Assembly (NCBI GenBank): GCA_964036195.1
Contig: OZ038450.1
Location: 5,148,701-5,212,700, forward strand
Length of the DNA stretch: 64,000 nt
Direction of reading: 5' to 3'
Source: Sphaerolaimus hirsutus
Lineage: Eukaryota; Nematoda; Chromadorea; Monhysterida; Sphaerolaimidae
In this document: in pieces, positions 1-64,000 of the stretch
Position numbering within the stretch: position 1 is the stretch's first letter
How the letters are laid out: each line of letters opens with the position of its first letter
Notes under the pieces: generated by a model
Databases searched by the model: none
Seen by the model: only the letters and a program-made list of their open reading frames with translations
Told to the model about the DNA's origin: nothing
Made by a program: the position numbers and the translations under genes

Positions 1-3000
1 AGTGCGATCCGGTCGAGGCAGGCGGCAGCTTTTCGGCGGGCCTCAAGGCGCCGGCCCGCCCAATCAAATCGATTTGAACATCACCGTGCCATTCATTTTC
101 TCAGCCAGATTGTACCCCTATGGGCCTGAGAGAGGTGACGAGCAGTTGGCACGCGGCCAAGACGAGTATGTGCTCAGATTACAGCACAAGTTGACGTTTT
201 TTGGAAGCCCGCACGCGAATTTAGTGGTTGGTGTTGATGGTTTTTTGAAATGCTTTGAATGTTTTTTCCTGTGCGATCGCACTCATTTATGTCTCACATT
301 GGAAGTGTGCCAATGATAATTAATTGCGATTTTTGTAAATTCGTTGTCGTTAATACTTTAACATATAAAGTTAATTTTTTCAACTTCTATACAACTTTTT
401 TACAACTTATGTAAATCGCATGCGTCAAATATCCTTGGCAATCTTCCAGCGTGGGTTTAATATCCCTGGCAATCTTCCAAGGTGAACCACGCGTGCAAGT
501 TGTAAAAAGCCACTGTAGTATACCCAAAAGCTCCCTCTTAATCGCCACCCCCAAATAACCCCCCAGATCAACCAAAACGGTGCGCTCGGCCTAGACGAGA
601 GCGTGCGGCTGGCCGACAGATCCGGCTTCCCCGACTCCGCCAGAATTATAGCCGTGTATTGGGCGCCGGCGCAGTTGGGCAACGTGGGCAGAGTTTACTT
701 TAGGGAGACGCAGGGTGCGTTTTTTTGTTGCTGTTTTTTTTTTGGGGGGGGGGCGTCGTGATTCGATCGTGCTGGGTCGAGTCGATTTTATATTGATTTT
801 GTTGACATTTGGCGTGAGATTTGTGATTTCTCTAGCTTCTTGAGATTTTTGTTGTCAATTGAGAAGGTGCGTAATTGGGTGCGTAATTCAATAAGGGGTA
901 ATTCGTAAATGCGTACCTATATTTCTTACTTGCTTTGAAAAAATGACAAAGTGTGTTTTTCTTATGTAAAACCGGTTTTTGCTGCAGACTTATATCGAAA
1001 TGTTTGGATGACAATCATAGGCACATCGGGATTAACATTGTGTTAATCTTATGTTAGCATTATTGAAATAAGCATTTTCTTCCCATTTACATACAGTATA
1101 CCCATGTAAATATATATATTGATATTGGTATATATTATAATATATGAGGTACCTATATGAAACACTATTGTTGCAGTACGTAGAGTAAATTTTCCGATTA
1201 ATCAAACACCAATTTTGGCACTTTGCGTGCGGTAAATATCGGAACTTACAAAGCGCCCGACGCATGGAATTCCGATTTCCGAATTTAATAGTATTTTATA
1301 CACTAGTATTTATGCGAATCCCCCAAAATGTGTGAAAAATTTCACAATGAAACACGATGTTTGCTCACACAAAGTGTGATGTGATATCCGTTTATCGCCC
1401 CGTTAGGGCGCATTCAATGTGAACACAATCCCCGTTGAGAAGTTGCAATTGTGACAACTATTTATTGGCGGCTGTTGCGAATTTTTTGGGAACATTTTTG
1501 CAATGCACGGTGGGGACCGTTATATTTATGACACACGCTAAATGTAAAATGGCATCCCATTGGCGCTGCATTGACTGTTCACTATTTTCACTATTGTCAA
1601 CTTGTTGACAGCTTGTCAACTCAGGTAGCGGTCAACAGTAAAATCGGTATTAAACCCATAAAGATACCGTATTTCTTCTAATAGAACGGCATACCTCCAA
1701 TAGAACGGCACCTCCAATAGAACGGCAGGTTTTGGCACGTTTTTGCACCCACGAAAACAATAGAACGGCAGCCTCCAATTGAACGGCCCCTCCAATAGAA
1801 CGGGAGGTAGAAATCACGTTGAAAGAGTGTCAAAACACAAAAATATTAGAAAAATGGGTGGTGAGGACATCCGAGGTGTTCAGAACTAGTATTGAAGATT
1901 GTTTTCACATTTGGTTTTGTTGGAATTGGTGCTCTGATATCAAAACGTAGTTAATTTTTCATTCAAAAAACTATGTTCAAGTGAAAATGTGTGAAAAATA
2001 TTGGTGAAAAAATAGAACGGCAGCCTCCAATAGAACGGCACCTCTAATAGAACGGCAGGTAAATAGTTGACGAAAAAAATAGAACGGCGCTCTTCTATTA
2101 GAAGAAATACGGTACTTGCATCGGGACAAATAATAAAAAAACAGGGGCCGCACCTTGTCGTGACAAAAAGTGACAAGAACAGTTCAGCTTCAACAAAAAT
2201 CTCCAGTGATTTTTGTCACTTTTCTTATCACTTCACGATTGGCACCTTGTCAATAATTTCAGATAGAAACACGTTGAATCTGGCAAAGTCCGAGGTGCAG
2301 ATCCAGTACAAACACGACGACAGTTTTCAGCCGAAATCCGTGGTCATAGTAACGTGGGAAAATGTGGCCCCAGCGAGCGCTGATGCAGATTTGCCAATTA
2401 CGGTTGGGGGTTTTATTTACATATTTATGATGGACCTTGCGCGTGAGGGAGCTTTGGGCACCCCCAGACACTATAAAATGCCCTCTTAAATGTCAATGTC
2501 CTAAAATGTCAAAAAGCATTGAAAATGCCCCTGGAAATTTACCTGAATAGCCTATAGTTGTGGTTGAATTTCTCAGGCAGTTCCCAGATTTTCTACTTTC
2601 CCGTGCAAATATATTTTGACCTAACTTTGAGTTTTTGTTCGTTGAAAGTCGTAAATTCATTGGTCCAACTTTTTCCCCAGATTCTAGCTTTGGCATTATT
2701 TACCCAGAAGTGAACCATCATTCTTTTACACCGTTATTTTTCCAGCAACGAAACATCTTCCAAGCGGCCGTTATCCTCAGCGACAACGGCACATTTGTGC
2801 ACTTCGTTTATTCAAAATTACGGTGGAACGACGACGCTGTGGTTTGTAGATTTTCACATTTTCCCCTATTTTTTGTCGGCATTACGAACTGTGTTGAAAA
2901 CTATTGAGGAGCGATTGTTGGCTGACCTTAGATAAAAAAAAACAGAGATAAAAGCTTTCCACACCGAGGAGGCAACTTTAGCCTAAATGAAGTCAAAACT

Positions 3001-6000
3001 TCATTTAAATGAAAAGGAGGTTTCTTTCCATGCCATTCTTCTTCTTGTTTGTGAAAAGTACCCTTTTCCCTAAAAAATACACCCCCCGATTTACAGGTAG
3101 GTTTCAGCGCCGGCCCCTCAGCGCAGTCGCAGTCCAAACCGTCGCCCGTGGCGCACTACGCCCTGCCCGGCTCGGGCACCGCCGACGCGCATTTGGTGGC
3201 TAACAACTCGGACATTGGCATCCCCGGGGAGTGGATGTTTAGAGTCGATTTGAGCGAGAGGGTGCATCTTTGTGCCCCTGGGTTTAAGGGATTGGAGTGT
3301 ATTGATAGTGGGTTGGGGGGGGGGGTGAATGTTCATTTTGCTGCGCTGCTGCACCGGAGGTTTTCCTTATTGTTCAATGGGGTTGTGCCATTTTATCCGT
3401 TTGAACGCGTCTGTTTTACCAAGTAATATCACCTCGTATCAATCCAAAGCGCACATGCGTGGGGTGTGGAAATGAACCATTATAAATTCAGCTAAGTCAC
3501 GATTCACTGCTGAAAGGATGTCAAAGATTCATTTCCAACAGTTTTTCCAGTGTACAACTACAAATTTCACGCATTGCAAGGAACTTCGTGGTGGTGCCGC
3601 AGCCAGACCCTGTAAAATGTCAAATATCATGCAACGTGTCAAAAGTCATGTAAAATGCCCTATAAACTAATTTTGCCATTTTCCAGGGCATTTCACATGA
3701 CTTTAGTCACTTTGCATGTCATTTGAAATTTCACAGGGCATTTCACAGGGCAAAAAAGTCCACTTCCAAACCTACCCCAAACACCCCCCCCCCCCCCCCA
3801 CCCAACCCAGAGTGTTCCCCGGGCGAGTGGTTCTACGATTGCGCGCGGGCGTGCCACTGCGCCGGCCAGCCAGACTGCAGCACGGCTACCGGCGTGTGCA
3901 CGAGCGGCCGCTGCAACGACGGGTGGGCCAATGAACCCGTTTGTGATCGGGGTCGGTTTGGGGGGTTGTTATTTTGGGAGGGGGGTTGGGGTGAGAAAGG
4001 GGTTCTGATACTGATTAAGTCTGGGGAAAATGTCGCGATTTTTCCGGTTCTGGTCTCGATTTTTTACTTTTTCTTATCGTGCTCCTGATCAGGACGATTG
4101 CAATTTCACAGTTCTGATTTTGATTCGTAAAATATTGGCCCGTTTGAACTTTGAACCCTGCTCGTAGATATTACATAATTTCAGTTTCTGTTCTGTCTCC
4201 AGTGGATTTGATTATATATTGTATTTATTTGTATTTGCGTATTATAGAACATTGTGTTTCTTTAGCGTGAGTTTGCGTGATGAATGATGATTACCATCTA
4301 TGCTTGAATAAATTCCTATAACACAAACCCCTCTTTACGAAGCATAATATCACTGTGTTGAAAAAGGTTTATGGGCAAAAAAGCAAGCTTCCAATACGCT
4401 TCTCTCCCAAAATTATCATGGAAAATTCAAAGGGAATTTATTCAATCGCTTACGGTAAACATTTCAATGTCATGTGTGAAAATTGCATCGTTAGCCCCCC
4501 GCATGTCCCCCATTGTTTCCACCTGTGTCCAACTATGAACTCTTTCAATTTAAATTGCGGGTACTGCGGTTATTGCGGGTAATTAGAACGTAAGGCGCAA
4601 AGGCTCGCGAGTACCGTACCCGCGCCTTACGTTCTAGTTGAAGTTACGGCCTGGTCCTAGTCCCAGACCCTGTAAAATGCCCTGAAAAATGTCAAATGTC
4701 ATGCAAAGTGTCTAAAGTGATGTAATGCCCTGGTGCCGGTCGCGCAAATTACAAAGTAAAATGGCAAACAATTTTTACAAAGTGAAAAGGATAGCAGGTT
4801 TCGTCCCTCCTCGTGGACCTGCTCCCATTATAACTCGGGACTCACCAGCATGACCACTACTGGGTACTTAATTGTTGCGTTCCATTAAACCTTTGCCATT
4901 TTCCAGGGCATTTTACATTACTTATCACACTTTGCGTAACATTTGACACTTGACATGGCATTTTACAGGCCCTGTGAGCGCCCCCAACTCTTGCCACAAT
5001 ACCTCAAATCAACATAGACATCGACGAGTGCGCCGTGCGCGGGCCGGACCTGTGCCCCCCGCAGCAGCCCGACTGCCTGAACACGCCCGGCGCCTACCTG
5101 TGCATGTGCCTGGCTGGGTACGACGAGAGGACTAGGGCGTGTAAAGGTGAGGTGCCTGGCGCCTGAGGTGGTCTTAGGTGCAATTGGAGTGTAAGGTGCA
5201 CTAAGGCGCCAGATAGTGTCGCTGTGCACGTTTCCATGGGTGTTTACTCGCGTGTAAGGCGCCTTATGTGCCTCTTGGGTTGAGGTATATTTAATTGGCG
5301 GCCCACACACTATTTGACACATGTGTGTCAACTCGTCTGTGTCAACTCAAATTTCGGCTTCACGTGTTGCCAAATGTACATGCGGCAGTGTTGAAAAATG
5401 AATATGACGGCAGGTGCATTGGAAGATCGCTCTGCAACAAGTGAAGCCGAATTTGGAGTTGACACAGACTAGTTGACACACAAGTGTCAACTAGTGTCCG
5501 GACCGCCATTGAATTTCGGGCCAGGCGCTTGTGGTTAGGGAGGAATGAGGATTTTGGTATGAGGGAATAAATCTTAGTTTTCATCTAGCGGTTTATGCAT
5601 TTCACAGTACTGCATAACGATATCATTTCTTGCATGCACTAATAATAAAATACCTTAAATTTATTCACTAGATATTCAAACAATTGCATGACTAATCCCG
5701 ATATCGCATGGAGGAGTATTGTAAACTATCATCGAAATGTTTATTATCAGCGCGACACATTTTTTTGGGCTAGTGACCTTATTCATTAAAATACCTCTGA
5801 TCTTTATTGAGCATCATTGTGGAGCATGCTGTATAGTCACTATCACTATATGCAGAACTAATTAAAGCAGACTACGTACATAATACTAAAATCTGTTGTC
5901 TGAAAACAATCTCCTCCCATATCTCCACTATAAACACTAAAACGATCATTTTATCTAAATAAACAAAAACATAGTTAAAACGACAAATCCCCCCACGAAA

Positions 6001-9000
6001 AAAACAGGCTCCGCCCCCCTACCGGATGACCACGAAGCGGAAATAATCGAAGTTGTACCGGTGCAACCGCAAATCGTCACTCCGAGCGCCGCCAGTATAA
6101 ACAATCGATTTCGTGGCAATCAAAATGCAAACGCGAACTCTGAAAATACTGTCAGAGTTAGCGCAGGCGGGGGGCAGGTGCCAGTCAGGCAGCCGCCACC
6201 CAGACCCAATATTCAGTTGCCGCCCAGACCGAGGTGAGTTCGCGCTTTGAGTTGACGGAATTTTTTTTGTTGGTTGATGAAGAGGGGCGTTTTGGATTCT
6301 TTGAGATTCTCACTAGAACATGCTTATAAACTCATTAAATGAGCACGTCACATTTTTAGACAGCATAAAATACCTTACCTGCATTGAAATCTACAACATT
6401 TCATTAATATCAGAACGCGGTCGATTCTGTATACTGTTAAACCGAATTTTACCCCCGGAAATGTAGAAGAGCTTACTGCAAATTCAAATGCCCAGTTACA
6501 CACACTCACCAAAAAACACATACTCACCTTTGATCCTTTACACAAAACCCTCAAACAACCCCCCCCCACACCTTACAGCGTTCAAGTGCGTCCGTTCGAA
6601 CCCCCCAACGAGCAGCGACCACCCCCGCGCATCAATGTGCAAGTACCGCAAAACGTGTCGCCCGGACAACAGAATGCAATAAAAGCCATCGCGGCCACCG
6701 TCGACGGCCAGGAGGGTGTCAGGATCGTAGGTCCTAGCAGCGTGCTCATTCAACCTACTTTTGGAGGGGTAGGTTGCAGGTTTTTTGTTGGGATGTTGGG
6801 GAAGTGTGTGTGTTTGTGTGGGCAGTGAGTGATTTCTGGTGAATAATGGTTGGCGCGATGGCCGTTGGATACTCGTTGAAGGAAAAAACGTGATGCGTTC
6901 TGGTTAATCAATACAGGCAACAACTTTCAGTCGACAGATGGTCAACTAGCGCGCGCAGCCGCCACATTTTCAAAGACCCATTTTCCCACAACTAGACCCC
7001 TCCCTCACACTTCAATCTCAGACACATAAACCCCCCCAGGCGGCAGTAACCTTACCTCGACGCGACACGCAAGTGTTCACGCCGAACCCCCGGCCGGCCA
7101 TCGTGACGGGCGCGCGCAGACCCGTGGTCAATGTGGTGCCCGCTGGCCTGCCCCAGGCGAATACTAGGCAGACCACACTGGTTGGGGGGGGGGGGGTATT
7201 TAGGTTGTGTTGTGGAAAGTTGAGGGGGTGCTTTTGAGCGGTGCTTTTTGAGGGGAGTTTTGCATTTTTCGGCGGAATATAATGGCCGGATTGGAGAAGC
7301 TTTGGCGCTCATTTGCGGTGGAAATTTCGAGCAAAACCGGACGTAAAGAAATTGGCGTGTAGACATATATTTATGTAGACTCGAATAGGTAGCACAGGGA
7401 CGTTAAAAATTTCTCTCTGCAACTTTTGATTGCAGGTTCAAGTTAGGGTTTTCCTCATTGCGTGAACGCTCAGAAGTTCAGGGAGCAGTGCCAGACCCTG
7501 CAAAGATGACCCTTAAAATCTCAAATGTCATGCAAAGTGTCTAAGACCATTTACAATGGGCAAAAGTACGTTTGCCATTTCCCAGAGCCTTTTACATGAC
7601 TTTTTACACTTGACATGACGTTTGACTATTTACACAGTTTACAGGGTCTGGGATTGGCACCTGGTGGGCGTGTGACCATTCAAACATATTCCCCGCACTT
7701 TATGTAACAACTTCAAGTAAAATAGGTATAGGTAATTGCTTGCAACACCCACATATCATTCGCAATCACCCATCGCTCACACTGCCACCCCCCCCCCCCC
7801 ACAGGGTTTCTCCCAGAGCACGCCCGCGCCCTTCCAACCCCCACGGAACCCCAGCAACCTACTGCCACCCCCGATAGTCCCCCGACCCTCGGGTTCAGAT
7901 GGCAGGGTTAATCAGGGTCAATTGTGTTCGAAACGGTGCGCCCAGAATGCCCACTGTGTTTTCGGCCCGCAGGGTTTGGGTCAAACGTGCATTTGCGACG
8001 AAGGGTTTAGTGGCGATGGTAACTTCTGCGTGGGTTAGTTGGGAGGTTTTTGGGAGGTTCTCAGCTTAGTTTTGAGAAATATGAGGTAGTTTTCAGGTGT
8101 GTCTTGCTTTTGAATGCGCTTTTTCATGCAAAAGTGCTCATTTTCGCTTATTCTGCTTTTTTGAAATATGATTTCGCTACACCTTTTTTATGCCATGGCA
8201 AAAACTTCGCTATTTCTCGCATGGCCCATAACTGGCTTCATTCTATGCTTCTTATCCCCGAGTACCCAAAACCCCACGAATACCCAAGCATACCCAATAC
8301 CCGATACCCACGCGACCAGACATAAACGAGTGTTTTATCAGCGATCCCTGCTCAACTAATGCGCGCTGCGTTAATACACCGGGCAGTTACACGTGTTTGT
8401 GTGCTGATGGATTTGTTTCCGATGGCAATAAATGTGTTGGTGAGCGAAACACAAGTTTTTTTTGCATTTGAGTTTGGATTTTTGAGAGTGCATTTGCATT
8501 TTTGCTTTAATTTTCATGCATGCCAATTTCGCATTGCCAAGTGCATATACGCTATAGAATTGTTTTGCGTTTGCGCTAATAATATTTACCGCTTTTATTT
8601 TCTTTCGAAATCTTGGCATGCTTACTTGGATGGCTCTACTTTCACACCATTCTGTCGATTTTCATTGTTACTTTCACTCTTGTATGAGGTATGGGATTGT
8701 ATTCAAATTGAATTTTGAAAAACCATTTAATTTTCTACTTCCATTGCTCATTTTACTCCCTATGTATTTTCTTGGATAATAAATAAACTTGGACAGTCAT
8801 GCACCCTACAGTATTATATCATGTAAATGTAAACAAGTGTTCAAATTTGTTGAGTGTCAGGTTAAAAGTAATACGCAATTCCAGCGGGTGAGATTCATAC
8901 GTTTTCGCTGACATTTGACAAATTTTACCTGACATTTTACAGGGTTCGGGATTGACCGCTGGTGTGTTATCATTGGATTCATGAAGCGCCAAGCGCTGCA

Positions 9001-12000
9001 CATTCAACAATTCATTCAAAACACTACAAAATTAAAGCTAACTTTCCAACAAAAATCAATTTGGATACACCCGTGGCCCTTTCCCCCATCCCCTATCAAT
9101 GTATCCAAAACTTCACTAGACGTGGACGAGTGCGCCGACGGTTCCATCGAATGTCCCGGGGGCCCATCTGCCACGTGCGTCAATGTGCCAGGGGGGTACG
9201 AATGTAGGTGCAGACAGGGCTACAATGGCAACCCCACCAGCATTTTGGGGTGCATAGGTGAGTTTATGATTGTGGTTTGTGGAATTGGACTGGCTTTTGA
9301 TTTGGTTGAGGTGATGCAGCCTGTCCTGGCACTTTGGCCTGTCAAGTGATGAGCAAATTTCAGTTTCCTGTAAAATGGCCTGTAAAATGAAAAAAAATTT
9401 TTTTTCTAACTGGTTGTTTGATATTTTACATGAACTTTAGACACTTTGCATAACATTAGACATTCTACAGCGCATTTTACTGGGTCTGGGACTTCCCACA
9501 GGCAAATTTCATGTTCATCATGTGATATCTAAAGTGTCTGTGGAGTTTTTACCATATCGTAACTTCTCACATGAAAATGTGCGCATTTTACTTCCATACT
9601 GAACCCCACTGGAACACTTGCATTTTTGAATGGCTTCATTCTATCTACTAGATCCTTTATTTTTTCCTAAAGTACAATTTGCAGTTTTTCTTGCACCTTT
9701 CAACTTCTAGCACACCCCAGACGAGAAAATTGACTCGCCCAACAGTATTTTTGGAAGCCTGATCCATTTTACTCGAAATTGTTATACTCGGTAGACCGCG
9801 AAGTATGCGCCCAAAATTACTTATGTCTTACGCGCAAGCGCAAGGATGCACGCACTTTCACAAAAAAAGAACAATATTGTAAAGAGAAAAGGCGGTTTCA
9901 TGTCTGAAATCATTTTTTCTTTTTTGGAATCGGTTTTATTTTATAAGTGATGACGTCATGAGGGGGTATTTCATTTAGGAAAATAAATGCATAGCATGCA
10001 GTCCGCGGAGTTAATCTCGTTTATTACTACCAAAACGTCTTTCCAAAAAAACGCGTTGGGTAAATCAAATGTTGTTCCAGCTGCTTTTTTCACAATCCAA
10101 CCACTATGAATTTTCCCCCGCCCCAGCTCTCAAATTCCCCAAAAACAATTTAGACATAGACGAGTGTCAAATTCCGGAATTTTACTGCGGCCCCGACGCG
10201 AAATGCGAAAATTCCGTCGGCGGTTTCCAGTGCACCTGCAACGATGGATTTGAACGCGTCAACGGCAACGGCAATAATGGGACTTGTATTGGTGCGTTTA
10301 CGGTAGAGTTGTGAAAATACTAGTCGTTTTGGATCGTATAACGTAAGTACCTACCTGGAAAGTATAACGTAAGTACCTACCTGGAATATTACCTAGGTCT
10401 TCTGGCTAAACGTAAATACGTTTTGACGGTAGGTGTTTGCAAATATTTTACCTGAAGGAATTCGTCGAAATGTGGGAGTATGAACTTTTGTGAATAATTC
10501 ATATTTTAATCATGGAACTTCTAGGAAAGATCGTTTTATTGATGGTCTTTGTTAAATATTATATGTTCACATGCGGTGGATTGTAAATATTTATTTGTCA
10601 TCATCTATTTGCCTACGTCAAACGGATTTATAGGGGCCTTCTCTTCTTTCTCCCATTTCCATCCATTAATTAATGACTTTTCCGCAATGATTGTTGAGGC
10701 GATTAAGACACAAAGAACGTGCATTCTGAAACAAATTATAAAATAACGCGCGGCTTAAGCATCGGTCGTATGGCCCAATGGATAAGGCGCCTGACTACGG
10801 ATCAGGAGATTCTGGGTTCGACTCCCAGTACGATCAAATACGTTTTTGCACTTTTTTTGTCCTGAAAGAGAATGAACTTCGGAAAGTTATTGGTTGGGAA
10901 AGTGGTTACCGTTTTGCATTGGTAGCAATGAAACATTATGATATTAAATTTTTCTTCTAATTTTAACATTTTACGGCAACTCACTTTTATTATCAAAGGT
11001 ATACACAGCCCCTCAAAAAACCTTTCTGTTTGATCCCTGCTTCCCCGATGGTCGGAATGCTGTTTTCATCTCCATTTCTTCCCCCCCCCCACAAAACCTT
11101 CAAGATCCCCAAACTCCACCCTCACCCTCGTTTACCCCCCCCCAACCCAATTCAGACATTGACGAATGTTCCACGTCGCCTTGCCACGCGGCGGCCACGT
11201 GCAAAAACACACCCGGAAGTTACAAGTGCACCTGCATTTCCGGCTATGCAGGTGATGGAAAAGAGTGCACAGGTGAAATATGGTTGGGAAAGTGGATGTA
11301 GTGTTGGATTTTGTTGTTGTTTTTTTGGATTTTTCCCCCATTTTGCATCGCATTCAGAGTAATTTTGGTTCGTTATTTTTTTCGTTGGTTGAGTTTGCAC
11401 GCCCGTGAAGTATTCACAGCCGGCGCGCAGCACCACCACTTCACTACACTTCACGCATTTCAAAGTTGAATTTTTCTTCCGATTTTCACGCCTATGTTTG
11501 GTTTTTTTCTACGCGATTATTTGTTTCGGACGAAGACACACCTCAATTTGAAAAAAAAACTTTTCATCGTAAACTCCGCCCACATTTATACAGAATAGAC
11601 CAATTCCTCATTCAGAGTCAATTTTGTACCCCGTGGACCGGCAAAATGATCAACAAATGCCGAGGCAACTCGACGCCGCGGCTGAATTGCCGCTTCGTAG
11701 ATCTATGCCCGTTTTTGGAGAAGTTTATGACAAGGCTTTTGTTAGTCATTTGCATTTTGATGAATTTAACGAGTTGAATTGGTTACTATTTGCTGTACCA
11801 TGTAAATAAATTACGCACTGCTTGACGTTTCAAAAATATCGAAACCATTGTGTGGAGTTCTCTGGCATATGAATTAGAACGCAAAGTTATAGATTTTGTT
11901 TTCCGTTTTTATGGCTATTTGATATTTTAACGAAATGTGATATTTGCGAATTTGGTGACATTTTACAAGGTTTGGGACTGTACACTGCGGGCGTTTCTCA

Positions 12001-15000
12001 ATAAAAAAAACTGGTTAAAACAGGTTGGCGACAACAAAATCTGCCACAAATACCCTCTCAGATCTCCGTCAACGGTCTGGTGTCCTTCGACCGACCGCTG
12101 CTCGAGTATGCCGACGTAAATCTGGACCAAATGTTGCTGTCCGCATTTGCACCACTCTACGTGCGCGCAGACATGCCCAGACACGGCGCTGTGTACGTGA
12201 AACAGCCAATTGGTCAGTTTGATTTTTTTAAATTACTTTTTTCTTAATTTGTGGTTGTTGTTTTGTGGTTTTAAGAATGGCTGATATTGATGAGGTAAAA
12301 CGTTTATTATGACCAGGGCCAATTCATCAAGTGGATAAGTGACAATAACTACGGCAAGTATTTACTAAGCTAAGTGAAAAATAAACTATTGTGACAAGTA
12401 TTTTCAGTAACAAACATACTTGTCACTTATCAGTTTTTTGTCACTTGACTTACTATAATTTTCTAGCCACTTCTACTTTTTTGTCACTTGACCACATACG
12501 GAATCGGCACCTGCGGATCATTCACAATAATACTTTGACATTGAAAAATGTTGTAAAAATTCTTGATGGGGCTCCAGTTCCGACGATGCATGCATTACTT
12601 TTTGCTTCTGCATTTAACAGCGGGCTTCTTTTGATGGTTTTAATATGCCTGCCTTCAAATTCAATTAGATGGTAAACTCGGCAGACATTATGGGAGTCAA
12701 TAGCTGGAAGGAACACGCGCGTAAAGGCGCTATTTCAGGGGGTCCGGCGGACCCTGTAAAATGTCAAATGTCATGCAAAGTGTCAAAAGTCATGTAAAAT
12801 ACCGTGGCATTGGCAAATAGTAAACGGAAGTTTGCATTTTGTAGGGCACTCTACATGACTTTTGACACCTTGCATGACATTTTACATTTTAAAACGGCGT
12901 TTTACAGGGTTTAGGACTGCCCCCAGGGTTTACCCGCATGTCGGGCGCTTTTATTTTCTTACAAAATCTGGGCACTGAATTCTGGATAACTTGGTTACGA
13001 ATAATTTATACTTTTTGTTGCGGCATGCAAACGGAACAGCCTTTTTACGTGAATGGCTTTCGCATGTTCATAGGCTTTATATTTTATGTAATGCAGTTGA
13101 AGTTTAATTTCTCGTTGTAACGTAGCCTCTCCGGTGCGAAATTCAATCAGCACATCCAATAAATCTGGCTGACCAAATCTTACATTGAATTTTTATTAAA
13201 AATGGAATTTTATGGACACCCTATTTTTCACATATATTTTGAGAGCAGAGGCTGAAAATTTGACACTTTATGAACTTAATGGTCAGCATACCTCGAGAGC
13301 CAAATAGGACACGCACCGCGTATCTGAAATCGGATGTGAAGCTTAAAATGCGATCGACTCAAAATCACATTTTGTGGACTTGTCGACTTTGAGAATTAGA
13401 AGCCTCAAATTTATTAGCCCGAGCTAATTGAATTTCAGCTCTGAGTTAAATACATTGATTGCTAGACTGACTGGGTTGCCTGGCTCAAAGTTTCACTAAA
13501 TATTTAGCACCCTATCTTTACTGAGCTCAAAAATACAAAAAAAAGTTCAGCCAGCCCAGTCGCCGCTTTCACGCGTTTCAGTTGCTTCTCACAGCACGTT
13601 GCTACCATAATCACTCGAATAACTGGACCCCCATCCCCCCTTCAAAATCGACAAAACAGTCCCGCTCACGAATGGCGAAAAGTCGCAAGAGTCTGCCTAT
13701 TACGATGGTGAAGATTATTCCGCAGATTACGGTAGTGTACAGCGGGCCACTTTGGATGTTAGAGAACGATTTTTTGATGAAGATTTCAGAGCAGATACTG
13801 TTTTGATTGTGACTTATGATGAGGTAGTGCCCGTCGGTGGCGGGTTGGAACAGGTCAGTCTTTTTTACTGTGTAAAATACCATTTATACTCGAATAAGTC
13901 CCCCTTAAATAAGCCCCCCCCCCTTGAATAACTCGCTTGAAAATGACCCAGTACCTAAAACGGATGAAATAATAACTCCCCTACTTCGAGTATTTTTGGT
14001 ATTTGTATCTTTCTCGACATTACTTTTATGTGGAATTGAATTTTTTCGCATTTCAGTCGTCAACATTCCAATTGGTTTTGGCGTCTGGCGGCAATCGAAC
14101 CTATGCAACCTACATTTTTGCTGATGTAGGCGCTGGAGATGCAAGGGTTCGTTATTGCTGATTTTTTTTTGTATTTTGAATGTTGAAGTACTATATATTT
14201 ACTCTGGTTACTTTACACCTTGCACATGTGGTTCCCGCTGGAAGTGTGCCAACGATGGTTAACGAGTGCCAGCGAGTTTCATAAAAAGATGACAAAACTA
14301 ATTGTTGTTATAATGTTATTCATTAACCTATTCACATCGATGAATTTTTTCATCTTTTTACGGAAATCGCAAGATTAGATAATCATTTGGCACGCTTCCA
14401 ACACGAGACATAAATCAGTGCGAGGGCACAGTATCATGTACACTGAGTATACCATCACAATACTACCTATATCACAATACTAAGTGATGGAAAAGCCTTT
14501 TGCCTTTGTTACCAGTGAATGCCAAATTAATGGTGGTTAAAAAGAGCCCTTTCATAAAAATGTGACACTAATCTTTTTTCAGCCTCTCAATTCCACTCAA
14601 CTCGCCAAAACAGACAATTCCACCGCAACCCTCAATCCCCACCTGACACCCCCTAGACAACCTTAACCCTCAATTAACCCCCCTCCCAGTCGGGCGTCCT
14701 ATCCGGCGACCAGCTAATCTCCCTAGCCAGCCCTGCACCGGGCGGTCGTTCTGCCCGACGCCTGCGATCAGAGTCGAATGTAGGGCAGCCGGGCAGGTGG
14801 ATGTTCAGAGTTGATGGAAGTAGACCCGTGGGATGTCCAGCGGGTACCACTGGCGAGCCGCTGTGCGATAGGGGTGAGTTATGGTGGGGTGTGAGTGAGA
14901 TTTGTTTTTGTTGGAGTTAATTTCGCCAATTTGGAGACACGCATGCATAAATGTGGCGACTGAAAAGTGTCCATACCCATGCGCAAAGCTCAATTATATA

Positions 15001-18000
15001 ACCTGTCGTCGCACACAGCAAACAGCAATTTTGCACCACAAAATCAGTGTCTTAATTCAACCAAACTTCTATTTCCATCAAACCCCTCAGAATGTCCCGC
15101 GGGCCGCTGGGGGCAGGGGTGCCTGGGCGCGTGCAGGTGCGCCGACGGCGTGCCTTGCGATTTTGCCACTGGCGCCTGTCTGAGTGGCAAGTGCGAGCCA
15201 GGATGGACTGGGAGTGATTGCCAGACTGGTGAGAGGGTTGTTTAAGGGGGTCCATTTAATTGTGTGGATTTTAAGTTGGCGGGTTTTTAATATCGGATAA
15301 GAACATGAAATAAAATAATAAAAAATTTAAATATCCCGAGCTCATTTTCCCATTGCGTCGCGCACCTCAAGTTTGCTTAACAGTTGAATCTAACCCCTGT
15401 CGATTCCGGCTAGAACCCGATGCACAAGTTTACCCGATGCACAAGTAGCCATATCCGGTGCCAATGTAGACCCGGTGCTTAGGTACGGCCGCCCTACTTG
15501 AGCACTGGGTCTTCATGGGCACTGCAGGGGTTCAGTATGGGGCGTTGGGTGGGCGATTACCCCGCAACGCTCAAGCTTTCTACACATCTATCTAGCGATT
15601 TTACTCACTTTTTCCTTCTAAAGCTTTAAAAACCTAGTTGGGCCATATTGAACCTCTGCGAACCCCCCTCCAAAAACAACAACTATACACATGATTAGTG
15701 ATGGAATGGCGCCATCTGAGGGCACCAAAGTACGCCGCACCATGGCGCCCTTTACTACTTGTGCACCGGGTAAACTTGTGCACGGACACAGGGCCGTCGA
15801 TTCCCACCTCTACCAATCACATTTCACAGCACCCCCAATACCCCCCCTCAACCATACCCCTCGCCGCAGACTTGGACGAGTGCTCGACGGGCGTGCACAG
15901 GTGCTCTGCGCAGGCGCGCTGCCACAACACGCCCGGCGCGTACGCGTGCACCTGCAAGGAGGGCTACGTGGGCGACGGTTTCGTGTGCGATCGTCGGTTT
16001 GGGGTTTGGGTTTTTTTAATTTGAAATTTTGAAATTTCCCATTGATACCTTCCAGGGCATCTAACACTTCTGGGACCACTCCCAGAACCTGTAAAATACC
16101 CTGAAATGTAAAATTTCATGCAAAATGTCAAAAGTCATGTCAAATGGCATGAAAAATGTCAAGTGACAAGTGAAGAAATAAAAAGAAAATTTCGCATTTT
16201 ACATGACTTTCGACACATTCCTGCATCACATATTTCTGGGACTGGTACAGGACCTCTCAGTTGACGAGTAATTTGGACACTTATTTTTACGCTATAATTT
16301 CAAACTTAGTCGGCAATTTGTCGGGAAATGGGAATCTCAGACTCTGTAACGTGTCAAATGTCATGCAATGTGTAATCTGTCATGACAAATGTAAAATAAG
16401 GCTTCAATTGTCAAACAAGTTCAGTAATATAATTTTTGTTTTTATTTTGATTGACATTTTTACATGATCTTTGATACTTTACTTTACACTTTACAAGGTC
16501 TTTGATTGCCCCCATGTCACCTGATAATTGCCTTTGTAAATCTGTATAAGATCTCTTGTCAATATCACGGTAACGTGTTTTTTAGGTATATTCCGAGCAT
16601 TAAAGCATACATACAACAATATCTCGCTCGACCGCAGCATAATTCCCACCCCAGTGCCAAAAAAACAACAACAATAAAACAACTAACACCATTACCAACT
16701 CACGCCGCCCTCCCACCTACCATAACCCTACCATAACCCTACAAAAACGTCGAATAAAAACCCTAGCAATATCGGCGTGCCTTCTGCGCTACGGCCGCCC
16801 TTGTCACCCTCGAGCCGACTGCGTTTTAGCCGCCGCTGGAGACGCGGCCACTTGTACGTGTAAAGTGGGCACTTTCGGAGATGGTTTCGACTGTTTCGAT
16901 GAAGATTTCGGCCAGCCCATAGATGGAACGAATGAGGTGATCGACCAAAGTGGGTACAGTTTGAGAAGGGGGTTGGATTGGCTGTGTGTGGAAGGATGGT
17001 GTTTAACTGTGATGGGGTTTTGGAGGGTTTTTTTGATGAATTATGTTGGAAAGAGTCTCCATCCCTCCACATACTACTTTTTATTTGGTCGATTTTGTTT
17101 TCTTTGGATTATTTAGCTTCTATTCCACCCTGCTTTTTCTTTGTTGATTATCTAATCGCTTCGCAGTATTTGAGCTTTCCCCCGCTTTGCTTCTTCAACG
17201 TTGAACGTCACTATCCACTTAGGTATGTATTTAAGTATCGTAAATATTTCCTCGAATAATTCACCGAAGGAGTATTTTGTTAAAAAAAACTCTGCACCGT
17301 ACAAAAAACACCCTCAAAAATAGTAACAAAAAACATACCGTATATCCTCAAAATACCCCCTCGAAATACCCCCCCCCCCCTCAAAATGGACACTATGAAT
17401 TTATAACCCCCCTCGAAATCCCCCCCCCCCAAATTAAGTGTAAAGAGAAGGTAAATGACAAAAGCTACAGTTTGTGATCTGGGCGATGCAGAAATCACGT
17501 TAAAAACAATGACTTTGTTAAAATACGTTAGAACATGTTTTATACCAATTGCATAAATGATTTTATAGAACCTAAGTCTATAGATGGTGCTTATTGTTGC
17601 ATTTTTGCACGTCTGCGTACGTTACAAACAACAGATTAGTACTGGGAGTTCGAAAGATTTCTGGAGAAATAATAACCCCCCCACCTCGAATTACCCCCTC
17701 CCTCGTTTAACCCCTTTCAAAATTCTCACTCTGAAAAAATAATCCCCCTGGGGGTATTTCGAGGAAATACGGTGACCCAAATCCATCAATCACCAGCCAC
17801 GCCATCGACACCGGCGCCGACAACTCCGCCGCCGACAACATCGAGAAGACCGAACATAATTTTTGTCACCCCGCCGCCGGAAACTACCACTGAAGAGGCG
17901 CTGACAACCACAAAAAGGACACTTATTTTTGGACAGCAAAATTCCGGGTCGGGCGGAAACCGGGTCAGCGTCAATGCGGGCGGAGGCGGTCCGGCCGGTG

Positions 18001-21000
18001 AGTTTTGCACCCGGGTTTTGTGTCGACGTGAATTTTCGTTGTTTTCGATTTTGGACGTTTTGTGGAAATTGTTGAGTTCAAATGTGAGATGAAACAATGT
18101 TAGATACTCGGTGGACTTGATATTCTGCACTCGTGCTTGATTACGACTAATGTTGGAACAGTGCCAATAATAATCTTAGCATGCGAATGTTGTAATAATA
18201 TCAAAACATTCATTGTTGTGAATACGTTAACATAAACTGGTGGACAATATAAATGGAAAATTCACAAAATAACATTTTAAAAATCACACAAGCAAGCCAT
18301 CAGGCTGTCACTTAGTGTGAGGGTGCCCCAAAGTATATACTATATTTAACCAAAGTGGCACCCCCTCAGGCCACCCTTGTTGCTGAAAATATTTTTTTTC
18401 CACTTTTTTTCTGGTAAATATAAATGGAAAATCCATACAGATTTTTGTTCAGGCCAGAATTTGATTTACCGTATTACCTCGAAATACCCCCATGGGGGTT
18501 TATTTTTTCGCCAGCAAAATTTGAGGGGGGGTTAATTCGAGGGGGGGGGGGTTTATTCGAGGGGGGGTTTATTATTTCGTCAGAAATTTTCGTAAGGATC
18601 GTAGTAAATAGTAGGCATTTCTGTACCCAAAATAGGTAATAAATGTGTCCAAACAGGATATATTTGGACATAAAAACGTAGACAGCTACACAAAGTACTC
18701 TATGTGTAGCTGCAATGCAAATTAACAGTAATATACATCATGTACATTGCGTACATGACGTATTTATTATGTAAATGACGTACATCCTTCCGAAGGGGGG
18801 GGTATTTCGAGGGGGGGGTTTATTATTTCCCCAGCCCATTTTGAGGGGGGGTTAATTCAAGGGGGGGGGATAATTCGAGGTAATACGGTATTCAAAAATG
18901 GGTTGGGGATGGTTTAGGCCACTGATTTTTTGGGACATATGAGATGGTAACTTCCTGCAACTATTCCACCCCCTCACAACCGACGCAATCCCTACACCAA
19001 AATTTTGCTGAAGATCAAACCTGAAATATTTTTTTGAACAAAACATATATTGGAACTAATGTGTCTTACACAGCCCCAGGCTTATGATACAGCACATGGT
19101 GGCCAGGACTGGCTTCCTAAGTGTCATGAGCAACATGTGGCTGGTCCTGCACCACATTGTTGCATGAAGATTGCATTTATGGCGATCAGTGGAAATACCA
19201 CTGTTCAAAGACAGCATTTCCATAAAAGCGTGACCGGCCTCTGCAGCATCTGCATGCAAATCATTAAATGCTAGTGCCCAGTGAATTCAGGCAACAATCA
19301 TCTGTTAAACATATACCAGGGGACAACTGGAAATGTTTCCTGTATTTTGTGTAAATGGGCCAGACAGATGACAAGGTCATTCCCAGAAAGTGTAAATTTG
19401 TGGTTTTTGCAATCACAATCAAAATGTTTGCACTTATAAAGTTCTTAATATGTTTGAATGTCATGAAGTGGCTGATATCTGCAATTTAGGATGGATTTTT
19501 GTGAGGCAGCAGCAGTGTGGGGACAGCAGCGGGTAAAAATCACCCTGCAACCTATGTGTGGCTCTGAGCGAGCCATGTGATGAAGCCACCGAAGTCAGCG
19601 TCTTCTACCTCCGAATCCGGCAACTCCAAGACCGTAGTGAGAAACGGCCTTTAGAGTGGTTGATTTCCCGTTGTAGCCGAACGTCCACTTGTCGACAGCC
19701 AAGTTGAGTTTATTTCGTGGTTGCGTGTTGAAAAGGGGTTTCAAGATTGTTTCAGGTACTTTATTTCGATCAGATACAGCGTGTTACAAAAGCGCAAAGC
19801 CTAGCGAGCTTCCTAGTCGAAGTTTCTATCGCTAGCTTATTTTGTTCACTTGGGGTGGGTCCGCAGACTGAAGTAAAAACTTCCAAAGTAGCTAAGACAC
19901 AGAAATCATGTATAGAAAAACAGCTACAGTAATTTCCTAATACAAATACACAAATAATTCACAAATGCAACAAATAAACACATCTAGCCGAAACAGTTGC
20001 CTTATACTGCGCGTGCATACATTCAAACAATTATGGTAAAGAAATACCAAGTACAAATTGGGCTAATAGAAAAACTATTAATCTTGAGAGGCGCGAAGTC
20101 GGCAAACTCGGCCGATTTACTAATTTGGTTCAATTTGTCAGAAAACCTTGACGCACATTGGGACTAATATAATAGGGTTGGGAAATTATAAATAGTGGTG
20201 CAAATGTTCCTAATGACGTAAATAGAACAAAGTACATTCAACACAATAATAGTAATCACTTCCTGGAAACGTATACTTCATAATTGTCAAATTGGGACTT
20301 ATTCGAGGTAAATGGGTATATTAATTGAGTAGGGTTTATAATACATTCTTAGGTATAATTTGAGCAGGGTATTTCCGTGAATGTCAAGTAAATATAAATA
20401 TAATTAGTGAGCAAGGTTAATATAATTATACCTACGCGAAGGGCTTTAATAAACACGTACAGTAAATGCTAGTTGCACACAGGGCACTATTTCTCTATTA
20501 GGACGCTGGCCTAAGTAAATACATAGCACATAAATATTTACAAGTTTTGACTTTCCCAAATTGCAAGTAAATCATGTAAATGTATATATAATAATGATCA
20601 GAAAAATACGGCGAGTTGAATGAACCTAATTTCATGTTAATACACCTAATAATAACCTATTTGACCTTTTAACCTAAATATTCCACATAAATGTTTCGAT
20701 AACTTATAAAACACTTTCCTAATTAAATATTCTCCATGGATAAATAATATAGTGTAGGAAATATAATTTGCGTGGTAAATAAATATAGTGCATGAAAGTA
20801 AAATAATGCAAATAAGCAAATGTGCGAATATGAGCCTAATTATCAATTCTCTGTATTTCTTTATCCATCCATTTTGCCACGGTCATCACACTCCGGGCGG
20901 AAGAGTTGCTGCACCCCGTTGTTGCAGCAACGTCACATGCTGGTGGTGGTGGGCGCCAAAGTGATGAGTGGCGTTTCCACAGTCGCCTCGGTGGTGAACG

Positions 21001-24000
21001 TGGTCGTGCGCGAAGTCATGGGCGTGCGTGAAGTCACAGGTCCGGTTGCTGGTGATGCCAACGCCGACCTAGCCTGATGATGAAGCAGGTAGTTGCCCGT
21101 ATCGCTTCCTGCGCGTTCGCGTGCGGTGAATTTGCGGATATCAGGCATGTGAACACTGTCTCTGTTCCTGGCTCTGACTTGTCCTTCATCAGCTGAACTT
21201 TCATCTGGTTGAACGTATGCTGATAGTGACTTTGCCATTCTATCCTCGGTTTCTGCTCTTCTGGCAAATCTGACGGACTGTGTTGAGTTGGATCTGGCTC
21301 TCTTCTTGATTGCTGGTCTCAACTCTGTTTTGCGTACTTTTCTTTGTGTATAATTGGTCTCTTTCTGAGTTGATTTCTTGATAGTGTATTTGACGGCTCT
21401 GAAGCATAGCCATATGCACTTGAATGGACACACTATGCATTTCCATATGCATGTGTATACGCATGGTGGAATCACTGGTTTCCCTGTGGCAATTCTCCAA
21501 TTGTACCACAGGTATCCTGCAGCTACAATTCCAGCTACCAGGATTGTGATTCCCAGCAGCATTGCGATTGTATTGATGATCACTTGAAAGGGTCCTTTCA
21601 GCATTCCTCCCATAAAGTTGGTGTATCCTTTTGATACTCCAGATATGTAGTGACCATATGCTTTGCCGATTCCTGCTGCTGTCTGTCCAATACCAGCTCC
21701 AATGCCTTCTATTGAATTTCTTATCACTCTGGGATCCAATGACATGTCTGCTGTGTAATCAATCAACTGATTCTGCACATGCTCTAAATTCTGTAGTCTC
21801 TGAATCTGGCCTCTGACATCCATGAAATTGGTCGCTCTGTTGACAATGTTGGTGAACAGGTGAGGCGCGTCAAACGTGAAGGCCTGCCACTGTCCTTTCC
21901 ATGTCATTTCAATTGGCGTCTCTGTGACATGCACCATTCCATGTGCGGACTTCCACTGTCCATGTTCATTTTTGTACAGGTGCGGTGTGGTGTGGCTGCA
22001 GTCCTCTTCTGGTGATTTCTCCACCAAATCTCTGCTGCCTGGGCTCTTGAACCACAAGGGCCCGTCTTTGTCCAATCTCATTGGTGTGTATTTGTAGCAT
22101 GTCTCTCCCACTTTTCCTGTCTGATAAATTATGTATGGCTGCACTTCCTTGCATTCCCAAAACATAATTGCTTCTCCAGCCCATTCTGCATGAACATCCT
22201 GTCTTCCCAGCATGGCTCAAATCCCTAATGTTGGATCGATGCGGAAAAGCTGAGTCAACATGTCCAGCTGGTTCTTGCGAAGTTGACATAGCTGATGCCA
22301 TACAATCGCAAATTGTGCCTGAGTCATCTCTCTGACTACATGTTGCAGGAACTGAAACTTGGAGTTTCTGTCGTCCAATCTGGCATACAATGTTCCACTG
22401 ATTGTCGACTCTCTTGCCTCCACTATCTTTCCTGGCATCGCCCATTCCTCAGGCACATCTTCTCTTCTGTCAAACTGGATGAATACACCTCCTTGATCGG
22501 TGTAGTATGTGTCTCCCGGAACACATTCTGAGCCAATTGGTCTCTTTGTCTTGTTGCTGTGGGAGTATGCTGCTTGCAATTTTGACACAATAATTGTCTG
22601 GCCAGATATTTCTGATTTGAATCTGCCAATTCTCTCATATGCACATTGATGCTTGAAGTTCTCCGTATCCCACACTGTGATTCCATAATTGTGGTCTCTG
22701 CAATGTCCCATCATGGCTCTGCACTGGCTGAAATCTTGCAAGTCGCTGATTACAGTCTTTCCATCAAGTGAAGCCACGGTTCCTTCTTCCATGTAGAAGT
22801 TACTGACGACATTCTCTTTGTCATGGCAACACCATGAATATTCCACATTCAAGGTTTGATTGGTTGTCCACACTCTGGGCTCCATTTCCACTAAAGGTGT
22901 TCCTCTGAACATCTTGTGAATTCTTGCATAGTTACAGGCTACCACGCCAACTTGCTGGTATTTCTCAAAATTGCCTGTAATGCCTTTCGCTCCCCAGAAA
23001 CTGGTGTGTGTGATGATCTCTTTGATTCTGATGTAGCATCTGTATGCCTTTTCTTTCTGTGGAATCTGTCTCTGTGCGTAAAGTGTAACTTTCATTGCCT
23101 TGACAAAATTCCTTGGTGGGATATGGCACTGCACTTCTTCAGGAACTGTAAGCGCATGTCCATGTCTTCCACTGGTACAAATCTGATATTTCTGGCTTTG
23201 TGAGCTGATCACTTGTTCCACAGGATGATCCTTGATTGCATCCTTGAATCTCTCATAAGTCTGCATTTCTCTGACAGATTTTGGTGGCCATTCTGAAGGC
23301 AAAGGCGGCAATCCATGATGCGCTGCCAATGATGGTGGCCTTACTGTCGAGGTTTCTAGAACGTATGTTCTGGAAAATACTTCGCTGTAAGCTTTGCCAG
23401 CTTTTCTCAGCGTTGCTGACTCTGACATGCCTGTCAGCATCAATACCATGCACAGCATTCCAATCACCAGACTGCTGGTGGTTGCTGTGGCCTTCCCTGT
23501 TACACTCCTCAGGACTCTATCTGATGCTGAGTTCCTCTGAGCAGGGTTTGGTACAGAGTCTCTGTTCGAGCTCTGATTTCTGACATGTTTCTGGACAATT
23601 GCTGGGTCCAGTAAATCCACTTTGACTATCACTGCTGTCTCTGGGATATCCATTGTCTTTGAATTGATTTCCAGCGGATACAATTGATTGAGCGGTCTGC
23701 TGACCACATTTCTGTTGGCAGTTCTGACTTTTGCTGAGCGAATCTGTCCATCTTTGCTGGGCTCTAACTGCTCGATGCGACCCATCCTCCATGCACCTCT
23801 GGGCATGTTCTCTTCATAAATCAGCACAACTTCATTCACTTTGGGTTCTTGATTCGCTGTCAATCTGCCATGTTTGTGCGTTACCTGAGTTCTTTCCCTC
23901 AAGCTCGGGATATACTCTTGATGCCACAAGTCCCAGAACTTATCCAAAGTTTGCTGGGTTGTCTCCCAATATTTCTGCAGTTTCGCTGTGTTATCCATTC

Positions 24001-27000
24001 TGGGCACAAATTCTCCATCTTTGTCTGCATCAAACTGTGGTGCTCCAATCTGACCTTCCCCTGTCAGGAAGTCTTTTGGCGTCAGCACTCTGAGGCTCTT
24101 CACATCACCATAGATGTAAGAAATCGGCCTGCTGTTGATCACTGCCTCAACTTCTGGCAGAAGTGTCAACAATTCTTGCAGGGTTAACATTCTGTGCCCC
24201 ACAGCTGCCTTGAAATGTTTCTTGGTGATGCCCACCATTCTCTCATAGACACCTCCCTGCCATGGTGCCATAGGAGTAGTCATATTCCACTGGATTTGTT
24301 GCTGTGAGCAGTATGTCTGTACTGCTCCACTTTTGACCATTTCTGACCATTCTTTTCCAGTATTAATGGCCTTGTCAGTGCTTGTGCTGAGCACTTTCTC
24401 TGTCAACTTGAATTGCGTCGCATTGTCTGAAATCACTGCCTCAGGCTTTCCACGCCTGGCGATGAATCTCCTGACTGCGTTCAGGAATTCTTGTGCTGTC
24501 ATGTCCAGCACACTTTCTAGGTGAACTGCCCGTGTCACCATACATGTGAACAAACAGATCCACATTTTCCTGTGATCCTTGTCCACTTTGTACCAAACTG
24601 GTCCCAAATAATCCAAGCCCGTGTACTGGAACGGTCTGGCTCTCTGAACTCTGGTTTCTGGCAAATCTGGCATTGGTGGAAGCTGGTACGGCTTCGCTCC
24701 CAATTTCTTACAGGTTGGGCAGGTTCTGGTCACATTGTAGATCACCCGTCTACCCTGTGTAATCCAGTACTTTTGTCTGATTGCTGCCAATGTGTGTTGC
24801 ACTCCTGCGTGCATCAACTTCTCATGCTGGTCTCTGACGATCAGCTGAGTCACTGTAGCCGTTGCTGGCAACAGTATGAGTGGCACTGTGACCTCCTGTG
24901 GGTCTGTATGCTCCATTCTGCCGTGGCACTTCAGGATTCCATCCTGATGCATTTGCACATTGAGCCATTTGATCAACTGCTGGTCTGCAGCTGCTTTCTT
25001 GCCATCCTGGCTGCCTTTGCTGTGCCCTGTTGCCAGAATCTCTGCCACACCTTTGTAATGATTTTGTTGCGTCACTTTGATCCAATATTTCAACGCAATC
25101 TCTCTCTCTTCAATACTGATAATTCCCTGTGGTTTTATTGTACCACAGATACTTTCCATGATTTCTGACAATCCATTCTGACTGTCATTTCTGTTGCGCC
25201 TTTTGTGCATCTGTCGCACAAATCTCATCACGTATACTGTTGAATCCAGTAACTTTGTCAGTGACGAGAATCTCTGAATCTCAATTCCCAATGGATTGCT
25301 TTGTTTTCTTTCATCAGCTTGCTCATTGCTGGCATCTGGGTCACTGACCACTTGCTGTGTGGCGCCCAGGTAAATTGGACTGGCTTTTGGGAACTTGAGC
25401 TCTTCTTTCTTGATTTCTGCCATTACTTCTGGCGTGACTGGCTCCACTTTCGGCTCTGGCCACTCTCCAGTCATTAGCCATTCTGGCCCCTTCCACCACA
25501 GGTTACTGCCTTCCAACTCTGACATATTCATGCCTCTTGTGGCCATGTCAGCTGGGTTCTCCAGTCCTGCGATGTGTCTGATGTGCATGTTCTCTGTCTC
25601 ACTCTGAATTTTCCTGATTTCATCCAATCTGTTCTTGACAAAACATGCCAGTGGCTTCGCTGTTGTTAGCCACTTCAGACAACAGGTTGAATCTGACCAT
25701 ACAAATGTTTGACTGAATTTGACGTCCTTGAGCTCTTTGTGAATAAACTTTAACATTCTGCTGCCGATCAACATTGCTAACAATTCCAGCCGTGGAATTG
25801 TCACTTCTGGTTTCTTTGGAGCTAGTCTCAATCTGGAGTACAGCAGGCTTGACGTGCCGCTGTCATTTTCTGTTTTCTGGCATATGTATGCCGCTGCGCT
25901 GTATGCCATTGCTGAGGCATCAACGAAAATGTGCAGTTGTGCATCTGCACCACTCTGATAATTCAAATTTCTGTTGAACTTGATCTGTCCAACTTTGAGC
26001 AATTCTGTCTCCAATTGCTGCCAAATTGCTGTCTGTTCCTCAGACAGGGGAGTATCCCACTCTTTGGCACTTGGTCCTGAATGCCATAACGTCTGCAAAA
26101 ATCTCTTTGCTGGCAGTAGGACAGGACTGACGAGTCCCATTGGATCAAAACATCCCGCAGTCACCTTTGCAACTGTCCTTTTCATGGGAAGTTTGATTTT
26201 CTGGTCAGTTTCTGATAATTGTGATTGCGGAACTGTCTTTGGCGTTTTCAGCCACATCTGGTCGCTCTCTGTGTCCCATTTCATTCCTAAGACTGTTGTG
26301 ACAATTTCCTTGGCCACATCTGACTCTGCCAATTGCCAAGTAAAGTTCTTGTTGTTACTGTTCCATTCTCTCAGATTCATCTGGGCCTCTGTGAACAGCA
26401 CTTTGGATTCCTGGTACAATTCGATTGCTTTCTGCTCTGTGTCCACACTGAGGATCAAATTATCCACATACAAATTTTCATCGATCAATTTTGCATTTTC
26501 TGTGCCAGCTTGATTCAGGTGGTATCTGACTGTCAGCGCCAGCAGCGCTGGGCTGCAGATTATACCAAATGGCACTCTGGCAAATCTGTAAATCTGAATG
26601 TTGTCCTCCATAGATGGTTTCGTGGGATCCTTGTACCACAGAAATCTTGTCACATCTCTGTCACTGTCCTGCAGACTAATCTTCAGAAACGCTTTCTCTA
26701 TGTCTGCGACCAGTGCAATTCCATGCAATCGGAATCGCATCAGCATCCCTACCAGCTGTGGTAGTATAACTGGACCGCGGTACATGCACTCATTCAAGCT
26801 TGGCATGCCTGGCGGTTTCGCTGAGGCATCATATACCTCTCTGACCTTTGTGGTAGTTTTCTCTGGCGTTATCACTGGTTGATGAGGCAATATATGGAAT
26901 TTTCTGCCATCCATAATATCCTCTTGGACTTTCTCAATCACTCCTTGCTCCTCTTGTGCTTTCATGATTGCCTGAATCTTTTCCAGTAATTCTGGGTCTC

Positions 27001-30000
27001 TCTTGAGCCTGTTGGTGAGGTACCTGAACCTCTTGAACGCCATTGCTTTGTTGTCTGGAAGTTCATGCAAATTTGGCTTGTACATGAACTTTACAGAGTA
27101 CCGTCCATCTGGGTTTCTCTGTACACTCTCATTGAATTGCTTGATGGCCTCATCATCCTCGACGAGGTCTGGCTGGTCCATTATGCCAATGGTATCCAGT
27201 CTGTCCATGTCTTTGACATTTGGTACAGGAGCAATTGACAACGGTGCTTCCTCGTACCACTTTTCTCTCTGAATTTGATGCACAATTGTGTTGACCACCA
27301 CCGGATATGCTCCATCCGTGGTCCATTGATTTCTGTTGCTCGTCAGCTGCCCACCTCCCATCAGCAATCCCAATTCTGATGGAATGACATACAATCCTGA
27401 CGGAAGTCTGGTGGTGCTGGTGTTTCTGGACATTAAGTCCCAGAAATAATTCAAGCCTACTATAATGTCTGGCTTGAACTTGCACTCTGTCCCTTTTTCT
27501 TTGGGAATTCTGTCTGCAAAGTAACTCTCATCCGGGAAGTACTTCTGCAGGTACTTTTCGTCCTGTTCTGACACAGGCACTTTGACTTGTTCTGTGGTCA
27601 ACGTCGGGACCACATCAGCCACCATATCAACTTTCTGGCCATTTCTGAGTCGCATTCTGAATTCCACTTGCTGTACTACTTTATAGTGCGGCTTTTCATT
27701 TCCGAATGTGTACACCTGGATGTGGTGTTCACCTGTACTCTTCAAATTGAGTTTCTTGGCCACTTTCTCTGACATGTACGTTCCCTGGGATCCTGTGTCC
27801 AGGAACGCTTGAATCTGTAGTGGTGGCTGTTCAGGCTCCATCTCTGTATCCATTTCTGAAGCCTCAATCACGGTTCTGGCTGTCATCAACATTGACATAT
27901 TCCTGTTTACTGACAGGTTCACTGACATATTCTGTTGCTTTGTATTTGGTTCTGTAACCACTGTGCTGGATATGGTTTCTGTCTCTACCATTTCTGGTCC
28001 AGCTTCTTCCACAGTGACACAATTCACTGTGGCCTTTCTCTGTTGGCTCTGTGCTGGTCGACCGGCCGTCGGCACAGACTTTCTGCCATTGTTTGCTGAT
28101 TGCTGGCCATTCTGTTGACCATTCGCTCTGAACGCTGAAATTTGCCGTCCAGCGTTTCCATTGCTATTGTCACCAAATTTCTCTGGGCACACCGCAGTGT
28201 GGTGCCTATTGGACTTGCAATAGAAGCAACTTCTCGTAAATTGACATTGATTCATGTAATGCCCTTTCTGCAAGCATCTCAGGCATCGCTCTGCCTTTGA
28301 CAAAATCACTCTCCTTTCTCTGGCAGTTTTAAACTTTGGACACTGATCATTAAAGTGTAATTGCTGTGTGTCATTGCAGAACACACACGGCCTCCCAGGA
28401 TTCATGAATCCAGCCTGTGGTGCACTCTGACCATTCTGGATCACAGACATGCTCCCTGTGCTGGTCCTTGGGTTCTCTGGCCCTCTGAATCGATTCCCAC
28501 TGCCTTGGAATCGATTATTGAATTGCTGTGCACGGGGATTATTCCCGAATCCCTGGCGCGATTGCTGAACTGGTGCCTCAGTTTGCTGTGCATGCTGTAC
28601 AGCCTCACTGAGCGCTAGCTGCTTGCCAAACAGCTTTCTGAATATCTCCACTGTCAAGGCTTCCTCAGTTCCTTGTTCCTTCTGGATTTCTCTGAGAACC
28701 TCGGGTGGAACTTTCTGTTGCAGCTGGCTCAACAGCATTGGATGCTCCACTGATTCACCCAGTGACTCCAACTGCTGGAGCAGCCTTTCAATTGCATCAA
28801 ACAAAATTCTCATATCCTGACAGGTATTCCTGGCCTGTCGCAACTTCATGATATTACTCATCAGCGTGTTTCTGACCACAACTGGCTGGTCATATCTCTT
28901 TTTGAGCATTGCAATTGCGGGTGCATAATTTTCTGCGGTCACACTCAATCCACTGATCATGCCAAATGCTGAGCCTTTCAGCAAGCTCCTCAAGTATGAG
29001 AACTTGGAAATGTCCTCCAAATCTGTTCGATTGTGGATGTGGGATTCGAACATTTGCCACCATGATCGAAATTTGACAATTTCCCCAGTAAACTGTTCCA
29101 CTTCCAGTTTCTGTAATTTGACGCTTTTTGCTGTGGTTGCATTGGTTGAACTGGCCCCCGGAGCAGCTCCCTGAGCTGTCAGAGCCATCTGGGCAGCCAT
29201 CTGCTGTATGAATGCTGTATTGACTTCATACATGGTACTTCCACTTAGTTGCTGGATCATGTCTTGCAATTCTTCAATGTACACATTCATGGCTGCAACT
29301 TTCTGTGTAACCAAGTCTGACATATTTGCATATTCATCATATGAATCTTGGTACATCTTCTGTTCTTGTTCCATCTGATCGGGTTCGTCAATGTCCTTGA
29401 CAACATCCCTCCATGCGTCAAATTGAGTTCTCACTGCAGTCATTGCACTTTCCAATTTTGCACCCTCCTGTTTGATAGATGCAATTACTCTTCTCATTTC
29501 TGTTCTCTTATCATCCTTTGATGCTTCCGCAAATAGTTCCGGGTCATATTTGGCAAATTCTCTTGCCAATCTACTTTCCACCCTGTGCTTTGCTGGCCCC
29601 AGGGTCTTTCTGATGTGACCCGTTGGCGAAACCATTTTTGCTGATGAATTTTCCTTCACTGTTTCTCTTTATAGTGCGTCTCCTGTGACGCCTGTGACGC
29701 TTCTCTGCGTCTTTCTGTGTAGTGCTCTGTGCACTACGGATTTGTTGTGCTACGCACAATACCAATGCAGTCCTACAGGCCCCTGACGTGTTCTCACGCG
29801 TTGACCTTTACTGCACTGGCTCCAGGTGTGTTCCTAAAGCCCCTGACGTGATTCTTTACACGCGTTGACTTCAACACACTGGTCAAATCCACCTGGACAA
29901 TAAACAATTTATTTGCCCAGCAGTATGCGCCCAAAGAGGGTCCGTACACACTCTTTCTGAGCGCTCTGGCGCTCTTTCTGGCACACCTGTGTGCCTTGTG

Positions 30001-33000
30001 ACCACGCCGGCCACTTGCTTTCCTGAGCGGCTCCTGTGCCGCTGTGCGCAGTGCTGCGCTTGCCGTGTCACCTGTGACACGTTTCTGTGCACTCTGGTGC
30101 ACTTTCTGATTCTGGGCAGTGTTTCTGTACACTGCTCTGCAATTGCGCCTGTGCAATGCAGTATTCTGGCACTTTTGTGCTGTCTGATCTGATGGTACCG
30201 AGCAGGCACAGCGTGTATATTTGATGGGAGCTCCGCAAAGCCCCTACACGCTACCAAGTATCCTAATACTTGGTTTTCAAATCCACTCTCTGTCAGCTAC
30301 AGCCCTCTGTCAGCTACAGCCCTTTGTACACTGATACCCCTACTTTTGCACTTCCGAGGTATGAGTCCACTCTTACCCAGTGGAGCGAGGGACCTCCGCG
30401 AATGCCCAAAAAACAGCCCTTTGACTAGCGTGGCTCTGTGGCGATCCTGTCTCCGTCAGGTCACCCTCCCTTGGCATAGGAAGGACGTGCGAGCGGTCTC
30501 TGGAGTCCGGATGTCCAGGAGCGTTCAGCGAAAATTTGACCACCGTCCGACAATGACTCCTTGTCAAATGCCGGTGCCGCCCAGCGTCTAGCACCTTGCC
30601 AGAACACTGGTGAAAGCTGCCTGAAATCCTGACAGGTCTGTCAGAACTCCAGTGTCCTCCGCGCGTGAGCGTAGAACCGCTCCCAGGATGTAAACAGGAG
30701 TGCCGTGACTTTGGCACAATGCTGTCTGCAAATCAACCGCCAACGCTCAGCCAAGGCCAATTGATGTTCAGCAGGACTTTTGAAGTTCTGCCAGCTGCCG
30801 CACAATGTTCGTTCCGGCTTGGTGATAGCACAATGTCATGCAATCACCCTGCTCGCTGCGCCATGTGATGAAGCCACCGAAGTCAGCGTCTTCTACCTCC
30901 GAATCCGGCAACTCCAAGACCGTAGTGAGAAACGGCCTTTAGAGTGGTTGATTTCCCGTTGTAGCCGAACGTCCACTTGTTGACAGCCAAGTTGAGTTTA
31001 TTTCGTGGTTGCGTGTTGAAAAGGGGTTTCAAGATTGTTTCAGGTACTTTATTTCGATCAGATACAGCGTGTTACAAAAGCGCAAAGCCTAGCGAGCTTC
31101 CTAGTCGAAGTTTCTATCGCTAGCTTATTTTGTTCACTTGGGGTGGGTCCGCAGACTGAAGTAAAAACTTCCAAAGTAGCTAAGACACAGAAATCATGTA
31201 TAGAAAAACAGCTACAGTAATTTCCTAATACAAATACACAAATAATTCACAAATGCAACAAATAAACACATCTAGCCGAAACAGTTGCCTTATACTGCGC
31301 GTGCATACATTCAAACAATTATGGTAAAGAAATACCAAGTACAAATTGGGCTAATAGAAAAACTATTAATCTTGAGAGGCGCGAAGTCGGCAAACTCGGC
31401 CGATTTACTAATTTGGTTCAATTTGTCAGAAAACCTTGACGCACATTGGGACTAATATAATAGGGTTGGGAAATTATAAATAGTGGTGCAAATGTTCCTA
31501 ATGACGTAAATAGAACAAAGTACATTCAACACAATAATAGTAATCACTTCCTGAAAACGTATACTTCATAATTGGCAAATTGGGACTTATTCGAGGTAAA
31601 TGGGTATATTAATTGAGTAGGGTTTATAATACATTCTTAGGTATAATTTGAGCAGGGTATTTCCGTGAATGTCAAGTAAATATAAATATAATTAGTGAGC
31701 AAGGTTAATATAATTATACCTACGCGAAGGGCTTTAATAAACACGTACAGTAAATGCTAGTTGCACACAGGGCACTATTTCTCTATTAGGACGCTGGCCT
31801 AAGTAAATACATAGCACATAAATATTTACAAGTTTTGACTTTCCCAAATTGCAAGTAAATCATGTAAATGTATATATAATAATGATCAGAAAAATACGGC
31901 GAGTTGAATGAACCTAATTTCATGTTAATACACCTAATAATAACCTATTTGACCTTTTAACCTAAATATTCCACATAAATGTTTCGATAACTTATAAAAC
32001 ACTTTCCTTAATTAAATATTCTCCATGGATAAATAATATAGTGTAGGAAATATAATTTGCGTGGTAAATAAATATAGTGCATGAAAGTAAAATAGTGCAA
32101 ATAAGCAAATGTGCGAATATGAGCCTAATTATCAATTCTCTGTATTTCTTTATCCATCCATTTTGCCACGGTCATCACAAGCCATTAGTGATTTTTTTTC
32201 CATCAAAAAACTGCCAGCACAAGCGTATCCAATGCTTGTGTTGGCAGCATGCCAAAAATGGCAGCGCGCTTTCCCGCAGCAATATTCTGTGTGGGATTCC
32301 AAAATTTTCCAATTATATTGGCCAGAAAAAAATCAGATAAAAATATATAAAAGGCTGTCACGGCTAACCAGGGGGGTGCTGGGGGGTGCCATTTGGGGAC
32401 AATGTAAAGAAATGTTGGCCCCACATTCACACAAAATTTTAGCTAGATTGGGCTGATCATTTGCACATGAGAATATTTTCGAAAATTTATGTAGTCAATT
32501 TTCCATTTAAATTGTCCACCAGTTTACAATGTTATAACAGCGATGAATTTTTCATTTTTTCGTGAAAGTCGCATGCGTTTAATATCGTTGGCACGCTGCC
32601 AGCATGAACCGTGAATGCAAGGTGTGAAGTCACTGGGGTCAACCGATCTCAAGCAGAGTTGTACAAATACTGGTATTTTCGGAAAACGTAAACGTAAACG
32701 TAAATACCTTTTCTAAATTGTGAGTATTAATACTGAAAACATAAAATACTTTTAAAATACACGGGTAAACATAAAAAAAACGTAAACGTAAATTTTTTTT
32801 TGAAGTGCACAACCCGTGATCAGATGCATTGAAAAACACTTTTGTTTATACTATTTCAAGCATTTCTCTGCTAATACGATCACATTTTTGCTTACCTATG
32901 TTCTTTATCAAACAATTAAGCAGCTAATTGGCCAAAAATATAAATTGTATTTATTGTATCAGAAAAAAGTTCAAAAATGCACTGTTTTTGTGCATTTTCC

Positions 33001-35755
33001 ATACGATTTTTACGTTTTCTCTGGTACCCGGGTAATTGTGCCAGGAAAACGTAACAAAACGTAATGGTATTTTTGGAAAACGTAAACGTAAACGTAAATA
33101 TAAATACCCAAATAACCGGGTATTTTGGGTAAACGTAAATACGTTTTTCCAACTCTGATCTCAAGCCTAGTTGCAGCTTCCGAGGTCTTTTGCCCTTTTA
33201 TTTGATAAATCTGTCACACTCGCTTGGCACCATTTTCATGCAATTTGGAACAAAAATTAGACCTTCCAATTTATAATCTAGAAAGCGTGCACTGCCAGCA
33301 AGCAATTTTTGCAATACAATATGTTCAATGCTAGCCGCTAAAATACCGAAATTTAGTTGAAGCGTCACGATCACACAGCTAAGCTGCCAAAAATTGCACC
33401 GTCCCATTACTTTTGAAACACACCATCACTATCTATAACAAAAAACAGCTGCGAGCACCCGCGCACCGCCAACATCAGTGGACAACAATGAATTGGATTT
33501 GGACTCAAATAATCAATTGGTCACTTCCGGGGCGGACCAAAGCGCCGCCCAGGCGGGATTGCCCGTCGGTTATGAGCAAGATGAGGGGGGAAATAGTCAG
33601 TTTGGATGTGTTTTTTTGTTAATTTCATTCGGAGTATGAGCCCCTACTAGCTGGATGTCAACTGAATTCATGTCAACTCGATTTGGGTCAAATATGTGAT
33701 TTCAACTTTCCTGTGTGTTAGAGCATGGTTAATTTTATATAGTGACAGTAAATTTTCATTGTTTTTGTTGCTTTAAAAATGGTTTGAATTATTAAGTTGA
33801 CAAAAGTTGTCATCCAGTTAACAAAAACTTGTGATGTCAACTAGCTAGGTGTGGCCCAATTGGATTCAGTTCGGGTGTATGTCACTCATTTTTGTGGAAT
33901 TCAAAATGAAATTGAAACCCAAAAATTGAATCATCTCAGATAAAATAAAAAAAAACCTAAATGTAACTTCACTGGAGCATGTAAAAATAAAATTTCCCGT
34001 CGTCTCCTTCTCTTACATTTCGGGATCAAAGTTTATGTAAATCCCGCCTTCAAACAAATGTCAACACAACCCCCCTCCCTTTCCAGTGCTCGTAATAATC
34101 ATTCCCGCCGTCCTATGCGGCGTTTGGCTGGTCCTAATAGTTGTCCTTTTGGCAGTGTGCCTAAAACGGCGGAAGCAAAAACAGAGGGCCAAATATGGCC
34201 TGGGTTATTATTTCCCACCCAGCGCCAGTTCAGGGGCGCAGCAGGGTGGACAGAGTGCGCAGGGGCCGGGCACTTCGCAGCCAGGTTCGTGTGGAATATT
34301 GGGACGGTTTCTTTGTTGGTGGGCTGGGGTGGGGGCTCTCCCAGAGCGTGTAAAATGTCAAATGTGCAAGGTGTTAAAAGTCATGTAAAATGGCAAACGG
34401 GACTTCTGACACTTTGCATGACATTACATGAAATAGCATTTTACAGGGCATTTTATATGGTCTGGGAGCGGCACCATGTGCCACTACCGAGTTCTGTGAA
34501 GTGTAAAGTCGACTGTCAAATGTCATGTAATATGTTATATAAATTGGTCAATTGTCATGCAGTGCCAAACTTCCAGTAATAAATTTTTATTATTGACATT
34601 TTTCATGACATTTGACACTTGAAATTTGACACGTAACATTTGACAAAAATGTCACAACACACTTGAAATTTGACAACACACCAAAACTCACACTCACAAA
34701 CCACAAACCCACCACCAGAGTTGTTCAAATACTGGTATTTTTGGAAAACGTAAACGTAAACGTAAATACCTTTTCAAATTTTGAAGTATAAATACTAAAA
34801 CGTAAGGTATTTTTAAAATACCTGGGAATACGTAAAATAAAACGTAAACGTAAAAAATTTTTATCAAGTGTGACCATTATCAGAAAATTTAAAAACCACG
34901 TTTTTACAACATTATGTGTTCCTATGATCTTCATTGACATTGATATTACCTATATTTTATACAGAATGATGGGATCAAGGTATTGAGTTGGATTGGAACT
35001 GGTTGACATTAGGCGTCGTTGTCAACTAGTGGGTGTAGGGTTATATTGTGTCAATTCCTTAAGTGGAGAACTAAAAAAGAACAATTTATAAGTGAGAGGT
35101 AACGGCAGGTGAAAAGTAAAAGAACAGTAAATTTATAAGTGGCAAGTGGAATGGCAAGTGGGATGCCAAGCTAAAGGACAAATGGCAGGTCACAAGAAAA
35201 AACTAAAAACGTTTTTGTTATCTTTTACTTGCATTGCACTTCTCACGAATAAATTTACTTCTCTCTCAACTTTTGACTTCTCACTGATAAATCGTTTTAG
35301 TTCTCCACTTGCGGAATTGGCACCCTTTTAACATTTAAGCATGTTGAATTTACCATATAACACTACATTTGTCAAATAATAAGGTTCCGTTCACATATTT
35401 TTACGTTTTCTCTGGTACCCGGGTAATTGTGCCAGGAAAACGTAACAAAACGTAACGGTATTTTTGGAAAGCGTAAACGTAAACGTAAGTATAAATACCC
35501 GAATAACCGGGTATTTCGGGTAAACGTAAATACGTTTTCGCAACTCTGCCCACCACAGGCCCGAGCAGCTCAACGGCCATGCCGGGGGGCACGACCACCG
35601 CGGGCAGCCAGCTGGGCGGCAGCACCATGGCCAGCGTGCACCCCGGCGGCGGCGCCAGCACCCCCTACGGGTCCAACTGGTCCATACCCAGACCCACCTA
35701 CGACTACTACAGCGGCACCTACTATCCCAATCCGTACACGCCCTTCAAGTACTGA
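1..35755 (+). CDS. Two-NIDO, EGF-rich single-pass membrane protein (DEX-1/SNED-like), 27 exons, 5' partial
   Basis: Exons: 1-226, 567-714, 2263-2402, 2746-2841, 3097-3307, 3811-3951, 5018-5146, 6008-6233, 6579-6768, 7040-7180, 7805-8033, 8320-8439, 9120-9257, 10154-10291, 11156-11272, 11616-11740, 12062-12212, 13660-13853, 14057-14146, 14690-14873, 15091-15228, 15870-15992, 16767-16949, 17797-17997, 33449-33595, 34087-34284, 35559-35755 (stop TGA). Every junction is GT/AG and phase-compatible; the coding sum from base 2 is 1,440 codons including stop. Order of parts: NIDO 1, Cys-rich module, cbEGF, Pro/Gln-rich linker, five EGF modules, NIDO 2, Cys-rich module, two EGF modules, Thr/Pro stalk, transmembrane helix, cytoplasmic tail. 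NIDO plus EGF proteins act at the cell surface or in apical or basal matrix. Two NIDO domains with a membrane anchor recalls nematode DEX-1, but orthology is inferred from architecture only. The signal peptide and true start lie left of the window. Exon borders at 3307, 16949 and 11616 were chosen by phase and are the least certain. Confidence 0.85.
1665..2114. mobile_element. Inverted-repeat element D, outer end TACCGTATTTCTTC
   Basis: Ends TACCGTATTTCTTCTAATAG and its inverse, at TA. Both arms carry several CTCCAATAGAACGGCA units. 450 bp, in intron 2 of the NIDO/EGF gene. Confidence 0.75.
2140..2250. repeat. Small foldback (family K) before exon 3
   Basis: Flanked by CACCTTGTC at both ends (about 2152-2160 and 2242-2250). 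Arms GTGACAAAAAGTGACAAG and CACTTTTCTTATCACTTCAC. It ends about 12 bases before the exon 3 acceptor. Other family K copies: about 12305-12515, 35046-35325, 44690-44880, 52334-52605, with ends like TGCCAATTCC/GGAATTGGCA. Confidence 0.5.
3603..3757. repeat. Family A copy, intron 5
   Basis: Begins CCAGACCCTGTAAAATGTC; the inner arms mirror each other around the GCCATTTTCCAGGGCATTT block. The right end is decayed. Confidence 0.6.
4584..4636. repeat. Perfect 15-bp inverted repeat
   Basis: TAGAACGTAAGGCGC (4584-4598) and its exact inverse (4622-4636) with a 23-base GC-rich loop, in intron 6. Strong hairpin; no known role. Confidence 0.7.
4651..4977. repeat. Family A copies, intron 6
   Basis: Two interrupted arms: TAGTCCCAGACCCTGTAAAA at the left and CATTTTACAGGCCCTG at the right, with unrelated sequence (4740-4885) between them. 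Probably an insertion within an older foldback. Confidence 0.55.
5312..5495. repeat. Inverted repeat with arms of about 50 bp, intron 7
   Basis: Left arm contains GTGTCAACTC, CTGTGTCAACTC and TTTCGGCTTCAC; the right arm is its inverse, from GTGAAGCCGAATTTGG on, with small differences. Probably a small foldback element. Confidence 0.6.
6008..7180 (+). other. Exons 8-10: Pro/Gln/Arg-rich linker
   Basis: Three exons (6008-6233, 6579-6768, 7040-7180) encode about 185 residues of low-complexity sequence rich in Pro, Gln, Val, Asn and Arg, with no Cys and no recognised domain. It probably forms an extended spacer between the first NIDO/EGF unit and the EGF array. Phases run 1-2, 2-0 and 0-0, and there is no stop in the joined frame. 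Donors are GTGAGT, GTAGGT and GTTGGG. Confidence 0.75.
7484..7660. repeat. Family A copy, intron 10
   Basis: Ends AGCAGTGCCAGACCCTG and CAGGGTCTGGGATTGGCACC, with mirrored TGTCATGCAAAGTGTC-type arms. Confidence 0.65.
9355..9500. repeat. Family A copy, intron 13
   Basis: Contains TGTAAAATGGCCTG, mirrored TTTTACATGA..CTTTGCATAACATT, and an ACTGGGTCTGGGACT end. The left end is unclear. Confidence 0.45.
10336..10387. repeat. 26-bp direct duplication, intron 14
   Basis: GTATAACGTAAGTACCTACC plus six more bases occurs twice in a row, about 40 bases after exon 14. Confidence 0.6.
10764..10836 (+). tRNA. tRNA-Arg (ACG)
   Basis: A 73-base cloverleaf. The acceptor stem GGTCGTA pairs with TACGATC (one G-T pair); the D region is GCCCAATGGATAAGGC; the anticodon stem CCTGA/TCAGG frames the loop CTACGGA with anticodon ACG; the T arm is CTGGGTTCGACTCCCAG, with TTCGA in the loop; the discriminator base is A. 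A T-run follows within about 10 bases, as expected for RNA polymerase III. It sits in intron 14 of the NIDO/EGF gene, in the same orientation, and has no intron. Confidence 0.95.
12741..12923. repeat. Family A copy, intron 17
   Basis: Flanked by CAGGG (12736-12740 and 12924-12928), a 5-bp duplication like those at 38.2 and 43.1 kb. Arms are mirrored; the right end GGACTGCCC is the family consensus. Confidence 0.65.
13875..14015. repeat. Decayed family C-like element filling most of intron 18
   Basis: Ends ATACCATTTATACTCGAATA and CTTCGAGTATTTTTGGTAT with C-rich interior AAGTCCCCC. Intron 18 (13854-14056) holds little else. A similar fragment is at about 47010-47040, and another at 47820-47945 ends CTTATTCGAGGATATACAGTA. 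Confidence 0.5.
14190..14460. mobile_element. Family B element, intron 19
   Basis: Same interior blocks as 46680-46935 in the same orientation, with right end CTGAGTATACC. A more diverged reverse copy is at about 265-525 in intron 1, including GTGAACCACGCGTGCAAG and a GTAGTATACC end. Confidence 0.68.
15091..16949 (+). other. Exons 21-23: Cys-rich module and two EGF modules
   Basis: Exon 21 repeats the exon 6 type module ([24 protein letters not shown]). Exon 22 is a calcium-binding EGF opening DLDEC. Exon 23 is a shorter EGF without the calcium motif (PCHPRADC...[14 protein letters not shown]) followed by an acidic tail. All are phase 1-1. So the order NIDO, Cys-rich, cbEGF is repeated in both halves of the protein. 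Confidence 0.8.
16072..16515. repeat. Two family A copies in tandem, intron 22
   Basis: The first copy runs from CTCCCAGAACCTGTAAAATA (about 16080) to TTTCTGGGACTGG (about 16247). The second runs from CTCAGACTCTGTAACGTGTC (about 16336) to ACAAGGTCTTTGATTGCCCCC (about 16513). Both are decayed. Confidence 0.5.
17336..17773. mobile_element. Family C element next to exon 24
   Basis: Ends TACCGTATATCCTCAAAATA and GTATTTCGAGGAAATACGGT. It has a C-rich left and right part and a unique middle. The right end is 23 bases before exon 24 of the NIDO/EGF gene. A relative with a similar interior is at 49080-49454. Confidence 0.75.
18467..18890. mobile_element. Family C element, intron 24
   Basis: Ends TACCGTATTACCTCGAA and the inverse TTCGAGGTAATACGGTA. 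Runs of G with TTATTCGAGG words; a palindromic middle with TGTACATT..ATGTACAT. It is closely similar to 56257-56679. Confidence 0.78.
19576..20890 (-). repeat. 3' LTR of the BEL/Pao element
   Basis: A 1,315-bp LTR, AT-rich, bounded by TGTGATG and CATCACA and preceded by target duplication AGCCA. Compared with the other LTR I see four substitutions and one single-base gap. Its plus strand holds a 61-codon open frame (19747-19932), present also in the other LTR, with no sign of being coding. Confidence 0.93.
20933..22213 (-). CDS. Env-like C-terminal part, separated by one in-frame TGA
   Basis: A 426-codon open frame from an ATG at 22213, in the same frame as the gag-pol-env frame and one codon after its stop. 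It has a Gly/Ala-rich stretch (about residues 170-207), a hydrophobic segment (about 209-236, [20 protein letters not shown]) and a Cys/basic tail, the layout of a viral-type transmembrane subunit. So the env-like product is either broken here by a single stop or made by stop-codon read-through or internal initiation. The family of the env is not recognised. Confidence 0.75.
   Translation of the reverse strand: MLGRQDVHAEWAGEAIMFWECKEVQPYIIYQTGKVGETCYKYTPMRLDKDGPLWFKSPGSRDLVEKSPEEDCSHTTPHLYKNEHGQWKSAHGMVHVTETPIEMTWKGQWQAFTFDAPHLFTNIVNRATNFMDVRGQIQRLQNLEHVQNQLIDYTADMSLDPRVIRNSIEGIGAGIGQTAAGIGKAYGHYISGVSKGYTNFMGGMLKGPFQVIINTIAMLLGITILVAGIVAAGYLWYNWRIATGKPVIPPCVYTCIWKCIVCPFKCIWLCFRAVKYTIKKSTQKETNYTQRKVRKTELRPAIKKRARSNSTQSVRFARRAETEDRMAKSLSAYVQPDESSADEGQVRARNRDSVHMPDIRKFTARERAGSDTGNYLLHHQARSALASPATGPVTSRTPMTSRTTTFTTEATVETPLITLAPTTTSM
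22217..29659 (-). CDS. Gag-Pol polyprotein with fused env-like N-terminal part
   Basis: One uninterrupted 2,480-codon frame. Residues 1-420: Gag, with helical, Gln-rich sequence. About 423-490: three zinc knuckles (CVFC.., [28 protein letters not shown]). Protease DTGSQ at 621. RT with VADIEKAF and YVDN at 1064-1067. RNase H with FVDAS near 1247 and WSDST further on. Integrase zinc region HEKLMHAG...CPTC, then acid residues D1683, D1745 and E1806 in GLDYLG, SDNATQF and GGVYERM. A C-terminal [14 protein letters not shown] tail typical of BEL/Pao integrases follows. From about residue 2050 an apparent signal segment ([17 protein letters not shown]) opens a Cys-containing env-like region. No frameshift separates gag from pol. 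The frame ends at a TGA (22217-22219) inside the env-like part. Confidence 0.92.
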   Translation of the reverse strand: MKENSSAKMVSPTGHIRKTLGPAKHRVESRLAREFAKYDPELFAEASKDDKRTEMRRVIASIKQEGAKLESAMTAVRTQFDAWRDVVKDIDEPDQMEQEQKMYQDSYDEYANMSDLVTQKVAAMNVYIEELQDMIQQLSGSTMYEVNTAFIQQMAAQMALTAQGAAPGASSTNATTAKSVKLQKLEVEQFTGEIVKFRSWWQMFESHIHNRTDLEDISKFSYLRSLLKGSAFGMISGLSVTAENYAPAIAMLKKRYDQPVVVRNTLMSNIMKLRQARNTCQDMRILFDAIERLLQQLESLGESVEHPMLLSQLQQKVPPEVLREIQKEQGTEEALTVEIFRKLFGKQLALSEAVQHAQQTEAPVQQSRQGFGNNPRAQQFNNRFQGSGNRFRGPENPRTSTGSMSVIQNGQSAPQAGFMNPGRPCVFCNDTQQLHFNDQCPKFKTARERRVILSKAERCLRCLQKGHYMNQCQFTRSCFYCKSNRHHTAVCPEKFGDNSNGNAGRQISAFRANGQQNGQQSANNGRKSVPTAGRPAQSQQRKATVNCVTVEEAGPEMVETETISSTVVTEPNTKQQNMSVNLSVNRNMSMLMTARTVIEASEMDTEMEPEQPPLQIQAFLDTGSQGTYMSEKVAKKLNLKSTGEHHIQVYTFGNEKPHYKVVQQVEFRMRLRNGQKVDMVADVVPTLTTEQVKVPVSEQDEKYLQKYFPDESYFADRIPKEKGTECKFKPDIIVGLNYFWDLMSRNTSTTRLPSGLYVIPSELGLLMGGGQLTSNRNQWTTDGAYPVVVNTIVHQIQREKWYEEAPLSIAPVPNVKDMDRLDTIGIMDQPDLVEDDEAIKQFNESVQRNPDGRYSVKFMYKPNLHELPDNKAMAFKRFRYLTNRLKRDPELLEKIQAIMKAQEEQGVIEKVQEDIMDGRKFHILPHQPVITPEKTTTKVREVYDASAKPPGMPSLNECMYRGPVILPQLVGMLMRFRLHGIALVADIEKAFLKISLQDSDRDVTRFLWYKDPTKPSMEDNIQIYRFARVPFGIICSPALLALTVRYHLNQAGTENAKLIDENLYVDNLILSVDTEQKAIELYQESKVLFTEAQMNLREWNSNNKNFTWQLAESDVAKEIVTTVLGMKWDTESDQMWLKTPKTVPQSQLSETDQKIKLPMKRTVAKVTAGCFDPMGLVSPVLLPAKRFLQTLWHSGPSAKEWDTPLSEEQTAIWQQLETELLKVGQIKFNRNLNYQSGADAQLHIFVDASAMAYSAAAYICQKTENDSGTSSLLYSRLRLAPKKPEVTIPRLELLAMLIGSRMLKFIHKELKDVKFSQTFVWSDSTCCLKWLTTAKPLACFVKNRLDEIRKIQSETENMHIRHIAGLENPADMATRGMNMSELEGSNLWWKGPEWLMTGEWPEPKVEPVTPEVMAEIKKEELKFPKASPIYLGATQQVVSDPDASNEQADERKQSNPLGIEIQRFSSLTKLLDSTVYVMRFVRQMHKRRNRNDSQNGLSEIMESICGTIKPQGIISIEEREIALKYWIKVTQQNHYKGVAEILATGHSKGSQDGKKAAADQQLIKWLNVQMHQDGILKCHGRMEHTDPQEVTVPLILLPATATVTQLIVRDQHEKLMHAGVQHTLAAIRQKYWITQGRRVIYNVTRTCPTCKKLGAKPYQLPPMPDLPETRVQRARPFQYTGLDYLGPVWYKVDKDHRKMWICLFTCMVTRAVHLESVLDMTAQEFLNAVRRFIARRGKPEAVISDNATQFKLTEKVLSTSTDKAINTGKEWSEMVKSGAVQTYCSQQQIQWNMTTPMAPWQGGVYERMVGITKKHFKAAVGHRMLTLQELLTLLPEVEAVINSRPISYIYGDVKSLRVLTPKDFLTGEGQIGAPQFDADKDGEFVPRMDNTAKLQKYWETTQQTLDKFWDLWHQEYIPSLRERTQVTHKHGRLTANQEPKVNEVVLIYEENMPRGAWRMGRIEQLEPSKDGQIRSAKVRTANRNVVSRPLNQLYPLEINSKTMDIPETAVIVKVDLLDPAIVQKHVRNQSSNRDSVPNPAQRNSASDRVLRSVTGKATATTSSLVIGMLCMVLMLTGMSESATLRKAGKAYSEVFSRTYVLETSTVRPPSLAAHHGLPPLPSEWPPKSVREMQTYERFKDAIKDHPVEQVISSQSQKYQICTSGRHGHALTVPEEVQCHIPPRNFVKAMKVTLYAQRQIPQKEKAYRCYIRIKEIITHTSFWGAKGITGNFEKYQQVGVVACNYARIHKMFRGTPLVEMEPRVWTTNQTLNVEYSWCCHDKENVVSNFYMEEGTVASLDGKTVISDLQDFSQCRAMMGHCRDHNYGITVWDTENFKHQCAYERIGRFKSEISGQTIIVSKLQAAYSHSNKTKRPIGSECVPGDTYYTDQGGVFIQFDRREDVPEEWAMPGKIVEARESTISGTLYARLDDRNSKFQFLQHVVREMTQAQFAIVWHQLCQLRKNQLDMLTQLFRIDPTLGI
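29660..30845 (-). other. 5' leader of the BEL/Pao element
   Basis: About 1.2 kb between primer site and the gag start codon. It has no long frame in element orientation. It contains a partial direct duplication around 29780-29880, in which a block with CCTGACGTG...CGCGTTGAC occurs twice. Its GC content is higher than that of the LTRs. It probably holds packaging signals, but I recognise none. Confidence 0.6.
30846..30863 (-). other. Primer binding site
   Basis: Reading the minus strand, the bases directly after the CA end of the 5' LTR are TGGCGCAGCGAGCAGGGT. TGG at this position is the complement of a tRNA CCA end, as expected for a minus-strand primer site. I could not assign the tRNA species from sequence alone. 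Confidence 0.7.
30864..32179 (-). repeat. 5' LTR of the BEL/Pao element
   Basis: A 1,316-bp LTR, nearly identical to 19576-20890 and followed by target duplication AGCCA (32180-32184). In element orientation it ends at 30864, directly next to the primer binding site. It should carry the promoter and transcript start; I cannot place a TATA box with confidence. Confidence 0.93.
32654..33157. mobile_element. hAT-like family E copy, intron 24
   Basis: Ends CAGAGTTG and CAACTCTG, exact 8-bp duplication ATCTCAAG (32646-32653, 33158-33165). Subterminal arrays of GTAAAC/GTAAAT units at both ends, with GGTATTTT and TACCCGGGTA palindromes. 504 bp, non-coding. Confidence 0.85.
34330..34482. repeat. Family A copy, intron 26
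   Basis: Ends CTCCCAGAGCGTGTAAAATG and GGTCTGGGAGCGGCACC. A second, looser block with the same TGTCA/TGACA words follows to about 34650. Confidence 0.5.
34716..35548. mobile_element. hAT-like family E copy abutting an exon acceptor
   Basis: Ends CAGAGTTG and CAACTCTG, exact 8-bp duplication CCCACCAC (34708-34715, 35549-35556). The right duplication is followed by AG and then exon 27 of the NIDO/EGF gene (35559). GTAAAC arrays lie at both ends. A family-K foldback (about 35046-35325, TGTCAATTCC...GGAATTGGCACC) sits inside. Confidence 0.85.
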
Positions 35756-35860
35756 TTTGGATACGTGTTTTTGCGAGTGGCTTCTGTTTTCGTTCCAGTG
35801 TGATCTTATGGTGCATTATAAGTGTGGATTATTTTGGGGGTGGCGGTCAGGGGTCGCCCG

Positions 35861-36322
35861 ATCAGGGGGCAGTCCCAAGCCCTGTAAAGTGTAAAGTAAA
35901 GTGTCAAGTCAAATGTCAAATGTAAAGTAAAGTGTCAAATGTAAAGTCAAGTGTCAAGTCAAATGTCAAATGTAAAGTAAAGTGTCAAATGTAAAGTCAA
36001 ATGTAAAGTAAAGTGTCAATTGTGTATCCAAATCTTATTTTTCGTATCCAAATCTTATGTTTTTGTATCCAAATCTTGTTTTTCGAAATAAGATTTGGAT
36101 ACAAAAACATAAGATTTGGATACGAAAAAAAAAATTTGGATACACAATTGACACTCTACTTTACATTTGACATTTGACTTGACACTTGACTTTACATTTG
36201 ACACTTTACTTTACATTTGACATTTGACTTGACACTTGACTTTACATTTGACATTTGACTTGACACTTTACTTTACATTTGACACTTTACTTTACACCTT
36301 ACAGGGCTTGGGATTGGCACCA
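35861..36322. repeat. Giant foldback of family A in the 3' UTR region
   Basis: An inverted repeat with arms of about 200 bp, centred near 36085. Arms are built of short blocks (TGTCAAATG, TAAAGTAAAG) and, near the centre, of repeated TATCCAAATCTTATGTTTTT units. Ends GGGGGCAGTCCCAAGCCCTG and CAGGGCTTGGGATTGGCACC match family A. It starts about 105 bases after the stop of the NIDO/EGF gene. Confidence 0.8.
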
Positions 36323-36415
36323 GTGTTTTTGTGTTTCAGAACGACACCTGAAGTTTTAAAATGTAAAGCGTATAAAATGTGACTTTTGCGTACTTATTTT
36401 TTAAATAATTGTTTT

Positions 36416-36421
36416 AATAAA
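36416..36421 (+). terminator. Candidate poly(A) signal AATAAA of the NIDO/EGF gene
   Basis: This is the first AATAAA I find downstream of the stop codon at 35755 on the plus strand. If it is used, the 3' UTR would include the whole 35861-36322 foldback element. No RNA evidence; alternative signals further on are possible. Confidence 0.4.
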
Positions 36422-37769
36422 ATAAGATCAGTTTTGACCATATGTGACTGCCACCCGTTCCTATGCAGAAGTTTATGCAATTTTGCCGATGTTTGATGCA
36501 GATCGATTTAGAAATTTTTGTACATCCTCTGGTCGATTTTTTAGATTTTTGGATACTGTATGTTTGAAATGGCAAGAAGTGTCGCAGGTAATTTTTAAAA
36601 TTGTTTTGATTAGGATTAATTATGTACAACTTTTGGTGCAACAATGTTTTCACACTGCCTCTTTTATACACACTAAATGACTATTTTACTTTTTATGCTG
36701 CCAGTCCTGTTACAATTTCTAAACTTCCGATATTGTCATTTTCTATTCTTCATTGCCCCCCCCATTCAGTGCCAATAATTGATTGTACGGTATACACTTT
36801 TGTAAAGTTATGTTTGTACACCGTTTGACTAATTTCACTATTAGACATTGTGTAGTATGCTCAACTACAGTTTTGTATAGTTTGTATGGTTGTCATACCT
36901 TTGCACCGATAATTTTCGTGATCAGGGGCGAGTTTTAATAATCCCAGCACGTTTTTGGACATTCTGATCCAATGTATTTATCGCATCTGAAATTCTTTTT
37001 CGAAAAACGTGTTGTGTTAGTTAAAATTCGCACCAGGTAAGGTACGTCTGCGGATTTTTTCACCAACATTTCCGGTGGAAAAAATTGTCAAAAACTAGAA
37101 TTATTGCAGTCAGAATTTTCAGAATTCACTTACATTTTATTCTTAGGTATATTCACTTTTTTCTGCAATCATGTATCGATTTTGTCTTTATATTTATAAG
37201 GTTAAAATGCTTAATAATTTGATTCGAAGATTTTACACTTTCATCATTTGCAGATAAACGTTCGTAGATATCACGTCGCAAAATGTTTGAATAAAAGTTT
37301 AATTATTCATTTTCCATTCATTTTTAGCCAACTGCAGCAATTGCGCTCTGACAATTGAAATGATAAACTCCTATTTATCTAAAAACCGGACAATACAATT
37401 TCTACAGATAAAAATGTCGCTAAAAATGGCACTGTTACCGGGGAGGGAATGCAAGTGAAGCAAGTCAATTCAGCTGATTATGATGTGTCAAAGACGAAAT
37501 TATGACCCCTAAATGCTATCGTTGGGATATGAGGAAATCACTGAGGCCACTTTGTAGCCGTTGACACAAAAAGCCACAAAAACAAGTAAATATGAGGGAA
37601 CATTGACCGTCTTATTTAGAATAATACAAAGCCAAACGAAGAAAAAACACATCCTTACTCGACGGGAAATTGCTTAAATTTGCCCGAAATTTTTTTCGGG
37701 CAGATCGATAATTGCCCATGTGCAACATTGATTAGGCTGTGCTCTGCTAATTGCCGGTCGGGTGGGCAT

Positions 37770-40700
37770 TTAATACCTAAAAACCTTTACGCACTGCGTA
37801 GGGGGATCGCACACGGCCACCAGCCCATCTGGGGTCACTGTGATCCCTTGCGGCGCCTGTATGATGGCGTGTTGAATTGTTTGTTGATGTAAATAAAAAA
37901 CTGGAATTTAATTATTCCGGTAGGTCTTTAGGGCAGCGCGATTCAATCAGGTTTTGCGTACATCGGTGCCTAGATCGATCGACTGCGATCGATCGAAAAA
38001 ATTCGAAATTCGAAAATCCATTTTAGGAAAAATACAAAAAATTACATTTGCCATTATCAGCGTAAGCGTCCCATAACCTTCACCCTCAAATAGCCCCCCC
38101 AGCCACCTTGACGCCCATATTGACGCTGACCAAACTGGCGATCGCCCTGCCGTCCCTGTCGAGCATCTGGACGCGCGCGTTGCCCCACTCGGCCACCAGC
38201 ACCAGGGGGCAGTCCCAGACCCTGTTAAATGCCATGTAAAATGTCAAATGCCATGCAAAGTTCAAAAGTCATGTAAAATGCCCTGCAAAATGGCAACTCG
38301 GTTGCCATTTTGCAGGGCATTTTACATGACTTTAGACACTTTGCATGACATTTGACATTTTACATGGCATTTTAGAGGGTCTGAGATTGGCACCAGGCCG
38401 GCCCGGTCGCCGGCGATGGCGATGCCAGTGGGCCCGTTCAGGGCGCCCGGCCCGCTGCCGTAGGTGCCCATGGTGCGCGCCAGGGCGCCCGTGCGCAGAT
38501 CGTACGTCTGGGTCGGGTAAAAAGTTTTTTTTGTGGGGTATTGATAATTTAAGTTTGATAGTTTTCAAGGTCATAACAGCGCTGTGAAATGACTGTAGTT
38601 ACACTCATGATGGAGCTGCATAAAAACAACTTGGGGGAGGAAAACACGATCTTTTACGAGTCGCGATTATGCGCACACCACTTTTTCAGTGACATCACTG
38701 CAAGAGACACCCGAAAGTTTAAAACATGGGGGCAGCCCCGAGCCCATTAAGGTGCAAAGTCAAGTCTTAGAGTCAAGCCCATTCCGCATGTAAACCCATC
38801 CCGCATCTAGACCCATTATAGACACATTATACCCGCAGGGGTAAGAGAGGGGGACGGGTGACCCCACCCCAAACCGCCCAGCTATCTATCTATCCCTGGC
38901 AGACATTTTTTTGGCAACTTTCCCCTGAACCAATTGCCTAGCTATCTAGGTAGCTATCTTGTGCGCTTTTGAGCAGTTTTACCCTAATTTTCACCAAAAA
39001 TCGCTAATTTTCGTACTTCATATAGATTTTCACCTTCAAAATCATTAAGTCATGTGTTTCATTGCCCATTTTCAGCATGCCGGGCATAATTAAATGTGTT
39101 TCGGGTAGTGATGGAAAAGCGCCAGAAAAAATGGCGCCAGGCGCCAAGGGTGCCATGGCGCCATATGAAATAATGGCGCCAGGCGCCAGATGGCGCCACA
39201 GAAAAGGGCGCCAAGCGACAATGACGCCATGGCACTGGCGCCCTTTGGCGCCATTCCATCACTAGTTTCGGGTCAACATGCGGGATGGGTTTACATGCGG
39301 AATAGTGCAGAGCCCAAGTCTTATGTACTGTAAAATGTCCTAAAAAGAGTGTAGGTACCTAGATTTTGTTACTGAAATTGTGAAACTGCATGACAGACAA
39401 ATTTCTATAACATTTTACTTAAACTTGACTTTACACTTTACAGGGCTCGGAACTGGCAACCAGAAGTAGGCAGACTGACCTTTACCGCGTGGTTGTGGAA
39501 ATCGGTTATAGAAACCAAGTTAAATTCGTTCGCGTCCACCGTATCTATGGCGCAGTAATGCGGCGCAGCCAAGTCGGTCGCGCAGCCGGGCACGCCCGTC
39601 CTAAAAAAATATCCACAGATTCATCCGTCTACTCCACTTCCCACCTCCCACCGAGATATTCAAAATCCCAGCGGGTACCCGGAAAGTACCCGAAATCGAC
39701 CTGGTACCCACGGGGCTGCCCCTGAGCCTGATAGCCCTGCCGGCGGCCGCGTCGTACACGCACAGGCAGCAGGCGCGCGAGTCCACGCAGAGCAGGTCGC
39801 AGCCTCCCCGCCGTGTGTCCACGCACAGACCCCGGGGGCCCAGCAGGCGACCCGCGCCGAAACTGGGTTGGGGGGTTGAAAGGGGGTCCGGTTTGGGGGT
39901 GGTAATGACTGAGTTACTACTAGGTGGTAAAAGTTGCATGTACCGTATTTCCTCGAAATACCCCCCGGGGGGTGATTGTTTCATAGTGGTCCCGAGAGGG
40001 GGGGGGTTAAACGAGGGGGGGGGTATTTCAAGGGGGGGGGTATTTCGAGGAAATACGGTATTTGTGTATAGGTATTAGGTTTTTAAAGTAGGCTTGAACT
40101 CCGTGGAGATAGTGGAAGCATTCGATGTGAAGTGTACGATCACATTAACATTTAGATTGAGAAACAAGTTACAAACAAACAAAAATCAATTTTCACATTC
40201 TGGGCCAGTCCTACCTAAAGTCCGAAATGTTAAATATCATGACAAATGTGTAAAATGAACCGAATAATGCAAAAGAAAGCTTACCATGCATTACGTTTTA
40301 CACGGCATTTGACAAATTTGTGTGACATTTTGCATGACAATTCGTGCGGTGCCGTATCGGTCCTACTCCTAGGTGACTATAAAACCGACCAATTTCAACC
40401 ACGCACCGAAAGAACTCACCGCCCAATGAACTTGTAGCTGGTGCCGTCATAAATATTGATATACTTAGTGTCGAAATCGGACACAAAAATCCTGTTGTAG
40501 GCGGCTGCGTGTGCCAGGCCAGTGGGGCGTCGCAGGGCGCCTCCAGCCTCAGCTGAGGCGCGCCCGCCGAACTGCCGCTCGCAGAGACCGTCGCTGGTGA
40601 ACACCTTGGATTTTGGGGGTATTTTGATGAGTGGTGGCCCTGAATTTTTCAGGAGCACTGTGGAATAGGATTTCACGTTTCTATACTCGGCGGACCTGCA

Positions 40701-43700
40701 AAGTAAAATATGCATCCGCACATGTATGCATGCGCTCGCTTATGTCTCATGCAACAAACGCTCCAATGCTACACTTTACATGCTACATGTACCCACTCTC
40801 ACAACAAAAAACTAAAAATTATTTTTTTTCTTCAGAAAAGGCGGAGTCGCGAACAAACAACACAATTTTTTCCTGAAACGTTTCGTTTTTGAATAACTGT
40901 TATTTTATTTAAAATGACGTCATGATGCAGTGTTTTGTTCAGAAAAAAACAGCGTAGAATACTTATAAACACTTATATTCCATTCGTGATTTCAAGATTA
41001 GATTACGCTCACCTTGACAGTCTGATGCTGGGAGTCGGTGACCAGAAACTTGTAATCTCTTGGCTCATTGCCAGTGGGCACACAAATCACAGCCTGCGGG
41101 TTTGTGAAGTCTGCCATCCGACGACCCGCCTGGCCCAGCTGTAATATTCAAAGTTTCAATAGATAAATACTTATATTTTCAGTAGAATTGGAATTTACGT
41201 GACATGGCTTTTTTATTTTTAGTCAAGGAATTTAAGTCGGGGTTTTTGAAGGACAGTGTAAGGCACCACTTAGTGTCCTTTGCTGACGCCTTTTTTGGAA
41301 TGGCTCCAGACATTCAGTAATCAGAGTTATCAACGGTTTGATTCAATCAGTGTCCTTGTTACCAGTTAGGCACCGTTTCTTTAAAAAATATCTGATATCA
41401 TTGGCGCACAGGTCGACCTTAAGCTAAATACGCCCTGGGCTGGCGACATTATAAAAAAACTTTTCCTCAATGTCTAAAATACCTAACTTTTCTACTGTGG
41501 GCATTCCAACCTGAAATACGAACTGGTCCACGTTGGCGGCGTTGTGTAGCGCGGGCGCGCTGTGCCTGGCGCCGCCCTGGATCGCGCTGGCGCTCGCGCT
41601 GCGCACCTTGGCCGGGCTGCTCTGCACCGACACCGACGCCGAATTGCACATTATGCCCTGCGAGAAGGGACTAGTGATGTATAAGCGCCATGGCGCTTTT
41701 GGCGCTTGGCGCTATTTTGCTGTGGCGCCATTGGCGTTTGGCGCCTTGCCCGTAGGGCTCGAACTCGACTCGACTCGACTCGACTCGTGACTCGAGGGTA
41801 AAAAAGGGTACCGACTCGACTCGTCTGACTCGACCGGAAAAGTATGGCCCAAACTCGAGACTCGCGGTTTTTGCCCGACTCAACTCGAAATTTTGACAAA
41901 TTTCGAGTCAGGGTTTCTATTGAATAATGTCCTAAAATATCAATTTTGATATGAAATTTTAAACCTACTTTTCAAAAATTTTGCACGCGAGCGCGCATTA
42001 TCACACCACATGCATGATATATTGTGGATTGGCTTGGCATATGTATTGAATGGTGTTAAAACTAAAATTTCGTATTGCCATACAAATCTACATAATGTGC
42101 ATGTGCACGTTAGTTTAGCACCAGATTTTGGTAAACTCATAAATCGGCTTTGATAAAAGTCATTTGAGTTTACTGAAATGAGTTATTCTTAATCCCAATC
42201 AACTGCAGTTGACAGATACATCATTATGGTAAATTCAAATGCATTCAAAGCCGATTTATGAGTTTACCAAAATCTGACAGTAAACTTGATTTTTGCTTTA
42301 TCTTGATATTTAAATGAACTGTTGGCATTTAGACTCCATTAAGTGTGTGTGAAAACATTGGTAGAGAAACCAGTATCAAAAATTACTGCAAGGGTCATAC
42401 CAAAAAGTAAGGCATCCGACTCGACTCGAGACTCGAGATTTTTGCTCGACTCGACTCGATCGTTCACTGGCTCGCCCGACTCGACTCGCCGACTCGACCG
42501 GAAAAAATTTGAGGTTGCGACTCGAACTCGAGTTTGAGAAAAATCGAGTTTCGAGCCCTACTTGCCCGTGAAAAATGCCATGGCGCTTTTTTCGATTGGC
42601 GCTATCTTTTCCCGGCGCCAGGAACAAAATACCTGGCGCTCACGCATGGCGCAAGCGCCAAAGCAAAAAGCGCCATGGCCCTTCTGGTAGTTGGCGCTGT
42701 GGGTCGCTTTTGGCGCTTTGCGCCCAAGTCCCGGCCCTTTTTACATCACGAGGAAGGAGTTTTGAGTGTGGACTGTCGAGTGTCCTGTTAGAATGAGGTG
42801 GCAATTTGACGCGAGAAACGTGACTACCATGAAACAATTGGTTATTTTGAAAAAATATACCTAGTTATTTTAGGTAAAAAATAGCAATCTCAGAAAGTTC
42901 TCAAAAAGAACATCTAGGTAATTTAAGTCAAATCGAACAGTCACCATTCCAATTGTCAAACCTGTAGGGCGGTGTGTTTGGCGATGCACTGGATCAAAAT
43001 GGGCGGGCCGCCGAGTCTGCAACCAAGGCTGTACTGCTTGCCGGCGCTCGAAGTCGTGTCTTGGCTGCCCCTGGCGCTCACACTTCTCCTGGGGGCAGTC
43101 CCAGACCCTGTAAATTGCCCTGAAAAATGTCAAATGTCACGCAAAGCGTCCAAAGTTGTGGAAAATTCTCTGGAAAATGGCACACGTACGTGTGCCATTT
43201 TCCAGGGCATTTTGCATGACTTTAGACACTTTGCGTGACATTTTACATGGCTTTAGACACTTTGCGTGACATTTTACATTTTGCAGGGCATTTTACAGGA
43301 TCTGGGATTGGCACCTGGGTGTGCCCGTGTTGCCCGGCGCTCGACACGAACGAATGATGGCCATGTACAAGCCGGGCTTGCGTAAGGTGAACAGTAGGCG
43401 CACGCTGGTCGAATTGATGGTTACCTGGTAAATTAAATTCAATAGAGTGACCTTCATCAGAGCAGTTCCATCAAAGTACACAATCCCGCAACTAGTCCCA
43501 CACCCTGTAAAGTGTAAAATGCCGCACAAATGTGTAGAATGTCAGGTAAAATGCCCGGTAAAAATCAGAGAAAATTTTAATGAAAAATATTTCGGACGTT
43601 TCACAAATTTCTGTGACATTTTGCATTTTACACAGTGCGGGATTGTCCCACGATCAAGTCTTAAACGTCTAGAATCTAGATATCTCCAATACTCATCTAC

Positions 43701-46700
43701 ACCTCTGCCAGTGCGACCACAAACCTGCGCCAGCGGCTGTGCCACATCGCAACCAGACGGCGACCAGCGCACCAGCGCGCACTCCACCTCACCAGATGTC
43801 AGCGGGGCCACCCCATCATACACTTCACCGTCACCGTTGCGATTGTCATTTGCCAACGACAACATCGTGTCAGCGTTGTCAATCGACCGCGTCAGTTGGT
43901 CGGAGATTGTCGGCGTGCTCGCGTCCTGCTCGGGTTGGATGTAATGCGCCAACATTGTGCTGGGTTGTGAACTGGACATTATAGATGTCTGGTGATTGAG
44001 GTTGTCCAAGATGTCGTTGGATATGTTGCGATGTTGTGATGTTGTTGTTGGGTGAAGGTTGATGGTGATGGAGCTGGGCCTGGGGAAGAATGAAATTAAC
44101 ATTTTGGCAGTGCCAGTTTATGCAATTACCTAATCTCTCTTAAGTAGTGCCTAAAAGACAACCCCCTTTTCATGGCCAATTCTTGCAGCGCATCAAGTGG
44201 GACATGGCAAATAATAATTCGAAAACTATTTTTGGGTAAAATGCAAAGATTCAAAAAGCCCATTTTAGAAAAAACGCTTAAAAATTAAAACATTTTTTCC
44301 ACAAGGTTTGCCATCGTCAGCATGGAGAATTGTCATCTTACTTAACAGTTTTTTTACACTTGACAGTGAGGCTGCGTCATAATCACCGGAGTTATTGTCA
44401 TCACTAGCCAACTTGTTTTGGATGCACACAATGGTGCCGGTATCGTTCATCATTCTGGCGCTAGCTGGCGCCAATGTGTAGCTGGTATTTATCGCATTTC
44501 TGCTGTCAATGGAGCCGCATAATTTGGCGCCCTCCAAAATTTCCTCGAGATTTTCCGGCGTAAAATGCAACTGCATCTTTTCTGCGTACGTTCGATCGTT
44601 CGCCATTTTTTCGTAGGCAGAAAGGCGTTTGTTGATGAGCCACCGAAGTTTCTCTGAAAAAGATTGCATAGCAGTTGTATTTTATATTTTATGACGAGTC
44701 AAGTCAAGTCACAGATAAACTTAGAAGTATAAAGTTACAAGTATTTTCACCTACAATTTAGGTGCCACTTGACAACCAGTTCACTTGACTAATTATTACA
44801 ATTTACCTACCTAGTTGTACCTGACCTTGTCTCTTTCAAGCGTCCTCATAACCTGGCAATTTGCGGAATCAGCACAAGTTCAAAGTCAATGAATTTTTAG
44901 ACCAACCTGCTTTTTGGCGTAATGAAATCAGCTTGTCAAAAGAAGAAAAATCATTGTCATCATTGCTGCACGATTTCTTTAGCGTTCCATCAGCATCACA
45001 CGAACTGTTAATGTCAAGTTCAGTTTGCAATTCCTCGCATAGTTGTAGCAAGCTACTCTGAAAATTTTTGTGGGATTTTTTCGGCAACATGTCATTCAAT
45101 TGGAAGCTGAAAAACTCGAAATGTAGGGTCTCGTATAGCCAACGATGGGTAAGTTCTCCAAAAAAAAACACTTTCTGTGTTTTGAGTTTTTCAAAAATGA
45201 ATACCTGTGTTTTGAGTTTTTTTCTCAAAAAAAACTTGAGTAACTCTGTTTTTATTTCTGTGTTTTTTGTAAAAACTTGAGTTTTTTTGAGTTTTTTTTT
45301 CTCCAAAATATTTGAGTTTTCCCCCAAAAAATTCTGATTTACAGCATTTCGATCTGGAAACAGTGGTTTTCTTATAAAATATTGGTTTTGCACATGTTTT
45401 AACCCCACATAACATTTGTGTATTCATTCAAGTGTCTAAAAAGTCCATAAAAATGCCCACAATGAGGACATCAACATCACAACACCAGCAACAAAATGCT
45501 CAGAAACTACAATTTACGCAGTACTCCAAAATCCTTCAATGGATGTGCACTGTATGGAAGACTACAGAATTGATTTGAACTACAACTACCATATTACCTT
45601 GAAATACCCCCACGGGGGTTTATTATTTTGTCAGAAAGTTTTGTAAGGATCATAGAAAATAGTAGGCATTTATGTACCCAAAACAGGTTATAAATGCGTA
45701 CAAACAGGATATATTTGAAATAAACATGTAGTTAGCTACACAACCTAGTACTGTCTATGTGTAGCTGCGATGCAAATTAGCAGTGATAAATACACCATGT
45801 ACATTGGATACATGATGTACATCATCCCGGAGGGGGGTATTTCGAGGGGGGCTTATTTTTTCACCAGTCCATTTTGAGGGGGGTTAATTTGAGGCATTAG
45901 GTATACTTAAATGTTGAAACTTGAATTGTCAAATCCACCATGAGATGTGCAAGCCATCTTTAATTTCTTTTTTGTACCATTATAAAATATGAATAAATTA
46001 TGTACATATTTACATACTATACATGCATATCTTATCTTGTTTAGTTTAACTGAATTAATGTGCATTCAACCGCTTCGCTGAAAAAAACACAAAAACTCAA
46101 AAAACTTTTCTGTGTTTCCGTATTTTCTGTGTTTCTGTGTTCTCCAAAAAAAAACTCATTTGAGTTTTGAGTTTTTCAAAATTTATGAGTTTTTGTGTTT
46201 CTGTGTAAAACAAAAACACAGAAACTCAATGAGTTTCTGTGTTCAATTTCTGTGTTTTTTCCATCGTTGCGTATAGCTTCTCATGGCATGGCATAAACAC
46301 CTCCAACAAATAGGGTTAAAGTTCTTTCACGCTTCTTGAGTTCTTGACGCAAAAAGTTAAAAAATACACGATCCATAAGAAAAAATATCCACGCCAATTA
46401 ACCTTCCTGTGATGGCACTGATCCAACGCGGCACTGGTTTTATTTCTAAGATGATCGTGCAGAGCGTTTCTCCTCGCATCCAGTTTCGCCGCGGCGCCAT
46501 CAAAGGTGCATTCAATAGCCCGGCCCGCTTCACTGGCGGCAGACTCTATCTGCGGAAAGCGCATAAAATATGCATGGCTTCGCCTTTGGTGCAGTTTGTG
46601 AACTGGCCAGTTTTTGCGGCGACGGAATGCGACAGCTATCGAGGTCCAGATGTTGGGTATTTTGAACGTAAACTGTGGAAAGTATACTCCGGTTACTTTA

Positions 46701-49700
46701 CACCCTGCACGCGTGGTTCCCGCTGGATGTGTGCCAACGATGGTTAACGCGTGCGAGTTTCATAAAACGATAATAAAATTGATTGTTGTTATAATGTTAT
46801 TCATTAACATATTCACATCGATGAATTTTTTAAATTTTTACGGAAATCGCATGATTTAATAATCATTGGCACGCTTCCAACACGAGACATAAATCAGTGC
46901 GAGGGCAGAGTATCATGTACGCCGAGTATACCTACGGTATTTGATGTGCGGGAGAGTACTGATGGTAATCTCTGCGATGGTAATCCCCGTTCATGTACTG
47001 ATACCCATGTCGAATAACCCCTCCCCCTTGAATAACTCCGCTATAAAATTTACAAAAATGATCGATGAAAATACAAAAGAATGTAAACATATTTATGGCA
47101 GCGACAGCAGATACATGACATGTATACAGCATATATACACCTTTTTGTAGTTGTTGAACTGTTAAATAAAGTCGGCGGACATTTCACCCTACAAAATTGG
47201 AGAGTTAGAATTTGCTTGCAAATAGAGCAAAGAACGAAACTTGTGTCCCACGCGCATGCTAGAAATTTAAAAAGAACATCATATAACAGAAAAACGGACC
47301 TTTCGCTGCGTCTGTGCGCTACATTTTCAACGTTGCTGGTAAAGAATTTGACTGTTCAAACTACCGTTTTACTGTTCAAACTGCCATTTTTGTTTTTATT
47401 TTATTTTTCATTTGTTGGCTCTGTTCCAACAGAAGAGAATTTGGCAGCCAGCCAAAATTTCGAAATCTGCTATTAATATGAATAAAATAGGCTCACAATA
47501 GCTATATAACCATGTAAATAAACAAAAATAGCGATTATGAAGGTGGAAATTGGCAAAGCGAAGCAAATTTTAAAGATTTTTAGCTAACTTTCAGTTTTCA
47601 CTCTCATTTGTATAATACGCAACTGGTAACTGGGATAAGGGCCAAGTTTTCATATGTGACCCGCTCTATTCCAATTGTTAAAATATTGTGTCACAATACC
47701 TAATGCTGTCATGCACTCTCCACTGGAGAGATTGACGCAAATGTTTGTTGGGCGATACGTCTGCCGACTTTACATGGATTACATGAGTTGACAGAATGCA
47801 TTCATATGATGAATTCAGTCCAAGTTTCTGAGGAAAAAATAACTCCGTCCCTTCTATAACTCCTTCTTCCCCTTGAATAAGTCCCCCCTCAAAAACTCTG
47901 ATGAAAAAATAACTCGCCAAGGGTCTTATTCGAGGATATACAGTATCTACAGTTGGTAATCTTACTGATGGTAATCCCCAATGTATGCTGTGTCTGTTTT
48001 TCCCAGTTCTGTACAGGTGCATGCAGTGAAAACATAGTAAGTGTGATTTGATTACTTGTTAAGTAGGTGACTGCAAGCATTTCTTTATGATCATTCATAA
48101 ATATAACAATTAGCCATCTACAAATGTGCATTCAACAAGGTGTGAACACTGCCTTCAATCTAAAATTCTAATGTAATTATTGGAATAGGGAAATTATGAA
48201 TTTTTTTACATTCATGGATCTTGTAAAGTAAGGATTGAATACAGATGCATGCAATGAATAAGCAACACCTGATATTTTACTTTCATCGTCTTGTACTGAT
48301 GGTAATCCATATGATGAATGGTAATTCACTATGTACGGACGGTAATCTCAATTGAATTACCAATGGTACAGATTACCACTGAGCAGATTACCATCAGGAA
48401 TCTATCCGCGTACCATGTGTTTGTTCATTGCGTTGGTGTGAGGTTGGGTGTTTGTTCAGATGAGTGTAAAAAGTGAAGTCATTCCGAGTTATTTTCGCTC
48501 TCACAGTCACAATCAACTATTACATGCAAATATGAACTGAAAGGTTGTATTTGATCCATCTTCAAATAAAACTATTTAGCAAATTTTACGACACAGAACG
48601 AAATTTAGGTCCCTTTTACACGTCGTTTTTGTGAAGACCTGACAGTTAATTGACAATACTTGAAAAAGATAAGAGCCTGACAGGCAGCGACAAGGACCAA
48701 TTTTTTGCAAACGTCTATGACGCTTGAGCCAGAAGCACGATTCATCTGCAATTTGACATGCTCGGTGGAATGCACACTTCGGTGGAATGTATACTTGACT
48801 ACTTTTTCTTATGAATATGGAACTTTTTACTCAACTTATTGAACTTCATCAAGTGCTGTGGAGTGACCACAAAAAAAGTGTGTAAAGGGGGCCTTACCAA
48901 AAAAAAGCACCCACCTGTTTTTGTACCACATCGACCCTCTGTGCAGCCTCTCTCAACTCGACGACAGTTTCCAACAATCTTTCCCTATCCCTCTTCAGTT
49001 TTTGCACCAATTCACCTGCATTCACCCGTTATTTGATGGGTAGAAAGCATTACACTGGTACAAAAACATTTCATGTAGGTACCGTATTTCCTCGAAATAC
49101 CCCACCACCTCAAAATGGCCACTATGAATTTATAACCCCCCCCCCCTCAAAATATCCCCCAATTGAGTGTAAACAGAACGAAAACGACAAAAGTTGCGGT
49201 TTGTGAACCGGGAAATGCAGAACACACGTTAAAAACAAGTTATTCAAAACAATAGGTGGAGTACCGTAGTACCGAGGATATAGTAGCTATTATCTCGGAA
49301 GGATCTATGTGACAAATTTAACCCCATTTGTGCAGTAAATAAATCATGCATCGTACTGGAAATACTGATGAATAAAGAACTCCACCCTTGGATACCCCTC
49401 AATAACTTCTGACAAAAAATAATTACCCTATGGTTTTATTCGAGTATAGACAGTAAATACGTTTTCACTGTTCACTATATGCTTACCTGCAGCATCATTC
49501 ATTGGCATCACTCTGTGCATGTGATCCTGATGGCTGTCTGCATGATTTTGCATGAGATAGCTTTCTGAATTTGGGTACATAAATGAAGAGTGCGTGATTG
49601 GTGTCAAACATTGGGTGCAATAAAGTTGACTGTCAGATTGTGATCCAATTTGTGATTCTGATTGACTTGATGTGATGGAGTTTTCTTGTGAATAACTGTG

Positions 49701-49989
49701 AATGGGTGTTGCCGCGTTTGATGTTGTCTTTGAATTTCCCAGGGACATAGGTTGAATTGAGCTGGCCGAATCCACTGTGGGAATATGGTAGGGTAGTGCC
49801 TGAAATGTACTGCCGTTAATATTTAGGTATATTTTCACTGGATTTTTGAATGTTTATATTTATAAAAAATACCTTGGCCAAATCCATCTCATCTTTGATG
49901 CTGTCCGTATCGCAACTTTCCCCATTATCATCCGTTTGTTCTAGATCACAGTTTCCAATCATCATGCCATCCATTTTCTCGCTCGACAT
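37770..49989 (-). CDS. TRIM-NHL-type protein without RING, 16 exons
   Basis: Exons, in order: 49989-49873, 49799-49487, 49015-48915, 46549-46403, 45057-44907, 44653 to about 44342, 44079-43725, 43424-43315, 43088-42962, 41657-41511, 41138-41013, 40604-40420, 39862-39701, 39600-39480, 38507-38107, 37856-37770 (stop TAA). All junctions except exon 6/7 join in phase with GT/AG sites; the exon 6 donor is unresolved. The start ATG opens MSSEKMDGMMIG. The protein has a partial B-box-like motif, a long coiled coil, a middle region that could be a filamin-type domain, and about six NHL repeats at the C-terminus. NHL proteins of this group bind RNA or partners through the NHL propeller and repress mRNAs. 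No RING is seen, as in Brat/Wech-like members. Exon 15 is split by a 191-bp insertion (see 38207-38392). Confidence 0.8.
38207..38392. mobile_element. Foldback family A copy splitting an NHL coding exon
   Basis: Flanked by CCAGG on the plus strand (38202-38206 and 38393-38397), CCTGG in gene sense. The arms form a near-perfect inverted repeat around 38294. The flanking codons continue an NHL repeat exactly (GDRAGL / VLVAEWGNARVQ) if element plus one duplication copy (191 bp, not a multiple of three) are removed. The donor GTGCCA exists, but the other border reads CCCCCTG, with no AG. Confidence 0.8.
39106..39264. mobile_element. hAT-like family F copy, ends TAGTGATGGAA
   Basis: Exact 8-bp duplication GTTTCGGG (39098-39105, 39265-39272). 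159 bp, made of GGCGCC and TGGCGCCA words throughout. Located in NHL gene intron 14. Fragments of the same family occur near 15694-15755, 41680-41752 with 42561-42730, and 51310-51416. Confidence 0.82.
39298..39465. repeat. Family A copy next to NHL exon 14
   Basis: Contains ACTGTAAAATGTCC and ends TTTACAGGGCTCGGAACTGGC, about 15 bases from the donor of exon 14 (39480). Confidence 0.45.
39941..40060. mobile_element. Family C element, short, NHL gene intron 12
   Basis: Perfect ends TACCGTATTTCCTCGAAATA and its inverse; the interior is only G/C runs. 120 bp. Confidence 0.8.
40203..40378. repeat. Family A copy, NHL gene intron 12
   Basis: Mirrored ends CCAGTCCTACCTAAAGTC and GGTCCTACTCCTAGG, with TGTGTAAAATG/GCATTTGACAAATTTGTG arms. 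Confidence 0.45.
41753..42560. mobile_element. hAT-like family G copy, ends TAGGGCTCGAA
   Basis: Exact 8-bp duplication CTTGCCCG (41745-41752, 42561-42568). Both ends carry GACTCG arrays; the middle has a 31-bp-arm inverted repeat (about 42123-42153 and 42246-42276). It is inserted into GGCGCC-rich family-F sequence in NHL gene intron 9. Confidence 0.85.
43093..43313. mobile_element. Foldback family A copy forming a complete intron (introner-like)
   Basis: Flanked by the 5-bp duplication CCTGG on the plus strand (43088-43092 and 43314-43318), which is CCAGG in gene sense. In gene sense the element begins TGCCAATCCCAGATCCTG and ends CAGGGTCTGGGACTGCCC. The donor GT is the last G of the duplication plus the element's first T; the acceptor AG lies in the second duplication copy. 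Exons 8 and 9 of the NHL gene then join in phase 2, as AG + G, with no coding base lost or gained. Intron length is 226 bp and contains nothing else. Confidence 0.82.
43493..43655. repeat. Family A copy, NHL gene intron 7
   Basis: Begins TAGTCCCACACCCTGTAAAG and ends GCATTTTACACAGTGCGGGA on the plus strand. It is internal to the intron. Confidence 0.5.
45140..46269. mobile_element. hAT-like family L copy, ends CAACGATGG/CCATCGTTG
   Basis: Exact 8-bp duplication CGTATAGC (45132-45139, 46270-46277). Both ends have arrays of GAGTTTTT and TGTGTTTCTG words. A family-C copy (about 45587-45911) is nested inside. It lies in NHL gene intron 4. Confidence 0.82.
46680..46935. mobile_element. Family B short inverted-repeat element
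   Basis: Ends AGTATACTCCGG and CCGAGTATACC; the interior has CGTGGTTCCCGCTGG, TTGTTGTTATAATGTTATTC, and TTGGCACGCTTCCAACACGA. About 255 bp. It is nearly identical to 14190-14460. Confidence 0.7.
49080..49454. mobile_element. Family C element, NHL gene intron 2
   Basis: Left end TACCGTATTTCCTCGAAATA; the right end is decayed (TTCGAGTATAGACAGTA). It lies between exons 2 and 3, with its right end about 30 bases from the exon 2 donor. Confidence 0.65.
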
Positions 49990-50137
49990 AATGGACAGTT
50001 TAAATTACCTATTTACATTCCCCATGCACTTGCACTCAAATTTCGCTCATTAAGCCAGTGGTCAACATACACAAAAAAATAGACGCTGTTAGAAAAAATA
50101 GACGCATTGTAACTCTGTTGGACCACCGGCAGCACTG

Positions 50138-51262
50138 GTACCAATCCCAGACCCAGTAAAATTCCCTGTAAAATGTCAAATGTCATGCAAAGTGCCTAAA
50201 GTCATGGAAAATGCCCTGTAAAATGTCATGTAAAATGCCTAAAGTTTTGGAAAATGCCCTGTAAGATGTAAATGTCATGTAAAATGCCTTAAGTTTTGGA
50301 AAATGCCCTGTAAAATGTAAAATGTCATATAAAGTGCCTAAAGTCAGAAAATGCCCTGTAAAATGTCAAATGCCATGCAAAGTGTCAGAAGTCATTTAAA
50401 ATACCATAAACACAGTTTGCCATTTTCTAGAGCATTTTAGAGGGTCTGGGAGAGCTCCCTGGACAGACGCTTCATTAGAATTCACTGTAAACATTCACAT
50501 CTGCACCTTCAGTCAGTCGCTGGACTTTCCAATCAATAAGGTAAGTCAATTGGGCGCTTTTTCATGACCGCCAGCGGGACTAGCAAGTTTCTGTTCCAGC
50601 GGGCCGCCGCCTCACTCAAAGCCATCCCGCGGCCGCGCTCAATAGGAAATAAGCTACGGTGTGGGTCATTTGAACACGATGTGGTAATAAATTTGCATGT
50701 GGATCACCCGGCATCCTGAATTTTCTGTCACGCCGCTGATAACGAGTGATTCTCTTCGCGAGCTGTTTTATTAGCGCCGGCGCGGCCACCATGTATGCAA
50801 CATCGCGACGCGCTCGCAAAACTTTGCGCTCGCCCTTGTGCTTGACTGGAGGGCCGCGCGTAGACAGTCGGGCTACAATGCATACAGACTGCATGCACGC
50901 ACGCGGACTAGCGACTGGTTGCTGTAGTAGCGCATGGATTGTTGCAGCTGGCGACAATTTTAGTGCCACGTTCAGTGCCAGTCTAGGTAGGGACAGTACC
51001 AGACCTTGTAAAGTGTAAAGTAAGGTGTAAAATGTCATGTAAAATGTCACTCAAAACAACAAAATAGACAATTTTTTACTGAACTTTAAATGACCACTTT
51101 ACAGTTTACAGTGTCTGGGATTGCCACTTGGTGCCACTGCCAGAACCTGTAAAATGCCCTGTAAAATGGCAACCTAGTTTACAATTTTCCAGGACATTTT
51201 ACATGACTTTTGACAATTTGCATGACTGTTGACATTTTACAGGGTCTGGGAGTGTCTCCTAG
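50138..51262. repeat. Cluster of three family A copies upstream of the NHL gene
   Basis: 50138-50463: extended copy with several repeats of GTAAAATGTCA..GCCTAAAGT, with ends TACCAATCCCAGACCC and GGTCTGGGAGAGCTCC flanked by CTGG. 50995-51122: short copy. 51128-51262: copy with ends CCACTGCCAGAACCTG and CAGGGTCTGGGAGTG. Between them, 50560-50990 is GC-rich single-copy-looking sequence and could be promoter; no exon is supported. Confidence 0.5.
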
Positions 51263-52166
51263 ACTGACATGGGTCACCTGTGTGCGACAGAGCTGTCACC
51301 GTTATTTAAACAGCGCCAGAGCCAGGCAGCGTCTTCTCAGCATTAAGTGTCTCAACGCCAGTGCCATGGCACATCATTGGCGCTGGCGCCATGACACTTC
51401 CCATCACTAGCAGCGACCGCTCATCGGCCAGCCAGCTTAGCGCAAGCGCAATGACTTTGGCGCGACTGAGGCATGAACGCAACGGGGAACGCGGCCGCTG
51501 CCGGCGCCGGTTCACATTTCATCACTTTCACATGATGGGCCCGTGGCGATGCGCGCCGCCAGTGCAAAGTGCAGTGTGCATGTGCATCGCATGCGCTGCC
51601 CAGACGATTCTGTCAAGTTCATGTGCCTTAGTTGGGGTTTAGGGGGTTAGCTGGCCATGGAGGAGGGTGTTTTTAGCCCCCGTTTTTAATTTAGCGAGAC
51701 ACTTTCTTTTTGATTAAGTCGATCTTATAATGTGCATCGAAATTTATCCATTGTCATCATTAGTAGGTAAATATATTATCTGTTTGACTTCACGGATTAT
51801 GTACAGTCTACCGACTTCAGATTTGGTACTGAGATTTTAGCATGTAGAATATCATACGAATTACGAACGAGTGACATTCTTTAAATCTTTCAATAGGGCA
51901 CAACACCGCACAGAATTAAAATATGACAAGACTTCATTCCTCAAAATATGGTAAAGATCTCTGGTACATTCAGTAAATATAGTCACTGACAACCCATGTC
52001 CACTACCTAATCGAAAACAGATATTTGACAAAATGATCTTGGAGTGGCCGGAAACAAGTCCATCCAAATTACATTTTAAACAGCTCCGGCATTGCCTGAC
52101 GCGTGCTGGAAGAGTGCAAGAGAAAGTATTGTGCTGTGCAGCCCAATATTGCACCTGAAGCTCTAA

Positions 52167-52335
52167 CCAGGATCAAATCCCAGGGCCTGTAAAAATTCCT
52201 GTATAATGTCAAGTGTCATGCAAAGTGTCAAAACTCAAGGAAAATGCACTGCGAAATAGCAAACGTAAGTTTTCCAGGACATCTTCTATGACATTTTACA
52301 GGGCATCCTACAGTCAAGTGTTAACTGCATGTGGT
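52167..52335. repeat. Family A copy, decayed
   Basis: Begins AAATCCCAGGGCCTGTAAAA with TGTCATGCAAAGTGTC. The right arm is shortened. It is followed by a family-K-like block (TGGTCAATTCC...CTGCGGAATTGGC, about 52334-52605). Confidence 0.4.
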
Positions 52336-52889
52336 CAATTCCACAAATGGTTATATAAAAAGTGACTTATAAGTAAGTGACAAGTCATTTGAGAAGTGGC
52401 AAGTGAAGAGGCAAATAAAAAATCAATAGGTCAATTTATAAATGACAATTTAAAAAACAAACTTGTCAAAGAACGACTATGTATGTTGGCTGACTGTGGT
52501 GGGAGAAATGATCAGATACTGAACTCATCGAACGATGGTAGCACCCAGTGAAAACCACCCGGACCGTTTGACAGTTGAGTTTCCACTTGACACACTGCGG
52601 AATTGGCTCCTGCTTGGCAGCACCAGAAGCTGGCTGATAATTGCATGAGACAAATTGTGACACACTTGTCATTGGGGCTTTTCCGCTGAATGGCTTATGG
52701 TGTGTCATGATAATTGCGCTTATAGGGAGCCAAGGCGGCTTTGCGCATTGAAGATTATTCTTCCAGCGTTTGAAGTTAAGTCTGCTTACGCGTGGAATCC
52801 ATCACGCTGGCACTGTTATGTGACAATCTTTTGGGAAAAAGTGAAAAAATATTCTGAAAAACTGTTGATAGCGTTGAATAACCTTTGGG

Positions 52890-53905
52890 CAGGGTTGGCA
52901 AAATCTCAGAAAAAAATAAAAATAAAATAAAATGGAATATTCAAGAATAAAATAAAATAAAATGGAAAATTTAAGAATAAAAATAAAAATTGTATAAAAA
53001 TTCGAATTTTTGTAAAATTTTTGTAAAATTGTATAAAAATTCGTATTTTTGTAAAATTGTATAAAAATTCATATTTTTTGTAAAATTTTGTTTCATTGCT
53101 TGAGTCTCTACCTGTTTATTCATGGATCTGGGGGCAGTCCCAAGCATTGTAAAGTGTCAAATGTCATGTAAAATGACATGCAAAGTGTCAATTGTCATGA
53201 CAAATGTAAAGTAAAGTGTAAATCGTCATGACATGTAAAAATTAAAGTATCAATTGTCAAGCAAATTGTGCTCAAATCTCATGTTTAATTTCGAAATCTT
53301 ATGTTTTGTATCCAAATTATGTTGTTGTTGACTCCAAACTTTATGTTAACATTTGGATACAAAAACACAAGATTTGGATCTAAAACATACTATGGATACA
53401 AAAACACAAGATTTGGATACACAATTCACACTTTGCATGACATTTGTCATGACAATTGCCACTTTGCTTGAAATTTTACATGACACTTGACATTTTGCAT
53501 GACAATTGATACTTTGCATGACATTTTACAAATGTGCCAAGCACACTCCAGTAGTCCTTCTATTGAAAATGCAAACCATTCTTATCAATAATTGTAACTT
53601 TACACTTGCAGCTAGCTAACAATACATACTGCATGCAACTTTTGAAAAGTAAGGGAAAAATTTGTCACAGGTTTTTCATGTATAGGTCAAATTATAACAT
53701 TTTTCTGGCCTTGCATGCATATTTCTGATTTTTTGTAAAATTTTTGTACAATTTTTGTAAAATTTTTGTAAAATGTGTCATTTTATTTTATTAATGACTT
53801 TTGGGAATAAAATAAAATAAAATAAAATGAAACAAGAATAAAATAAAAATAAAATAAAATTTTTATACAATTTTACTAAAATGAATTTTTATAAAACCAA
53901 CCCTG
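52890..53905. mobile_element. hAT-like non-autonomous element, ends CAGGGTTGG/CCAACCCTG
   Basis: Exact 8-bp duplication CCTTTGGG at 52882-52889 and 53906-53913. Subterminal arrays of AAATAAAATA at both ends and TTTTTGTAAAATT blocks. It has no coding sequence. A family-A copy (about 53130-53545, with GGGGGCAGTCCCAAGC) is nested inside it. Confidence 0.8.
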
Positions 53906-54031
53906 CCTTTGGGTGATTTTTATTCAAAACATAAGCAAATATATAAAAAATAGGATTTTTTAAATTCATATTTTTCCAGGATTTTTCAGACAAGATCAAA
54001 TTTTCTTTTTTGAGAGATTCAAAAAATTAGG

Positions 54032-54115
54032 TACCGTACTTCCTCAAAATACCCCCCTCAAGTTTCTCACCCAGAAAAAATAAACCCACGGGGGATATTT
54101 CGAGGAAGTACGGTA
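54032..54115. mobile_element. Family C element, minimal 84-bp copy
   Basis: Perfect ends TACCGTACTTCCTC and the inverse GAGGAAGTACGGTA. It shows that the shortest form has only the ends and one C-run/G-run pair. Confidence 0.75.
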
Positions 54116-54543
54116 TGTATAATTATATTTCATCTGATGTTTCTAACAGATTTTTTTTTATATTTTCTTGAGTGATTTTCTGAGAAAATCACCCATTTTT
54201 CAATGCTAATTGTCGATTCAATATTAAAAATGGAAGGAGACAGTTCTAAATTCGTCACTTAACAGAGTGCAGGACACGTCACAGATGATGGGAAAGTGAA
54301 ATTGCAAAACAAAGCACTAAAAACAGTTAGTTGCCCAAAAAAAGCGCCAGGTGTTGCCAAATTTGCAGAATCACACCTTCAATGTTTTTTTTTGCAAATG
54401 CAAACAACATTTCATGCTATGAGCAAACACTAAATACATGTCAAAAAGCACGGGAAAGCAAAATGGCCAACATTCTCAACGCGTGCATTTATGTTGAAAA
54501 TGCATCAAGAATACGCAATCTGTTTTAGTTTGTTAATCTTGAG

Positions 54544-56123
54544 TAGCATTCAAAAAAATCACCAATTGTTTGGAAAATATATATAAATATATCACCCCAA
54601 ACTTGGAAAAAATATAAATATATATATAAATCATTCAAGGCCTTCAGAAAATATAATTAAATCACTGAAAAAATAACTCTAAGCTCAAAAAAAATCACAA
54701 AAAATCACTTGCGGTTTATTTCAATTACAAAGCAAAATTGTGGGCTATTGCGGGCTTAATTTACCATTTGCAACCACAAAAATGTACTCTAACATCCCAC
54801 AATCTATTTATTATTGTTTCACAAGCAGTATTCATTTCATACAATATTGACAAGTGAAAATATCATGCAAATATCACAACAGAAAAATTCAACCTACAAC
54901 CTCAATGACAACTTCAAAAACATTTTGCACTGCAAACATGTTGCACTTAACCCAAAGTGCCTGGTTGTGGCAGTGATGTTTGACTAAATAGGTGCTTAGT
55001 ACTTGCAGCAGTGCCAGGTATGCCGAGCAAGTTTCGTGCAAATTCACTTACCATATTTCCTCGAAATACCCCCAGGGGATTTATTTTTTCAGAGTGAGAA
55101 TATTGAGGGGGGTTAAACCAGGGGGGTTATAAATTCATAGTGTCCATTTTGACGGGTTTTTTTAGAGGAAATGCAGTAGTTCACACAATCATCTAGTGTT
55201 TTAAAAAGCTACTTTTTCAACAGTGGTGAGCTGTGAAAACTCAGGGCACATGGCTACACGTTTGGCAAAATTTTTGTGACATTTTGGTGACACCATGGTG
55301 ACAGTTTTCCACAGTTGTCCCCCATATTTGATAACTGGCAACATTGGTGGATGTCACCAAGTGTTGCCAGCTTTCAAAAGTGGTGAAGTGAGTTTTCAAT
55401 TACTGTAGATCATTTTTGATGACATCAAGCAGGTATTTTTTATTCAATGTTATGTTTTATTTCAGAAAAGTATGTTATTAGATAGAGAGATGGTTTATAC
55501 ACTAAAACGTGACAATACAATTCATAGCAGGATGACATAAAAAGTTACTAAAACAGTTTACATATTTGTCACACACATAATGAAGACTAACTGATGGTGA
55601 TATCACCATTTGTCATCATTTGAATTTTCACATTAGGTAAACACAGTGGCAAACTAGTGACTTGCCAAAACAACCCCACTGAAATTCACGCTATTTGTGA
55701 AAACTGAACATCTACAGCATTCTATTGTGGAAAACTGGATGGTGACATGTCACCATTTTTGGCCATTTCAGTTTTCAAAAAAGTCATGGTGAAAACTAGT
55801 GTGTGTAGGCACAATATTTACCTGCTTCAAACACTATTTTAACTCAATAATGCTCCACATGAGCAGATGAGAGATTTTCATGAGAAAATTCTCTTTCAAA
55901 ATTCAAAATTATCTTGCACAAATTACATGTATTAGTCATGAAGCGCAATACTTGCACCACATAGTATGAGTGATTTTCTCAGTGATTTTTTTTCGAATTT
56001 GAAAAATATATATAAATATATCACTCAGAATTTGAAAAAAATATAAATATATATAAATCACGGGTTACTTATATTTATTGTGATTTTCGAAAATATAAAT
56101 CACGGGTTATTTTTCGAATGCTA
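54544..56123. mobile_element. hAT-like family N copy, ends TAGCATTC/GAATGCTA
   Basis: Exact 8-bp duplication ATCTTGAG (54536-54543, 56124-56131). Subterminal words are ATATATATAAATATATCAC and AAATCAC at both ends. A family-C copy (55049-55177) and a block with CCATGGTGACAGTTTTCCACA are inside. Non-coding. Confidence 0.82.
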
Positions 56124-56256
56124 ATCTTGAGGTATACAGAGAACACAGATGAATAGGAACATGGTGAAAGGAAACACATAAAAATTGTGTTTTCCTGTAG
56201 ATGATTGCGATGCAATGACGTACAGAAATAATCACCACACCACGGCAGGATCTAAA

Positions 56257-56679
56257 TACCGTATTACCTCGAAATACCCCCATGGGGGTTTATTTCGCCG
56301 GCAAAATTTGAGGGGGGTTTATTCGAGGGGGGGGGTTATTCGAGGGGGGTTATTATTTCGTCAGAAATTTTCGTAAGGATCGTAGTAAATAGTAGGCATT
56401 TGCATACCCAAAACAGGTAATAAATGTGTCCAAACAGGATATATTTGGACATAAAAACGTAGATAGCCGCAAAAAGTAGTCTATGTGTAGCTGCAATGCA
56501 AATTAACAGTAATATACATTATGTACATTGCATACATGACATATTTATTATGTACATGACGTACATCATTCCGAAGGGGGGGGGTATTTCGAGGGGGTGT
56601 TATTATTTCCCCAGCCCATTTTGAGGGGGGGGTTAATTCGAGGGGGGTTAATTCAAGGATAATTCGAGGTAATAAGGTA
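56257..56679. mobile_element. Family C element
   Basis: Ends TACCGTATTACCTCGAA and the inverse, one mismatch at the right. Its interior shares AGGATCGTAGTAAATAGTAG and later blocks with 18467-18890 and 45587-45911. Confidence 0.78.
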
Positions 56680-56937
56680 TATGCAGTATTTATCTGATTG
56701 TTTATGAAAACGAATTAAGTCAAATTCCTGAAAAGCCATACCAAAAAGGATTTCATGCTTGTTCTGAAATTCATCAGACACAGGGGATATTTTACAAAAA
56801 TCAGTATTCATTTAAGATTTTCACACTTTTTGTAAAGGATCACACAGAACTAGGAATTGGCATGAAAACCGACGAGTCCCGTTTTCGCTGATCGGAATGC
56901 ACCATATCACACATGTAGTAAGTCCAATGTTGTTTAC

Positions 56938-56980
56938 CTGAAGAATCACTCGCCACTGAGAATGTTGACAGTGACTTCCC
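56938..56980 (-). CDS. Candidate small exon downstream of Cys-rich copy 1
   Basis: A 43-bp segment between TACAG and GTAAAC, encoding GKSLSTFSVASDSS. Its first residues resemble the module starts GKSG/GESG, and phase 0 fits the 57053 exon end. The next exon is not identified. Confidence 0.25.
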
Positions 56981-57052
56981 CTGTATTTAGTTTCAACTGT
57001 ATTCATTTTTCACTGTGATTGGATGGAACAGTGTAGGTACAAAAGTACTCAC

Positions 57053-57367
57053 ATGTATATCAGGGTAAATTCCATAGTTGTTAGGCACAAGGACATCTCC
57101 ATCCCAACAGGAGCCATCCATTTTTAGAGGGATATATGTAGTCTGAAAACCACTTCCCCTGATATATACAGCCATGAACAGTCCATTTCTAGGTGCCCTT
57201 GATACAAGTCCTAGCGCATCACACAGGCCACTGCTGACTGTCGTGTAACCAGTGTTTTGCAAAGCAGGGTGGAAGCACCAATTGTTTCTGCATTCATTAT
57301 CAGCCACTGAATACAGCAAGCATACTCCATTAGGTATAACACAATGGAGTATACTGCCAGACTTCCC
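57053..57367 (-). CDS. Exon with Cys-rich module, copy 1 (unrecognised protein)
   Basis: A 315-bp (105-codon) phase 0-0 exon with a CAG acceptor and GTGAGT donor. It begins GKSGSILHC and includes CLLYSV, NNWC, NTGYTT, PRNGLFMAVYI, YIPLKMDGSCWDGD. Cys are spread through the module. I do not recognise the family. The strong similarity to 60048-60366 shows a repeated domain, probably extracellular given the Cys. Strand and frame are supported by conservation between the two copies. Confidence 0.6.
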
Positions 57368-57681
57368 CTGTGAAAACGATATGCAATGCACCTCTAAATA
57401 GAGAAAAAAAATTCTGCATGAAAAACATCTATGCAAATGGATATTTTACACATGATAAATGTAGTAAAGGTATTAAATAAAGACCCAACATTTTGTTTAT
57501 GGATACACACCACTCACATCTACAAACATGATTAGAACTAAAATTCTGGCACTGGTCCATCATTTTTGTGGAAAAAAGAGCATTAAATGGAAGCTCCATA
57601 AAATTTTCAATAATGTGAAAAAAGTATAGTGACAAATTGGAAAGTATGCCAAAAATGGGAAGTTTGTGACTGTGTTCATTG

Positions 57682-58465
57682 CAGAGTTGTTAAAATACCG
57701 GTATTTTTGGAAAGTGTAAGTGTAAGCGTAAATACACTTTCCAAATTTTGAGTATGGATACCAAAAGTGTAAGGTATTTTAAAAATACCTAGGAAAGTGT
57801 AAAAAAAGTGTAAGTGTAAAAAATTTTTTAGAAAGAGCTCCCACTGTTGAGCATAAGAAAACACCACTGTTTTCACCTTTAGATCAATTTATTAATCATT
57901 TTCGTGCATCTGTTCACATTTTACTGCTGTATGAACAGCCGTATGAAACATTTCAGACTGTAACAAATTTAGTGGTATGAAGTTGCGTAATAATGGCACG
58001 TTTTCAGTGTTGATATTTTACTGATTAAGCTATGTGATACACACTGTTTAAATACAAGAATGGACATACAGCAATAATGTCAGTGCAAAAGCCAGTGTCA
58101 AGCAGGTGAAATTGATCTTGTCATTTTTACAAAGTATGATGAAACTGTAGAATACCATGAGTACTGATCAAAGGTTGGAGCTGGTGCACGTTTGTACATT
58201 TGCTATATTTTCTACATTCAATGCATAACTGCATGTGTGCACTGTGCAGTTATTTTTCGTACATGACCCAGTTTTATGCCTCCTCAAATGCTTCAAACAG
58301 GGCCATCTGAAAGAAAAAAATACACTTTCTGTATCCGGGTATTTTGCCCAGGAAAGTGTAAAAAAAGTGTACAGGTATTTTATGAAAGTGTAAGTGTAAG
58401 GATAAATATAAATACCCATTTACCCGGGTATTTCGGGTAAGTGTAAATACACTTTCGCAACTCTG
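57682..58465. mobile_element. hAT-like family E copy, GTAAGT subtype
   Basis: Ends CAGAGTTG and CAACTCTG, exact 8-bp duplication GTTCATTG (57674-57681, 58466-58473). Arrays are GTAAGT/GTGTAA at both ends in place of GTAAAC. The interior matches 61117-61865 in inverse orientation. Confidence 0.85.
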
Positions 58466-59011
58466 GTTCATTGGTCCATTCATTCACACTTCATTCAATA
58501 TATTTGCTGCTATGCCTTTCAGCCTGCTATTTGGCTGTTTGGGAGATATCCGTTGTTCTGCTGAGATCAGTCTGACTTTACATGTGCAATGTGTGTAGCA
58601 AAATTTTTACTGTGTAAATGCAGTATTAGTATCCGATTTCTGTATGTGCATGTAAGATAAAATTTTATGAAAGGCATGAAAAAGATAAGGTAACAAATAA
58701 AAGAGTACTTTGTGCAATACTGTTTATTCAAATTTTAAGGGCAATCGCTATACTACCATGGCAATGCTAATCACAATTGGCATATAAAATCATCAATACA
58801 CAACTAGAAATTACATTCTTTGATCAAGGCATATTTAAACGCTAGGCACAGGTAGTGTCATGAAAATTCTGGAAGCTACTTGGTGAAAATCAGGCTGCTT
58901 GGGGTGACTGCATGTGTAGTCTGTCTGATATGCAGTTCCTGTGGAATCATGCACTAGTGATGTGAAACCATTTGACTTACCCTGTGTTATAAGAAAGTAT
59001 GGAGTCCATAG

Positions 59012-59602
59012 TAGGGTTCAAACGGGATCCCGATCCCGATCCCGGATCCCGTGAAATTCCGGGATTTACCAGTCCCGATCCCGATCCCGATCCCGAAACC
59101 CCAATCCCGATCCCGATCCCGAAATCTCAAAAATACCAATCCCGATCCTGATCCAGAAAGTTTTCAAATCCCGATCCCGAGAAACTCCCAAGTCCGGGAT
59201 CCCGATCCCAGAAAAATTAGTGGAAATTATAAAAAGTGAAATAATGACGTTTTTGCATGCAAAAAAGTGGATGCAAACCCCCAGCGTCAATTTTATGCCA
59301 CTTTTCTGGCATCCAACAGTGTTTTGACACCTTTATGAACAACTGTGAATGCCAGAAAAATGGCCAAAATCTCTATCCCTAGAACCCAATCCCGATCCCG
59401 GAAAAATGCCTATCCCAATCCCGATCCCGATCCCGTGACCCCAATCCCGGCCAATCCCGATCCCGATCCCGATCCCGAAATCTCAAAAAACCAATCCCGA
59501 TCCCGATCCCGAAACCCCAATCCCGATCCCGATCCCGATCCCAAAATCTCAAAAAGTGAATCCCGATCCCGATCCCGAAAAGTCAATCCCGTTTGAACCC
59601 TA
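59012..59602. mobile_element. hAT-like family H copy, ends TAGGGTTCAAACGGG
   Basis: Exact 8-bp duplication GTCCATAG (59004-59011, 59603-59610). Both halves are arrays of CCCGAT with the spacer AAATCTCAAAA. The ends resemble family G (TAGGG, then TC, then AA). Six-frame reading gives repetitive Pro/Asp/Arg or Ser frames that are not genes. Confidence 0.85.
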
Positions 59603-60047
59603 GTCCATAGTGGTACTGCTGGTAATTTGCTATTTCATCTGAAACTTGATGTGGGGTACCGGCACTGATTGCAGGAAATATAAAATCATGAATTGTTTGA
59701 TTCTGTTGAAATTCCTAAAGCTGCCCCAACAATTCACATAAATACAACAAAGTCACATGGTTTTGTACACAGAACAGTAAAATTCTACATGTACAAAGGT
59801 TCACATGCATAGCAAATTTGAAAAATATGATGGCAGAAATGCAATTAAAAATTCCAGGTATAAAAAACATTCAGGTGGTCTGAATATATGTATATGTCCT
59901 TTCTAAGTAAAAGCAAGTATCTTGTAATAACTATGCAATTGAACCTGTATAGTGGAAGTTAACACTTTGACAGATTTCACACATTGTCCCACATTAAACC
60001 TCAGATGAAATAATCTGAAGCATGCACTATCACAAAAAAGCTCTCAC

Positions 60048-60366
60048 CATAAAGTAAGGATACCCTGAACTGTGAGCAGACATAAAAATATCCCCATCCC
60101 AACAAGAGCCATCTGTGTTCACAGGAATGTACACAGCATTTGCACTATAAATGGGACCAATTTGCACAGCCATGAACTGCCCATTTCTTGGCTTATTGAA
60201 TACTAGTCCAAATGCTAGACACTCATTCCCACCCATAGTTGTGTAACCAGAGTTGCCAGTTACAGGATTGTAAATAACACCAATTATTCATCCATTCATT
60301 TGTTGACACTGAATATAGAAGGCAATGAGATTGGTCACCACAATGCAGTATGGTTCCAGATTCTCC
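60048..60366 (-). pseudogene. Cys-rich module, copy 2, frameshifted
   Basis: A 319-bp unit bounded by a CAG acceptor and GTGAGA donor, like copy 1. It begins GESGTILHC, then CLLYSVSTNE and NNWC, and continues in another frame with NSGYTT, KPRNGQFMAVQI, VYIPVNTDGSCWDGD. The frame change occurs just after NNWC, where one extra T (a TT after TGG TGT) fits; the length is one base over 318. One Cys present in copy 1 is Trp here. It is either a decaying exon or a sequencing error at that base. Confidence 0.55.
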
Positions 60367-60641
60367 CTGTTGAGAAATGGGTCAGATTATTTTTTGGTTA
60401 TGGAAATTTGTACCCAATAACCAATTGCAAAGTCACAAATTAAATATCATGAAAAAAGATGCACAGGTCCTGTGGTTTGGGGGCATGCTAAAATCAGCTG
60501 TCGAACTTTAGAATGTTGTGATGGACAAATGCCAGTAATGTTTCAGCTGAACTGTAAGTGTGAGGTCCTGAGGCTGTCTAAGAGGGGCCAATGATTATCT
60601 AGGGAGATTACTGCAAACATGTGTGCAAATAAGGCACATAC

Positions 60642-60761
60642 CATTCCTGGAATAGAAACAAATTGACCTCTAGTATCAGAATGTTGTTGACATAGAATAT
60701 CATACCCAAACAATTGTTCAAGTGAAATGTCTTGCTTAGAATGAAGCAACCTTGTCATCAC
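60642..60761 (-). CDS. Candidate exon upstream of copy 2
   Basis: A 120-bp phase 0-0 stretch between an AG (60762-60763) and GTATGT donor, encoding TRLLHSKQDISLEQLFGYD...GQFVSIPGM. It could be spliced to the GESGTILHC exon. It has no recognised motif and no second copy, so support is only frame, splice consensus and position. Confidence 0.4.
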
Positions 60762-60916
60762 CTATTCATAATGCCACATTCTACAGCAGAGAATCACAGA
60801 AGATTAGTTCACTCAAACAAACACATGCAAAGAATAACATTACCAGGGTTGTTTTATAAAATCGATTGCACCAGAATATTTAGAAAAATTGATCATGATT
60901 GTACTTGAGCCCAATT

Positions 60917-62048
60917 TACCGTATTTCTTCGATCTTATTGACATGTTCATTCACATTGGCTTGCTTGATTACTTTGGCATGTCAAAAAAGTGACATTGCA
61001 TGATCCGATTTATCCCTTGATGTTGACTGCCATATTATGCACACCATCTGTCCGCGCCTTTTGCACTCGATCTTATTTAAACTTTTTGTTCCGCCTGTTT
61101 TGCTTTCACTATATACCAGAGTTGCGAAAGTGTATTTACACTTACCCGAAATACCCGGGTAAATGGGTATTTATATTTACACTTACACTTACACTTTCAT
61201 AAAATACCCATACACTTTTTTACACTTTCATGGGCAAAATACCCGGGTACAGAAAGTGTATTTTTTTTCTTTCAGATGGCCCTGTTTTATGCTTTTGAGC
61301 AAGCATAAAATAGGGTCATGTACAAAAAATGCATTGAATGTAGGAAATATGGCAAATGTACAAACTAGCCTTTGATCAGTACTCATGGTATTCTACAGTT
61401 TCATCATACTTTTGTAAAAAGGACAAGATCAATGGAAATTCACCAGCTGGACACAACGTCAACTCTTGCATTGACATTTGCTGCATGTCCATTCTTGCAT
61501 TTAAACAGTGTGTATCACATAGCTTAATCAGTAAAATATCAACACTGAAAAAGTGCCATTATTAGGGAACTTCATACCACTACAGTATTTGTTACAGTCT
61601 GAAATGTTTCATAAAAGGCTGTAAAATGTGAAATGCTTGAATGAAAATTATAAATAAATTGATCTAAAAGTGAGAACAGCGGTGTTTTCTAATGCTCAAC
61701 AGTGAGAGCTCTTTCAAAAAAATTTTTTTACACTTACACTTTTTTTACACTTTCCTAGGTATTTTTAAAATACCTTACACTTTTGGTATCCATACTCAAA
61801 ATTTGGAAAGTGTATTTACACTTACACTTACACTTTCCAAAAATACCGGTATTTTAACAACTCTGCTATATACTCATTCAGTATTGTGCAGCGTTATGTC
61901 ACAAAGAATGACCGGACTTAAATGATGCATATCCACTGAAAAATATTTTGCCGTGCTCGTTTACATTGGCGTGCTCGTTTACATTGACCTCCCAAAACCG
62001 CTTATGAAACAATACATTGGTGGTCAATATGATTGAAGAAATACGGTA
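60917..62048. mobile_element. Inverted-repeat element J, outer end TACCGTATTTCTTC
   Basis: Ends TACCGTATTTCTTCGATC and its inverse GATTGAAGAAATACGGTA with one mismatch. Inner words TTACATTGGCGTGCTCG repeat near the right end. A family-E element is nested inside (61117-61865). Confidence 0.7.
61117..61865. mobile_element. hAT-like family E copy, GTAAGT subtype, nested
   Basis: Ends CAGAGTTG and CAACTCTG, exact 8-bp duplication CTATATAC (61109-61116, 61866-61873). It is an inverse-orientation relative of 57682-58465, and lies within the 60917-62048 element. Confidence 0.85.
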
Positions 62049-64000
62049 ATTTGAATGAAAGGTGTTTGACATGGCAAACTAAAAAATTCTGTTGATAGTG
62101 ATTATCACACATATTTCATGTCTATGTGTATGCAAACAAATGCAAAACATACTTTAGCTATGTTTTTGTAAACATTTGTTTACCTTCTTATAAAAATCTG
62201 CTAAATAGTCTCTCAAAAATTTCCATACTGCTATTTTTCAATACACTCTTCTGTTAACTTTTACAAATGTGAATTTGCCAACTCTGGATGTTATCATCAT
62301 GTAATTCTTGTGATGTTGGAATCCCTACTCATTCTGTGAGACAATGCTTTAGAATTGACAACCGGCTTGCCAGCAGCATCCAGGGATAATACAATTGTGA
62401 GTGACTCAAGGCGGTGATGTTTTTCAGCCAGGTGCCCAGAACTACTTGGATAAAACACATTCACCATTGATGATACAAAACACCCAAAAAATATTTAACA
62501 CATTTAACTACACAGAAAAAATGGATAGGTTAAAAACAGCTAATAAATGTGTGATGTTGATCCTGACACTTAGAGACTTCCACAGCTGTCAAAAGCAGTC
62601 TTATAGATTTGAACCCCTGAGGGTTTCAGATGGATAGTAAATCACTCAACATTAAGGGATAAACACAGCAATGGTAGTGGGGTTGATTTTTTGTCATGGC
62701 ACATTACTCATCATGGATTCTTGAATGCACTATTAAATGGTGAAATTGAATTGGGACATGTATTTAATAATGAAAATTGTTAAATTGTTAAGTATCTGCT
62801 TGTTTCTTGATTGTGCCTTTGTAACAATGCCTTTGTCGTTTTATCATAGTTTTTGCAGAAATTGTATCATATTTCTGTGCACTGTGCACTATTTTTAAGA
62901 GTGCTTATGTCATCAGATGTAAACTTTACAACGGTCTCACAATTACCACCATTTATCCCCAAACCCAACACGACCAACACATTTCACCAGCATTATTCCA
63001 ACAGGAAAAAAGTGAATGTTATGTTTTGCACAACATCAGGACAGACTCGTGTGAACCTAAATAATAATAATGTGCAAAATTATATCATTTTGGCAGAACC
63101 ATATCATATGGAGATGAAACATAATACCAAAGAATAACTTAATCTTTGGACCAAATGACAAGTAATTGAAATTTCATTCTTTGCATAAAATAATTTGTTT
63201 AAGAAATTTGCCATTCAAAATCATGGTTTCATTTGCCAGGCCATTCATGAAAGATCAGAATTCCTGTCATGAACATGCATTTTTCAGTCCAAGCCCCTGA
63301 TATGAAAATGTCTATACCTGGAGTCACACACAGTACTTCAGTTTCATTGCAGATTCGTAGCATTGTCCTTTGTGCTTGGCCTGTTGTATCTGCAAGCAGT
63401 GTGTAGGGTGTAAAAAGGGTGTAAAAAAGTCAAAAAATCATGCTGGAAAATGGAAAGCTCAATTTGCCTATAAATAAAAAATTGCATTAAATTTTGCCAG
63501 AATTGTTTTTCACAATTAATGAAAAAGACCATGCAAGCAGGTTTGCCAATTTAGCTGTGACTGTGGTAGCTCTTCAATATTCTACTATATTTCTGCCATG
63601 TACCTTGACTATCATTAATGTATAATCAAACAACATGACATCACTAATAATAAAAGAGCATGCATTTTTAGAAAGTCCTCTTCATTGCATAGTTGTTAAT
63701 ATGTATTTAAGTTTAAAATGTATTTACATTTACTCAATAAATATGTACACTCAAGTATTGAGTAAATGTTTACATTTCCCCCCCCCCAAAAAAAAAACAC
63801 TGGTACTCACTGCTCACATACTTTTGGAAAGTACACGAGTACAGAAAATGTATTTCAGACCAGCTTTTATATAGGTTTTTTCAAGGCATAAAGGGAAAAA
63901 GTGATGAAAAATGAAAAAAATTAAGTGAAAACATCCCAAAAAAGCTCATAAAATAGGCAAAAACACACAAACTTGTGAGTTAGGTACTGAAAAAGTTTGG
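61874..64000. other. Right edge region
   Basis: Besides the end of element J and one candidate small exon (63318-63389), I see only AT-rich sequence with short chance frames. A C-run and A-run near 63780-63800 resembles a decayed simple repeat. Confidence 0.4.
63318..63389 (-). CDS. Candidate small exon near the right edge
   Basis: A 72-bp phase 1-1 segment between TTGCAG and GTATAG, encoding TTGQAQRTMLRICNETEVLC and a further VTPG. It has a possible N-glycosylation site (NET) and two Cys. It may belong to the same minus-strand gene as the Cys-rich modules. Nothing else supports it. Confidence 0.3.

Follow-up and report, generated by a model that had tools for sequence, protein, structure and literature searches.

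A family of hairpin transposons that very probably makes introns in the nematode Sphaerolaimus hirsutus

The origin of new spliceosomal introns, and the way in which a random insertion obtains a usable 3' splice site, are long-standing questions. In the nematode Sphaerolaimus hirsutus, the sequence of one repeat family makes it very probable that a short non-autonomous DNA transposon, a hairpin MITE, inserts at CWG and creates an intron when it lands in the sense orientation in an exon. The family records its own history: the target copy in the exon keeps the original base, while the copy in the intron shows what that base has become. The family further suggests that a NuwaI-like element can make introns in an animal.

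In the proposed mechanism, the element would insert at CWG and duplicate its target, and a sense landing in an exon would give rise to an intron. The donor GT would be the first two bases of the element, and the downstream copy of CWG would terminate the intron. A CAG target would yield a ready GT-AG intron, whose removal, judged by sequence, would restore the coding sequence exactly. A CTG target would yield an intron born as GT...TG, and its downstream T, now intronic, would tend to become A and thus form AG, as the asymmetry between target copies described below suggests. The predicted hairpin would leave a few terminal bases unpaired, bring the splice sites together, and bury an internal AG located about 20 nt before the end. 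The spliceosome would presumably then remove the element.

The first copy was encountered in a 64,000-nucleotide stretch of contig OZ038450.1 (the window), at positions 43089..43314 of the minus strand. It forms a predicted GT-AG intron of 226 nt, made up of the element (43092-43314) and the downstream copy of the target site duplication (TSD), CAG (43089-43091). The upstream TSD copy, CAG (43315..43317, minus), closes the preceding exon (43315..43424, minus), and the following exon occupies 42962..43088 (minus); both exons come from a hand-drawn model. Direct reading of the junctions in gene sense gives ...GGGCACACCCAG|GTGCCAATCCCAGATCCTG......CAGGGTCTGGGACTGCCCCCAG|GAGAAGTGTGAG..., which bears out the original prediction that the 226-bp intron consists of one foldback (inverted-repeat) element and one copy of its target. 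A single frame across the junction had also been proposed, and the joined translation is indeed open (GNTGTP-R-RSVSARG). The acceptor AG lies, as suggested, within the second target copy, and derives from the duplicated CAG. The duplicated sequence itself was given as CCAGG; this word is present on both sides, but the true duplication is the 3-bp CAG, as other copies differ outside it. With a 3-bp TSD, the G of the donor belongs to the element, and the earlier description of GT as a target G joined to an element T was mistaken. The placement of the intron between NHL exons was likewise incorrect, since copy 1 lies upstream of the NHL propeller, which begins near 41138 in the 11-exon partial model. 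The RNA fold of copy 1 has a predicted energy of -122.7 kcal/mol (z -15.3), which was equalled or bettered by 0 of 200 shuffles. A different foldback element, whose inner words are similar, is located at 43494-43656, inside the preceding intron (43425-43724), and does not form that intron.

The genome comprises 348 Mb in 762 contigs. Its mitochondrial COX1 is arthropod-like, with 65-70% identity to the named proteins, from insects, among 120 listed matches, and 90% to one further protein in that list. The family is abundant in this genome: the exact 18-mers of the 5' end, CCAGGTGCCAATCCCAGA and CCTGGTGCCAATCCCAGA, occur 423 and 322 times, respectively, while reversed-pattern controls occur 0 times. 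These exact 5' ends thus comprise 423 with CCAGG and 322 with CCTGG, and the exact 3' ends comprise 632 with CCAGG and 674 with CCTGG. Copies were drawn from 28 loci found by DNA similarity (8 + 20, the query itself among them) and from 120 places found by the 5' 18-mer (30 CCAGG, 30 CCTGG, and 60 further CCTGG). The surplus of CCTGG is a sampling choice, so that CTG and CAG totals should not be read as population figures, and in the 18-mer places the base ahead of CWG is set by the choice of CCWGG. A 3' partner was present within 330 nt for 123 of 163 distinct 5' ends, and the removal of three double readings left 120 copies, of which 91 could be typed; the 72 untyped 5' ends comprise 40 unpaired, 3 double-read and 29 untypable ones. 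Flanks with a GC content of at least 0.5 were classed as GC-rich, GC standing as a proxy for coding. The 18-mer places supplied 93 pairs, typed and untyped together, of which 47 have such flanks. From the end counts and this GC-rich share, it can be estimated, rather than counted, that the family may account for a few hundred introns.

Comparison of the 120 copies gives a TSD of 3 bp, CWG, often within CCWGG. In further copies, ACAG, GCAG or TCAG stands ahead of the element and CAG-A or CAG-C behind it, and in the similarity set the bases around CWG vary on each side. At a TSP1-type gene, the overlap between the BLAST pieces for the two flanks is exactly three bases, CAG. These findings make CWG the TSD and assign the whole donor GT to the element; a 5-bp TSD was ruled out on the same grounds, since the bases beyond CWG differ between the two sides. 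Four similarity loci have ends that fail the search pattern; all of them start with GT, three end in AG and one in TG. Signs of transposition that mark introners are therefore present in the form of the CWG TSD and inverted repeats, and likeness over the whole length up to the splice sites was found for 16 copies in different domains and in an alignment of 84 elements. The window contains a further family copy at 50138..50461 (plus), with CTG on both sides and AT-rich flanks, outside any recognised exon. Other long foldback elements in the window lie at 35865-36321, 53148-53530, 5291-5513, and 42112-42286, and one of them has 199-nt arms with 90% complementarity.

Copy 1 shares its host gene with a second copy. 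The modelled part of this TRIM2/3-like gene spans 37770..44079 (minus), with 11 exons and 10 introns that include both copies; its 5' end is outside the model. As the model was drawn by hand to satisfy an open frame and GT-AG borders, the eight other GT-AG introns are not independent evidence. The modelled protein has 542 residues, with the 5' end missing, and residues 240-542 match the TRIM2 structure 7b96 (E 6.9e-50). The 1304-nt intron of this gene carries short repeats of the CGACTCGACTCG type at 41757-41840 and 42420-42500.

Copy 2 (38203..38393, minus; 191 nt) has the same strand and orientation as copy 1 and interrupts a conserved NHL motif. It consists of the element (38206-38393) and the downstream TSD copy CTG (38203-38205), while the upstream copy CTG (38394..38396, minus) is exonic. 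The model and the TRIM2 alignment both place the first half of the split NHL exon at 38394..38507 (minus) and the second at 38107..38202 (minus). When the flanks are joined they read AGDRAGLV-LVAEWGNARVQ, and the TRIM2 alignment continues unbroken across the junction. Since the target is CTG, precise excision would need GT...TG. Two alternative acceptors were rejected: removal as GT-AG at GCCGAG|TGG would lose VLVAE from a stretch conserved in TRIM2, and an AG inside the element would leave 19 extra nt and shift the frame. In the assembly, copy 2 matched only its own locus, and no second copy of that locus was found.

The same arrangement recurs in unrelated genes. Pfam domains run through the joined flanks of 15 copies elsewhere (three below curated cut-offs, one marginal), which with the NHL match of copy 2 makes 16 copies with a junction-spanning match. 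Those of CTG/CTG type (upstream/downstream target) lie in NHL, 7tm_1 (L025), DOMON (L027), SNF (L128, E 1.2e-27), Trypsin (L082), GT_PLOD (L116), and Sugar_tr (L130, slightly under the cut-off). The CTG/CAG type is represented in UCH (L029), Cnd1/Adaptin (L101), Peptidase_M14 (L123), TPR_P4H (L133) and a zinc finger, and the CAG/CAG type in TSP_1 (L007), ABC_tran (L055), Filament (L059) and another zinc finger; both zinc-finger copies (L042 and L072) are below curated cut-offs. In two more copies, L026 (Na_Ca_ex) and L043 (cadherin), the match does not cross the junction but falls next to it. In genes unrelated to one another, copies thus part conserved coding sequence whose halves join in an open frame; this supports the original suggestion that this high-copy foldback family is an intron maker. 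That removal restores the coding sequence is seen in the genomic letters only; a protein search for a near-identical transcript product found none. Wnt, GRK, KSR, Na/Ca exchanger and intermediate filament subtype are presumed likenesses for single copies, except where matched by Pfam.

The Pfam matches come from two runs of different design. The first used 20 peptides chosen by eye, in sense only, of which 13 matched and 7 did not. The second used a random 20 of the 58 GC-rich copies in sense and antisense, with the best frame chosen by length, and gave a match for 4/20 in sense and 0/20 in antisense (p 0.11, not significant alone). Codon models indicate a sense excess. For copies outside training they gave 18 sense and 3 antisense calls (p 7e-4), which are lower bounds, as the models miss known coding copies such as a GPCR; of the three antisense calls, two have high scores for both strands. 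Score differences for the 55 GC-rich copies outside training placed 25 in sense and 7 in antisense, with 23 unclear.

It might be supposed that the introns at these positions are old and were invaded later by the element, and some SLC6 paralogues do have split matches near the same position. However, the ends of the element are the splice sites, the TSD straddles the junction, and the typed copies carry no extra intron sequence. The SLC6 comparison itself also argues against an old intron: 18 other places match through residue 22 of the SLC6 copy (C3:11.445 Mb), with at least 10 residues on each side and in one stop-free frame. Four further places contain stops, and 16 give one-sided or partial matches, one pair of them about 400 nt apart. 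Many SLC6 paralogues thus appear to lack an intron at this site, and some may have one nearby. Later invasion of old introns is accordingly regarded as very improbable. Among the thrombospondin-type paralogues at C13:3603144-3638190, an introner occupies the same site in all three places.

The typed copies allow the upstream and downstream copies of the TSD to be compared. In GC-rich flanks, there are 24 CAG/CAG, 0 CAG/CTG, 17 CTG/CAG, and 17 CTG/CTG copies, with 10 untyped; in flanks of lower GC, the corresponding numbers are 2, 3, 6, and 22, with 19 untyped. In GC-rich flanks, the downstream base is A in 17/34 CTG targets and T in 0/24 CAG targets (Fisher p 1.6e-5). In AT-rich flanks, it is A in 6/28 CTG targets and T in 3/5 CAG targets (p 0.11). 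Where the base has changed in GC-rich CTG copies, it became A in 17, C in 3 and G in 1, with two unassigned (p 1e-5 against one third). The upstream target copy is exonic and preserves the original base, whereas the downstream copy is intronic and carries A more often than its partner predicts, in coding-like flanks only. The asymmetry fits selection for an AG acceptor and hence spliceosomal removal, with CTG insertions maturing by T->A.

The element is also predicted to fold throughout its length. The 189-bp consensus forms 88 predicted base pairs, and when both copies and the consensus are folded in silico, the splice sites are predicted to be unpaired at the foot of a long stem. An AG lies about 20 nt before the end of the element in 17 of 18 copies examined, within the predicted stem, and the sequence outside the stem shows no evident branch point. 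Among 84 aligned copies, the hairpin arms co-vary, with 198 compensatory cells against about 25 expected under independence. Co-variation was considered as a mark of selection on the RNA and rejected, as the excess is shared by copies with GC-rich and with AT-rich flanks; the arms seem to be homogenised or copied as a hairpin. Such nearly perfect hairpins raise another explanation, in which the hairpin is cut from mRNA regardless of its orientation and without the spliceosome, for example by SOS splicing (excision followed by RTCB ligation). According to a review (PMC13247085), SOS splicing takes transposons out of animal mRNA; that it is blind to orientation is an assumption. The sense excess and the limitation of the downstream AG excess to coding-like flanks instead point to the letters of the splice sites, making this explanation improbable.

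The role of the copies that still end in TG is less certain. There is not far short of an even chance, on the sequence patterns above, that GT...TG introns are truly spliced at birth, the hairpin joining their ends and masking the upstream AG, and that they mature singly to GT...AG by T->A. If this were true, intron birth would be visible in two stages, the exonic target copy still holding the original base. Seven CTG/CTG copies are located inside recognised domains (six Pfam, one TRIM2). A competing view, of somewhat less than even probability, is that the CTG/CTG copies are unspliced, being recent harmful insertions or marks of dying genes, and that only the CAG copies are introns. The median distance to the consensus is 0.055 for TG copies, against 0.082 and 0.079 (p ~0.08, not significant). 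This slightly smaller divergence fits the transitional state, and it also favours recent insertion. The favouring of T->A implies that TG is worse than AG, and human TG sites occur only beside an AG (PMC2374985), both of which speak for unspliced copies. Against this, the domains that hold the seven copies, including SLC6 and the NHL propeller, are otherwise intact, and of the CTG copies typed in GC-rich flanks, half are CTG/CTG, which is many for one reference assembly.

Several known systems resemble this family. NuwaI, a PHIS (PIF/Harbinger-ISL2EU-Spy) transposon, has a 5'-CWG-3' TSD and TIRs of 12-61 bp usually starting with GGG, occurs in animals, including a crustacean, and has an autonomous element with a DDE transposase and a Myb/SANT partner (PMC4482050). 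The present family shares the CWG TSD and one terminus that starts with GGG, GGGGCAGTCCC. Its other terminus, in contrast, is GTG and makes the donor, its ends are GGGG/GTGC, and its inverted repeat exceeds 61 bp and spans the element. Searches for an autonomous partner gave 163 PF13359 matches in the genome, and neither of the two loci inspected (L112 and L113) carries the family termini. The family resembles NuwaI in its TSD and one terminus; with a second terminus of another kind, and no autonomous partner found, it is called NuwaI-like only. The DDE_Tnp_4 matches number well over 100 at near-equal score, covering about 630 nt for 147 positions with an in-frame TGA, which suggests an internal intron. 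The transposase-like open frame at L113 has at its start an inverted repeat of about 200 nt, and the translation suggests an end like CTGCCCCCAG.

Non-canonical intron ends are known from other organisms. Introner elements of Amoebophrya have inverted repeats that pair the intron ends, direct repeats of 3-5 nt, and non-canonical borders (PMC7789003). Paired ends, short direct repeats across the borders and non-canonical borders are all found here, but the borders in Amoebophrya vary widely and a family-specific inverted repeat went undetected, whereas the present copies form a single family in which the donor is GT and the end CAG or CTG. In human U2 introns, TG 3' splice sites are known from 36 genes, and only where an AG no more than 28 nt away serves as the alternative site (PMC2374985). 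The TG ends described here also have an AG within 28 nt, although TG would be the sole precise site. In Fritillaria borealis, most introns are non-canonical, their removal being attributed to the U2 spliceosome, and the same discussion takes in introner transposons whose splice sites are weak (mentions in PMC12621601 and PMC13326754). Both animals thus have introns with unusual ends; in F. borealis the non-canonical introns are the majority, while TG ends are seen here in this introner family only. In the literature covered on introners and related topics, to which subscription papers contribute little, no recognised account of CWG-target or TG-ended introners was found.

Anatomy and the genomic pattern place the family among introners of the DNA-transposon type, as described by Gozashti et al. 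(2022, PMC9860276): introns in unrelated genes that are alike over their length and have TIRs and TSDs. Across animals and land plants, the 2022 survey detected introners in just two groups, both of them animal. One of the introners in that survey, from Chrysochromulina, brings its own 5' splice site and co-opts the 3' site, with a 4-bp TSD and no TIR seen. The present family likewise shows whole-length likeness, TIRs and TSDs, with one splice site carried by the element and the other taken from the TSD. It differs in that the 3-bp CWG ends in AG or TG depending on which base W happens to be, that the hairpin spans the whole element, and that the intronic target copy bears an excess of T->A.
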